The position numbers and the translations under genes were made by a program. The notes beneath the pieces are model-generated. The model made no database searches. It saw only the letters and a program-made list of their open reading frames with translations, and had not been told where the DNA came from. This document shows positions 1 through 64,000 of a DNA stretch of 64,000 nucleotides, one piece after another. How positions within the stretch are numbered: position 1 is the first letter of the stretch; the number at the start of each line of letters is the position of its first letter. This DNA comes from Polytrichum commune (lineage: Eukaryota > Streptophyta > Polytrichopsida > Polytrichales > Polytrichaceae). The stretch lies in assembly GCA_950295325.1 (NCBI GenBank), contig OX485804.1, positions 61,472,533-61,536,532 on the forward strand. The letters are read 5' to 3'.

Positions 1-494
1 ATAAAATAGCAATCTCTGAGGAAACTTTGTGAACTTACGATTAAGCATGATCATTGTGAAGATAGCATCTCAAAGCACACAATCACATGACTTGGAAGTT
101 GCATGTTGAGACACCCAAAATAAATGATCTTTGTCAAGACTCTATTGAAGGCTCTGACGCACATGTATTCATGCCAACTATTATCAGCACTTATCTAGTG
201 AAAGATTTGAGATATCATGAATCATGAAGACTATGATGCAATCACACTTGGCATCCCTTAGAAGCTACGCCATAAAAAGCCACTTTTTGGATACTGAAGC
301 TCAGTCTACACATTACCATATGGGATTCACAGTATTATCTCTTTAATAAATATAAATTTCACACCAGGCTGCATTTGAACCTTAGAACACTTTCGCCAGA
401 GATGAATGGAAACGTTTATGTTGTTGATCAAAAGAATGTTTTAAATAAGAATTGTACAAGAATTCTGGTACAAAGGTGATCATATTTACAGAAC
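1..494. other. 3' flank of the PAF-acetylhydrolase gene
   Basis: This is ordinary AT-rich sequence beyond the stop codon of the minus-strand esterase gene, so it should contain that gene's 3' UTR. I see no second gene, repeat or clear polyadenylation cluster. The open frames here on both strands are short, and the one at the right edge is the out-of-frame shadow of the last esterase exon. Confidence 0.5.
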
Positions 495-3400
495 CTAGCT
501 CGTCATGTATTGACCAGGTATTTTGCCCACAACAAGATGGTCGCCATCTTCCTTCACAACATCTACTGTGTATGGTGCTCCCGTCCCTGCACAAGAGGCA
601 ATCACACGTGTCATTCAGGCAACAGTTTAATCTAAATCCACGTGTCTGAATGAATTATGACAATATCAGTAGCATCCACTAAGATACAATAAGCTCACAG
701 CATGCAGTGAGACTGCCTGAGCAATCATTCCTTTGTAACAAGGCATTACATGCATCAGTCTGGATACAGTGAAACATGGACATTTGCAAGTAACTAATTC
801 AAACTCCCACAGATTATTCTACAAACCTAAGTTTGTAGCTTTCAAGTAAAAATGTGATTTTGCCACCTCCATCATTGATGGCAGTGGTGTGAACAGTACC
901 CACGAACTTCTTCAAATTTGAACACAAGTGCACATGCACATCTGAAAAACGTGTCAAACTATCCCAAGCACATAGTGCTTCTTGCATAACCTGAAAAAAT
1001 GATGACTGGCAGTCCTGGCATCACTGCTTGAGTTGTAGATTTGATTGTGGGACCTTCCTACCAATTGAATTTGCTATTATCAATGTACCCAATCAAGACA
1101 GCTTTTTGGTTTAATAAAATTGATGACTAAACTCCACCCAGGTCATAAAATGGCGAGCATCCAAAAATAGAACAAAAATGTTAGTCGCTGTAAATTGAAG
1201 TGCTACACAACACCAACCTGGAGGTAGCAAATTCTTATACAAGAAGTCAAGGACCGCTCTACTGTTGATGTCTTTTGCATGACTCACATCCAGTCCACCA
1301 GCCATCCTGCAATAATACATACTTGGTCAAATAATGATTACAGAAAACCTAAAAGTGGAGCCATAAGAATTGAAAGCCCACTGCAACTTTGCTGCCTCCA
1401 TATCCTTCATAGTACTTCCACTTAAATCATCAGATAATCATACAAACAACTTCAAGCATATCCTATTCTGCACTGAGCACTTTCTACACAAATCCTAAAA
1501 CCATCTTCTAAGCTGGACATACAACAGTCACCAAAAGCCTGACTATGAAGGGATAGCATTAATTTTTTCCTGGAGTTGCATACCCTGCTTTCTTGAGAAT
1601 GCTTGCAAAGAGCAATGGGAAGTCGGATTGATCCATGTGAGATGTGCCCTACCATCAAAACACATCAGCCAATAAGTATCACAGCTTATACACCAAAAAA
1701 AGAACTACTTTGTGGCTCCAATTTTGAGGTGATACAAAACAAAAAAAACTTCATGGTACTGCACATGAATGTTCTAAAACCTGAAGATTACTTTTATAGT
1801 AAGAAGCTCTGTAACTGGTGCATATCCATTCCTGTCGACCTTCGATCTTACAGCCAGAAACCTATTCCGGCACTCTCGCAAAGAACTCCAGTCAAACTTC
1901 TCTGTATTCAGTAGCAATACAGGGACATTGCCAGCCACGCTCCTGTAGTCGGTCTACACATCCACCAGATTATTAAGATATTCTGAATATCTGCCCTAAA
2001 TGAGTATCAGGAAGAGCAAACAAGTAGCAAATGTGTTTATGAATTTGCATAGTGATTACAGTTCGATCAACTAGCAACTAGCACCACACTTATGAACTCC
2101 AATTACGAAGGGTATTCATGTCCAATCCAGATAGAGCAGATCCTATATATTCAAGTTTGTAACATGTCCTTGGAAATCTCAGATGTGGGATATACATAAA
2201 TGTGCATAATACCAGTGCCATTCTATAACTATAATATAGAAATCTGAGTCAACATCCAAATAAGGGTTTCTGAGTTGGGTATGATAAGTAAAGATATGTT
2301 AAACTTCTTGATGTCAAAGCAAGAGACCCCACCTCTTCCACAGGTGCCCACCACACATCTTCAGCTACACAACACTTGAACCTTTTATCAACACCGCATA
2401 CAGCAATAGCTGTGGCTGCTCCAAAAGAGTGCCCATGCATTGCTAGGAGGCTCAGATTCAGGCGCCCTTGAAAGAACTTTTCATCAAGTGCAGCCCTCCC
2501 TTTCAAAACATTGGAACCTTGAGGGAGCAATCCCTGATCCAAAGCCTCAAGAACCTCCACAGCTTTCTGTACTTCTTCAACCCTCTGCACAGATAAAACA
2601 TAGCAGTAAGTTGCCTTGTCTCCTACTTAAGTATCTGAAATACCCCCAGAATAAATATTCAATAATCTCATCACATGCACCCTTGCAAACAGGTAACTGA
2701 AGAAAGACTTTTCCCAGCACATCACGAAAGGCAGAAAGTCTAAGGGGGCACCAAAAATATGGACCACTGACAAGACATCCCAAATTCATTCCTACCTGTC
2801 TGAGTTGCTTTGTCCTGTCAGCCATGGGAACATCATCAAAAGGGACATTAGCATACGCATGCTCAACCCATCTCCGCCTGCCTTTATGATCATGATATTG
2901 AGCAATAACGGCCGATCCATCTAAATGCTCCACGGCTACAACAACTGTCATAAAGGAGTACGCACCCTCAGAAATGCTTATCAAGGCTCAGCACAAAAGG
3001 CCACAGCACCATTGCCTGCCGGCTCAAGAACCTTGAGATTAAGATATCCAAGACCCAATGTCATGTAGTAATGAATGACAGCTATACCAGAAACTTGTTG
3101 CCACAGGATCTAAATCAGGATTGTCACAATAAACGTGGCATGGCATATTTTACGTTGCGTGTAATGGCACAGGTAGGTATCCCACTTACATGTGGATCAT
3201 TTTGTCTTGTAAAACTACAGTGTCCGATAGACACAAGAAAGGGAGAACACAGACACAAGCTTTCAGAAACACTCACCGTAACCGTGAGAGGCAATATCAA
3301 TACAGGTTGCAGTATATGTTGTCCGGCAAGCCCACATGCCATGTGAGAAAATAACCACTGGAAGGCGCCCTTCATCTGCTTTACTTTCTGGGACCAATAG

Positions 3401-4855
3401 TGGTTGCTTCACAGATGCTTGTGTTGGCACAAAAGGGTAGAAGAAGGGATATACCATATCTGCACGATTCAGATGCATCCAACATTCAGTGCCACATGGA
3501 GTGCTATGGTTCCACACATGGAATCTTCTCCTCCACCATTTACAGCAACATAGAACCCAACGATTAAAGGGTCATTTACACTAGAGGTGGATTGTAATTG
3601 TGGTTGTGGTGGTGGTGGTGGTGGTGGCGGCGGCTCCAGTTTACTTTCTTTGGTTCTAATTCCATGGAAAAGGCCTGATAAATGTAAGCCACAACCACCC
3701 TCTACCCCCATCAACCCCCACTACTCTACTCTGCGTGGTTAACCACCCTTAGGGTGCTTGTACATTTGTAAATGTGGCGCCATTAGACAGCTTCAAGGCC
3801 AATGTGAGTGGAAAAACCTGGGGTGGCAGCCACTTTCACACTACACTCCAAGACCAACAAGAAAAATCATCACTTCAAATTTCTTCTCGAGTCCAAGACC
3901 TAAACAAATGATAGATTGCGATTTGGAAGACCGACCCACCACCAACCACAGCACAAGGATTCGCACACTACAAGTATGAATGAAAAAAATCGTAGTCGTG
4001 GATATTGTGGTGTTTAGCCACAACCACAAGCACCTCCGTAGTGTAAACGACCCTTAAGAGAGATAATAGGAACGAGGGATGTCGATTGACAATGGCCAGT
4101 GTGTAGTATTCAGAAAAAGGGGCAACAGTTAAAACAGCTGTATGCGCTCACTCGGGTACCTATCTATCTTTGCAAAGATTGACCAGAAGGCCTGGAAAGA
4201 CCTCTTTGAATCTCACATTAAAATAAGGCAAAAAAAATCTCTGGATATATGATAATTTCTTCAGCATCTCATCAGGCTCACCTGATGTCACAGGAACACT
4301 TGGAACTCAGGGAAGGAGAAATGGAATCTGCCACTTTCTTAGATTCACAATTGACATCACTAATTCCAGCTGCAAGGGCAACTTAACAGCCGTATGCTTT
4401 CCCCCCATCAATTTGGATATTACTTGTAACTCGGAAAGGCTTCCCCTGAGAGAAGAAAAGAAAAGATACGATAAGAGGGATAGTGAGCTGTAGCCAAGAG
4501 ACTTACAAGTTAACATCCAGACAAAGGAACGTCGAAGTTGGCTCTTGGGAAGGATAGCTCGAGAGAGGAACCCCCACATGTAATTCAAATTAGGCACCCA
4601 GCTTCGAACCTTTCTGTCCAAGAGCGACTTTCCACTCTTGGACGCCGTGGGATAAAATATACGCATGATCGGAGCTCCCTCCGCACTTGCCACCTTTCCC
4701 GCCTCCGTATTAGCATTCCCATTCGCATTCCCGTTCCCATTTCCACTTCCACTTCCATTCTGCGGCTGCCCCTGCCCACCGGTTGCTTGTGTCCTTCGAA
4801 GCTCAAACTCTGCAAACGAGACTTCGAATGGGCCCAGAGGCTTCGGCAGCCCCAT
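495..4855 (-). CDS. PAF-acetylhydrolase-family serine esterase (phospholipase A2 group VII/VIII-like), 8 exons
   Basis: Family members hydrolyse the acetyl or short oxidised acyl chain at sn-2 of phospholipids. I read eight exons: 4507-4855, 3277-3459, 2796-2944, 2328-2584, 1792-1942, 1584-1648, 1218-1306 and 495-586. Phases join without a break to give about 444 residues, the usual family size. Exon 1 (start MGLPKPLGPFEVSF) carries the FYP motif and a Gly/Asn-rich insert. Exon 2 has the PVVIFSHG oxyanion-loop strand. Exon 3 continues as VVVAVEHLDGSA. Exon 4 holds the nucleophile elbow GHSFGAATA and then CCVAEDVWWAP, where the Asp is the likely triad acid. Exon 5 has the VLLLNTEKF strand, and exon 6 the catalytic-His stretch GTSHMDQSDF. 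Exon 7 is AGGLDVSHAKDINSRAVLDF. The ATG at 4855 is used because the in-frame opening upstream is only a TTG. No signal peptide is evident, so it is probably cytosolic. The exon 4 donor (GTCTCT, 2327) is weak; the other junctions are good. A MITE sits in intron 1. The family is established by motifs; substrate in this plant is inference. Confidence 0.9.
3568..4054. mobile_element. Tourist-like MITE (487 bp) in intron 1 of the PAF-AH gene
   Basis: Terminal inverted repeats AGGGTCATTTACACTA (left) and TAGTGTAAACGACCCT (right) are flanked by direct TAA at 3565-3567 and 4055-4057, the 3-bp TWA target duplication of PIF/Harbinger-type elements. The repeats extend inward through a GGTTGTGG-rich segment that pairs with its complement near the right end; the left copy contains a (GGT)n run. 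There is no coding capacity, so it is non-autonomous. It lies wholly inside the intron spanning 3460-4506 and does not touch either splice site. Confidence 0.8.
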
Positions 4856-5600
4856 CTCACAAACTGACAATCACACCTTGATGATGCTCTCACAATTCCA
4901 CGAGCCCTAGCAATTGCTACAATTAATTCACCGAACTCTGAACTGACTCGCCCAATGTGGCCAAATAGAGCCCATACACGGGCTTATAGTATTATTAGTA
5001 CATGTGATGCTGGGAATGCAGCAGCCAATGCAGCTTCCGCAGCTTGAGACACTCCCGAGTCCCGATGACAACCCCGCAGTAATTTAGCCGAGATGATATG
5101 TCATTTTTTTGGGTGATGAGGGAGGCAGGGAGCCACCGAAACGAATGCACGCGGCCACGAAAGCGCCGACCAGAGAGCTTTTCTTGGTCTCCTATTTGAC
5201 GATTTCACATCGGACAGATTGGCATGTATTCCACCACTGAACCCCTTCACACTGCCTGCCCTCCTCATTTGCTGCTTTCCCAGCTTTTGCGCACAACCGC
5301 TTTCACACTCTAGCAGCCAGACACGCATGCTTCTTCGCCGTGAAACAAATTTCGCAGAACATTCTTCAGTTACAGCAGCTCGGTGAGGCTAGCACCACTA
5401 CTGTGACCATTGATCCTAGAGTCTACCTTAAAAGTTGTCCTCTGAATCTATGATGGGGAGGGTGACCGAGGTTACAATAGCAAAGTGATTGAGCTTAAAT
5501 TAGCAAGGTGACCGGGCATCTAGAACCCATGGCCCATGTACAACATTAGTACGGGCCCATGTCGTCATGGCCCTTTGCAATCCGTATAGGCTAGGGTTAC
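4856..5600. promoter_or_regulatory. Upstream region of the PAF-AH gene
   Basis: This is the 5' side of the minus-strand esterase gene, so its promoter and 5' UTR must be here. The part next to the ATG is moderately GC-rich with CpG retained (about 5040-5330). I do not see a convincing TATA box at the right distance. The open frames in this stretch are short and show no family similarity that I recognise. Confidence 0.3.
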
Positions 5601-5935
5601 AGCTCCTGCCATTTGGGCAGGCCCCAGTCGACTAATACAGTAACCGCACCCAAGGGGTCCAGCCAAGGCCCAGCTAGTCCGGCCAGTGCGCCCCCCCCCC
5701 CCCCCCTCCTTCTCGGAGTTGGTGACTATCATCCGAGGCACTAGAAACAACGTCCAAAAGGGTCATGGTTGGCTGGATGCAGGGCTCCCACTCTGCATCC
5801 AGCCAGTTGGGGCCCTTTTGGACATTGTCCTTAGTGCCTCATATGGTAGCTAGGCACCAACACCCGTTGGGGGGGGGGGGCACCGGCCGAGTTGGCTGGA
5901 CCCCCGGTGTGGCTAGCATATGAGTCATGACTCCA
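5600..5935. repeat. Foldback hairpin centred near 5789
   Basis: A strong inverted repeat: GCACTAGAAACAACGTCCAA at about 5738 pairs with the stretch ending TTGTCCTTAGTGCC at about 5840, and GGCTGGATGCAG pairs with CTGCATCCAGCC around a 13-base loop. Pairing continues weakly outward: the poly-C run at 5692-5707 mirrors the poly-G run at 5869-5880, and GGGGTCCAGCCAAGG mirrors the later GTTGGCTGGACCCCC. This is a non-coding foldback or MITE. It abuts the much larger palindrome that follows. Confidence 0.6.
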
Positions 5936-7080
5936 TCATGGGGGGACCCATGATCCAGCAGCCCCACCAAAATAATAATAATAATAATAATAATTTAAAA
6001 AAATCCCGACCAACAATTGTTGCTCGACCTGTCCGATTTCAAAAAGCATCGCCCTTGCATTCTTGAATGTTGCTTGTCCACAATCCCATATTGAGTGCAC
6101 TTTACTTTGAAGGCCCAAAATCCAACATATACGTTCACTTCCCCTTAGTAATAAAGCAATTGATTGGGATTTCATTCCCAAAGTGAAACCAAAAACATGT
6201 AAATGAATGTCAATAAAGCTTGTAATAAACTTGAAAGTAAAAAATATTACAAGATCCTCATTAGCATTGAGATTATAATGTGCGTGACTTACCATTTGAA
6301 AGGGACTTTGTGATTCTAAAGTGAAACTTATAGTTAGTTTGTTTAGTTTATAACAATTTAGTTAATGCCTTCTACTTTCATAAATACTCATATTTGAACT
6401 AATTAAGTGTGATTGAATGTAATAAATCATTTTTAATTCAAGTAAGCACATTTTAGATATAATTAGGCTCAATTACGTTGGTAAGCATTATTTTTATTTT
6501 ATTATATTTAATTAGGCTTGATACACTTAATTACACTTATTCAGCTTAATTAGCTGAAAATGTATGAATACTTGTGAAAGTGAAAGGCGCTAACTAAATT
6601 ATTATAAATAAATAAATAAAACTAAAAACAGCACACTAATATAAGTTTCATTTTAGAATGACCAAAAGACCCTTTCAAATGGTAAGTCATATATATATAT
6701 TATAACATCAATGCTAATGAGGGTTTTGTAATATTTTTCACTTCTAAGTTCATTACATGCTTTATTGACATTCATTTGCATGCTTTGAGTTACACTGTGG
6801 AAATGAATTCCCAATCAATTGCTTATTTACTAAGGGGAAGTGAACATATATATTGAATTTTGGTCCTTCAAGGTGAAGTGCACTCAATATGGGATTTGTG
6901 GACAAGTGGCCTTTAAGAATGTGAGGGCAATTTTTTTTGGAATCAGGCGGGACATGCATGCAACAATTATCGGTCGGGATTCAAAATAAAATAAATTTTC
7001 CAAGGTTGCCCAGGGGTGCTTGATCGTGAACCCCGGCCCTAACACCCCCTTTTCCCCATGATGGGGTCATGACTCGGTTG
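5920..7080. repeat. Large imperfect palindrome (~1.16 kb) centred near 6500
   Basis: Left-arm landmarks recur as reverse complements at matching distances on the right. GAGTCATGACTCCATCATGG (5922) mirrors CCCCATGATGGGGTCATGAC (about 7055). ATCCCGACCAACAATTGTTG (6003) mirrors the CAACAATTATCGGTCGGGAT stretch (about 6960). The CAATCCCATATTGAGTGCACTT part mirrors AAGTGCACTCAATATGGG (6878). AGGGGAAGTGAAC pairs with GTTCACTTCCCCTTAG, and ACCATTTGAAAGGG with CCCTTTCAAATGG. The inner part, on either side of an AT-rich middle, also pairs. No coding sequence is visible. It is best read as a foldback transposable element or an inverted duplication of one. Confidence 0.75.
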
Positions 7081-7449
7081 GTCGGGGCCCACCCAACTGA
7101 CACGAACCCTAACCCTAGCCAACCTGAACATATGACATATCGCCCCTCCCCAACTTCTGGAACAGTGCAAAACCATTGTAGAATGGCAAGACGACTGGCT
7201 CACCACCACCACATTGCCCATTGTATATAGGTGTGCAAATAAATAGCGTGTTTTCAGTGCGATTACCCCAAAATGCCAAGTTTGGAGATTTGGGCAAAGG
7301 AATCAGCCCATTGGCCTTTCATGGAGTGGTCCAAGGTGTCTAGCTCCAGTGCACTCTGATTTAGGAAGGTGGCAGTGGAGGTTTGCTGGAAAACATGCAG
7401 TGGAGGCCCTCATACCTGAAATTCTCAGCACCTTGCCACTGCATGAATG

Positions 7450-7773
7450 TTAAACATCAACTTGTTTCTTCTCCAACTCAACCGGCTCATTTGTAAGTGG
7501 CCATGCGTTTGAGTCTGTGTCCAGGGAGATTTTTGGACATATCCGATCCATCCTGGTCTTTCCAAGTCCCAGTATGAGAGGAATGCGAAGTTGATAGGGC
7601 GTCGAAAGGTAGATAAAGTCGACATCATTGCCAGTGGCAATGCCAAAAATTTCGTTCAGGTTGAGAAACAAACTTACACTTGTAGTAACATCTTTGACAA
7701 TTTGTGGGGAGATTTTAGGTCCACATGGCTCCGTCAACACAAGAATCCGAGTGTTTTGTCTTTCTACAAGCAT
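7450..7773 (-). CDS. 107-aa open frame of unknown identity
   Basis: An ATG-to-TAA frame on the minus strand reads with fairly protein-like composition (for example IVKDVTTSVSLFLNLNEIFG and QLRIPLILGLGKTR). I do not recognise a family, signal peptide or membrane segment. There is no obvious splice extension or second exon. It lies in a repeat-rich interval after the 5.9-7.1 kb palindrome, so a fragment of a mobile element is as likely as a host gene. Only a homology search or transcript data could decide. Confidence 0.2.
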   Translation of the reverse strand: MLVERQNTRILVLTEPCGPKISPQIVKDVTTSVSLFLNLNEIFGIATGNDVDFIYLSTPYQLRIPLILGLGKTRMDRICPKISLDTDSNAWPLTNEPVELEKKQVDV

Positions 7774-7836
7774 TTTATAGTTCTCGCAATGCCCACTACT
7801 AGAACATCATTCCTCTCATGTGACCACTTCGGGTAA

Positions 7837-8949
7837 TATCAAATCTCCGTGGATTCAAACCTCAAATCTCCGGAGTTTGAAGCTTCCTAGCCTCTCAAAG
7901 CTCTGAGCATCCCAGTGGAGGTTTTCTTACTCACATTCTCAGTTCATTGTGGTGCATTCTTTTGTCACCAATGATCAACTCAATACTTTCAAGCAAGAAT
8001 CAAGTGGGCGACATCGCCCGGTTGTGGGTGGTAGTCGGAGTTGATTCACGGCAGGCGGCGTTGGCTTGCGGCTATTGATGCCGGGTTCTTCGACCTTGGA
8101 TGCAAGGACTGCGGTCACAAGGATGGGGGATGGAGTCACTTGCTTAGAGGAGATAGGCATTGACGCATTCACATAGCCTCCTATCTACATACGAGTGAGA
8201 GGCTTGAGAGAAGACAATTTCGAGGAAGTTTTCGGAGTGGCACGCGTAAAAGATGACATGATCGATGTAAATGAAGTGTATATAGTAGTATAGAAAGTGT
8301 TGACATGTGTTTTTCTCGTTTTTTCTTGGCTTTGCTCTTATCACAAGTTGTTGGTTTATTAATCAAATTGCCCTTACAGCCATCAAATGATGTACTGGAT
8401 GATGACATATAAAAAGCACAATATTAACGCACTTAAACAAACATGTTGCATTTTATGTTAGTTTTAGGTTATGAATTTGTTATGGATATGCCTATCTTAT
8501 GTGGTCTTATTGTGAAAATTTTCAACTACACATACAATTTGGGTGATTGGGTTAGATTGGAAATTGTCTGATCTAATTAGTAATTGTGAACCACAAAGAT
8601 AATCATTTCAATTCTCAGAAGAAAAGTTGCGATGCAGAAGTTGTGAGAAGTCAAAGTAAAATTTCTCATTTCTTTAAATGGTCACATAGGCCCTCCCAGT
8701 TGCGTTAACAAGTGAACCCATAATGATGTATACCTATATTGAGCAAGTGTTTTTTGCTATGTCTCTTTCTTAATTACAAGCCTTGGCACCTACCACCCAA
8801 ATATAAGTATCCAATTAACAAAAGAACTACTTCACCCTTTGTAGGGAGTAGATATTGCATTAATAACTTATAACCATCCAACAATAACTAATATCTGATA
8901 ACCGTGTCTATTGGGTATCACTTAAGAATATAATATCTTCAAGATGTAG
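7837..8949. other. Intergenic, no gene seen
   Basis: A mixed stretch with a somewhat GC-richer patch near 8000-8180 and AT-rich sequence after it. Open frames are short and overlap on opposite strands. I see no RNA gene, strong hairpin or repeat shared with the rest of the window. Confidence 0.4.
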
Positions 8950-9190
8950 GTTTTAAGGGTTTTTCTTTTCTGGCAATGAGTGAACACTAGGCCATTAGCT
9001 CATGTTGGTTGGGAGTGGGTGTAAATTCCATAGTATATAGTGTGAGTTCCATCTATGTGGAGCTCGTTTGAGTGGATGTAGTTGGAAAATGGCTTGGTAT
9101 TACTATGTGAATATGGGCAGGAAGTGTAGCTTCAACCAACAACCTATCCTTAAGCAATTGAGCTAAAATAGTGGTTTGTGCCGCTACCAA
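8950..9190 (-). mobile_element. Possible tRNA-derived SINE fragment
   Basis: On the minus strand, from about 9178 inward, the sequence TTTTAGCTCAATTGCTTAAG resembles a tRNA D-arm/A-box (TAGCTCAATTGGTTAAG type). It is followed about 20 bases later by TTGGTTGAAGCTAC, a poor B-box. No intact cloverleaf can be formed, so this is not a functional tRNA. The body downstream has no coding sequence. A decayed SINE fits, but evidence is limited to the A-box-like head. Confidence 0.25.
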
Positions 9191-9299
9191 TATTATTTAC
9201 TTTATTTTATTTTTAGTGTTGTTTTAATGACAGGTCTAGGGGTTTGTGGTGGGTTGTTTGTTTGCAAGAGACTCTGAGAGATTCAAAACTGGTTATAAG

Positions 9300-9836
9300 T
9301 TAATAGGTTAAGAATGATCACTAAGTTACGAAAACTAATTATAAAAGCTCCGAGAGCACAAATGAAGGATCACAACCACTGAGAACACAAACCAAAAACT
9401 CCCCAATACATAATGCAATAGGCACAAACAACTCTTACACAAACCAAAAGTCACGATCACGTTCTACAAGTTGAGAACAACAAAATGCACAAGCAAAAGT
9501 TACAACCACCAAGAACCTCAAGAGGATAGACAAAAGAGGAAGAGGTCTCACAAGGGCCCTTTATGAAGTCCCTTGTGTGGGTGGGTGAGATTGGAAGTGC
9601 TCATGGCTGGCCTTATTAAGACTTGATGTATATCAGTTGTAGGCTAGTAAACGTATGGATACAAAGTCAACAACGTATTAATCTGGATTTTAGTAATGAT
9701 AAAAATAAGAACCCTTAGACAGGGGGTTGTCTTACACCAAGTGATATTCACTCAATAGACTCCACTTCACAAAGATAAAAGTCCATTGCCTTGGGCTTCA
9801 AGATGAGAATACAAAGACGTTGCAAAACCCAATCAT
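9300..9836 (+). repeat. Dispersed repeat family R1, copy 1 (~535 bp)
   Basis: This stretch aligns along its length with 62950-63482 in the same orientation. Shared blocks include AGAACACAAACCAAAAACTC, GATAGACAAAAGAGGAAGAG, CTTATTAAGACTTGA, ATACAAAGTCAACAA, GTCTTACACCAAGTGATATT and GTCCATTGCCTTGGGCT. By eye the two copies are roughly three-quarters identical. I see no terminal inverted repeats or long open frame. A retroelement fragment (LTR, LINE or SINE body) is likely. Confidence 0.7.
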
Positions 9837-10544
9837 GTCTTTACTGTGCAGCGAGGCTGAATTCATAAGTTTCACAAAGATCTTGCCCATTGCCTACCTA
9901 TACTATGCGCCATCTGGACATTAAATGGTTTTCTAAAGAATGGATAATGCAGTCTAATATGTTGGAAACTCAAGATTATATTACTACAAAATCCAAACCA
10001 AGATACAGGAAAATGCTCACACCATTAATTTGGCAGCCATGACCTAATGAAGATGGATGCAGCTTTAGAACTTGTATGTCATATCTTCACCCATCTTCGA
10101 TTGAATGTGTCCAACTACATTGAGCATCAAGGTATTTGCTTTGCTTTTTGTATGTTCTGGCTTTGTGACCTTTATTCCAGGGCAAGTCAGAATCCCTGCC
10201 CCAAATCAACACAGCTTTGTTGATCTGAAAAGTATTACACTATGTATAGGCAATCACAAATTCACCCATAACAACCTACATAGATTTTGACTCTGCTGAA
10301 TTGAGGAATCATATCTATCATAATGCAAAAAAATTCCAGGAAAGGAAATGTCTTCTCATCAGGAGCTAAACTGCTTAAGTGGCAATAGTTGCACAATAAA
10401 TGTTGGTTTGAAATTTGATTTTTGCCCTCTCTTGTTAACCCTGATTCGTAGTTTAATATTAGCTGAACTATGAGTGTGGGGTTTGTCAATCATGATAATC
10501 ACTTGATGCTGGAGATGAATGCAAAGAGGCATGCAAATCAAGTT
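9837..10544. other. Intergenic downstream of the decayed coding remnant
   Basis: There is no clear gene. A minus-strand frame near 10262-10380 (reading APDEKTFPFLEFF) could be a further exon of the remnant that follows, but nothing ties it to a reading frame there. Otherwise this is AT-rich sequence without repeats that I can match elsewhere in the window. Confidence 0.3.
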
Positions 10545-11195
10545 CTATGAGGTCCATACTCCATACTTGAAGAACCAACAGCTCGACCTTTCTCTTGAAA
10601 ATATGTCTCCGGCTTTTACTAAGAACAGCTTTGCAATAACCTTGGACATCAAGAGGCTACAATTGAGCTGGTTTGTGGTTGCACTTCCCTTCAACCTCAA
10701 TCTCTTCAGCTTTCCACCTCTCTTTAGCTTCAAGATTTGCTACTGATTAGTTTCTAAATTGTTGTCCTCTTCGTTCTTCCAATTGTGCAATAAAAGCAGA
10801 TTTCAATGTCCTCTCCTTTTTCCAGGTTAAAGAATCCTCTGGAAGAAATTGCACTGGATACCATATCTTGTCACACCTGTCTCTCAGCAGTTCTAACACC
10901 CTCCACTAATGTTTCACCCACAGTATCTACAACCTAAAGATGTATCATGAGTGTGCAACCCATTTGTCCCAAATTAGTATGGGATAACACAAAGACAGGT
11001 TCTGATGCTACATCATTCAAAATATTGGTGCATTTTCAATGACATAAGAAAGCTCTCACTTTTGTCTTCAATTGTAGATTTGGGTTCAGTTTCTACATTT
11101 GAGACTTTCACCATGTATTTCAGAACTTCATGGGCAAAACTGTTCTGTTTTGCAGAGATTAGCCATCGTTCTGACTCTTAAATTACAAGATAATC
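10545..11195 (-). pseudogene. Coding-like remnant of an unrecognised gene, about three to four exons
   Basis: Several short minus-strand blocks read like protein with plausible splice sites. In order they are: SERWLISAKQNSFAHEVLKY (about 11190 downward, running on through a KSTIEDKSESF segment); VVDTVGETLVEGVRTAERQ, which follows a TTTAG acceptor and ends at a CAG|GTGTGA donor; CDKIWYPVQFLPEDSLTWKK, continuing through TLKSAFIAQLEERRGQQF; and ANLEAKERWKAEEIEVEG. The second and third blocks are offset by one base at their junction, and stops separate others. I infer either a decayed gene or one whose small introns I cannot place. It lies about 250 bp past the stop of the acyltransferase gene on the same strand. 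I do not recognise the family. Confidence 0.35.
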
Positions 11196-11442
11196 TCTTC
11201 GACACTTGGCTGAAATTGCTATGAAGCTTTTGCAGGGCCTTATAGACGATCAATTTGCCAACTTCCAGGGTTCATCTAATCTAACTCCTACGTTGGTGAG
11301 CAATCACTTCAGAAGCATTTGTGGCATATAACCACATGAAGGGTCTAATGTGTGACACAATACAAAGGGCCTCCGAGAAAAGCTGCTTGGGACCAAGCAG
11401 GACAAAATCCTGAAATGGTAGACATCTTCTGAAGGTAATTCA

Positions 11443-13272
11443 CTATCTGATGTGGATCTTTTTAGGAGGTGTTTCACATCTGGAATTGATTCTTGGAAGA
11501 AGCCAAAGAGACGGATGTGTCTTACCAAACAATTTCCTCAAGTTTGCCCAGCTCTTACCCTCCTTCTGACCTCCACTCTTCCAGCCCTCTGAGGCAAGTG
11601 AATCTATAAATGTTTGACCACTATGGAGGAGTTGGAGCTGCTGTTGAAGCAAAAGACCCACTCCAATGAGCAATGCAAGTGCTGCGATGACGAGATATAA
11701 TAATGCAAATGCCCGCAGTGATGCAACAATTTCCGTGGTGTGAAATAATGAATTCAATGTGTCACCTACCGCATGGAAGCCACTCCCCACATGCAATCGA
11801 GGCAATTTCCCTGTGTGAAACTTCACCAACTTTGGCCACACCTGTAAGCTGGCAAATAAGGTCATCATCAAGACATAGAAACTGCTTGCCGCTGTAAACA
11901 CCAGGAACAGTAGGAAATGTTGGTGATTGTTCGCTCCTACGCAATTCCCGATCTGCCACACATGTGCAGCGGAAGTGCATACCATAAGCTTTGAGTGGAT
12001 ACAAAGAGTGCATGTGACTACAAACCCTTGAATTGACCCAGATAAAACATCACTGACAAAGTTGGAGGTACCATACATCAGTACAGTTTCAACACATATC
12101 TGGCATTGACAAGATTTAGAGCTCTTCAATATTGTACTTCCTTCACATCCCAGCCCAATAAGGTTTTCTTTGATTGCTTTCTGGACCATACTGGACTCAA
12201 TGATCTATGCCTTATCACTGCCATTATTCAAGAAGGATGTCCCCCTACAAAAGAACAGGGGTTAGAAACAGGAACACAGCAGTAGGAAGGAATGAAAATC
12301 TCACATACAAAGGGGCAATGATGATCCATGTCGACAACACAAGCCCCACAACTCCGACAATGATGAGCATTCGGTGGTTTTGGCAGGTTACAATGCCCGC
12401 AAAATTTGTACCCCTCAAGAGCTTTTCTTCCAACTAATTCGTATTTGCCCCATTCTATATGCGGAGATGGTCCAGCTGATGAAAAGGCTGCCACACAGAA
12501 ATTGAACAGTGTGTTGAAGGCAAGAATAGCTGTGATGATTCCATGTACAAAAAATTCCATTGACATTTTTGGGAAGAGAACCGGGAATGTTGACCAAACC
12601 CCTCCACCTGCAACCAAATGCTTGCATCAGATTACAGAAATGGCACATGGTGTTCAGAGGGCTTTATTTGTAGCATTATCCATCCGGCAGACTTGTTCAC
12701 TTCCTCAGAACAATTGACTAATAGGGTCAACCCAATGATACAAATATACCCTGTTACTGCAAGTATGGTCCCTAACGTACATCATTCATGTCCAAGGTTG
12801 CATCTATTTGCAAATTTATGTAAGGAAAAGAAAGTCAGTAATGATCCACACCCCCATAGCTTGGAATGTAAGCAAAATGGCTTATAATGAGGGGGGGTAA
12901 AAAATACATAAAAGGAAGAAAGGTCTGAGAATGCTCACATACGATGGAGAAGATCACGAACAGAACAAAGCACACAAAGAAGCGGTCTCGTGCAACTGAG
13001 CATCGTCGGCTCCACCGCGACACTCCTTTGCTCTCAGACTTGTGCACAGAAATTGCTCCACACCATCCGCACTTGAACATTGGTGAAAATTTGGGAAGAA
13101 CCACCCGCAGGCCACAACCCCAACATGTGGTTTCCCATCCCATGCGCTCCTCCACGTGCGTCTGTACCCACACCACATCCACACTCTTAAATTTCCAGGA
13201 TACATTGCAGACCAGATTTGTATTGTGGTTGCCACACATGATGGTCACCCAGTGTTGGCCCCAGGTTACCAT
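11443..13272 (-). CDS. DHHC-type protein S-acyltransferase with N-terminal zinc ribbon, 4 exons
   Basis: Palmitoyl transferase that attaches acyl chains to cysteines of membrane-associated proteins; such enzymes are integral to Golgi, ER or plasma membranes. Exons are 12939-13272, 12712-12756, 12309-12607 and 11443-11952, giving a continuous frame of 395 residues. Exon 1 carries a Cys-rich ribbon (CWGC, then CGWCG) as in Arabidopsis PAT10/11-type enzymes, then a hydrophobic helix (FFVCFVLFVIFSIV). Exon 3 has a second membrane helix and the cysteine-rich domain FCGHCNLPKPPNAHHCRSCG, followed by the catalytic DMDHHCPF. Exon 4 completes it as IGNCVGANNHQHF and supplies two more hydrophobic helices near FLLFLVF and LLYLVIAALALLIGVGLLL. 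The basic tail has the QTFIDSL and NLRKLFG stretches that resemble that plant subfamily. The donor after exon 2 (GTTCTG) is weak, so that small exon is less certain. The ATG at 13272 lies 10 bp from a tandem repeat array. Confidence 0.9.
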
Positions 13273-13282
13273 TTTTTAATAT

Positions 13283-14555
13283 GATTCACATGTCCTAACA
13301 TTCATGTCACAGGACAGAAAGGCGAGTGACTTGATTCAAACCATCAATACTGGACCCAATCCTCTCAATGTCATCCTTGGCTAACGAAACGACAGTCAAG
13401 CACCCCTAACCCTAATTGAAATTACACAACATTATTTTTCACATTGCAGGTTTCACGATCACAAGGAAAACCACACACTGTTGCGCAGACTATACCACCC
13501 ACTCTGAGGTAACGAGCCAGATTTTGCTGCCATATCCAGATGCTACCGGTTGAGCGCATAAACCCCAATTTACGTCCTCCGAAGTCAACATTCTTTGGTA
13601 TAATTCACATGTCCTAACATTTATTTACAGAAGAAAATTAAGAGATACTTGGTTCCAAAGTATGCTACTAAACCCAATCCTCTATAAATGTCATTCTTTC
13701 CTGATGAAACGGCAGGCAAGCACCCCTTATCCTACCTAAAATTACACACCAAATTTTTCAACCTGATAGTTCAACAAATCACATGGAAACCACACACTGT
13801 TGCGCAGGCCATACCGCCCACTCTGAGAGAATGAACCAAATTTTGCCGCAAAATTCAGGTGCTACCAGTTAAGTGCATAAACCCCACCCTACCTCCTCCG
13901 ATTTTAGCATTCTTTGGTACGATTCACATGTCCCAACATTCATTCACAGAAGGGAAAGAAGACTGACCTGATTCCAAGGTATTATACTAAATCCAATCCT
14001 CTATAAACTGTCATTCTTGGCTGATGAATCGGCAGGCAAGCACTCGTAACCCTCACTGAAATCACACAAAAAGAATAAAAAGAACCTGCCGGTTCTACAA
14101 TCACATGGAAAACCACACATTATTGCGCAGACCATACCACCCACTCTGAGAGAATCACCAGATTTTGCTGTCATGTTCAGGGGCTACCGGTTAAGTGCAC
14201 AAACCCCAAACATCCTCCAATTTCAACAATCTTTGGTATGATTCACGTGTCCCAACATCCATTCACAGAAGAAAAAGAAGAGTGACTCTAATCCGACGTA
14301 TAAATACTAAACCCAATCCTCTCAATGTATTTTTTTGCTGATGATATGGCAGGCAAGCAAGTAACACCTAACCCTTATTGAAATCGCACAACATTTGTTT
14401 TCATATTGCTGGTTTCACAATCACATGAGAAACCACATACTGTTGGGCGGACCACACCACCCACACTGAGCGAATGAACCAGATAGCCCCACCACCAAAT
14501 TCAGATTCTACCGGTCAAGTGCATAGAACCCAATTTACGTCCTTCGATCTTCCAC
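13283..14555. repeat. Four tandem ~320-bp repeats upstream of the acyltransferase gene
   Basis: Copies begin at about 13283, 13603, 13922 and 14240, each opening with ATTCACATGTCCTAACATTC or a close variant. They share internal landmarks in the same order: AAACCCAATCCTCT, GGCAGGCAAGCAC, AAACCACACACTGTTGCGCA, CCACTCTGAG, AGATTTTGC and CATAAACCCCAATTTACGTC. Period is 318-321 bp with moderate divergence and small indels. No copy is coding. The first copy starts only 10 bp upstream of the acyltransferase ATG, so the array is the gene's immediate 5' flank, either 5' UTR or proximal promoter. Confidence 0.85.
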
Positions 14556-17500
14556 AGGGATGAACAAACCCGGGCCTCTAATTTTAAGCCACAAACATGA
14601 TTGCACCACAAGAGGTCTCCCCCACATCCTTACGCACCTCCAGCCTCGCAACGTCGGCCGACGACTCCATCCCTGCCGATCACGCAACACCCCGACGTAC
14701 CATGCCCCCAGCGATTTGGTAATGGCGGCCCAAAAGTTGCAATTCTAACTCAGTGCGGCCCAGGAATGATCCACAACATCCTGTCTCATCCCCAGAATTC
14801 TGCAAAATAGAATACCCCAAGATGCGTATGCGATGTTGATGATGGACTCTGTCTGACGATATCATGAATCACATAAGTAGTAGGTTATTCGCCGCCATGA
14901 ATTGCTTCTTCTCCTCCTTTCGATCCTCCCGGCGCCTCCTCCTGCGTTGGCCATTCCTCTATGCCGTATATTATAATATGTATATGTATGACTTTATGAC
15001 TTTATGCTGACAATGTGCATGTATAGTTATGTGTGCTTGTATGTAGGCCGCAATTTGCATGGTGACCGAGGAGTCATGGCACTCATGTTCTAAGTTGAAA
15101 GGTGAGAACATTGGATCGGAGATATGTAAATTAAGTTAACCAGATAAAACCAAAGCAAGGGAATTACCACATATGAGTGTACCTCTCATTCATCCAGAAT
15201 CCTTAAAAAATTCAAAAATTCAAAAATCTTCAAAAAAAATTCAATAAAAACTAAAATAGTATGTTGTTCAGAGGGTTTTTTTGTTCATCGACATCGGAAC
15301 TAGTTATAAAGACCCAAGTTAGTATAGTCCATGTAATTTTATGTTGGATAGAGGAGAGGTATGCTCGTATGCAATAATTCCTTCTCTCTGATGAAACCTA
15401 AGTATCGTGGAGAGGTTTAGGGTTGATTCATCCCGATTGTAGGTACCGATTTGGAACTTTGATGGTAATTCCAAAGTCAACCATGCTATAACACTACTTA
15501 GGTATGATGTCCCAATCTTTGTAACAATCTTGCACAATTTTCAAGTAGTCGTGTGTCTATACAATGTACATAACAATACTTAGCACATTGATTGATTTTT
15601 GTGGGTCTCAAAATAAATAAGGGTAGTATTATTTTATTATATTTTGGATCTCCACATCCAAAGGAGATTGGGTTTGAATTCTTGACAAGTAGAGTGTGCA
15701 TCCATTGGCAAATGTGTCCTTGAACATTAACAAAACAGTTGGACCAATCCCCAAATTCAAAATTACTAGGTATGCCACACCCATGCCACATTGTGTTTAG
15801 AGCCTAGTTAGCAGCCACTCCATACTTGCCAACTAAATAGGAAATTTATTGTAAAAATATGACATGAGTAGGCATGCCCCATTCTAGGTTTAGATTGGGC
15901 TCAAATTGAGAGGATGAAGAAGGCAAGGAATTATTATGTGTGACTCTAGAAGAAGAAAAGTCAAACTACTATATAGTGCACATAACATCATTTATTCTAT
16001 ACATGAAAATCACTTGTCTTCGAAACTTATACATAAAATATCACTAACTTTTTGTAACATCTTAGGCCTTGACTATCCTACGAAGTAGGTGTGGCGCACA
16101 ATGTTGAAAATTCACAAAACTAAAGCATTTGGCTTCATTGAGGTGGAGATCATGCTCAAGTAAGGCTCCAACCTTTTGTTCAACCACATTGGAAGTACCT
16201 TTGAGATGGATGTCATTTGAATAGGTTAAATATGCCATAAAAGCTAATGCAAAACTTAATATGAAAGTAAAACTCTAAAGTAATTTTCACTAAGTTCAAT
16301 CCACATACACTAGTCTCATAATAAAAGAAGCTTAATACTTTTAATGTAATATATGTTTAACTCTATATTTTTTTTACAAGTCTACACATATGTGTAATTA
16401 ATCTTAAAATATGTTCTAACTAATACAAAATGCTTATAGTAAGCCAAAAAGTGAACAAATGTTGAACAAAAGGAAGGTGTCAAATTTAAATATGTATCAT
16501 TTATGAATTAATATCCCGGGTACACCACTCCCGTATTATATGGCCCTGCTTATCATCACTTATAATGCATTTTAGTCCAATCTCAAGTGATATAATTTGT
16601 TTTAACTCTTACAACCCTTCTAACAAGGAATCCAAAAATGCAATTATATATAGGAAGTGAATATTCCTTGAAGCATATAATTTCATTAAAAATATAATTA
16701 TATGATTTTTTTATATAGGTATGATAGGCCAAACTACCCAACTTTTTGGTTTTTAATTAAAAAAACAATATCTTATTATTATAGATAACACATTGCCAAT
16801 GACTTTTAATTTTAATTGGAGGCAACTACCCGTGTGGATCTCTTAAAATTAGACACTCTACAAGGTTAACAAAGAAAAGTGTTTCATTTCTTTATATACT
16901 ATGTGAATAATTTTTTTAAATAATTATGCAACTTAACTTTTTCTACATCTCATTTTCTTTCATTTGATCTTCACCCAATTTTTTGGTTCTTTTATTTTTG
17001 TATAATTTGATATAGTGTTTACAAAAGTTGTCCTCTAAGCCATTTTAATGTCGATACCCCTTGCATATAATATGGGAGTTGCGTAGCCAAGATTAAAATA
17101 GCCTAACCCGTGCCGACTCATCCCCAACCCACCTTTGTATTTAGGTGCATGTCCTCTAACTAGGACAATATAACCCTTGCAGACTAAAAGAGGTTCCCAA
17201 CATTTTTAGTTAGCTCTCAACTTATATAATTGTCACATATCTTTGGCCATAGAGGAGCTTCATGTTGTCAAGGTAAACTCATCCATTGGGAGGCTAAAAT
17301 GAACCAAATGATTCTATAACTTTATTGTATTAATACAATTCCAACTCATTTGAATTCAAACATGGCATCAAAAACCTTGGATTACCTTTATCCACAATGG
17401 ATGAGTTTACCTAGGTGCCACACAAACCTTGAGTCGCAAATGCAAGTGGATTGAGCAAAAAAATTAATGAATTGTATTATGGGATGCGGATGAAGTTTTG

Positions 17501-17661
17501 GGTGCTTTGATCTTGGAAACAACACCGGAAACCCACACAAGTAAGTAGGATTTAATTGAGATGCATCAACCACAGACTTGCTAAGTTAAGTAGGGTGTAT
17601 TGAGGCAAGTTTCAAGTAGATTCTCTTCAATTAAAATGAACGAGTTTACAAAAGTGCATAG
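14556..17661. other. Intergenic, mostly AT-rich, no gene seen
   Basis: The first 400 bases keep CpG and are GC-richer. There, on the minus strand at about 14897, ATGGCGGCGAATAACC starts a frame that ends after nine codons; it could be a uORF in a distal 5' exon of the acyltransferase gene, but nothing proves it. From about 15180 on the sequence is AT-rich with oligo-A and oligo-T runs and scattered stops on both strands. I see no RNA gene or convincing repeat. Confidence 0.4.
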
Positions 17662-17850
17662 CATTATTATCCAATGTGTGTTCGTTCACGTGGGCCCCAA
17701 GAATATAACCATGGGACACCACAGCTAGTGTAGATTCACACATGATAGATTCAAACATGATATTTATCATGTTTGAATTTGCACTAGCTGCGGTGGCCCA
17801 TGGTCATATTCTCAAGGCCCACATGAACGAACGCACATTAGTTAATAATG
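17662..17850. mobile_element. Short foldback MITE (189 bp)
   Basis: Nearly the whole element is one hairpin. The left arm CATTATTATCCAATGTGTGT mirrors the right arm end GCACATTAGTTAATAATG. Further in, AATATAACCATGGG mirrors CCCATGGTCATATT, CAGCTAGTG mirrors CACTAGCTG, and ATTCAAACATGATA mirrors TATCATGTTTGAAT at the loop. There is no coding sequence. The target duplication is unclear, possibly only 2-3 bp. The near-perfect stem could yield a small RNA precursor if transcribed. Confidence 0.75.
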
Positions 17851-18162
17851 TTATGTGGGAGCTACGGCAACAAATGTACTCATTGCAAGATTGTTCTTTA
17901 CATTGTGAAGTAAGCAAATTCATGTTTTGTCAATGGCACTAAATGATAATATGAAGTGTGGATGAGTGATGTAAGAATGTACATATACTTCAAGAATAAG
18001 TTTGTTGACCATAAATGAATTGCAAAGCACTTGTGTGTCATCCACATGTATTATACCAAGTGGAGTGTCTGCTTGTTGTTCTTTTGACCTCTAATGCAAA
18101 GCCATACTTGGATATATGAAGTTACTTTGAAAATAGAGATATTGCATTGATGGGCACCAATA

Positions 18163-18552
18163 AACAGGGAGAACTGGCTGCTAGTTACAAATGAACCAGT
18201 TGAGTTTGATACCAGGGCCACACCGGCAGGCCCAGCCATAAACACCAGGCTACCTGCCTTCTTCCAGCCACTCCAGTAGCTCCAACCATCTGAAATCCTA
18301 GCCCTGTATTCCCGGAGAATACGTAGGGCTGGTGTTTCTGTCTACTGGAGCTGCTGGGGTTTTTGGTGTGGCCCTGGTATGAGAAATAACCGGTTGAAGT
18401 TCAAGAATGCAAGAAAATTACTGATCATTTTAGAACAATCTATAGAGTTTACCTCAAATTAGTAAAGAAAAACCGGACTATGTCAACATGTCACTGATTG
18501 GACTTGGAAATACTAGGATCTCGACTGAATATGCCCAAAAATCTCCCGGACA
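18163..18552. mobile_element. Repeat family R2, copy 1 (interrupted by a nested element)
   Basis: Once the 170-bp insertion at 18210-18379 is removed, this is a ~220-bp copy of the element intact at 34499-34716. Shared blocks include GTTACAAATGAACCAGTTGA, AATAACCGGTTGAAGTTCAA, ATTTAGTAAAG-like and ACACTAGGATCTC-like sequence, and TATGCCCAAAAAT. The ends (CAGGGAGAA and TCTCCCGG) are weak inverted repeats of each other. It is non-coding and non-autonomous. Confidence 0.75.
18210..18379. mobile_element. Nested 170-bp MITE with TGA duplication
   Basis: Terminal inverted repeats TACCAGGGCCACACC and GGTGTGGCCCTGGTA bound the insert. It is flanked by TGA at 18207-18209 and 18380-18382. Deleting the element plus one TGA restores the uninterrupted order seen in the relative at 34540 (GAGTTTGAAAAATAACC). 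The internal part pairs too (CTCCAGTAGCTCCA with TGGAGCTGCTGG-like sequence). So insertion happened after the host repeat family had spread. Confidence 0.85.
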
Positions 18553-18714
18553 TTGATGGACACTTGGTGCTACATGACAAGTCAGGCATATCATTATGAC
18601 ACACCAATTTCAATGCACGCGCCATAAGATTATTCAATAGCATAGTGTTGAAGTCTTTGAACGCCTCCATCATAGTTCATTGCTAGCTGCCAAATGGCAC
18701 CCAAGTGGAGCTAA

Positions 18715-19412
18715 GGGGCGGTTTACACTATAGACCACCAAGTCGGACCATGGTGATGTAAGAGCGTTGATTGGTTGCTGAACTCGTCCCAGGACCACTT
18801 CGGTTTACACTAAGGAAAAAATGGCAGAGGGACAATGGAGGTCGTGTTGAACAATTAGTGTTGAGCAAGGTACGGTGGTAACAACATTAAATTTAAACAA
18901 ACACTAAATATCCTATTTAGTGTAGTGACAACATAAGGTACATGTCACATGTATTTACATTGAACATGTGATCAACACAGGGCCAACGGGCTCGTATTCA
19001 TGCCAGTACCTTGCTACATGCATTTATTTTTTCCTTTCTTTTCTTGAACATGTACAAATTAAATTTTTTTGTAAAAATTGCTGCAAGAAGATTTGCAAGC
19101 CACATCTTTGACATGTTCAACAAGAAGTGAAGACAAGTGAAGCCCAAGAGAAGACAAGAGAATGGTCAAACTTTATTTTTTTACCAAAACTGCCCTTTTT
19201 GGGCATGTATTGAAAAAAAATCAGCACATTCACTTTTTGGTGCATGGTCATTCTTCTTGGTCCACATTCAGTTAACACCTAGTGAGGGGCCCAAGGCTTT
19301 CAAAATTAACTTTTAAAGAAGTCGGACCATGAAAGTTGGACCATGAACTCGGACCATTGAAAAAGGCCCTCTTCCATGGTGTGACTTCACGGTCCATAGT
19401 GTAAACTGGCCC
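18715..19412. mobile_element. Tourist-like MITE (698 bp)
   Basis: Ends GGGGCGGTTTACACTATAGA and CCATAGTGTAAACTGGCCC are inverted repeats, with direct TAA at 18712-18714 and 19413-19415. Subterminal GTCGGACCATG motifs repeat near both ends, three times on the right. The internal part is AT-rich, contains AAGACAAGAGAA-type purine tracts and has no coding frame. It belongs to the same broad end type (GGGYC..TTYACAC) as the copies at 3568, 40003 and 58538, but differs from them internally. Confidence 0.8.
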
Positions 19413-19415
19413 TAA

Positions 19416-21229
19416 GGATATTACATGTAAGTTGGACACCACCCATAGCCAGTTGACAGTGTCTGCAATCATGTAGATGCCGGTAGATTGAGCTCTTCTC
19501 CCTCAGGCCCACTTTATACTTGAGGTTGGATCGAGGGCCGGCTCAAACTCTACAAATTTGGCTCAATAGGATTGCTTGATTTCATCAATTATGGTCCAAG
19601 GGCTTTATATTAGGGTTGGGCCCGAACACTTACTCATCCCATGTGGCATTCTAGGTGGCACAAATTTGACGCCAAACCTTCGGGCTGGCTTGAAGAAATT
19701 GGGACGAACTTTTCATTGGTCCGAAGTCTCAATTTGGATCGGATTGGGCTTATCCATTGGATAATGAACATCTCTAACTTTAGTCCACAGAAGGTTGATT
19801 CTCGCCACTACACTTTCCCCTCAAGATCATTGGGATCTAAAATTGGGCCTCATCGCTTTACATGTGACAAGGTTGGGTCCACAAAAAGTTGATAGAGTTG
19901 GGCCAATTGAGAGCTTAATTGCACATGAATCGGGTCAGTGCTCGGGTAGGCCCAAAGCCATATATATATAAAGTGGACCTCAATAATTCTCAACTTGTGA
20001 GTATAAGAAAAAAGGGACCGAAACAAATAATGGGAGCATAATGTCCAACAAACTCCCAATCCTCTACACATTGGAAATTTGTTGAGTAATATTACTAATC
20101 ACATGTTTAATGTAGAAGTTCAGTGAATGGAGAGATTTTGGGCAAAATCAGTCAAGATCCTAATGTTTCCAAGCCCAATCAATTACATGTTGATTTCCTT
20201 TGGATTTTCTATATTTATTTGTAATGTATTCCATATATGTATTCCTCTATCGACAATTGGCCTAGAGTCTTGAATTTGAACCAATTAAGGTAGAGGGTGC
20301 TAAAACCAACACCCCACCCAAAACCAACACCTATAAATGCCTCCCAATTACTAACACTCTACTACCTTGAAGCATTCCCCATGGAGTGGTGTATGAGCCC
20401 ACGGAGTGATGCTTTTAGGTGCCATTAGTGGAGCCACCTCATAGCGACCTCCACTCTATCTCGGGTTGGTTCAAGGTGGGTTTAGGGTGGCTTCTCAATG
20501 CCTATTCTAGTCATTCTATACACTATTGGGGGAGGGGGGGGGGTTTATAACCATTCTATTCACAAAGTCATAGAGATAGGCCCACAAAGCACAAAGGGGG
20601 TTGGTACACGGGATGCAAGGTGATGGTTTTGTAAGGGTGGATCATGAAGGTGGCCATGTGGCTTTGCATACCGATTACTAATTGGTCTTTGATCTAGCTT
20701 GGGTCTAGTACCCAACTATGTTATGTTGCTTCTAGGCAATGAAGGTGGGGGTCCTCATCATATCCAAGGTCGTCATATACGGGACCTATATATTGGTTTT
20801 AAGGAAGCTAGTGGTTTTGACTTTGAATATTCATCAAATATCTAATTGAGGCTATAAAATATTTTTTCTTTCTTTGTACCTATGTTTAGAGCAAAGGCTA
20901 ATATGCATATAAATTTTTTATATCAACCATGTAGTCATATGTATGTGTAATAGCTTAAAAGTGTTGGTTTAAGCACCCTCTACCTTGTTTCTCAAACTCA
21001 TTGGGCCAATCTGTAACTAGCGGTGGCATCTCCCCATTCATAGTAGTGGTCAATTTGGGAGGAACCGGTGCGCGGACCATTCCTGGCTCATACCCTGCGA
21101 ATCGGTACGTTATCCGGTTATCGAATGTATTCAAGAGAGGGAAGAGAAGAGAAAGAGTTAACCTAAAGAGGAGAAGAGTGTTCGGAGGAGTTTTGGAAGG
21201 AAGCACGGGGAGATAGAGACTTGTTTGCA
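19416..21229. other. Intergenic and 5' flank of the plastid-type gene
   Basis: No gene is visible in 19416-20950. There is a run of 10 G at 20532-20541 within a G-rich tract and scattered short frames. The last 250 bases before the ATG at 21230 are more complex, with purine-rich AGAGAGGGAAGAGAAGAG sequence that would suit a 5' UTR. I see no certain TATA box. Confidence 0.4.
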
Positions 21230-23231
21230 ATGGCAGGGGCGGCATGCATTCCCACCTCTTATCTTTCCACGGCTTCGGCCTCTAAATCGTTGCGCCATAA
21301 TGTGGCAATTCCGACAAGAACAGGTATGTGTTTGCTGTGGTCCTACCTTTGTTACACCTAATTTTTTGGGTTTAAAAAGAATTCCATGTGGTCCAGAATC
21401 CTCAGTTGGTTGTGTGCGTGTGGATTAGGTGCTGGGATGTGTGCTTCTGGATGGTACCGCGATGGGGGATGGTGTTGCCAACCGTTGGTACACACGGCGA
21501 CGAATGCTCGCTCGCAGCCGTTCAGTGTGTGCAGGGCATCGGACAATGGAGCGAATTCTCAAGGTCAAGGCTTCGGGAAGTCTATAAACGGTGGGTTCAT
21601 AGTGGTCGGATGCATTTGGAATATTAGAAGATTCCAGTGTTGCCACCGACGTGAATTATGGTGTTGGTTTATCTTTTGGGGTGGTCTAAGTCTACATGTA
21701 ATCCATGAACGGGCATGACGAGTATTAGAGGCCCCCAAGATTACTGCATCCTGTCTAAGGTGAACAGCTTGAACGGTCGCGGACAAGCCCCTTGTTTCCA
21801 TACAGTTGGTTTAAAGTTTCCGGTTCATCCCAACATGGAACCATACAAATATGGACATAGGTGGTAGGGTGCACCGGAACTCAAGTGCTAGGAAGGTCAC
21901 CGCAACGAGCATTATTCCGGTTTGAGGCGGCTTGACCTTGGTGTTCCCATGGGATCGGGTGAAATCCTTGGGTTTAAGCCAGCCTTCTGTATTTGGAAGA
22001 TTCGAGCGGTTGATTTTTATTTTTATTTTTTATTTTTTTAATCTCCTTACTTGAATTTTCCTTGTTTTTCACATGGAGCTGAGGGTTATATTAAGCAAGA
22101 GCCTGTGTGCGGAAGGTTAAGGAAAAGAAAGTCATTGTCTTATTTCAACCAGAGAAGATTATTTCTTGCTTCTGCGCACACGGTGAGCACACGGTAACAA
22201 GGGTTACATTCTGTGTGTACAGGTAAACTGGCAGAAGCTAAAAGGTATCAGCTTGAAGCGACGGAGGTTCTAGCAGAGCTCCTAAAGTCTGACAATGTTC
22301 AATTCACAGCCCAAAAGTACTTGGATTCTTTGACAGAGGAATTTTTCATGATTGCTTCAACTTATTTGGAAATGGTACACAGAGTGCATTCCCTAATTCT
22401 ACTCCATGGTTACCTCGGTCGTTTTAAACATGTCTAGGGAGAGTGTTTTCTGTCTGTGAAAATCCGTGTGGAGGGCAAAACAGAGGCAGAAGATTGGAGT
22501 ACTGGTATCTTCTCTTGTATAAATACTAGTTTGGACCCATCCTATCCTGCCCTGTTGCACCTGTGCATATGAATTAATGTCCAGGGCCATCCCGCACCGT
22601 CCACTCGACATACCGCTGTCGACAGCCAAGTTTTGAAACTTTGAAACGGCAACTTGCGTTTGTAGTCTATTGTATAGTATATTGTGTTTGAAGATACTGC
22701 ATTTTGTGTACTTGCCGGTGCTAATTTATTCAGGTAATGTGATGGTAGGAAGGCCAAGAAGGAAGGTAATGCAGAGATTGTGAACAAGATTGAAACTTCG
22801 TTGCAGATTGCCATGACTGAGAAAGGGAAAACTCTCAGACCTGAAATTCGACTTATGAACCAGGTGGGTATCGGTCCTTCTCCAGTTGTTTCCTCCCCCC
22901 TAAATTCAGCTATGGTTTTCAGATTTTGGTTGGGGTATTTAAGTTTCTCAATAGCACCTGAAGCAATATTTCCTCCAACAAAAGTAACAACGAAGAGTGG
23001 TGGGTGATGCAGTTGCTAAATGAAACTAGCACACAGGAACGTGCTAAGGCTATCCAAAGCAATCAACTCTACTTAGATCCAGATGGTTATTTCTTTGAGT
23101 TACTAGAGCGGATGACTGCTGATGTAGAAAGGCAACAAAACAATCCCAAGAGAAAGATGCTGTTGTCACAGCTGCGAACTATCACCAAGGAAGCTAAAGA
23201 GGCAGCGAAGACCTTCAGGAGAGCTAAATAG
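21230..23231 (+). CDS. Conserved-looking, probably plastid-targeted helical protein, 5 exons
   Basis: Exons 21230-21323, 21429-21590, 22223-22374, 22753-22863 and 23013-23231 join in frame to 245 residues. The first ~80 residues are Ser/Thr/Arg/Ala-rich with few acidic residues (start MAGAACIPTSYLSTASASKS, then ARSQPFSVCRASDNG), which looks like a chloroplast transit peptide. The mature part is strongly helical and charged: KLAEAKRYQLEATEVLAELL, then SLTEEFFMIASTYLEMAKKE across the exon 3/4 junction, then KTLRPEIRLMNQLLNE across the exon 4/5 junction, then LDPDGYFFELLERMTADVER. It ends in a basic helix (EAKEAAKTFRRAK). All donors are GT and acceptors AG; the exon 4 acceptor is GAAG|GCC rather than the nearby TAG, chosen for phase. 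No catalytic motif is evident. I do not recognise a named family; the function is unknown, and a stromal or thylakoid-associated helical bundle is only inference. Confidence 0.8.
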
Positions 23232-24099
23232 ATAAATTTAGAGCCAAATAGATAAAGATGCAGGAAAATACAGGAATACACTGGAGTAACGATGCTTTGA
23301 TACAATTTAGTAGCTGATCAGGATGTTTGTCCTGCCAATTGGAGAATATTAGGATCCTTGTTTTACACTCCAAACAAAATTAAGCATGAAGCTTGCACTC
23401 CTGGATTTTGGATTTTCTCAAAGGCAAAGTATCATCTCCTTGATCATATCTCGGATGCATGTAAGTGTGTTCTTTTACGATTTCATATTATGATCCGACT
23501 TGGCTGGGAAGACTCAAGTGACACAATCCAGAGTTTCGTAATGGTTGGACAGCCACTCTTTTCTTTTGAATTTCTATCCACTCTGTACCAGAAATTATTG
23601 CTGGCAAATCAGCTGCAGTTTTGAGGGATCTGTGTTGAATAGTTTCATCCACCAACATCCTACATTCATCATGTTAGTTAGTATGATAGTTACTAGTAAG
23701 TCATAGAGCTAGGCTTTGTAGGTGATACATACTGCCTTAGACAAATGTTATTGAGTCTTTGTAGTAACATGAGTATCGGTGTAAGAGAGAGTGTTAATGG
23801 ACTAAATTAGACTGAAGCTCTGATGATACATGTATGAAGTGTTTTGCATTGATTCAATGAAAGTAGAAAATCTACATTTCTCTTTCATGTATATTGTCAT
23901 TCTTTATTAGGTTATGAGCCTTCTTCAACACCTCCCGAAAATCCACAATCTCTATTGTCTCTTGTTTCATTTGTAACTAGTGGTTGGTTCCTCCTTTTTG
24001 AAAACCAGTCACAAATAAGGTTATTGAAAGTTCCGACTATGTCATTGATGGAAACTATGGGAAATACACGATCTCCCTCCCCCCTTCACTTCATACTGT
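23232..24099. other. 3' flank of the plastid-type gene
   Basis: This should contain the 3' UTR. The sequence to about 23900 lacks coding features and ends in an AAAGTAGAAAATC-type region. From about 23950 the sequence begins to resemble the proline/serine-rich linker that precedes the Copia fragment. No other feature is visible. Confidence 0.35.
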
Positions 24100-26250
24100 G
24101 CATCACCCTGTTTCATTTCCCTCTATCCCTATTTCTATTCCTCACTTCTCAATGCCCCCTTGCTTGAATTTTCGTCATGCTACTTCCTCTAGCAGCATTC
24201 CCTCTTCCCCTGCATCTCATCCATTCACTTCTATTCCTTTTATTTCTCCAGTGAGAGAACTCTGTCCCATACAACGCAATTCTCTGACTGCAGTGGAAGA
24301 TCACTCTACACCTCAATTGGTAGTCTTAAGACAATCAGTGGGAGCATTACCACCTCCAATGGTGCCTCCACTGGAAGCAGTGGGAGTCTCTATACCATCT
24401 ATTGCTCAGGTTTCATCCATTTCTCCTCCATTTGCTCCTTCTCTCATTACTAGTATCCCGCTCCACTACCGCACATCACTACTTCCTCGGTTTCTACACT
24501 TCCTCGGTTTCTACACCAACACAGGCTGAACCTCATCTGCCAAGTATAAATCCCTGGACCAATTACATTGTGAAACAAAGAATTTATCTGCCTTCAAGAC
24601 CCTGAGTGTATCTCATGTTTTTCTCGCTGCACTCGGAGAATGCATAGCAGAGCTAAAGACTTATAATGCTACCCTCAAGTCTCCTCATGTGGACCGAGGG
24701 GAACATGCTATGGATCTTGAATATCAGTCCCTCAAGGAGAACAAACTTGGCGACTTGTGCCTCTTCCTCCTGGTCGAAATACCATCCAGAACAAATGGGT
24801 CTATAAAGTCAAACACAAGGCGAATGGGATATTGAAAAATTCAAAGCAAGACTCATTGCTAAGGGATATACACAGGTACCTGGTGTTGATTTTTCCGAGA
24901 CATACTCACCTGTCATCCTACACTACTCTATCCGAATAATTTTATCTACCGTTGCCACTCGTTATATGAGGTTACAACAGCATGATATCAGGACAACTAA
25001 TCTAATTGGTGATCTACTTGAAGAAATCTAAGTGGATGCTCTTCAAATGTATTATGTGTGTCTCTTACTCCGGAGTTTATATGGCTTGCGCCAATCTGCA
25101 AATCTGTGGAACAAAAAGTTTGATGATTTTCTTTTTCAATTTGACCTTATGGTGAGTCCAGCCGATCCCTGTGTTTATCATAACAAAGACGATCTTCATA
25201 CGATTACTGGCATCTATGTTGATGACGGGGTTATAGTATCAGCACAACAGTCTCATACTGATGGCATTATTACCTATCTTCAAACTGCTTTCAAAGTAGT
25301 ATTAGGCACCATGGACTACTTTGTAAATTTTCAACTTGAGTTTGATTGTGACAGCCATTCTATCTTCATTCACCAACCTCGTTACATATCCGAGATCATT
25401 CACATATTTGGACTTGATACTACCAATGAAGCCACGACTCCTGCCGATCCTCATGGTCAATTATAGAAAAATGTTGGGCCTCATGATCCACTTGTACACG
25501 TACTTTACCGCGAAGAGTTGGGTGTCTTATGTATGCCATGATAGTTACACGGCCAGACTTTGGCTTATGCTATCAGTAAGGTCGCTACATATCAAGAACA
25601 ACCACAACAGTCACACTGGGCAGCCCTAAAAAGGATTTTCCGCTATCTCAAGTCGACCCTCCAATACGGGATTCTCTATTCATCCTCTATATCCAATCCT
25701 CGTCTTTGTTGGTTACCGAGATTCCGATTTTGTTGGGGATCTCGATGACAGGAAATCACGCATATCGTACGTGTATCTCCTCGGTGACTCTGCGATTGCG
25801 TGGGCCAGTCAGAAGCAAGCTTTGATTACTGACTCCACCACAACTGCAGAATTGATCGCAATATCCGACACCGTCAAAGATATTACTTGGTTAACTCGTC
25901 TTCTTGATAGCTTGAGCATTCAATCTCCTCTCGCCATTACAGTTTATCGTGACAATCAAGTTGCTATTCAACTTATCAAGAATGTTGATTACCATAGGCA
26001 TAACAAACACATCGATGTGAAGTTCCTCTTCATCCACGAATTTTAGACACAAAAATTGATTGACTTCGTTAGCGTCCCTACTAATGCTCAGATCGCTGAC
26101 ATTTTCACAAAGCCCCTTCCCTGGGATGCTGTAGGAGCAAAAAAACACCTTCCTTTGTTGTTCGAATGTGGAATGAAAACATCTTACTTTGCACTAGATT
26201 GTTTACACCTTGGGCCTGGTATTTACATGTGTGTGGAGTTGCTAATCTAA
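24100..26250 (+). mobile_element. Degenerate Ty1/Copia retrotransposon (pol 3' half)
   Basis: Blocks of a Copia polyprotein occur in the right order but in broken frames. A Pro/Ser-rich linker lies at 24100-24520. The start of reverse transcriptase is near 24760-24960 (NKWVYKVKHKANG, then a frameshifted AKGYTQVPGVDFSETYSPV). The RT core is at 25056-25460, with SLYGLRQSANLWNKKFD and the active-site YVDDG at about 25217. RNase H is at about 25770-26046, with IAWASQKQALITDSTTTAE and YRDNQVAIQL. The terminal TNAQIADIFTKPL motif is at about 26080. Stops at about 25029, 25465 and 26044, together with frameshifts, make it inactive. Gag, protease and integrase were not recognised upstream, and no LTR pair is obvious. 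A duplicated AAGGAAGTTTTAGTGGAAGG occurs just beyond (26322 and 26371). Confidence 0.85.
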
Positions 26251-29200
26251 TCTCCTATGAATGTGACAGCTGCCGAACTCAAGTGGTCAGGTTGGCACAA
26301 CTGATTCTAATTGCATGAGAAGGAAGTTTTAGTGGAAGGAACAAATTACACGAGAAGAAAGTTTTGAAGGAAGTTTTAGTGGAAGGAACAACGTAGCACC
26401 ATTTGGGCCTTCTCTAGAAATGGTACCATCTAGTTGGCTCCTCATAAGCCTAACTGGCAGGTGACTCATGGCAGATCCTAGATGGGAAGGAAATTGACTT
26501 ATGCGTAAGTTCTACTGGCACTCTCCCTCGCATCGGTCATCATTATATTCTTTCTCTTACGAGTGACGTGCTATTCTCCCTGAATCTCTAATTTTTTTTT
26601 TGTCTTATCCGTGTGGCTGATCATGTTGCGAAGAGGTGATGTTGAGGAGTTATCCACCCTTAAAATAGTGCACTTGGCGTTGTGGGCCATCACAGAGGTG
26701 CTGGTGGCACTGTGTTTCGAATTCATTAAGGAGGGGCCGGGTGTCTGGGTGATCTTCTTACTTCCATTTCGGCTAGCTAGGTCGTTGGTGCCGGGGCTTC
26801 TTGATTGCCTCGTTCGGAGCAGATTTGGCCGAAGGTGAGCATATTGGGCAACCTGTACTTGCTTTTGAGGATGAGACGTGTGAGCAAGCACTGGTGCGAA
26901 GAGATTGGGGCCATCCTGGATTGGTGTGCTTCGGAGTTTACAAGACTGGGCGCTCCTGGGTACATTCGTAGTGTACGGGAGAAGAGGAGGTGGAGACGCC
27001 CCTGTCCACATTCGGTGTGGGAAGAATCTTGCGGCATTTCGGGAGGCCCTACAGGAAGACTTGAGTACACTCGGGGGCGACTTTGGAGGTGAGAGCGGCG
27101 ACCTCAAGCGATCTCATTCTGGCGTTGGCATAAGGAGCACTTGGGAAATTCCCGCATGGGAAAAGGGATGGTTTTCCCACTACGAACATTCCCACTCCGA
27201 CATAATTCCCTCCTTTTGAAGGGAATTCTTACGTTTTTCCCACACACAAGAGGGAATTGTGCCAAGAGGGAATGTTGTTGATCCCCCTCTGTGGTGAGTG
27301 TGGTGGTGATAGTTCTTCGTGGGAACAATGTTCAGAAGAGGAATTGGTTTGGTTGGCGATGCATTGTCCCCTCTTAGGTGAGAGTCTGTAATCCAATTTG
27401 CTTGGTCATGTGTTTGAATCTTGCTCGTCTTAGAGGTTTGATGAAGACGTCCGCTTGTTGGAGGTCGCTGGGTTGTGAGGATCACGTCGATGATGTTGCC
27501 AGTTGGCTGCAAGTACGGTCTAGTACAAAACTCCGTTACCCTGCATAGGCTTGAAAACTACATATGAACTTTGAATTTTGTGAAGGAAAAGTACATAAAC
27601 ATTTGAAAACGACATTGATCAACAAAGCCATATAATTTTTGTTGACAATTTTCTAAAAGAAAATTTTACATATTTTAGAAGACAACACAAATAGCTAGTG
27701 TGCAAGTAGATATATTGAACACATAATTGTTTAAAATTTTGTTTAAAACATGATAAAATTACATTAAATTGATGTTTTCTAGAAATTTTTGTAGTGGTGC
27801 CCTCAATTTTATAATGAATTCAAAGAATCTGAAGAAAAAAATTCCAACTTCAAAATATTTAAGGTCATGAAATCTATGTCCAAAACCAAAATTAGCCATT
27901 ACATTGTGAGCAGTATTTTTAATAATAAGTTTTGGAGATCTCACGTAAAAGAAGGTGCAAACTTCAAATTGCACCTAATGACCATCTATTGTAGCTACAT
28001 GGACTTATTTCTTTTAAAAAAATACCTTCTATACCATATGATATTTCCAATATCATGTGTAAGAATGGTGAATATATCATATGGATCCCTTATATAGGGT
28101 TCATTGGTTTCTAAACTTTCAAATATTTGAAGGAGGAGTAAAGACGAATAATATAATTCTTGTAGGATGGATAAACTAACCAATAACTATTGATTAAATA
28201 ATACATATGTTGTGTAGCTACAACGGAAAAAATGGCCACATAGTTGTGAATGGGTGAAAACTTAAATATCCAATCAAATGTGGGGCCACGAAGCTCACTT
28301 ATGAGGATATTGTCCATGTTAGGCAAGGGATTTGATGCAATTATATAATAGTGATGCGGCATAGGTGAATATGATTTTTTTTTAAATGGATTGAACGGTG
28401 GATCGTGATGGATCAATCTGACACCAAAAAATTCCATCAAAAATTTACTTTAATTAATGTACGTACGGTTAATGTGAGTCCTATACCTAACTCAATCAAC
28501 TAAATTCATGTATTATGGATCATTAGAAGTTTATGTGCTTAGGTGTGAATCTAAAACAAACATATCACATTGCATACACTCAAATACTGAGATAAGGTGA
28601 CGTGTTATGGTTAAATTTGTGGATTTACTAGCATTGTGAGGATTTACTTAAGATTAGAAAGGAGGTAAGTTGCTAGGAATCGTGGTAAGTTCTAGAAGAT
28701 ATTGGTCAAGTGGCCATTACTTGCTAATGCCAAGTTGATAGAACGGTGACAAGGGCTACACCTTATCAAGTTGACGGGGTAGGAATTTCTATATTTATCA
28801 TATGTGTGTTATTATAGATTTATGTGTCGTATCTACAAGTAAGTAGATTTAGGGTAGTTCTAGTGAAGCACTCTAATTCGTAGTATAAAAAGGCTCTCGG
28901 CGAAGAGTTCGACACCTCCTTCTAGTGCTTATGGGAGTGATAGTGTGAGGTAGGATAGACTTGAGTATTAGAATTAGGAATGAGTGATAATGTGATGTAG
29001 GATAGACTTGAGTGTTGGAGTTATGACTAGTGTTTGTATTAAGGCCTTAGCCTTGAGGGTTTAACAAGGGTGAGAGCTACATTTGTTTACGAAGTTTCTA
29101 AGTCGTGATGCTCTCTTTCTTTATGCCATTTGCCTTTATGTCAAAACGGTCTGACAAACGCGCCTAATATAATAAAATTAATTGCTATCAAGCCCCTAAA

Positions 29201-29805
29201 ATAAAATAAAATGTGAATAGAAAAGGGTAAAAATCAACACCTTAATGTGTTGGAAGATATTGACAAGATAGGACTACGTGGTCAATTTATGGAAGATCTT
29301 GCAACTTTAATAAAAAAAAAAATTAATTGAATAGCAAGGGTGTTATTTTTAATAATCAAAATTTTCAATGTTTATATGAAAGGTCCAAGTCACTCTAACT
29401 TACAAAAATCTTAATGTTTGGGCATGTCAGTTTGCAAAATAACCACAATTGTTTTTAAATGGACCAACATTTTAAAATTACAAAACATGAGAATGTATCA
29501 TTATATATATAAAATTCTACTAGAAAACAACTCAAAAATATCATGCGTTGTTGAGAGTAATTCCCAAAAAACTAAATTCATTACTCGACACATGAAAGCC
29601 ATCATGCCATTTTCTCTTGCACGCATTTTTTTCCAAATCGGTTACATCTACAAATTGGTTTTTCTCCACTTTACAAAAGTCCTCAGGATAATTTGACAAA
29701 TTTCCAAATGCCATCTTTAATGGTGTCAAAATCCAACTTTACCAAGTGGTCCTCATCATTATATGAACAAAGTCCTAACACAAAGTAAGAAGGTCATAGC
29801 TATTG
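26251..29805. other. Intergenic after the Copia fragment
   Basis: 26251-26500 may be the 3' end of the retroelement. 26580-27500 is GC-richer, with overlapping open frames on both strands (up to 178 codons on the minus strand) that show no recognisable domain; it is probably an old element. A cluster of GGGAA/TTCCC motifs lies at 27140-27275. 27520-29800 is AT-rich and apparently empty. Confidence 0.35.
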
Positions 29806-30611
29806 TATGGAATGCCAAAAGGACCATACTTTGTAAAACAAGGTACCCCGGGGAAGATGCCCAGTGCCCAAGGAAAGATTCCATGTACCCCGAGGTATAA
29901 TAAGAAAAAATATTAGTAATTAAAAAATTTGAAATTATATTATTCAATTTTTAAAATGATTAAAATTTTAAATAATTTTACATTTTAGTTAGATATATTT
30001 TATTTTAAATAAAATTTCTTTTTCTTTTTCTTTTTAAGTGATACTATCACTTTTTAAAGAGACATTTGAGTTATTAACTGCTTTAATTTAATTTCTTTTA
30101 TATTAAGAATAAATAAGAAATGGAGAATAAGTTTTATTAACTTTTCTCAATTTTGGTTAGAGGATATTATAATGAACCCCTTAATTTATGTAATTTATAT
30201 CTTAATTTATGCTTAATTTATGGTTTAAGTTCAGGGGTTCATTATAATATCCTCTAACCAAAATTGAGAAAAGTTAATAAAAATTATTCTCCATTGCTTA
30301 TTTATTCTTAATATAAAAGAAATTAAATTAAAGCAGTTAATAACTCAAAATGTCTCTTTAAAAAGTGATAGTATCACTTAAAAAGAAATTTTAATTTTTT
30401 TTATTTAAAATAAAATATATCTAACTAAAATGTTAAATCATTTAAAAATTTAAGCCTTTTTTTAAATTAAATAATGTAATTTCAAAAAAATTGTTAATTA
30501 CTAACATTTTTTCTTATTATACCTCGGGGTACATGGAATCGTTCCCGGGGCACCGGGCATCTTCCCCGGGGTACCCTGTTTTACAAAGTACGGCCCTTTT
30601 GGCATTCCATA
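29806..30611. mobile_element. 806-bp foldback element (near-complete palindrome)
   Basis: The two arms mirror each other over almost the full length. TATGGAATGCCAAAAGG at the left end pairs with CCTTTTGGCATTCCATA at the right. GGTACCCCGGGGAAGATGCC pairs with GGCATCTTCCCCGGGGTACC. The TTTAGTTAGATATATTTTA and AAGTGATACTATCACTTTTT blocks have mirrors, and ATTATAATGAACCCC pairs with GGGGTTCATTATAAT next to a loop at about 30183-30232. Direct CTATTG flanks both ends (29800-29805 and 30612-30617), a likely 6-bp target duplication. There is no coding capacity. The ends are GC-rich while the arms are AT-rich. Confidence 0.85.
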
Positions 30612-30840
30612 CTATTGGCCTCGTAGAATTCCGGCCAAGGGGCAATCGGGTCACATCATTGGACAAAGTCCCATAGTAGGCCATGGTCCTCCAATGACTA
30701 TCTAGAGAGCGTTCTCTCACATGGTTTATCCTTTGTGGATGGTTAATCATGAGGGTAGGTAGTATATAAGGCAAAGTGTCTCCACTATAGATGGAGTTTG
30801 TGCATAGTGCAAAATTGACGTGGGAGTCACATTGGGGCTT

Positions 30841-30886
30841 ATTAGACATGGGATCCAGGGTTTAAACCTTGGATCCCATGTCTAAT
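30841..30886. repeat. 46-bp near-perfect palindrome
   Basis: ATTAGACATGGGATCCAGGG reads as its own reverse complement with the following half (through CCTTGGATCCCATGTCTAAT), apart from one mismatched pair. There is effectively no loop, so it can form a cruciform. It sits between the 806-bp foldback and the start of the next candidate gene at 31134, about 250 bp upstream of its ATG. Confidence 0.8.
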
Positions 30887-31133
30887 TAAATATGAAATTA
30901 ATTTGCGTTCACGTTTTGGAATTGTCGTTTCAAGTAAATGAGTTTTGCTTCAACAATAACAACAATTATGAAGAAAAAACATGAGAATATTTATATGTTC
31001 TGAAATAGTTCTCATTAATACAGAATTTATACACTTCTTCATTTTTCCAAGCTACTTGGTTTATTCGTCAAAACGCAAGAATTTTATTAATGTAACTAAC
31101 TCAACATTTCACGTGTTGCAATAGTTATCATCG

Positions 31134-33421
31134 ATGGTGACAGGGGATGATTGTCAAAGGTGTTTAGAGCCTTTTGGCCTCTCACAAGCAAGGTTTTGTG
31201 CTTTCTGTGGATGTCCTCGGAAGTTTAAGACATCTCCAGAGCAAACAATGAACGATTATGAACATCAGAGGAATCTAAATATACAAAGGAACAATGCAAT
31301 GATGGAATCTCTCGGCTTAAAAACGAGAACAAGTCCTAAGCATAAGGGAAATCGCAAACAGAAGAAGCAGCATGTAGCAATGAATATGCCACCAAGTTTG
31401 AGGTCCAGGAAACAAGTCTTTGAGATTTCAGAGCAGTCAACAGGTTTTATTTTAACACTTGATCTCGATGAATGTATTTGTGCAATTATTTTCTTCCAAG
31501 TGGACAATCTATATTTTATTTTCACTATTTTCACTATTTTTTTATGATACATGGCAAGATTTGAGAAACAAGATGTCACCAAGAAGGAAGTTGTCATCAA
31601 TACTGCTTCTAATTTGGCAAAGGTAAGAATGAAAACCTCATACATCAGTGATGAAATTTAGCTACATTGAACCTTGACAATAATGAAACCACAATAAAAT
31701 AAAGCAAACATTGTATGCTCCATAGGATTGCCAGTCCATGATTTCGGTTTACACATTACGGGGATTACCTCTGGGGAGTCATAATGGTTTAAATGATTTG
31801 AGCAGAATTTCAATGGGGAGCCCCAAGCTCAAGTTGAGAATGACAAAAACTCACTTGTTACAATTGCTCAAAATTCATCACCAGCTAGGAGTGCTCTTGG
31901 TAAGTTCACCTTTGTTATTGATCTACTTTGTTAACTTTGTTCGATACATTAATCTTGTCATTCCTGTGAATAGTATGCAAAACAACTCATGTGTTAATAT
32001 TGTTATTGTGTCAGAGGTAAATAACGCCCTACAAATTTCCATTCCAACATATGAACGTATATTTGGGAAGGCCAAAAAAGGTGAATTAAGAGGAAGAGAT
32101 TACTTAAGAATATACTTTCCTCAGCAGTGGAGGATCTACAACATGAATTTGAAGTGTGTAAGGAACTGGTTTAGCAATAATGACGATCCTAAGATTTGTT
32201 CATTTTTTCTCACAAACATGCGGCACAATGAGACTTCTCAGGCAGATGTGAAAAATTTCATCAAGGAACGTTATGGAACTTTAGCTAGCTTTATTTTTGA
32301 ATATCAAGGGTCAACCATTCAGATGCATTGGAAAGAGGAAGACGTTTATGAGTATTTCAAGGAAAATAAGCACTCATGAAATAAGAATGGTGTATCAAAG
32401 GTTGTTGCTGCTACTGCTAGGGTTCCACTTGGTGAGAAATGTGTGAATGGGACTCGAACATATGAGGAAATTGACGAAATTGGGCAATATCTGCAAAGTT
32501 TGCCAAACTCTTCATCAGCACAACACCCAGTTGAGGAGGTTTAGGTATGTATTTGATTTACTTTTTTGGATGTGATTGACAGTAAGTGACTCATTTGCAT
32601 CAGTAGCTAATTGGAGTTGCAAAATCTTCATGTACAAGAACCCAAGGACATCATGTTTTTCGAAATGAAAAAAGAACTTGACAAGTAAGATAATGTTTCA
32701 CATATTTTGTTATGTTTCACATGTTTTGTTACTTTGTTTCACAAATTTGGTCTCACACTTTGATATGAGCAGGTTAAAGGCACAAATCAAAACCAACATA
32801 GAGGAGGTATCACAAAAGAACAACACCACAGTTTCAAACACTAAAAACCAAGTACTTATAATCATTGTGTCCATTTGTCTCGGTGGTCTGAACGGTTGAG
32901 TTGAATAAAAATATTTTATTGATTTACTATTAGAGTTTTGGATTGCAACAAACTCTCAACTTGAAGAGGAAGAAGGCAGATATAGGGGACATTGTACAGG
33001 GCACATATCTAGCTCTACCTTATGACAAACAACCCCATGTGTAATTTTATTTTATTTTTTGTTAAACCTTTTCCATTATGTCAAAGTGTCAATCTTGAAC
33101 CTCCATTCTAAAAAAATATTCATTGCCATATTGTATGTGCAGTTTTTTCAAAGGTTATCTTTGGCTGCAAAGAAGGTGATAGCTATGCACGTGATGGGAG
33201 TGACAAATTTGCATGAGGTGTTACCTGGATTATCTACATTGGCTACACAAGTTCGACCAAAGGGAGTAAAGAAGAAGAGAGGGTTTACACCTCATGAGCA
33301 ACGTTTAGAGGATTTAGACATAATAGTTCAGTGGGCATTGCGAGGGAGAGTGACACTAGTAGATGTTGTGGATAAGGGTGCAATGGTTGATCTCCATTGT
33401 GGCAATGTTAGGGATAGTTGA
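31134..33421 (+). CDS. Unrecognised multi-exon gene or recent pseudogene with N-terminal Cys4 zinc ribbon
   Basis: I do not recognise this gene. It starts at ATG 31134 with a C-x2-C-x11-C-x2-C ribbon (CQRCLEPFGLSQARFCAFCG). A basic segment with the pattern YEHQRNLNIQRNNAMMESLG then KHKGNRKQKKQ follows, of a kind seen in plant nuclear and transposon-related proteins. Likely later coding blocks: 31738-31901 (up to GVLL before GTAAGT); 32013-32376, containing YERIFGKAKKGELRGRDYLR and FFLTNMRHNETSQADVKNF; a frame continuing to about 32543 after an in-frame TGA at 32377; short blocks near 32610-32690 and 32772-32850 (LKAQIKTNIEEVSQKN); 32945-33040 (ADIGDIVQGTYLALPYDKQ); and 33143-33421 (KKVIAMHVMGVTNLHEVLPG, ending NVRDS). 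Several donors and acceptors fit well, but the TGA and an unplaced junction near 32600 suggest decay or wrong exon choices. It could be a host gene family or the accessory gene of a DNA transposon. Confidence 0.45.
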
Positions 33422-34498
33422 GGTTGGATGACATACCATGAGAAACTATACCATGAACAAGAGCAAAGTGAGGAGAAACAATTGTAATTCCCTTTGTGAT
33501 GATTGTGATGAACATTCCCTTTGTGACTCCCTTTGTGTTCTATGATATCTTCGAGGCTCCACGGGAATGTTGCAAAACTCCATGTGTTGCACAACTCCAT
33601 CTTACTTAGGATTGTTGTTGTTTCTTGGAGGTAAAGATTTTCAATTTTCCCTCGAGGGAATCCACCAAGAGCTCCTTGTATTTGGGTTGTATCTTTGGTG
33701 AAAGGTGTATTCATGCTACAAGATGCTTGTGAAAACCCCTCGCTGACATTATTAGACGAAATGCTTGGGTATAAAAGGAGCGGTGTTGGGTTGGCATGTA
33801 GTTCACACATGGTCACAACTAATGGAGGGGATTTGGAAGATGTATACTCCTCGCGTTGAGTGTACTATGAACCAAAGTTGTATATCACCAACTTGAAATT
33901 CACAACATAGTTCGGTGGAAAAGATTAACCAAAATAAATTCATTCAAAGACAAGCATTTAACAAAGTAGTTAAGGTAAATCCAAGTCTTGAATTAACCTT
34001 AAATCAATGTATATAAACAAGGAAAGGCTTGAACCTCACCCTTGAGTGTTTTACAGTGGGAGGTGGGTTACTTTGGTGTGACATGATATGCAGTTGTGAC
34101 TCACACATAGAAATTTGCACAACAAGAGTAAGCATTAGAATTTGCTTTCACAAACTTTGGTAGAACATTTGGAAATCTTATTAGAGGTTGGCCTTAATAT
34201 TCCCAAGCTTGGGTATGCTCATTTGAGAGTTTTTGGCAAGGGACTCCAACATGCTTTACTGAAATCCTACCCCCGAACAATGACCCTAATGTTGCCTATG
34301 AAATCATTATGTTCTATGAAAGTATGGCCAAAACACACTTGAGCTTAGGTGAACTAAAGCTACTATAGTCAAGGGAGGGGGAATAAAAATATCACGTTGG
34401 AGATTCAATTACTTATTGAATGTGCTTCTAATCCTCATTGATTTCTACAAAGTTGCACTAACATCTATCTATCCTCTCGGATTACCCTCTACACCTAT
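33422..34498. other. Intergenic after the zinc-ribbon candidate
   Basis: A minus-strand open frame of 162 codons (33328-33816) overlaps the last exon of the candidate gene and has low-complexity Ser/His-rich translation; I do not accept it. The remainder has no recognisable feature. Confidence 0.35.
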
Positions 34499-34716
34499 GA
34501 TCGGGGAGAACCAGCAGTTAGTTACAGATGAACCGGTTGAGTTTGAAAAATAACCGGTTGAAGTTCAAGACTTTAGGAAAATTACCGATCATTTTCGAGG
34601 AATTTAAAAAATATACCCTGATTTAGTAAAGGAAAACCGAAGAATGTTAACATGTAACTGGTTGGACTTGCAAACACTAGGATCTCAACCGATTATGCCC
34701 AAAAATTTCCCCGATC
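34499..34716. mobile_element. Repeat family R2, copy 2 (218 bp, uninterrupted)
   Basis: Bounded by GATCGGGGA and TCCCCGATC inverted ends. The body matches 18163-18552 after removing the nested insert there. AACCGGTTGA motifs repeat twice (34536 and 34551), and the sequence is non-coding. This copy serves as the empty-site reference for the nested insertion. Confidence 0.75.
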
Positions 34717-34948
34717 ACTGCTCTACACCCAATAGATTTTGCATAATTGAATGGAAACTTTCACAAGAGAAGAAGAAAGTATGACTGGGGAAAAATGGGT
34801 CAATGCAAGCAATTGATTGCTTGATTTCACATAAATACAATCACCCACCTATGATAGCACTTGGATTTTATTCACAGAGTGTTGGCAAGAGGACTTTGCT
34901 TGCTCGCCTCCACCCAATTTCAAGTTGGCTACTGGCTTGCAACATGTA

Positions 34949-35407
34949 CACCTTAAACTCCGTAATATCAACCTCCATAATGTCACACACTCTCTAATAT
35001 CTTGAAACCCTAGGGAACGGATGTTTGTAGTTCAAATCTCACTCCTTAATGTCACATTTCTCTCCTTTATATCACAAAATTTGTCATTAATACAAACCAC
35101 CAAAGAAGTCAATCCACACCCTCACATTGCGCCATGTGTCAACATGTGGAGTGTCACCTTCTTATTCTTCTTCTTCTTCTTCTGCCACTTGTTGAATGTT
35201 GGTGCATGCGTCCGCCACATCGCCTGGGAAAGCCAAGTGGAGTGGACCACACTAGCGTAGTGTCCTCACATCTCCTTTGTGTTATTCCATAGTGTCACAT
35301 GCCACACTAATTCTATAGCATCACGCATCCATGTTAACACTACAAAACTCCGTAATATCGCGTGCACTTTTGGTTGCCACAGGTGTGATACTACGGAGTT
35401 TAGAGTG
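34949..35407. mobile_element. TA-flanked MITE family R3, copy 1 (459 bp)
   Basis: Ends CACCTTAAACTCCGTAATAT and ATACTACGGAGTTTAGAGTG are inverted repeats flanked by TA on both sides (34947-34948 and 35408-35409), as in Tc1/mariner (Stowaway-like) elements. Inner landmarks TTGAATGTTGGTGCATGC, GCCACATCGCC, GTTATTCCATAGTGTCACAT and GCATCCATGTTAACACTAC recur in the second copy at 59117-59383. A (TTC)n run lies at 35164-35180. There is no coding frame. Confidence 0.8.
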
Positions 35408-35645
35408 TATCAACCTTTGAGTAACGACATAGCTTTAACTTGTAGCGACCTCGACCTCCTTCCTACCTACCTACCAATGCCCATCGACCTAGCTCACATG
35501 GTTTGTGTCCCAGTTCACATACTAGATCCCACTACCCATATTGGTTGCGGACCGGCAACTACAGATCCTGGGTCAGGTTACATCCCTAGTGTCAGATGGA
35601 CCTCCTTTTTCCTCTCTATTTGCAGAGAGAGAACAAGGGCCCACT

Positions 35646-35653
35646 CTATATAA
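35646..35653 (+). promoter_or_regulatory. Candidate TATA box before the CpG-retaining interval
   Basis: TATATAAA preceded by GGGCCCACTC, at the upstream edge of sequence that becomes richer in CpG. A start site would be expected near 35680. Since no gene is recognised downstream, its role is unproven; TATATAAA also occurs by chance in AT-rich DNA. Confidence 0.25.
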
Positions 35654-35659
35654 ACTTAA

Positions 35660-37985
35660 TGTTATGATGTTCCCCGAATCCCGATGTCCAGTTGTTCCTA
35701 GTGTACAATGGATGGGTGGCAAGTAAACGAACAGTATTGGATGGAAATGGACACGGATTGTACATGGCAGACAGCACTGCTGCACCGAATCAGTAGATGG
35801 CCCAATTAAACTACTCAAGGCAGCGGTTTTAGAGATAATATACGTATGCAGACAAGACCTTAGAAAGTGAGTCCTTAACCGCCTCATTGAGGGGAAGATG
35901 GGATGTGCGACAGATGTCCTCCAGGAGCAAATCTGGATGTCCGCGGATGCAACTTGTCGGCTTAATGCTTCGGCCCCCCTTGAAGGGTTCTGAAGAGGCG
36001 GAGGCAGCTTGTACTTGGCGGTCGGGACTTCTGACGATGTTCGCAAGCATGTCTAGAGTGGGTAACCTTTGCACAGGATGGTGAAATGTGGCTGGAATGA
36101 TCACACGAATCGGTAGGGTTAAGTGTCGACTGGTTTAGTGCTTCGATTGGCTTACTGTTGCCTGTGGACTCTCCCTCGCAAAGTGCTGGTCACTCTAGTT
36201 TTCACAACAATGAAGGTAAACATCGTCCATTGCTTGATGCAGGGGATACTGTCACTAGCGATGGCACGGTAGTAGGACTGGTTCAATCTTAAGGGTGGAA
36301 GTTTGTTCCGTGCGGTTCAGAGGATTAACTGAAGTCGGTATTGGAAATCCTATTTCTCGGGCCTTGACAGCAGCTGGCCATGAGAGTAGGTCACCGCGAG
36401 TTTGATGACTAATATAAAAGCTCTATTTATGAATATGTTTGATGCGTCTTAGAATTATGGATTTCGTCAGACCTGGTGGACTAATGTGGCGAAATCAGGT
36501 GCCCCAATCGAAGATCAGGTAGGTGGTGTGACACTCAAAGAGGGCGAAGCAGTAGGGTTAGCGGATATGATGTCGACATGTTCACTGCCGCTTATAAGCC
36601 TTGCATAAGCCAATTTGAGAAGCAGAAACACAAACAAAGTAAGCTCCGCCCCACAGACCGCGATGAGGAAGACGTCCTAGGAATGCTTGGATAATACCTT
36701 CTACCTTCGCCTTGAAGGAGTACGCTTCCCTTCCCTTCACTGGTTCTGCACCTTTTGATCACTTTTTCCGCTTTTTACAATCGGACACCGGGGTCATACT
36801 GATGAGCATTGAGTGTTTCGTACACTCAGTGGATGTTGACGCATTTGTCAGAGTGCGGCTTCAGCACTAAGCACTGTGTCCTCGTGAATGGGTAGTGCAT
36901 TCATGGCTCTATCCGCCATCGTTGCTTACATTATCAGTTCAGTGAGATTGCAAAGTTTTATGAGTACAGATTGCCAACACTTTGTCCACTTTTGAACCTC
37001 GATCTCGAAACGGTGAAAACACTTCTTCTGTCCGAAGGTTTTACAGGATAGAAGCTCTTCGATTATTCAGGTTTCATCGTTCCTTTCCCACGAGGATTTT
37101 TCAATGTACTAAAAAGAGGACCAAAAGTGGCTTAAGTCGATGTGAGGTGCGCCTCAGGAATATGTACTTCCCAGCTACAGTCTTCGTTGTACTCATTACT
37201 CGCCGTTATGAAGAAGGTCCAAATCAAAAAGTGGTTGTGTTTTTAAGTTACTTTGTACATCGGACTCGAAAAAGCATTCACCGAAGTCACGGAACTCTCG
37301 TGCTGGTAAAAGAGGCTCAGCGTGATTGTCTGTGAGGGTCATAAATCACTCCACAGCAGTGCGTTAAGTTCCTTTAACAAATCCAGTTGCAGGTCAGTGT
37401 GTCCAATAGCAACATCTTACTTGCTCGTTTATCGACGATACGAAAGACTTGGATATACTAAACTAAGTGAACACAATGCGTGCCCATGTGGTTTCAGGTA
37501 ATTCAGGTAAATTCCTGTACAGCTCCTACCTGCATGAAATATCCAGCTCCTGAACGAGAAATACTGAAGTCCTCTCCTACTACGAGAACAGGGCTACAAA
37601 CTTTGCGGCTGCTACAAACTTCCTAGGTGGCTGAGCGACATGGCAGCATTCAGCACTGGAACAGGTCAGAGAATACTTTGTTAGGTATTGGATAGTTGTA
37701 TGAGGTCTCTTCTATCTATAATCGTTTGAAAGATCAAGAGAAATGACGCAGTGGTAACGGTTATAGTACCTAATTTCAAACGGCTGGTACAGTGGTAATG
37801 GTAGCAGAAATTAGGCTCTTCAAACGGCTCCACCGACTAAAAAACATTGAAGTATACACGACAATTCGCATGCGGATACCGATTGCAGTGAATTAGAGCT
37901 AAAGAATGAAGGAACCGAATGCCTTAGCTATGGCCACAGCTCAAAATTCTGGAAATGGCGCTCGAGTGAAATAGGTATGCTCTTA
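35660..37985. other. CpG-retaining interval A, no recognised gene
   Basis: Composition is balanced and CpG occurs about 3-4 times per 60 bases in the lines that I counted, against 0-1 in the neighbouring 38-40 kb. Open frames of 117 (36982-37335, plus) and 157 codons (35573-36046, minus) have no domain that I recognise. A 33-base stretch at 37121 (AGTGGCTTAAGTCGATGTGA and onward) resembles 41686. It may be an unmethylated non-coding gene, a pseudogene or an imported segment. Confidence 0.3.
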
Positions 37986-39999
37986 AGGTAGACACACCCA
38001 AAACCGATCCATAACCTTAAACCAACAGAATGTGCGAAGTTCTACATTTGAAGCCTTCAATGTTTGACTCATCACAAACCTATGTATTCATATATCAACA
38101 TTGATAGGTATCACATTGATTCAGTAATTCACCAAATGACAATTTTGAATCAATGCCACCAAACATAGGGTTGGAATTCTTATCTTTTGTTAATATTTTT
38201 CTATACTAGTTGCAAGACTTGAAAGCGTGAAAAATGAGTTGAGTTGGAATTGGATAGATATTAATCCTGAAGGTTTGCATCAACACTGACTCCACATTGA
38301 ACCCTTGAGGTGTTGTGATACAGAGTGCTGGTTTTGGGTTGGTATGTGGGTGTTATTCAATTCGTGATTTGACTCGATTTTGAATGAATCGTTAGCCACA
38401 TGTTTAGTTAGCACTGAAAATGTATCAACCCCTAAAGAGTATGTATCAACATTGAAGTCAACAACAAACGATGGTCACTTGCAATTTAAGTTGTTGTGAT
38501 ACATAGTGTTGATTTTGGGTATATGTACCTTCAATTTCACAACAGAGGTCCACTATAATTTATAGGGTTACAAAACATGGTCTACAATTGTATGTGGACC
38601 CAAATTGACCTATAGTTGAAATTCATAAGGAAACGAATTTGAATGGGACCAAAAATTCAATTTTTTTTAATTTGTTTGGGCATTTGCAGGGACTCGATTC
38701 CATTGATAAGATGGGCATCATAAACCCAAGAGGCAAGCCAAGATCTGCAAGAACTAAAATCACCAACTCCTATGTTACTAGGTATGATACATGAATTTTT
38801 AGAATTTCATGAGCAACTTGTTGCATAACATTATTTAGTTGCTATCAGTTGTTTCATTTTTACAATATCAATACACTATTTCACTTGAATTTTTCATCCT
38901 AAATTTGCCAATGCAGTGTTATATTAAGAGAATAAACATAGTATAATTTTGAAGAGAATTTGGCTTATTCCGACCCCACCCAACATACCAACTTAGTTGA
39001 ATAATGTTAGGTTGTCACATTCAATGGTGTTAGATTAAATAATGAATGATACTATATGGAATGCAACATGTTGTCTTGGGCTAGTAGATTGTCTTCCCAA
39101 TAACTATTTCATACAAATGTATACATAGGTTAGTATTTGACCGGTTTTTTCAAGAATAAGCCAGTGATAACATGCCAAATAGTTGCGTTTGAAAGCGCAT
39201 GATTGAGGGTATAATATGGTTGAGGGTAAAACATTGAGGTACATGAACGAGATCACTCAGATTGATTCTAAGGCCCTGACATTGCCTAATAGATACTTGG
39301 GGTTAACTCTTGAAGGTCCATAATGATCCTCAAGATGTCATACGGATGAAGTGTTTGAGGGTACTTAATATCATCTAAATTGATAATGTCAAAAACAATC
39401 TTACATAAAATTAACCCATTTATAGCACGATTGCAATCAGATCACACATGAATTGTAAGAAAGAAATGAAAGACTTGCGTTTTTCAAGAAAGACCTAAAT
39501 TCAAAATACATAATCCGTATATTTTATCACTATGGTTGCATATGGTTTCATTTTCACTTCTTCTTTGTAATAGCTAGGTTGTGTAAGTACAGTTTCAATC
39601 AAGCAGACCAAGTAGAATTTGACTTGAATACTTAATATTGGGGTTCCTATAATTTTTTGCCTAGGCAATAGAACATGCAATGGTCCCTTTAAGGCTTGAC
39701 CACAAGAATCAACACTTCGAAGTACTTAACCTAAGAGAAAATTGGAGGTTGGGTTACTCACCAACATGGCACGAGTCATATTTGTGAAACCCGTTTGCAC
39801 TCAAGAGGCTAGCAAATCTAAGCATACACTCTTATTCCTAATGATAATGCCATGCCACAAATTTCTGTGTGATAATTTCTCGCCTAAAATATCGACGAGA
39901 TGAATCGGAGCCATCCATCTAATTTAAACCTAGCAGTCAAAGATCCTTATCTATTACATAAAACATGGTCACGAGAAGATTAGCATCTCATTTTCATAC
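37986..39999. other. CpG-poor AT-rich intergenic segment
   Basis: Almost devoid of CpG. TTGTGATACAGAGTGCTGGT at about 38316 and a similar TTGTGATACATAGTGTTGAT at about 38492 form a loose direct repeat, both followed by TTTTGGGT. No gene is seen. Confidence 0.4.
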
Positions 40000-40002
40000 T
40001 AA

Positions 40003-40369
40003 GGGCCGGTTCACACATTGGGGTCCCAAGTTCTAAGTTCCAAGTCACTAAAAGCCAATCCATGCAATCTCGGACGTTAAGAGCATGGAAGTTGGGACTT
40101 ACCACATCACATGGGGTCCCAAGTATGACACGGATGCCTACATGGCAACACTTTTTAAAGGTGAGGTTTGGGACTTGTGTTAAGAGTTGGGTCGAGCAAA
40201 AAACTAGACCCAACTCTCAACACAAATCTCGTGGATATTTTGTATGAAACATTCAAGATCCAATATCACGAATAAGTAATGGTGTCTTGAGGCTCAAAAG
40301 TTGGGACTTTGCCTCCATGTGGGGACGCGCTAACATGAGTGGCACTTGGGACCCCATGTGAACCGGCCC
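40003..40369. mobile_element. Tourist-like MITE family R4, copy 1 (367 bp)
   Basis: Inverted ends GGGCCGGTTCACACATTGGG and CCCATGTGAACCGGCCC are flanked by TAA at 40000-40002 and 40370-40372. The centre holds a second strong hairpin, TTGTGTTAAGAGTTGGGTC with GACCCAACTCTCAACACAA. The same element occurs in opposite orientation at 58066-58440. It is non-coding. Confidence 0.85.
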
Positions 40370-40372
40370 TAA

Positions 40373-42570
40373 TTGTGATAACCGCCTTCGTTGTGGAGAG
40401 ACTGGACTGACTTCACATTTACGACGTCCCTATCTGCGACGTTCTGACGTGCAATATCTACTGAAAACGTAGAGAATGGACCGCCCGCTGAGTCACAGCG
40501 TCTCATCAGAATCAGTCGATGACGGTCGCGGGTGCCCTGACCAGCTACAAGCAGCTCCAATGTGTTCGACGCCGTTTGGCTTAAAGCAGGGGTTCGAAGT
40601 CCTACGTACCTCGGGGCAAAATCGTCGCATTTAGGGTACTGGAGGATAAAGACGTCACTTTTAGCGGTAAGACTGTTCAGGTGTCAAAGTTAGTCGCATG
40701 AAGTTTATTTGCCCTAACAAGATGAGGAGGGGTGACCTGGTTCTTTCGTTACGTGGCTCCCATTTGAATCACGACCCTTCACTAACCCATGAAGGCGCAT
40801 AGGCAATCGGCACTGACCATGTCGTGGCTATCGGGTAATCGATACACTTGCTAAGATTTCACAATGGTCGCATGTGGACAGGCTGTGACTGTGCGTGTAT
40901 GTCTTTGTCTCTCGCCGGTGTAGTGCGGTGCTTTGCCCTCGGTGGCTCCGGGTATCTGCGAAAATTGAGCATCGAGGTTAGACTGTTGAACACCTGGCCC
41001 ACACCAGCGGGTTATCCCGCTCGCTGTGCTTGTGGCTACATCTGAGCACGAATATTGTACGGCCCGGGGTGGATAGCCTCTTCTTTCACTGTTGAGATGC
41101 CGTCGGACCTTCTGCGGAGCATGATTAGTCGTTTGTGGCGGGGGTTATAGGTGACCATCTCAAGAGGCCAATTAGGCAATATACGAGACAGCGAGTCAAC
41201 CCCCTGCACTCAGTGATCAGTAATTACCTGCTAGGTGTTTGTTCATTGGATCTCTTGGACGATATAATATCCATCAAATCTTGGTCCGAAACTAGCGAGA
41301 GGATTAACTGCCCCAGTTGTAGAGTAAATGCTTTTGAAGTACGCTAGTGTCATCTGTCAAAAATGCAAGATAAACGCGTGAAAGACGGCGTCAAGACAAT
41401 CTCAAAAGTCCTTTCGTAAGTATCTCGTCAAAGGGTAGACTATCTTTCATAGTGCTGGACACCTCCGTCCGTGTGGTTTGTCATGTGTCAACTCCCCGTT
41501 GGCAGGGCTCACCGGGTTTCCGTTCTTACCCTACCTATATTCGTATAGGAAGTGCCGCGTTCGAATTTTTCCAGGGACCAAGATTCGAACCATAAAAGCT
41601 TGTAGGTTTATTCAGGGTTCGGATGTACTTAGAAGAAGGAGCTTAAATATTGGTAGGGCGCAAAATATCTTCCGACTTAACACAACTGGCTGAAGTCGAC
41701 GTGAGGTGAGCTTCATGTAACCATTCAGTTGATTCTCTCCTCCTGACCTTGGGAAAATTCATCGCTTTTTAGATCATATATTATGTATAATGAATTTGCG
41801 ACGGAAAGTACGATTTATTTGTGATCAGATAATGAAGTAACAAGGCCCATGTGTATACAGATGGTCAAACTTTAAAAGAATATCTTCTCGACTGTTGTGC
41901 TGATCATTTGAGCTAGTTTGCAATGATTAATCCTAAGCTATTGTGTCAGAGCATTTAGAGCATACATATTTGCATCTGAGGCCTTCGCTTGTTCACTATG
42001 CATTGTGGGGGACAGGTAAAGGTCAACTCAGCTTGGGGAAGTAGACATTAGATAGAAAAGAATGTAGTGAATACATGTTCGCGATTCATTCTCAGGTATC
42101 AGTCATCTGGAAGCAGCATTCTACTTAAAACCGATCCTCAAAGTCCATGTGGAGGCGTTAAATTTAGAGGTTTACTGAAAGTAGACGTAATAAGCTGAAG
42201 AGGACGTCTTTGAAGTGAGGTTGGGGCAGAATCAAGCGGCGACCAAGGCTTCTACCTTCACAATTTATTATGATCGATCTTTTTGGAATTGTTGACCGTT
42301 GTACTTTATAATTACGTCATAAAACCATATGATTTTACAAGAAGTTTACAAGAAGAGTCTGCAAGAAGAGTTCAATTGGATTCCCAATGAAACGAGATAG
42401 TGGTTTCAGCATTCACTGTTAATTGTTGCACAAACTGCTGCCAAGTTCGGTGGCATGTGGATTTGAGCACATGAACACACATGGGGAAACTACTGCAGAA
42501 TTTCTCTAGTTGCGTTACTTTAAGTAGTATTTAATGCGAAGACAGTTAAGTATCTCCTCTCTAGGATTCG
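40373..42570. other. CpG-retaining interval B, no recognised gene
   Basis: It starts exactly after the MITE duplication and is again CpG-rich to about 41700 (4-6 per 60 bases near 40440-40620). Open frames of 60-71 codons on both strands lack known domains. TGGCTGAAGTCGACGTGAGG at 41686 echoes interval A. From 41750 the composition turns more AT-rich. Confidence 0.3.
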
Positions 42571-43650
42571 CTTCCAACTATGAAAATTCTTGTTCTTCTC
42601 TCTTCGTTTCGCCTTCACATTGGACATTGAAGATTCTTTGAACTTGTCTGCCCTGATCTCGTTTGCTGAAGTTTGAAAGATCCAGCATGAGTAAGCTCCT
42701 GCGTTTTCCAGAGGACATCCTCTTGAAAATTCTAACAACCAGATCCACTCGTCTGTAAGCAGATTTAAAAAACATTATACAGGTGGACTACGGTAACTGA
42801 TTGTACTGATTACGTGGTCTTCTGCATTAGGAATGTCGCAGATGGTCTGCTTGTTCAGCTAATCTGCCTCATTGATTCGGCTGATCCTTCCAACTGATTC
42901 TGTCCAAAGGAGGCCTTGTGAGGGATCATTGGAAGAGAGAATTGAATTTCAGCAGGACACTATGGATTGGCGGCTGGCTTAATCGACAGTGGGCTCATCG
43001 GATGGAGTTGCGGATGTCGGAAGCTAGAGGGTGGTGAGCAACCTATTAATTCATTTTCGAGGCCAACATTTGCAGCTCGAGGTATGATATCCGGCGTCTA
43101 TGAGTTCTACTCCAAAGTCGCTTCCACTATGGAATTTTTTGATACTTTCTCTCTCTTTCACTTGCACATTGTAGATTCGTTGACATCTGTGTCCAATCTT
43201 GTTTGCAGAGGTTTGAAATGCCCAGCATGAGTAGGCTCCTGCGTTTTTCAGAGGATATTCTTTTCAAACAAACCCACTCATGTGTTAAAAGGTTCGAAAT
43301 AGAATTATATATATATATATATAGCTGTACTATGATAACTGATTATACTGATTTCGTGGTCTCCTGGATTAGGAATGTTGCAGATGGCCTGCTTGATCAG
43401 CTCACAAGCCTCGTCGATTCGGCTGATCCTTTCAATTGATTTGATTCATTGGAAGCTTTGTAAGGGGTCGTTGGAAGAGAGTACATGGGTTTCAGCAGGA
43501 GAGATTGTGCATTGGCGGCTGCCCTTCACCGACAGCTAACTAATTGGATAGAGCTGCCGATGTTGGAAGGAAGGGGACGCTAAGCCATCTATTAATTATT
43601 TCTGAGGCCAAGATTTACAGCTGGAGGTGTGATCTGCACCCGATGCGTTT
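42571..43650 (+). repeat. Tandem duplication of a 540-bp unit with F-box-like start
   Basis: Units at about 42571-43110 and 43111-43650 align throughout. The shared ATG context CCAGCATGAGTAAGCTCCTG (42683) and CCAGCATGAGTAGGCTCCTG (43223) gives a period of 540. The first unit encodes MSKLLRFPEDILLKIL, similar to the beginning of an F-box; the second reads MSRLLRFSEDILF. Both continue, after a possible ~100-base intron ending in TTAG, into VADGLLVQL or VADGLLDQL and later a WKRE/WKRV block. Stops and frame changes in both copies point to decayed genes or pseudogenes. A (TA)n run interrupts the second unit at about 43305. Confidence 0.5.
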
Positions 43651-46600
43651 AGACATTTTGCTTTGACGTTATCATTCATTATAGCTGGTTTGTATGCTCA
43701 TTATCTTTCTTTCTCCGCCACATGATCAACTAGCGCAGCTCATTTTCATAAGACTTGCCGGGAATTTCAGAAGAGAGAACCAACAGGAGGTAGTACGAAG
43801 CATCCGGGGAAGGTGGTATTCATAGAGAATTTCCTAACTTGTAATAACCAGATTTGTAATGCCCACGATGAGATTCAATATGTTTCCAAATCTTGTTCGC
43901 ATATTTACAATATCCGTTGACTACAGCTAGTAACCGTATTATGAGAGCTGGATTACCCACAGCTAACAGTATATGTGAGCTGGATTGAACATACTATGCT
44001 GAACGCAGGCGGAGCAAGCTGAGGCAATGTTTTTTGTCCACTGGTGTTGTGGCCACTGGAATGTGTCGGTTGCATATAGATGATGTGAACGTATCGTAGA
44101 ATGGGGTTCATGTTCATGTGCGTGATGTCGTCAGTATGGAGGTCTTAAGTGAAGAAGAATCAAATGGCCATTTGAGAGCATGGACGTTTTACTATAATAG
44201 TTTCTAGCTCTGTTCATCACACTGTCCACCACTTACCACGTCCGCACTCCTGCACCTTTCGGAGTTTATGCAACTCAACCATCTTGGTTCCAGGACTGAT
44301 GTACACCGCTGAAGAGCCTCTATACGTTTGCTCCTGTGTAGGTCAAGCACAGCCTTCCTAATGTTATTCATCTAATTGCGTCCAGGATTTCTCGGGAGTT
44401 TCAGAATCTCCTTAAATTACGTTATACTAGAGTCTGGATAAAGTGTGCCATCATATTAGAGAGTTGATGGTTAATTCTTTGGCACGAAAACCTCTAGTCC
44501 TGAACTGCATGCATTCTTCAGATTGTGCTTGTTCAAGGTAATTCCATGCAGAGAACTGAAGTGGTGGAGCTGAGTTCATATTTGAGGTCCAAAAACGAAG
44601 GGGCTTGTTAAACTATCCTACCACGAGATGATACAGTCAATTCTGAGGGGGATTAAAGTTCGCGACATTAATTTTATATTTTTTTAATGAGACAAAGAAA
44701 CGTTGAATTGTCTTTTGTTTTGCATGACACTGAGCAGGTGGAATCTTAATTTGGCTTCTTTTTGGCCCAACAAGAATTTGAGAAAGTAGGGCACGGTGTA
44801 ATGTAGATATTTGCCTGCGGTGAAGGGAGCATGCTATTGACGCAATTCAGCTTCATGAAGAGAAAAAACATTGGTCGGATTCTTGTATCGAGGGGTAGAG
44901 CGCACCTTTAACAGGAGCAGATTATATCTTCTCTTCGGAATAGACAACAAGAGATATTCTACAGTGTTAGCATGATACATGCTTCCTGCTGTAATTCTCA
45001 CTGACGTCAAGGCTCTGCCCTCGTCTGCTCATACAATCTACAAACAGAAACTAATTGGCTGTCAACGTGTGCGTTGACTCTCGGCCATGTCGATCACACC
45101 TATGTGTACAAGTCCAGCAATTTGCTTAACAGAATGAAGTTGTTCGATCACGCTATGTGTTGGAATCCGAGAAATTGCTTGAAAGAGTGGAGTTAGATGT
45201 TCAGGAGCCAGTATGATGCCATTGATGTCAATGATGCACCAAATGGTTTATGATCACCACTGTCAGCACAGTGGAGCTCTAAGAGTGCCGGTTGATGCTG
45301 AAGCGAGGATCGGTGGCAGCTATGTTTTAAGGCTGTATTCCGGCTTTTGTACGTCTCTGCAATATCACTTCTCCTATAACACCTGTAAAACGCCCCACCG
45401 AAGGATATCCAGCAGGCCGACTTTAAACGTGTATGGTGCAAGTCAGTCAGCTCGCAGGTGAGTGTAACTGCGTGGCCTCAGATTTCAGGACATACTTACT
45501 GCTCTAGAGGATCCTCCTGTGAAGTTCCAATGAAGTTGATACATGTCAGTGCCTGCAGAGTGGGACGCTATCATTCTTGCGTTGGTTCCTTTTCCCTTCC
45601 AGCTGGACTGTCTCTTACAGAAAAGGGCTGCTTGGTGCACTTTTCAGAAAAGGACTATGTAATCATGAAAGTGGTATTCAGCTTGTGCCGATGACAAAGG
45701 CACACTAAATTGATGTACTTTAGGTGATATTTTGCAGCATCCGTCTCTTTCAGGAGTACGAGCATAAGTGATCAAGTCTTACACTTGGGGACACATTTTG
45801 GAGGTACGGCTTCTCCAGCGGACGCGAATCCACGTTCGTTACTCGCCATTCACAAGTAAGAGCTTCTTTCAACATACTTCATTTAGTGCAAGAGAAACTT
45901 GATAATTGTAGTGACAAATTTCTTCATCATAACTACTGCTGATCTTTTCAGCCTCGCCTATCGTTGTAAACAAGCCTGAAACAAACCCAGTTGCATCTCA
46001 AAGATTAATGTACTTTTCGACAGGAGCAGGCCAATATTCAGCTGGACCAACAAGGGATCTCAACTGGCTCATAGGGATTTCACTGTGTCGACCTGGCCGG
46101 GTTGGTGGCTTCTGGTGAATAGAAGTGATGGCCAAGTTCAGGACAGCAGGAACATACAGGCAGCAAGGCATCATTTGCACGGACTCGTGTAGCTGACTTC
46201 AGAGCATTTCAGATACTTGAACAATTCAGGAGAGTGCGAATACTCTTTTTGGCCATCAATCAACCAATGCGCAGCCTGACATGAATTAGTGCGGGGAATC
46301 GATTGGCGTGGGTACTACTACTGTCATGCAACATTCCGGACCACCAGCCATAGGCACTTCCTGGGCTTTCTGTCTTTCGAGATAAAGTATGTACACTAAA
46401 ACAATTGCTTCCATATTGTGCTGTTACTTCTACCATTCAATTGCGTTGCAGAGAGCACAGTTGAGAGAAGTAATTTATAGCTGACCAGGTCTAGCAGTCT
46501 GTTGTTCTGAGCTTAATATGATAGGAGTATTTGAAACACTCGAGAAGACCTATTCAGCTACATCGCAACCAACGTCTATAATTCTATTATAAGAATAAGT

Positions 46601-48526
46601 GTGCATTACAGTACGCCAAAGACTTGACTGCTGCATGCATTGCACTGTGCGAGGATTGTAACCTGTAACAGATGCACAGCGCACTACCTGCGATGAGATA
46701 GGAGCTTGCGACTACTCGAATGATCTGCAAAGTTCAAGTGAATGCCCTTCGAGGTTCACATGACCTTGTCGCACCCATTACAGCCTGATGACATAGGTAA
46801 TTGACATGAAGGCGAGCCCAGGATATTGATTCATGCACTGCATGTCGGCGCATCTGCAGCAGTTGTGTACATTCAACTGATATGGGATCACAGGTTCACT
46901 TCGTTCAGTACGCTGCTCTTTCCACTCTCCACGAAGAAGACTGGAACATCACCACAATCTGGTGTTGGGATTGGAATTCAGTAAGTTGAAGTACAGCGCA
47001 TGCCTTTCGACTTACTGGCAGTGTACTCGCAGAATGTCAACAAAAGTCCATCTCCTCAGAGCGTGAAGAGAATGTGGGCGACCATCATCTCGTGCGGAGG
47101 CTTGCATCATTACACTCTTGAATGGATACATACGCAGCAATGGATGGACTAAGGGTGGGTTTCCATGTCCGTTGGCGACCCAGTAGATTCCAGATAGTAG
47201 TAGGTTGCATGTGTGCTCTTAAAGATAACAAATATGACGTTATTAATGGATCTAGGTACTGATGCATATATACTCATTTGCTTAGCCATTGTAGAGGATC
47301 ACATGTACACATTCTCCAAAATCAATATCACCAAACCACGATCAATAATGGAGGATTGAACGTCCCTTGATTGCAGAGTCAACCAGGACTGCGAATGAAG
47401 CTGGTTATGTAGAACCCCGGTCCCCTTTCCTGCAAGCATCATACCTTTGGTGGACTCTGTAACATCTTCCTCAGCCTGTCCTCAAATGTGTTCAATGTGA
47501 TCCTCATCCTTACAGTGTTGTCTTTCTTCTGAAAGCGTTGAGTGCCATAATATCCTTCTTAGAAGCTCATATTGTACCCTGAAATGTCTCAGAAGTTTCG
47601 ATTGAGTATCTTCGTTAATCTGGACTCTTTTGTATAAGACTTTTCTATAAGCATCCCAGTGCCCAGAACAGATTTGTTCCGACCAAAGATACTCAGCCAG
47701 ATCGCCTTTTTTCTTGTTGGAATTTGCCGTCGACGCCTAGAGTTCTATTTAAAGAATCTCAGCCTGGCTGTATGTAGGCGGATCAATCCTGATATTGTAT
47801 TAATAGGTGAATGGCAGTACCTACAGCACGATCTGTAGATTCTAATCTTGTAGTTGATGGTACTTTATGATCTGCTTCCACCAAAAAGTTTACCATTCCA
47901 AAATTTCTTGTACTTCGTGCACTTAATACTATATTGCCAAACGCACTAACTACATAGTTGTTCAAGAAAGGTACTTTGCTTTGCTGCAATATAATCCCGG
48001 GACATTGTGGACATTCCAGATTTCATGCTCAGCACATAATAGCATACATATCTAGGGACATTTTGATAAAAAAAACCTACATAATGTCTGGGAGCACTCG
48101 TCAAGACCCCAGGAAAAGAGAAGAAAAAACTTGAGAAACTTCGCAAACAACCCATCCAACTCCCTTATTCACCACTGATATAGGCAGGAGGATTCCAATA
48201 CCAGTCGCAAATAGATATGTTCAAACAGACCTGGTTTTTATTCAAAAAAGAATTGTGAAGCCTTCATTCTGCTGAGGCTCTGCAGCAGTAACAGCAAACA
48301 ATGTGCATCACAACCGCTATACTTTTGTTTGTGTAATTGAGATGAATGGGGCTGCCAAAGCATTATGTGCAATGAAGTATGCTAAGACTTCTACCCTTCA
48401 AAGTATCAGTAAAAAACAAGGCTCCAAGGTATCCAACACACACTACGCTCAAAAAAACTCCTGCTAAAAGTGAATCATGTGTACAACAGCTTCTTTTTCT
48501 TCTGACAAATCTCTGAAGCTTCTTTC
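43651..48526. other. Unassigned complex sequence downstream of the B3 gene
   Basis: No convincing gene. The sequence is not simple: composition is balanced, and open frames of 60-82 codons occur on both strands, none recognisable. Faint similarities to interval A exist (AAACCCAGTTGCA near 45984 against AAATCCAGTTGCAGG near 37378). The final few hundred bases contain the 3' UTR of the minus-strand B3 gene. Confidence 0.3.
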
Positions 48527-51073
48527 TCACAAGATGCAGTTGCCCCAATCCCCCTCCAGATCAAAACTTGCTGCAAACTCAATCCCAGGAGGGTCAGGAA
48601 GTTTCTCCCAATCAAGGCCCGCATCGGACTGCATTGCCATTTGGTTGTAGGAGATCATCTCCACTGGTTCCACGTACGATATGGAGTTGGAGGAGGATGG
48701 ACACAACAGCCCAGCGTCCAAGCTGTTGACGGTAAGCTTGGAGAGCGTGGACTGCGCACTTGTATCAGGGGGCGAGTCTAGCGGATCGCTGCTGGTGCGA
48801 TGCAGAACCCCAGGATCTGATAAAGTGTGTGCTAGGGTGTTCGGCGGTGGTGAATGGGTGAGCCCCAGCTTGCATTCGAGGCCGTCATCCAATTCAGTGG
48901 CCCTTACCGATTTCAACCCCAAGCAAGTAGGTGGGGGGGCCAGGCGTTTTGATGTTGTCTGCAATCAGCTCAACCATCGTTAGATTACTGTTACAATCAT
49001 CCTCGAACCGTGACAAAGCAGGATTGGCATGTTATCATGTCCAAAGTGCATGATGAACCAAATGGAGTAGCTAATGAACCTACCAACCAGGCTGAGCAAA
49101 ATTCGGCTAAACCAACCGCACCTGAGCTGATGAAGAGCTCACGTCTGTCCGGGCCGCAGCAGAGTTGGAGCGAGTCAATGCTTTAGGAGATCTCTTCCCC
49201 GTACTCTTGCCTTTGTAGCCGTATGGGCCACACCCGGAGCCTGTCCTCGAAGCAGAGGACGACCATTTCTGGGCACGAATCACCTGCATTTTCACAATTC
49301 CACCAAGTTTGATCATCTGTGTCAAAGCCCCCCACCCCCACCCCCACCCCCCCGGCTCATAATAGATACCTCAAAAAATATTCTTGTCCTCTAAAATTCA
49401 AAAAATTCAAAAAAAAAAAAAAAAAAGGCTCTTACAAGCTTCCCAACGCCATCTCGGTACACAATCAGTTCGTCTTTGTCCTTCAAATCATGGTACTTGA
49501 CGAATTCTCCTGCGAAGAGAAACCACTCACACCCATTATAATCCAGGTGCATTACCCAATGCGCAAACACAGCTTAGCGAGCTAGCAACTCTCAGCACAT
49601 CATCGCCATGCATGCGGCAGCCAAATTGGTGATGTCCTAATTGCTTAATTCATGACCAGATACAGCATGTATGATCGGGGTGGAGAAAGCGACTCTTCAC
49701 CTGTACTTTCCAGCACATACATTCGACTCTTATTATTGGGCCACCACCTGCGACAAAGAATCCTCAAAAAGGTCAGCTGGCCCTATTCAATCGAAAGAGA
49801 TCCACTTCTCTTTTTTTTTTTTGAGGGGGGGCGGGGGGGAGATAATAATGATTTGGCAACATGCTCACAAAGGAATGACATGCTCAGAAGTGATATCAAC
49901 AAAATCGACTTACTTGTATCGAAGACTCCAGTTCTTGTTAGAGTTGTAGTCCTCCAGTGTGAGCAATTTCCCCTCCTTGCTATCCAGGTGAGGAAGCTGA
50001 CCTTCTGCGTCTCTCTGCAGAAAGGGAAAGGACCGAGTAGGACAACATGATGAGCACCACCAGTCATGCAGACAGCTCCATCCCGACTGCCCAGTTGCCC
50101 AATGTACAGGTGCAACCTCTCTCCCTTCCCATAATCAATCAAAATGTAGCGAGAATCCTCACCTTTGGAAGTACAATCCTTCCGAGTTCTCCTACGTCCG
50201 TCACCGTTAACTCCTTCTTGAGCAGAAACCTCAAGGGATCCACCCACGACCGGCCCTGCACAAGCAGCAGATCGACCACCGAGTGTTCATGCCCCCACAA
50301 CACATGGTCAAAGTTTCTCTACCATACCACCCCGAAGAAGAAAGAATGTACATAATACATAATGCAGCAGAAAGCAAGCAAGCACAAGCATTGCTTCTTA
50401 CCTGCTGGGCAAACGCGGGGTGCGACTGCGTATACAAAGGGGGCAACAAGATGCGTGGGTTGTCCGTGGGATTATGGTGAGTGTCAGAGAACGTAGAGGG
50501 CGGCGGTGTCCATGGCTTGAGTGCCACACATGAGGAGCCCCCCATGGAGGCCTCCTGCTGCCCTTGGACCATGCATGAGGCGAGTGACGATGACCCGGTT
50601 GAGGTGCGGAAGCAGCAGTCACAGGAATTCCCCCCGAAATTGAATCCCCCTAAGGACCGCCCACCTTCCAGACACATCCCACCAAACGATCCCCCACCGT
50701 CCTTGCACCCCACCGCCATGTTGTTATGGTTGCTGTTGCTGCTGGTGGGCAAGCGCAGGCCAAGTGCAGATGAGGAGCCCATCCCCTTGGCGGAGGAAGA
50801 CTGCGAGCCGCAACTGAACATGCCCCGAAACTCACTCCCCAACCCGTCATTACAATTCTCGGGCGATGACGGATGGTGATTTCTTCCTCCTCCTCCTTTT
50901 CCTCCTCCGCAATCCCGCCTTCCCTCCGCCTTCACGCGCCAAGAAAGCTGGTTCGTCTTGAAGCTCGCGTTCGGCCCCTCCAGCACACAATCTGGTGAGG
51001 GTCGCTTCACCCCAAACCTGGGCTCCGATCCTTTATTCTGCGCGGCCACAATTTTCCCTCCCACCACGTCCAT
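48527..51073 (-). CDS. B3-domain transcription factor of the LEC2/FUS3/ABI3 class, 7 exons
   Basis: DNA-binding regulator; this B3 class binds RY (CATGCA) elements and in seed plants controls embryo and reserve programmes. Exons 50402-51073, 50163-50255, 49914-50014, 49701-49747, 49436-49509, 49122-49283 and 48527-48958 join with matching phases to 526 residues. Exon 1 (224 residues, start MDVVGGKIVAAQNKG) is Gly/Ser/Asn-rich and probably disordered. The B3 domain spans about residues 228-330: VDPLRFLLKKELTVTDVGEL, then GRIVLPK at the exon 2 end, LPHLDSKEGKLLTLEDYNSN, WWPNNKSRMYVLESTGEFVK, and DLKDKDELIVYRDGVGKLVI. The split after LPK matches my recollection of the family's intron position. 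A basic, Ser-rich tail (GKSTGKRSPK) and a 143-residue acidic/Pro-rich C-terminus ending DWGNCIL follow. ABI3-type B1/B2 basic regions are not seen, so LEC2/FUS3-like is closer. The ATG at 51073 sits in a good context; the upstream opening is only TTG. Confidence 0.93.
49328..49355. repeat. C-run (G-quadruplex-prone on the transcribed RNA) in B3 intron 5
   Basis: CCCCCCACCCCCACCCCCAC and following Cs lie within the intron 49284-49435, next to a run of A at about 49410-49426. On the minus-strand transcript this gives four or more G-runs, able to form a quadruplex in the intron between the end of the B3 domain and the basic tail. Confidence 0.6.
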
Positions 51074-52370
51074 GGCGCCCACCAATACCAAATCCGATCT
51101 CTCCCCAACCCCAACCCCAACCCAGCCCCTCCCTCAAGCCTGCTCCAGTCCAAAGTCGAAAAAGGCAGAAGCGGTAGTAGTAGCACTGCGGTCTCGTGAC
51201 GCTGAACCCACTCTAGCTACCCGAGTGTTGCTGCTGCCACCACGATGGCAGCACTAAAATAAACCGAGCGATGATGCCGTTCAAGTATGAAATCCTAGCA
51301 GTGTTGCAGCGATTCCTCCAAAGCCGAAATTTGCTGCCGCAGGGGGGAAGAAACTCCCCCCGCCCCTCCACATCGCCTCTCCTAACCTCCCCGCTCCCCC
51401 ACCACCGCCACCCCTCCCCCTCCTCCGCCAACTGCTACAGGACACAAACCCACCTTTAGACAACGGAAGCAAACAACTCAGATTCCCAATGACACCCCCC
51501 AAGACCCACACAAACCCTCATACACGTCCCACACCAACAGGTCTCATCAGCATCAGCAGCACCCACCATCGTCATCACCACTCCGTCGATGCATCATCAC
51601 AGGAATGGCACGGCCAATCCACTAAACCTTGATGGGAAGAAGACGGTCGACCAAGGTCTAGGGACACATCAGAACGCCAAAGAGCACCAAGGCGGGTGCG
51701 AATTTTACCACGAATGCCACGGATTCCTCCCTCGCAGCCGAAGCCGATGAAGCATGCCAAGCCGATGTTGGCCGGCATGACTTTGGAGATGCAGACACAC
51801 TTCGTAACGCTCACTACCTACTTCTGATCCACCCGGCCACCACCAACCTACCCTATCCCTCCCCACCACCACCATTTCCCACTGCCACTCACCTCCCTCC
51901 ACTCCATCCTTCCTTCCTGCCTGCCTGCCTGCCTGCAACCCCCGGCCCTCACCTGCACCTCCTCTAGCAACCTTCCCAACCCCCAGACAGACAGACCGAC
52001 TACCCGCACGCCCTCCCGCCCTCCCCACCCTTGCGAGCACGCGAGTTAGGGGAGATTCGTGCTTTCGCAACGCTCGCGAAAACGCTGCCAAGCTCACGCA
52101 GCTGCAAACTGCCCCGCTCTCTGTCCCCGCTCCCAGCCCAAGGGGAGGGCCAGCCTGGGCCGGGCCGGGCCGCGCTCGGCTCGGGTGCGCTGCTCTGCCC
52201 TGCCCGTCCCGCCCCGGCCCGTCCCAGCCCGGCCGGGCGGGGCGGGGGCCGACAGCAAGCGGCGTGCGTCGGACACGTGGACCTGCATGCATGCGGGAAA
52301 CTCCACAAGGGGTGCTGTGGACAGTTCCCATTGGTGGGGAACCCAGCGAACCTCCATGCGCTTGGCTAAG
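51074..52370 (-). promoter_or_regulatory. GC-rich leader and CpG island upstream of the B3 gene
   Basis: Strongly pyrimidine-rich on the plus strand (purine-rich in the transcript), with CpG concentrated at 52000-52260, where GGCCGGGCCGGGCCGCGCTC-type sequence occurs. A (CTGC)n tract lies at about 51917-51938. Overlapping open frames on both strands (up to 208 codons) are composition artefacts. This is the likely 5' UTR and promoter; no TATA box is evident. Confidence 0.5.
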
Positions 52371-53190
52371 GCATCCCCTTTCTCGCCAGACTGGGTGCCC
52401 ATCTCCAGATACACCAACACTCTCACTGCCACTCCAGCCTCACTGCCACTTCGTTGTGGCTTTTCACCCCCCTACTTAGTAACCTAAACCCCCACCCCAC
52501 CCCACCCCACCCCCTCTAGGCCACAATGAATGAGTGAAGTTTTATGAAGGAATTCATGGTATGGGATCCCCCACCCCCCCCCCCTAAACCCTAACCACGT
52601 ACCATGTAGGTAGTAGGTCAGTAGGAATGAGTGATGAATCATGGTCCTAGGATGTGCAACTTCGACCATCGGCGCTGTGATGGTGAGAGTGTGTGTGTGT
52701 CTGTCTGTCTAGTATTATGAATGCAATGCATTCAATGCACCCTTGGGGGGAGAGAGAAGGAGGGAACTATCATCGCATACAAGCAAGTGTGCTTTTCTCC
52801 TCCCTTGTTCATCCACCGTACAAGTCCTGAAACAATACGCAACCCGGAGGTTATTGTTTCTAGTTTATTTCACACCGGAGTTGGTTTCAAAAACCCCTCA
52901 TATTAGTCTAGCTCAAGTCCATAGAGATGAATCAGCCGTAAACTTATAGGGTTCAAGTTCTTGTGTTGGATGGATCAGAGGTACGTTGTTGTATGTGATA
53001 ATTCCCTCCCTCAAATCCAATCAACAATCAAGAATCGTCATAACCAAAAAGGAAAAGGAAAACACACACACACACACACAATGGCAGTCAAGTCGATGTG
53101 AATTGGCCTTGCCCTAATCAAGAGTTCTCTTGGTACAAGGTGGGGTTTAATGCCTACCTTGTGATAAGTTCCATCGTAATCACTAAGTGG
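52371..53190. repeat. Intergenic with simple repeats
   Basis: (CCCCA)n at 52486-52516, a C-run at 52570-52583, a TGTGTGTG/CTGTCTGTCT tract at about 52692-52712 and (CA)n at 53064-53079. The C-rich tracts are quadruplex-prone on the minus strand. No gene is seen. Confidence 0.55.
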
Positions 53191-53505
53191 GTAGTAGGGA
53201 AACATGGTCCTAGTATGCACTTCACATTTCACCTAAGCAATCATTGGGATATGACCCAATCGACAAGAGCCGACTCCAATCAACAATCGTCCTCACCACT
53301 AGTGTAGTAGGAAACATGGTCCTAGAATGCACTTCCCATTTGACATGAGAGGTCATTGGAATGTGACCCGATTGACGAGAGTCAAGTCCAATCGACAATT
53401 GTCATACACTTCACTTGATTGTTGTCAACCGGGTGGTGTGATAATGACCGCATGTGTCAAAGTGGGAAGTGTGTTCTATGACCACGTTTCCTACTAGTGA
53501 ACCAA
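53191..53505. repeat. Tandem pair (~117 bp) plus inverted copy
   Basis: GGAAACATGGTCCTAGTATG (53196) and GGAAACATGGTCCTAGAATG (53310) start two direct units that share ATATGACCCAATCGACAAGA-like and CAATCAACAATCGTC-like blocks. A third, inverted end (GGAAGTGTGTTCTATGACCA through GTTTCCTACTAGTG, to 53505) closes the structure. It is non-coding and probably a MITE with an internal duplication. Confidence 0.6.
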
Positions 53506-55290
53506 CCACGAGACTCGCCTTGGATATTGTTTACCCGTATAGACCCGAAGTTGTCAAAAACTAGGTGAGTTTTAGGTGAGTTATGTAGAAAGTTAAATAT
53601 GTTGATTTTCCCGATTCATTTTGGGCCCTTCATTTAGGGTCCAAGTCCAACTAGATTTCGGTTTGATATGAAGGAGATGATGTTCTGAGGCGAATTTGAT
53701 TTGCGTAGAAGGTCACTAAAATTTGAGTGAGGAGGCATGTTTTCTTGCTCATGGGTGTTGTCTTTTGTAAGAATCAATTATCTTTTAGCACTTTGGACAA
53801 CAACCCAAAACAAATGTGCTCCAAAGATGGCTTTCAAGTTCAATATAAGAGACACACATCACCCAATCAATGGACTTTGACCATCTTTAGAACACGCAGA
53901 TGAACTCCACATTTCAAATTTCAAATTTCTCGCATGTATGATTGTCAATTTTGCACATGTGTGTATATTTCAACTGATGGGTCGCATTCATTCCCTTACC
54001 CAAATTCAAAAAACCCAAAAATTTTCACTAGCCACCCCCAACTTATCTCAACTTTGTGACCGTTCATGATCTTCTCACCTTTTTTCCTCACGCCTTCATT
54101 ATGAAGTTGGCTTCTACATGCAAGTGACCCATCAAAACAAATGTTGGTGATAGTGAGCTCAAATACCCTGAACATCAAGGGTGAAAATTCTAAGCTCATT
54201 GGAGCACACCCTGAGCCCGAAACAATAAAGATTTAAGGCCTAGGTGAGTGACAAGGCTATGCTAGGCTAGAAGGCTACTGCTAAGTCTAGTCCCCGGATT
54301 TCTTTTCCTAATTTAATAAGACTTAGCCCTTCGTTCCTTGAACCGAGATTGCTCATCCCCTCCAAGACCACAAGAGGGCAAATCCATTTGGCTCGATTCC
54401 CACGCCTTAGATTGCTTTCTAAACTTCTTCTTTTTTGTCCTTTTAACCCAAAAAAAAAACCCCTTACATGTTTCAATTGATAATTTTGAGGAATTCTCAA
54501 TGTTTTTGAGAACGTCTTTGAGTTGGATAAGGAAAAAAAATGAAAAAAAACAAAACTCGAGTTGTGTGGGAATCTTGTTCTATCAAAGAGAAAAACAAAA
54601 GGATATATATATATATATATAATGAGGGAAATATGTGAACCCTATACAATATGGGAGAAGAAGACTTGCATATGAATGAAGTCATAAAATCATATGATGT
54701 CATGAGAAGGCATTCGTGTATTAACAAAGCAGGGAGTTCCTAACTCTTAGAAAATGCAGCAAAAAATCACAAACACAAACACAGCCAACTTCTTATTCAT
54801 TCCCAAATAGCTTAAATTGCATATTTTGAAGTGAGGTTTATGTAAATCATACCTCAAACAACAACAATGGTCGTCGTTGTTGTTGTTTTATTGGCGCAAA
54901 TTGAAAAAATCAATTGCAAGAAAAGAACCAAAGTACAATGACCACAGAAGAAACAACGCACACCGAGGGGAGATCAAGAAATAATATTCATCTAGGACCT
55001 AACCTTCCACATAACCACCAAGTTACTTCATGTCACAGTAAGACCTTTGACCCCCAAAGTTGAATCGAATTCGTTAAGGACAACATCTTGGTAGACCACG
55101 TCCGGACCTTTTCCAAATCCGTGAGAGTCCCTTTCCACTCAATCCTATCATGGTCATTGTTGGAACACAAATGTCATTCTTGACTAGGATGGCTAGTTCA
55201 TAGTTCCTGCAATCCGTAACTAGTGCTCCTTTTTAGAGAGGGTGATCTTGAGCAACCATGAACTTTATAGATAGCTGGAAGTTTACATGA
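53506..55290. other. Intergenic, no gene seen
   Basis: AT-rich with an (AT)n run at 54604-54621 and a short GTTGTTGTTG/CAACAACAAC hairpin at about 54857-54888. Frames are short and without recognisable domains. Confidence 0.4.
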
Positions 55291-55293
55291 TTA

Positions 55294-56340
55294 TGCCCCC
55301 TTCCCACCCGAGTTTACCAAATAACCAAAGTATTTCCTAAAAACCGGGTAAAGCTCCCTTGGTTATAGCGGAGGCCTCCGGCTATCCCAATGCACCTACA
55401 AGAACTTGCTCCGGAGATTTTCAAGTAGGTTTTAATTAAGTAGCTTTCACACATGTTCATTGTTTTATCTACCAAGCAATGAATGTTGGGTAGTTTTTGT
55501 CTCATCCCCAAATGCCCTACTACTCACCTATCTTATGCTCCCTTCCCACCTGATTTTAGCTAAGACTAAAAGTTGGTTCTAACAAACCGGCCTTCACACC
55601 ATCGACATTTATCTAGTGCCGAGGCTAGTTAGCAAATGATGTGGCATGGCTTAAAAGTGGACGTTTTAAGCCTCAAGCACTAAGCCTTCCATCGGTACCT
55701 AAACATGAGGCAAGAATGTAGGACCTTTAAAAGTGTCGCCTCCCGCCCTTGTGATTGGTTGCTTTTAGTCTTGGCTATGAGGGCACGAGGAGCTTCATTA
55801 ACAAAAATTGATGGTAAGATAGATGAGTAGTGAGGCATTTGGGGATGGGACAAAAACTATCCAACATTTCATTGCTTGGTAGATAAAACAATGAACATGT
55901 GTGAAAGCTACTTAATTAAAACCTACTTGAAAATTTCCAGAGCAAGTTCTTGTAGGTGCATTGGGATAGCCGAATGCCTCCGCTATAACCGAGGGAGCTT
56001 TACCCGGTTTTTAGGAAATACTTTGGGTCTTAGCTAAAGTTAGGTGGGAAGGGGGCATTACCATCGGCTTTTGTCAATGGAGCTCCTCGTGCCCTCATAG
56101 CTAAGAGTAAAAAACAACCAGTCACAAGGGCGGGAGGCGACACTTTTAAAGGGCCTATATTCTTGCCTCATGTTTAGGTACCAATGGGAGGGTCGGTGCT
56201 TGAGGCTTAAAACCTCCACTGTTAAGCCATGCCACATCATTTGCCAACTAGGCTCAGCACTAGATAAATGTCGATGGTGTGAAGGTTGCGTTGTTAGAAC
56301 CAACTTTTAGTCTTAGCTAAAGTCAGGTGGCAAGGGGGCA
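55294..56340. mobile_element. 522-bp MITE family R5, outer copy, split by the inner copy
   Basis: The outer copy is 55294-55532 plus 56061-56340, which together with one TTA at the junction equals about 522 bp. Its ends are TGCCCCCTTCCCACCC and the inverted AGGTGGCAAGGGGGCA. The left flank is TTA (55291-55293) and the right flank TTG (56341-56343), a slightly decayed 3-bp duplication. The outer halves are the reverse complement of the inner copy's two halves. Non-coding. Confidence 0.85.
55536..56057. mobile_element. 522-bp MITE family R5, inner copy, inserted in inverted orientation
   Basis: Ends TGCTCCCTTCCCACCTGA and TTAGGTGGGAAGGGGGCA, with perfect TTA at 55533-55535 and 56058-56060. The insertion point lies inside the outer copy at CCTATC|TTA|CCATCGG, which matches the inner copy's own uninterrupted centre (CATCAATTTTTGTTAATG region, reverse complement). 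Hairpin pairing of each half with the other copy is extensive. The TWA duplication points to a PIF/Harbinger-type transposase acting in trans. Confidence 0.88.
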
Positions 56341-56343
56341 TTG

Positions 56344-57075
56344 CATTGGTTACAAAGACCCCATGAAGTGATCCCCGAGGCATTGCGACATTGTATATTG
56401 AAATTGTGATTTGACTGAGAGTGGAGATATCAGTTTATGGACTCTGAAACTGTGAGTCCGGGATAAATGAATTATGAGCATAAACACTTCATACTTGTTA
56501 TGAAGCTGACGTGCGACACTCGCATTAGACTCAAATCCATCATTCCTTCACATTTTGTCACCAACACCTGCTGTTGGAGGTGCACTGAAAATGTGATTCT
56601 ATAGGTTTATTATCTCAATTGCACGAATTTAATTTCGCTGCTAAATGTTGTGGGGTCTTTGGCCCAGAGTTTGGGAAGTTTTTGAAGCCTTAGTGGCTAA
56701 TTGCCGGTAGTTGCTACGAAGGGTCGGATTTTTCCCAATTTACATCGGCAACAGCCAGTCTTTTGTAAAATCAATCGGCCAATTGCCTATATTTTCATAT
56801 TTTCATTGGCCAATATCCGATTAAATGGAATTCATATCGGCACTAACTGTTTAAAAAATGTATGAAAAGTTATTAGAAATCATTTCTTAGTACAAAATCT
56901 TGAATAAGTGAAAAGAAAGGCATGTTCAAAACTTTAAATTTGAAGAGTTAATATCCTTGGCATGAATTGAACCTAGCAATGCCTTCACCGCTTGAAGGCC
57001 AAGGGTCCCCCAATTCTTCATAGAAGCAATTGGATTTGGTCATGGAAAGGTTGCATAATTCAAAAAGTTTAAGGT
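56344..57075. other. Intergenic before the hAT remnant
   Basis: AATTGCC and ATCGGC motifs recur (about 56700-56850), but no ordered repeat is seen. No gene found. Confidence 0.35.
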
Positions 57076-57310
57076 TTAGGGTACTTCTTCAAGTGCGTCA
57101 TCAGATGCCCCAGACAAATAACGCTCTGGATTGCTATACAAATAGCGAAACTTAGCAGCATCCTTCCAAAGATCTAGAGCACTTGTTAGAATGTCATCAA
57201 AATCATTGTCTGGGCCTTCTATAGCAACACGCAACATACTTTCTAAGTTAGATGTAGACATTCGAAGTTGCCGTTCATCTTCGAAGCCCTGACCTACATC
57301 CCTCGATACT
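57076..57310 (-). pseudogene. hAT-type transposase C-terminal tail (remnant)
   Basis: Minus-strand translation gives FEDERQLRMSTSNLESMLRV, then VAIEGPDNDFDDILTSALDL and LWKDAAKFRYLYSNPERYL before a stop. The order (N-L-x-x-M/L-x-R-V-x-I-x-G-P, F-D, A-x-x-x-W) is that of the segment following the hAT dimerisation domain in hAT-like proteins. The upstream transposase body was not found within this window, so it is a fragment. Identification rests on motif recall, not a search. Confidence 0.5.
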
Positions 57311-58065
57311 TGCCTGCACTCAGATACCCATGCTCATGACCCGGAGGGTATCGGTTACCATTTTCCGGGTATCGGCTAGTATTTGAATACTTCTTCCGGA
57401 TGAAATCCAGTAACTCACAAGAAGAATCGGCTACATTTCTGGGACATTTTCTGGTCCATCAGCTAATTGCTGGAGGATTGAAATTACAGGGATATTGCCA
57501 TCCGATGGTTGGAAATTTGGACAGGCCATGAGGGGAAATCCATCGGCTGATAATGAACTAGCCGTCGGTTTTCCCCGACCATTGCTTTGGCCCCTGACTT
57601 AGGTGTTAATTCGGTATTATTTTTATTTTTTTCCACAAGCTCTAGATACATAAAATTCAACATTGTCATCCTCCCCGATGATAAGTGATGCAAACATGCA
57701 TCCCCTGCCCACTCTGATTCCATGCATCATTTTTTTACGATGCGTTGATTTCTTTGGATTTCTTGTTTCTTTTTTTACAATGATATGTCTCATATGTAAT
57801 GCCAAGAATTGATTATTCCGATAGACCTCTGAAAAACTTTGCAATTCTTATAAGCTCTTGTTTGTTACGTGGGCCCCAAGGGACAAGGCCACCTTAATCT
57901 AGACCAAGGGATGATTCTTTGCTCTTTGTACTAGATTCAAGCCTCCTCACTTCACTTCCTCATGCATGTTTAAAACACCAAGCAACGTTGTCAAACTTAA
58001 AATGATATGAATATGAGGTACACTTTGTGTTTGGAGTGTTCCATATATGACCACATTGGAGATAA
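57311..58065. other. Intergenic between the hAT remnant and the R4 MITE copy
   Basis: Mixed composition to 57600, AT-rich after. Short frames only; no recognised domains or repeats. Confidence 0.35.
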
Positions 58066-58440
58066 CAACCAGTTCACATGGAGTCCCACGTTCTAAGTCC
58101 CACTTATGTTAGCAAGTCCCAACTTTTGAGCTTCAAGAAATCCTCAAAACATGGTTAATTATCATCAAAGTTGGATCTTGATTATTTTATGCAAAATATT
58201 TGTAGGACTTATGTTAAGATTTGGGTCTAGCTTTTTGCTCGACCCAACTCTCGACACAAAGTCCCAAGACTCACCTCCAAAACGTGTTGCCATGTAGGCA
58301 TCCATGTAGGCATTCATGTCATACTTGGGACTTAGGACTCGGGACCCCTTGTGAAGTGGTAAGTCCCAACTTTCATGCTCTCAACAATTGAAAGTGTAGG
58401 GATTGACCTCAAGTGACTTGGGACCATGTGCAAAGTAGCC
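58066..58440. mobile_element. MITE family R4, copy 2 (375 bp, opposite orientation)
   Basis: Matches the reverse complement of 40003-40369: AGTCCCAACTTTTGAGC, TTGTGTTAAG-like/GGGTCTAGCTTTTTGCTCGA, CCCAACTCTCGACACAAAGT, and ATGTAGGCATTCATGTCATA. Flanking TAA at 58063-58065 and 58441-58443. The terminal repeats are more decayed (CAACCAGTTCACATGG and the CATGTGCAAAGTAGCC end), so it is the older or less intact copy. Confidence 0.8.
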
Positions 58441-58537
58441 TAAGTTTCCATCACTATTTGAGAATGTAGTATTAGGGAGTCTGATTTTTTCATTTTTCAT
58501 TTTTCATTTTTTCAATTGGACTAGCAAGTTGACATTA

Positions 58538-59036
58538 GGGTCACTTCACACACGAGACTGAGAGCCTGTGACCATTGCACTTCAAGCACTCTCATTGGTG
58601 GAAAAGGCGGAGCTGGTCCAAGTTCGCTTCACACTACATTTGAGGGACCAACGGGGCATGTGAATACAAGATGGACGTAAGGTCCATATGGATTCCTACA
58701 TGGCATCAAATGGATTATGTTTCATGGTCACTTGGACTATTTTCAAAAACCACCTCTTGGAGGTAGGCCTAACACAAAACCGGGAGACCATGGCACTCCG
58801 AACGCTCACAATCATTAGTTTATTCTATTTTATCATACGCGAGGACCGGCATGAATAGGAATGCATTGAAATAGCATTTGGTTGAGGGCCCGGTCACATA
58901 CGAGTTCACACTACACTTGAGGGCATGTGACCACACTACATGATTTTGGAGGTGTCTTGGGACGACCTTTCGACACTTTCTTTTGGACTCTCACAATTTC
59001 ACGGTCACAGCTCTTGGCTCGTGTGTGAAGTGGCCC
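58538..59036. mobile_element. Tourist-like MITE (499 bp)
   Basis: Ends GGGTCACTTCACACACGAG and CTCGTGTGTGAAGTGGCCC with TTA on both flanks (58535-58537 and 59037-59039). Pairing continues inward through GAGAGCCTGTGACC and GGTCACAGCTCTTGG. Subterminal motifs TTCACACTACA(T/C)TTGAGG occur twice (58630 and 58905). It is non-coding. Confidence 0.85.
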
Positions 59037-59116
59037 TTAGCCTCTATCTCACGGAGGGCTAGCACACTCTGCCACTCTAGGGGAATCAACCGGTTTGAAA
59101 CCACCTTGATGCACTA

Positions 59117-59383
59117 CACCCTAAACTCCGTATTATCAACCTCCATAATGTCACACATAATGCCACTTATTGAATGTTGGTGCATGCATATGCCACATCG
59201 CCCGGGAAGGTCAAGTGAAGTGGAACACACCGCACCATTTTATATGTTGCACTTTGTGTTATTCCATAGTGTCACATGCTATGCTAATTCTACAGTATCA
59301 CGCATCCATGTTAACACTACAAAACTCCATAATATCATGTGCACTTTGGTTACCACAGGTGTGATACTACGGAGTTTAGAGTG
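59117..59383. mobile_element. MITE family R3, copy 2 (267 bp, internally deleted)
   Basis: Same ends as 34949-35407 (CACCCTAAACTCCGTATTAT and ATACTACGGAGTTTAGAGTG), with TA flanks at 59115-59116 and 59384-59385. Relative to copy 1 it lacks about 190 bp between CATAATGTCACACA and TTGAATGTTGGTGCATGC. Non-coding. Confidence 0.8.
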
Positions 59384-59385
59384 TA

Positions 59386-62300
59386 CGAGTCCCACTGACT
59401 TTTTAGCTCCCCCCGGACTATAAATCCCATTTCATTCCCTTCATTTTTTATTAGTATATAAACAATCTACAACCCCATCCATGTGAGATTACAATATTCT
59501 TGGAAACTAGGAAATAATGATGACCCACAATTATATATGTATACCTAGATAGCCGTGAACCCCACCCGCGGCCTAAATAAAATTCCCAAAAGGATAGGAT
59601 CATGTGGACCGCATTGGCCTCGTCCAACCCACACCTCTTATTTGGAGTCGAAAATGTGTTGGATGTTTCCTTTTTTCGATGAAGGTTTCCTATCTACAAT
59701 GTACTTCCACTACATATCTCATTTTGAAGTGTCATTAATTCTGGAGCATATTCTCGGAGACAACCCCACGTTGTCTATTAAAGGGAATTTGATCGATCAA
59801 AAACTTCGAGGAACAATATCTAGGATTTGAATGAAATCTCTTAGCCAACATTTTGATGACATCTTATTCAAGTTATCCAACAACAACGACAATCCAAAAA
59901 GAGAAAAGAAAGAAAAAAGTCGGGATAAAATTTGTTATTCTCCATGACTCTTACCGAATGCTTGGACTGATCGAGATATTTTAAGAGACTACGGGTGCAA
60001 GGGCCAGATGATTCATTCCAAGCTTTTAAAGTATTTGGTTACAAGCCTCTGACGGGTCTAGGGTTTGAATCCTGTCACAAGGCATATGGAATAAGTGACT
60101 GTGAGTTATTATTCGAGTGTTAATTAAAGGGCTGGGGATTCGCAATGTCTATGTAAGCTCATCCGGTAATAAATTCTGGAGGTGTGAGTGGGATGGAGCT
60201 TGTTTTAGAGGGTGGGTTGCAAGTTGACAGGTCGGCCTTCTCATCGCTTCTTTACTAAATTCAGAGCAAAAGTGGAAAGCATGGGTACATGATGAAGCTT
60301 GGATGCTTGTTTTCTTTTCCCCACATTATTGAGAGGGAGAGTGGGAGAGAGGGTGGACATGATGTGGCTATGATTCCTTCGTTTTGAATTTGGCAATCGA
60401 TTACCATTGTTTGTTGACTAATGTTTGATGACTTTTGTTGATTATTTGCCTCGCATGTTGGATGGCTCATATCTTTAGGAATTTATTATGTATATGTTTT
60501 AAGTTTTGTTGAAGATTAAGCATGTTTCTTCCATGAAATCGTGATCTTTATTGAGACGCTCTGTTGTGGCAATCCAAACGCTAAATTGAAAGAAATAGAA
60601 TCTAATGATGTCATGTAAAGATATATTACATGAAATTGTAGGATTACATTTCATTGAGTAAATGGCCTCAAATGCCCTGGTTAGGGTATCACCCGAGAGC
60701 ATGTGTTACAGGTGATATCCTAACCACAGACCACCGCTCCATATGCCAATCTAACATCAACAACATTGATTGTTTTGCTTGTAGTATAAAACATAATGTT
60801 CATACCTTCACATGATATTATTTTATATTAACGCTTTAACTTGACATTATGTTCCCACATTATTTATGTTTCATTCATTACCAATATAAATGAGCCTATG
60901 TTTCTAATAGTAATTTATGAATTCTATACAAACCAAAAATTATGATCCCATCAATATTTATCAATGACCTCGAACTATTATTATAGTATTAATAAAAAAC
61001 AACTTACAACCAACTATTATGTATATCACACACATTTCACTTATCGTAACGAAAAATAAATAAAAAGTCGATGTTAGAGGGTTTAGGATTCCATCATAAG
61101 TCACACATGAAAGTTCAAACAAATTTCTTTTATATACATATATATATGTATGATACCCTAAGGCTTAAATCCTTAAATTCTCATAATGTTCATTTTAAGA
61201 TTATAAATTTAATGAAAACAACTTCAAAAGAAACCAAACCCATAACTCACATCGGCAACAACATCAGAGTTTCTTTCATTTGTTTATTTATGTTTTCCCA
61301 TCCTAAAAAAATATCTTTGAATGACTTGTAATCCTGTGGGGTTTATGGTTTACTCAAGGTTTAGGGATTTAGGGGTGATATTTTTATTCCAATTCATTGA
61401 CTTTGGTTGATTTTCAAACAAGGATTGGTTTTGATTTAGGTGTTTTTTTAATGTATTAATCAAACATGACGTACTTGTTTTGGAGGATTTTTTTAGTCTT
61501 CATATATTATTGTTGGTATCCCAATATAACGTTATTGAATATCATTAATTTGTTTTCGACTCTAACTCGTACATATATTGTTTTGTTTGTCAAGTTGTTT
61601 TTGCAAATAAAGTTAGAACACATTACATGGTTTAGGTTTAGGGTTTAGGGTTTGGGGTTTTCCAATGTTAGATTGTTTTTAGAAATGTATCTTGTTTGTC
61701 CTTAATCTTCATATTAATTATGCGTTTTAGACATTTGGACTTTTGTTTTGTTCAGAGAAAGTTTAATATTCAAATTTATAATACATCATAGGCTAATTAT
61801 TTTAATTGATAAATTTTTATTAACTTTTGGTGGATAGTTGCCTTAACTTTTTGTGTAGTTATTAAAGGATCTACGGTTTGGATATCAACCAAATAGTGTG
61901 TAGACAATCAAAATCCTAATTTATGATGTATGCTAGCCTAAACTCTAGGTTTAAGTATTGAATGGCCTTAGGTGAGGATATCAACCGAGAGCGTACATCA
62001 CAATTGATACCCTAATCTTCCGTGGATATTTGCCTTAACTTTAGGCTAAGGTATTAAAGAACCTACAGTTACAATATCAACCAAGAGCATTTATACAATT
62101 GATTCCTCAATATGTAGTTATAAACATACGTGTTATTAGGAAAGCACAATAATATTATGAGCCCATGTTAGGGTACTCAAAGTAGTGTTGATGGAGACAT
62201 CAACTCACATGTGGTGGAGTAGTCAATAGTTTGTTCATTTTTTATTTTAGTTTTTACTTTGTTGTGTGGTTCTATTTCTTTTTTCTTTCCTAAGTGCTTT

Positions 62301-62409
62301 GTTTTTTTTATTGTTTTGTGTTGTGTTGTGGTGTGGTGTTTTGTATCTTTAGTTTGAATTTTTGGGACTAAGAGAGGGTCAAAATCAAAAGAGATATTTA
62401 AAAAAAAAG
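59386..62409. other. Intergenic with telomere-like repeat and small palindromic repeats
   Basis: No gene seen. At 61631-61660, TTTAGGTTTAGGGTTTAGGG and variants form a plant telomere-type interstitial repeat. Four copies of a ~45-base imperfect palindrome (type TTAGGGTATCACCCGAGAGC..., mirrored by GGTGATATCCTAA) lie at 60681-60726, 61876-61920, 61970-62019 and 62066-62112. A tRNA-B-box-like GGGTTTGAATCCT at 60061 lacks a matching tRNA fold. Confidence 0.45.
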
Positions 62410-62940
62410 TTATATGAAAGTGAAAGTTAAGAAACTAAGAGAAATCATATTTTGCCTCAAAGTTAAGAAACTAATAAAGTTAAAAAAACTAACAAAGATC
62501 AAACTATTCTTCAAAGTATGGAAACTAAAAGAGATCCAATAATGAATCAAAGTGAAGGAACTAAGAGAGAAGTCAATACTTAAAAGAGATCCAAGAGAGA
62601 GTGTTAAAAAACTAAAAAGGATATGATAATTATTCAAAATTGGGAGATTATGAGAGATCCAATAATACTTCAAAGTAAGGAGATTAAGAGAGTTCCAATA
62701 ATGAATCAAACCAAAGAATCTAGGAGTTAGATCGAAAATTAAAGAGATATCCAATAATGAATCAAATTGAAGAATCTAAGATTTAGATCTAAAATTTAGA
62801 AAATATCCAATAATGAATCAAACTGAAGAATTTGAGAGTTAGATTAATAATTAAGAGAGATCCAAGAGAGATGAAAGATCAAGCGAGATCCAAAAATTAT
62901 TTAAAATTACGAGGCTAGGAGAGATTCAATAATGGTACCA
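62410..62940. repeat. Degenerate minisatellite (~55-60 bp units)
   Basis: Purine-rich units on the theme GAGATCCAATAATGAATCAA followed by a GAAGAATCTAAGAGTTAGAT stretch recur many times with substitutions and length changes, for example at 62534, 62692, 62751 and 62806. The minus-strand 114-codon frame here is only the translation of the repeats. It borders the R1 repeat copy that follows. Confidence 0.7.
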
Positions 62941-62949
62941 ACCTAGTAA

Positions 62950-63482
62950 ATTAAGAGAGATCACTAATATACTAAAGCTAATTACAAAAGCTCTGATAAT
63001 GCAAATGAAGGACCATAGCTACTAAGAACACAAACCAAAAACTCCTCAAAGCATAATCCAATAGCTGCAAACAACTCTCACACAAATCAAGAGTTAAAAA
63101 CCCATATTCCACAAGCACTGAGAGTCGCAACCACCGAAAGCCTCAAGGTGATAGACAAAAGAGGAAGAGGAGAGTGTTCTAAAGGCCTTTTATGAAGTCC
63201 TTTGCGTGGGTAGGTGGGATTGAAAGTGCTCATGGCCGCCCTTATTAAGACTTGAGGCATGTTAGTCGTGGGTAGCTAAAACATATAAATACAAAGTCAA
63301 CAAGTTCCTATTAGACCGGATTTTAAATCATGATAAAAAATAAGGGCCCTTAAACAAGATGCCGTCTTACACCAAGTGATATTCTTAGAACCACATAAAT
63401 GAACTCTGTTTCACAATGATGAAAGTCCATCGCCTTGGGCTCCGAGATGAGAATACGTAGACGTTGCGAAACCCAAGCCAAT
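62950..63482 (+). repeat. Dispersed repeat family R1, copy 2
   Basis: Aligns in the same orientation with 9300-9836 along its full length (for example AGAACACAAACCAAAAACTC, GATAGACAAAAGAGGAAGAG, GTCTTACACCAAGTGATATT). The end of the match is near AACCCAAGCCAATG. No open frame or terminal structure is visible. Confidence 0.7.
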
Positions 63483-64000
63483 GTTAGAGGTACCTTGACA
63501 ATTTGCTAAGTCTTCCAAATTTGAGTAGAGCTTCACAAACACAACTCATCAATTGAGTAATGTTACTTCAGTGATTCTTAATCTGGCAATCTATCGATTC
63601 ACAAAATTTGATTGCAATGATACGCAATGTTTATGCTTCCATGTGGATGAAATTCTCAAAATTGTTTTTCATGAAGATTATAGAAATTGGATGATATCGT
63701 CAAGTTTGGGATGAATATGCACAAATTTGAATGAAATTCATACAACCATTTATGTTGTAGCTAATGCCCTTCTCTTGAAAATTTGAAAAGAAAAATCAAC
63801 GGTTTGTATGTACATAGGGGCGTTTGGTTTTACTTCGTGGAATGAAGTCAACACCTTACCAAGGGAGAGGACAAATTAGGGGAAAGAAGAGTGAAAATGT
63901 TGATTAAAGAGAGAAGAGCACGGGGATTGCTATTACATAATTTCTAACCTCTAAAATGAGATTAGATATCCCGAATTAATACAATGAATTTAAACAATGG
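63483..64000. other. Window end, no feature seen
   Basis: AT-rich sequence with short frames only. It may continue the R1 repeat environment beyond the window. Confidence 0.4.

Follow-up and report, generated by a model that had tools for sequence, protein, structure and literature searches.

In maize and rice, MITEs are commonly found inserted into other members of the family to which they belong, according to PMC3695323, which refers to Jiang and Wessler 2001; the element treated here belongs to another family. Carrot offers a related case in the DcSto elements, for which the parts of PMC3695323 used here report small elements nested in relatives, with readable TA and TTA duplications, including a Tourist-like element with TTA. 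The DcSto hosts are Stowaway-like and have TA targets, and the same parts of that paper contain no case of a full copy within an inverted one of equal length. For rice, PMC6171319 gives 10,069 of 36,029 elements for detectMITE and, as nested in larger ones, 20 of 17,651 for MITE Tracker, a figure that gives no base rate for nesting here because the latter program drops overlapping candidates by its own rules. Literature searches, all made without the element sequence, returned no paper on the particular family of the element. We regard the locus as an ordinary case, since MITEs nested in others of the same kind have been described before.

Among the possible relatives, PIF/Harbinger (Tourist-like) elements have non-coding MITE derivatives. 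According to the passages of PMC2213677 and PMC2836001 that deal with target sites and ends, elements of this type produce TTA or TAA 3-base duplications and carry terminal inverted repeats. In those passages, PMC2836001 also gives a 9-base extended insertion-site preference for PIF/Harbinger (Tourist), and PMC2213677 gives terminal repeats of 14–25 bp for autonomous elements and requires a terminal inverted repeat with G(N)5GTT.

The locus was found in a stretch of 64,000 nucleotides of Polytrichum commune DNA, which was analysed as a whole and is called the window hereafter. From left to right it consists of a first part A, an inner copy that reads B'-A', a second TTA and a last part B. Its features are the following, by window position:

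55291–55293, no strand: TTA, left target-site copy of the outer element.
55294–55535, plus strand: left part A of the outer element, 242 bp, its final 3 bases being the TTA targeted by the inner element (columns 1–243 of the alignment with the reverse-complemented inner copy).
55533–55535, no strand: TTA, left target-site copy of the inner element.
55536–56057, minus strand: inner element of 522 bp, inverted with respect to the outer one.
55536–55590, plus strand: left end of the inner element, an imperfect terminal inverted repeat of about 55 bp (local alignment of both ends).
55762–55777, minus strand: internal copy of the subterminal motif of the inner element, TAGCTAAGACTAAAAG-like (repeat-finder pairs I7 and I8, families D3 and D4).
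56004–56057, minus strand: right end of the inner element, an imperfect terminal inverted repeat of about 54 bp (local alignment of both ends).
56058–56060, no strand: TTA, right target-site copy of the inner element.
56061–56340, plus strand: right part B of the outer element, 280 bp (remaining columns of the same alignment).
56341–56343, no strand: TTG, right target-site copy of the outer element, with one mismatch to TTA.

Joined across the inner copy, the two outer parts (55294–55535 and 56061–56340) also make 522 bp. The preliminary description had placed the inner element at 55536–56057, had given both elements this length and had noted the perfect TTA duplication of the inner one, and all of this holds to the base. 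It had also considered both target sites readable. This holds, but the outer pair, TTA/TTG, is imperfect, unlike the inner pair, TTA/TTA. The inverted arms were recovered independently by the repeat finder, for instance as 55526–55766 with 56110–56350 at 90% and as 55287–55483 with 55868–56064 at 93%.

Excision of the inner copy with one TTA, the check that the preliminary description had proposed, leaves an outer element that matches the reverse-complemented inner copy from end to end, with 476 of the 523 columns identical and two 1-base gaps. The alignment score is 805, against −214 for the best of 200 shuffles of the outer element, and the copies differ by 45 substitutions (30 transitions and 15 transversions). 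The position of the join was examined with 440 excisions of the inner copy, combining 20 left ends with 22 right ends. The top score of 805 was shared by four of them, which are exactly the equivalent positions through which a 3-base duplication can slide, and the next best join scored 800. At the homologous place the reverse complement of the inner copy reads CTATCTTACCATC, uninterrupted and with a single TTA, whereas the outer copy is split into CTATCTTA, the insertion and TTACCATC. As the inner copy has the intact target with one TTA, the locus holds its own internal empty-site control.

The ends were also compared with each other. When the duplication is read as 3 bases, each of the four ends fits TGC(C/T)CCCTT(C/G)CCACC in register. 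The join would also allow a TA duplication of 2 bases and an element of 523 bp, but the terminal repeats would then be out of register by one base. A 30-base terminal pattern, allowing up to 3 mismatches, has three matches in the window, all of them at the locus (mean 0.00 over 100 shuffles); the outer left end is too diverged to match it. The boundaries of the outer element appear to be set by homology to the inner copy together with the imperfect TTA/TTG pair. In a separate observation, TGCCCTC, which resembles the element's own end, adjoins the internal motif repeat in each copy, at 55762–55777 in the inner element and at its outer counterpart, 56098–56112. Either the right half of the element was perhaps a shorter element in the past, or the internal motif is perhaps a protein-binding repeat.

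The size of 522 bp, the imperfect terminal repeats of about 51–55 bp and the flanking duplications are those of a MITE. The single stop-to-stop frame of at least 75 aa that overlaps 55294–56340 matched no Pfam family at E up to 0.01, and the element can be called MITE-like, apparently with no recognised coding sequence among frames of this length. With Tourist-like MITEs and PIF/Harbinger elements (mPing, the Medicago elements) it has in common the terminal inverted repeats and a 3-base duplication of the TTA/TAA kind, TTA at the inner copy. It differs from them in its repeats, which are longer than 14–25 bp, and in its ends, since G(N)5GTT is found within the first 25 bases of none of the four; for this reason we keep the element outside any superfamily despite its TTA target. 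As to Stowaway (Tc1-mariner) MITEs, which have a 2-base TA duplication, TA is contained in TTA, but the TA reading disturbs the register of the ends as described above. The element end TGCCCCC seems unlike a Stowaway end.

That a small element with terminal inverted repeats inserted into a copy of itself is a very secure reading. We think it highly probable that a 522-bp non-autonomous transposon of this type was inserted by a transposase, in reverse orientation, into a TTA of an older copy of its family. The target is bases 240–242 of the 522, near the middle of the older copy, and its TTA is duplicated. The transposase would have been supplied from elsewhere and, judged from the TTA target, was most likely of PIF/Harbinger type; the locus itself would now be a relic without function of its own. 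One element inside an opposite-orientation copy is what the preliminary description had proposed, and the best joins and the end-to-end alignment bear this out. It had, however, written the layout as A-B-A'-B'; the explanation stands, but the true order is A-B'-A'-B, in which the A:A' and B':B pairs cross.

This order matters for any RNA made from the locus. The inner element landed almost in the middle of the outer one, so that the RNA would contain two crossing and mutually exclusive long hairpins, and, with crossing pairs and no spacer, the two long helices are not expected together in a single molecule. Crossing pairs are disallowed by the folding program as well. For the single plus strand the predicted fold has −595 kcal/mol over 1053 nt, to be compared with −366 kcal/mol for the two copies folded apart (−329 on the minus strand) and with a mean of −283 and a lowest value of −302 kcal/mol in 20 mononucleotide shuffles. 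The minimum-energy fold contains 254 (plus) or 249 (minus) B:B' pairs, with A and A' mostly folded on themselves. Folding of the left three parts gives 225 (plus) or 229 (minus) A:A' pairs, and the B:B' hairpin in the parts folded has 257–263 pairs. As sums of parts folded apart, the A:A' hairpin with B alone comes to −575 (plus) and −561 (minus) kcal/mol, and the B':B hairpin with A alone to −592 and −568 kcal/mol, respectively. A transcript, if made, would be expected to adopt either one hairpin or the other, their predicted energies being almost the same. The suggestion in the preliminary description that opposite copies can give a long double-stranded RNA is thus kept in part: a long duplex is predicted, but as one hairpin or the other and not as a duplex of the whole element.

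If the locus is transcribed, such hairpins could feed small-RNA silencing. A stronger proposal is that the locus is a working siRNA source, a natural inverted-repeat trigger that silences its family in trans. In its favour are the gain in folding energy of the plus strand over the separate copies and the shuffles, as well as nine runs of identity of at least 21 columns between the copies, the longest being 65. In addition, PMC2996936 reports that small RNAs come from wheat MITEs and that nested elements of the top layer have more small RNAs (P = 0.047). Against it, any inverted pair of this kind folds alike, and folding alone is no sign of function. We consider this proposal rather unlikely, and in our opinion the siRNA consequence would matter only if it were shown by small-RNA data. 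It is very improbable that the locus, if transcribed, would act as a natural two-state trigger and supply small RNAs directed at one or the other half of the family.

Another possibility concerns the place of the nesting. A composite of 1047 bp might have been nested elsewhere and then moved here as a unit by its outer ends, in which case TTA/TTG would be the duplication of the composite. Such a move would in principle be possible, since the outer ends still have their terminal repeats and a near-perfect duplication, and nothing in the window distinguishes it from nesting in place. An extra event is required, however, and a second composite was not found in the window, so we judge this course of events very unlikely. 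It still includes the self-insertion and differs from the best explanation only on the place. Side-by-side inverted copies are also known as substrates for inversion and ectopic recombination, through which two neighbouring copies might have given the layout with no insertion. This has a negligible probability, as the alignment and the join test contradict it: such events would not be expected to produce an exact 3-base duplication of a target that occurs once at the corresponding place of the inner copy, or to leave two complete 522-bp copies whose four ends are in register. Misassembly of inverted repeats does occur, but a false inverted copy is equally negligible here, given the 45 substitutions and two gaps between the copies and junctions with the correct target duplication.

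Insertion of the younger element into its older copy remains the preferred explanation, and it has consequences for chronology. Since the inner element lies inside the outer one, it arrived after the outer one existed, and the perfect inner duplication beside the imperfect outer one seems in keeping with this order. The divergence between the copies (K2P 0.093) measures the time since their common ancestor and is an upper limit on the age of the nesting. The preliminary description had taken the locus to date two rounds of activity; this claim has to be given up, because the layout yields only the order and the divergence reflects the split of the lineages, which is the date of neither insertion. 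A count made with methylation-type decay in mind put 10 of the 30 transitions at CG and a further 4 at CHG, in one or other copy. Gene conversion at the outer left end, where there are 7 mismatches in 20 columns, was considered and dropped, as 1722 of 20,000 random placements reach the same clustering.

The value of the locus is, in our opinion, that of a clean textbook example, in which the ends, the length, the target duplication and an internal empty site are obtained from one locus with no need of a second genome. The family is at present outlined from two copies. A sensitive blastn search of the window with both copies, with 55291–56343 masked, gave nothing convincing as a third copy; its lone match (40 bases, E 0.095) was taken as chance. 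Zero matches were obtained elsewhere, where viral contigs were scanned with a 30-base end pattern and with a 36-base core pattern, prokaryote genomes with a 27-base core pattern (exact matches only) and plasmids by blastn of the whole locus. None of these collections consists of plant genomes, so that the zero counts are not informative on copy number. As the element is eukaryotic, the empty viral and prokaryote scans speak neither for nor against it. Rfam, at the gathering threshold, and ARAGORN reported nothing on the window.

As regards the rest of the window, 20 stop-to-stop frames (9 of 48 and 11 of 47 listed) were compared with Pfam at an E limit of 0.1 or 0.01. Five passed the curated cut-off, two with PAF-AH_p_II, two with DHHC and one with RVT_2, and one of the five also matched Chlorophyllase below the cut-off; one (4310–4870, PAF-AH_p_II) matched only below it, and the remaining 14 gave nothing. 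None of the matches is near the nested locus. Exon-like frames of PAF-AH_p_II (platelet-activating factor acetylhydrolase) lie on the minus strand at 2252–4870, with E values of 8e-16 at 2252–2626 and 3.2e-10 at 3266–3571. Two adjoining frames of DHHC palmitoyltransferase occupy 11446–12626, also on the minus strand (E 2.3e-9 and 1.7e-11); that at 11446–12204 weakly resembles solved palmitoyltransferases (best E 0.00022). For the frame at 57079–57333 no convincing solved relative was found (best E 0.2). The RVT_2 reverse transcriptase fragment at 25032–25463 on the plus strand (E 1.6e-16) is probably a piece of a Copia-type retrotransposon.

Several other repeats are present in the window. A long foldback at 29802–30615, with arms at 29802–30188 and 30226–30615 that are 37 bases apart, looks like a separate foldback or long-TIR element; its inner parts are 97–100% complementary and its outer parts 91–92%, and a target duplication is not obvious in the printed flanks. 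The long inverted repeat at 6035–6944 has arms of about 430–445 bases and a 37-base gap, and the printed flanks suggest that the complementarity extends beyond the arms. One repeat, which may be a small dispersed element, occurs at 40037–40347 and 58095–58424, about 18 kb apart, in two copies that are inverted and diverged. Two direct repeats have two copies each, at 35183–35409 and 59161–59385, and at 9268–9786 and 62911–63430. Finally, 13260–14547 holds a tandem array of about four copies with a unit near 320 bp, whose segments are 62–88% identical to the reference copies.
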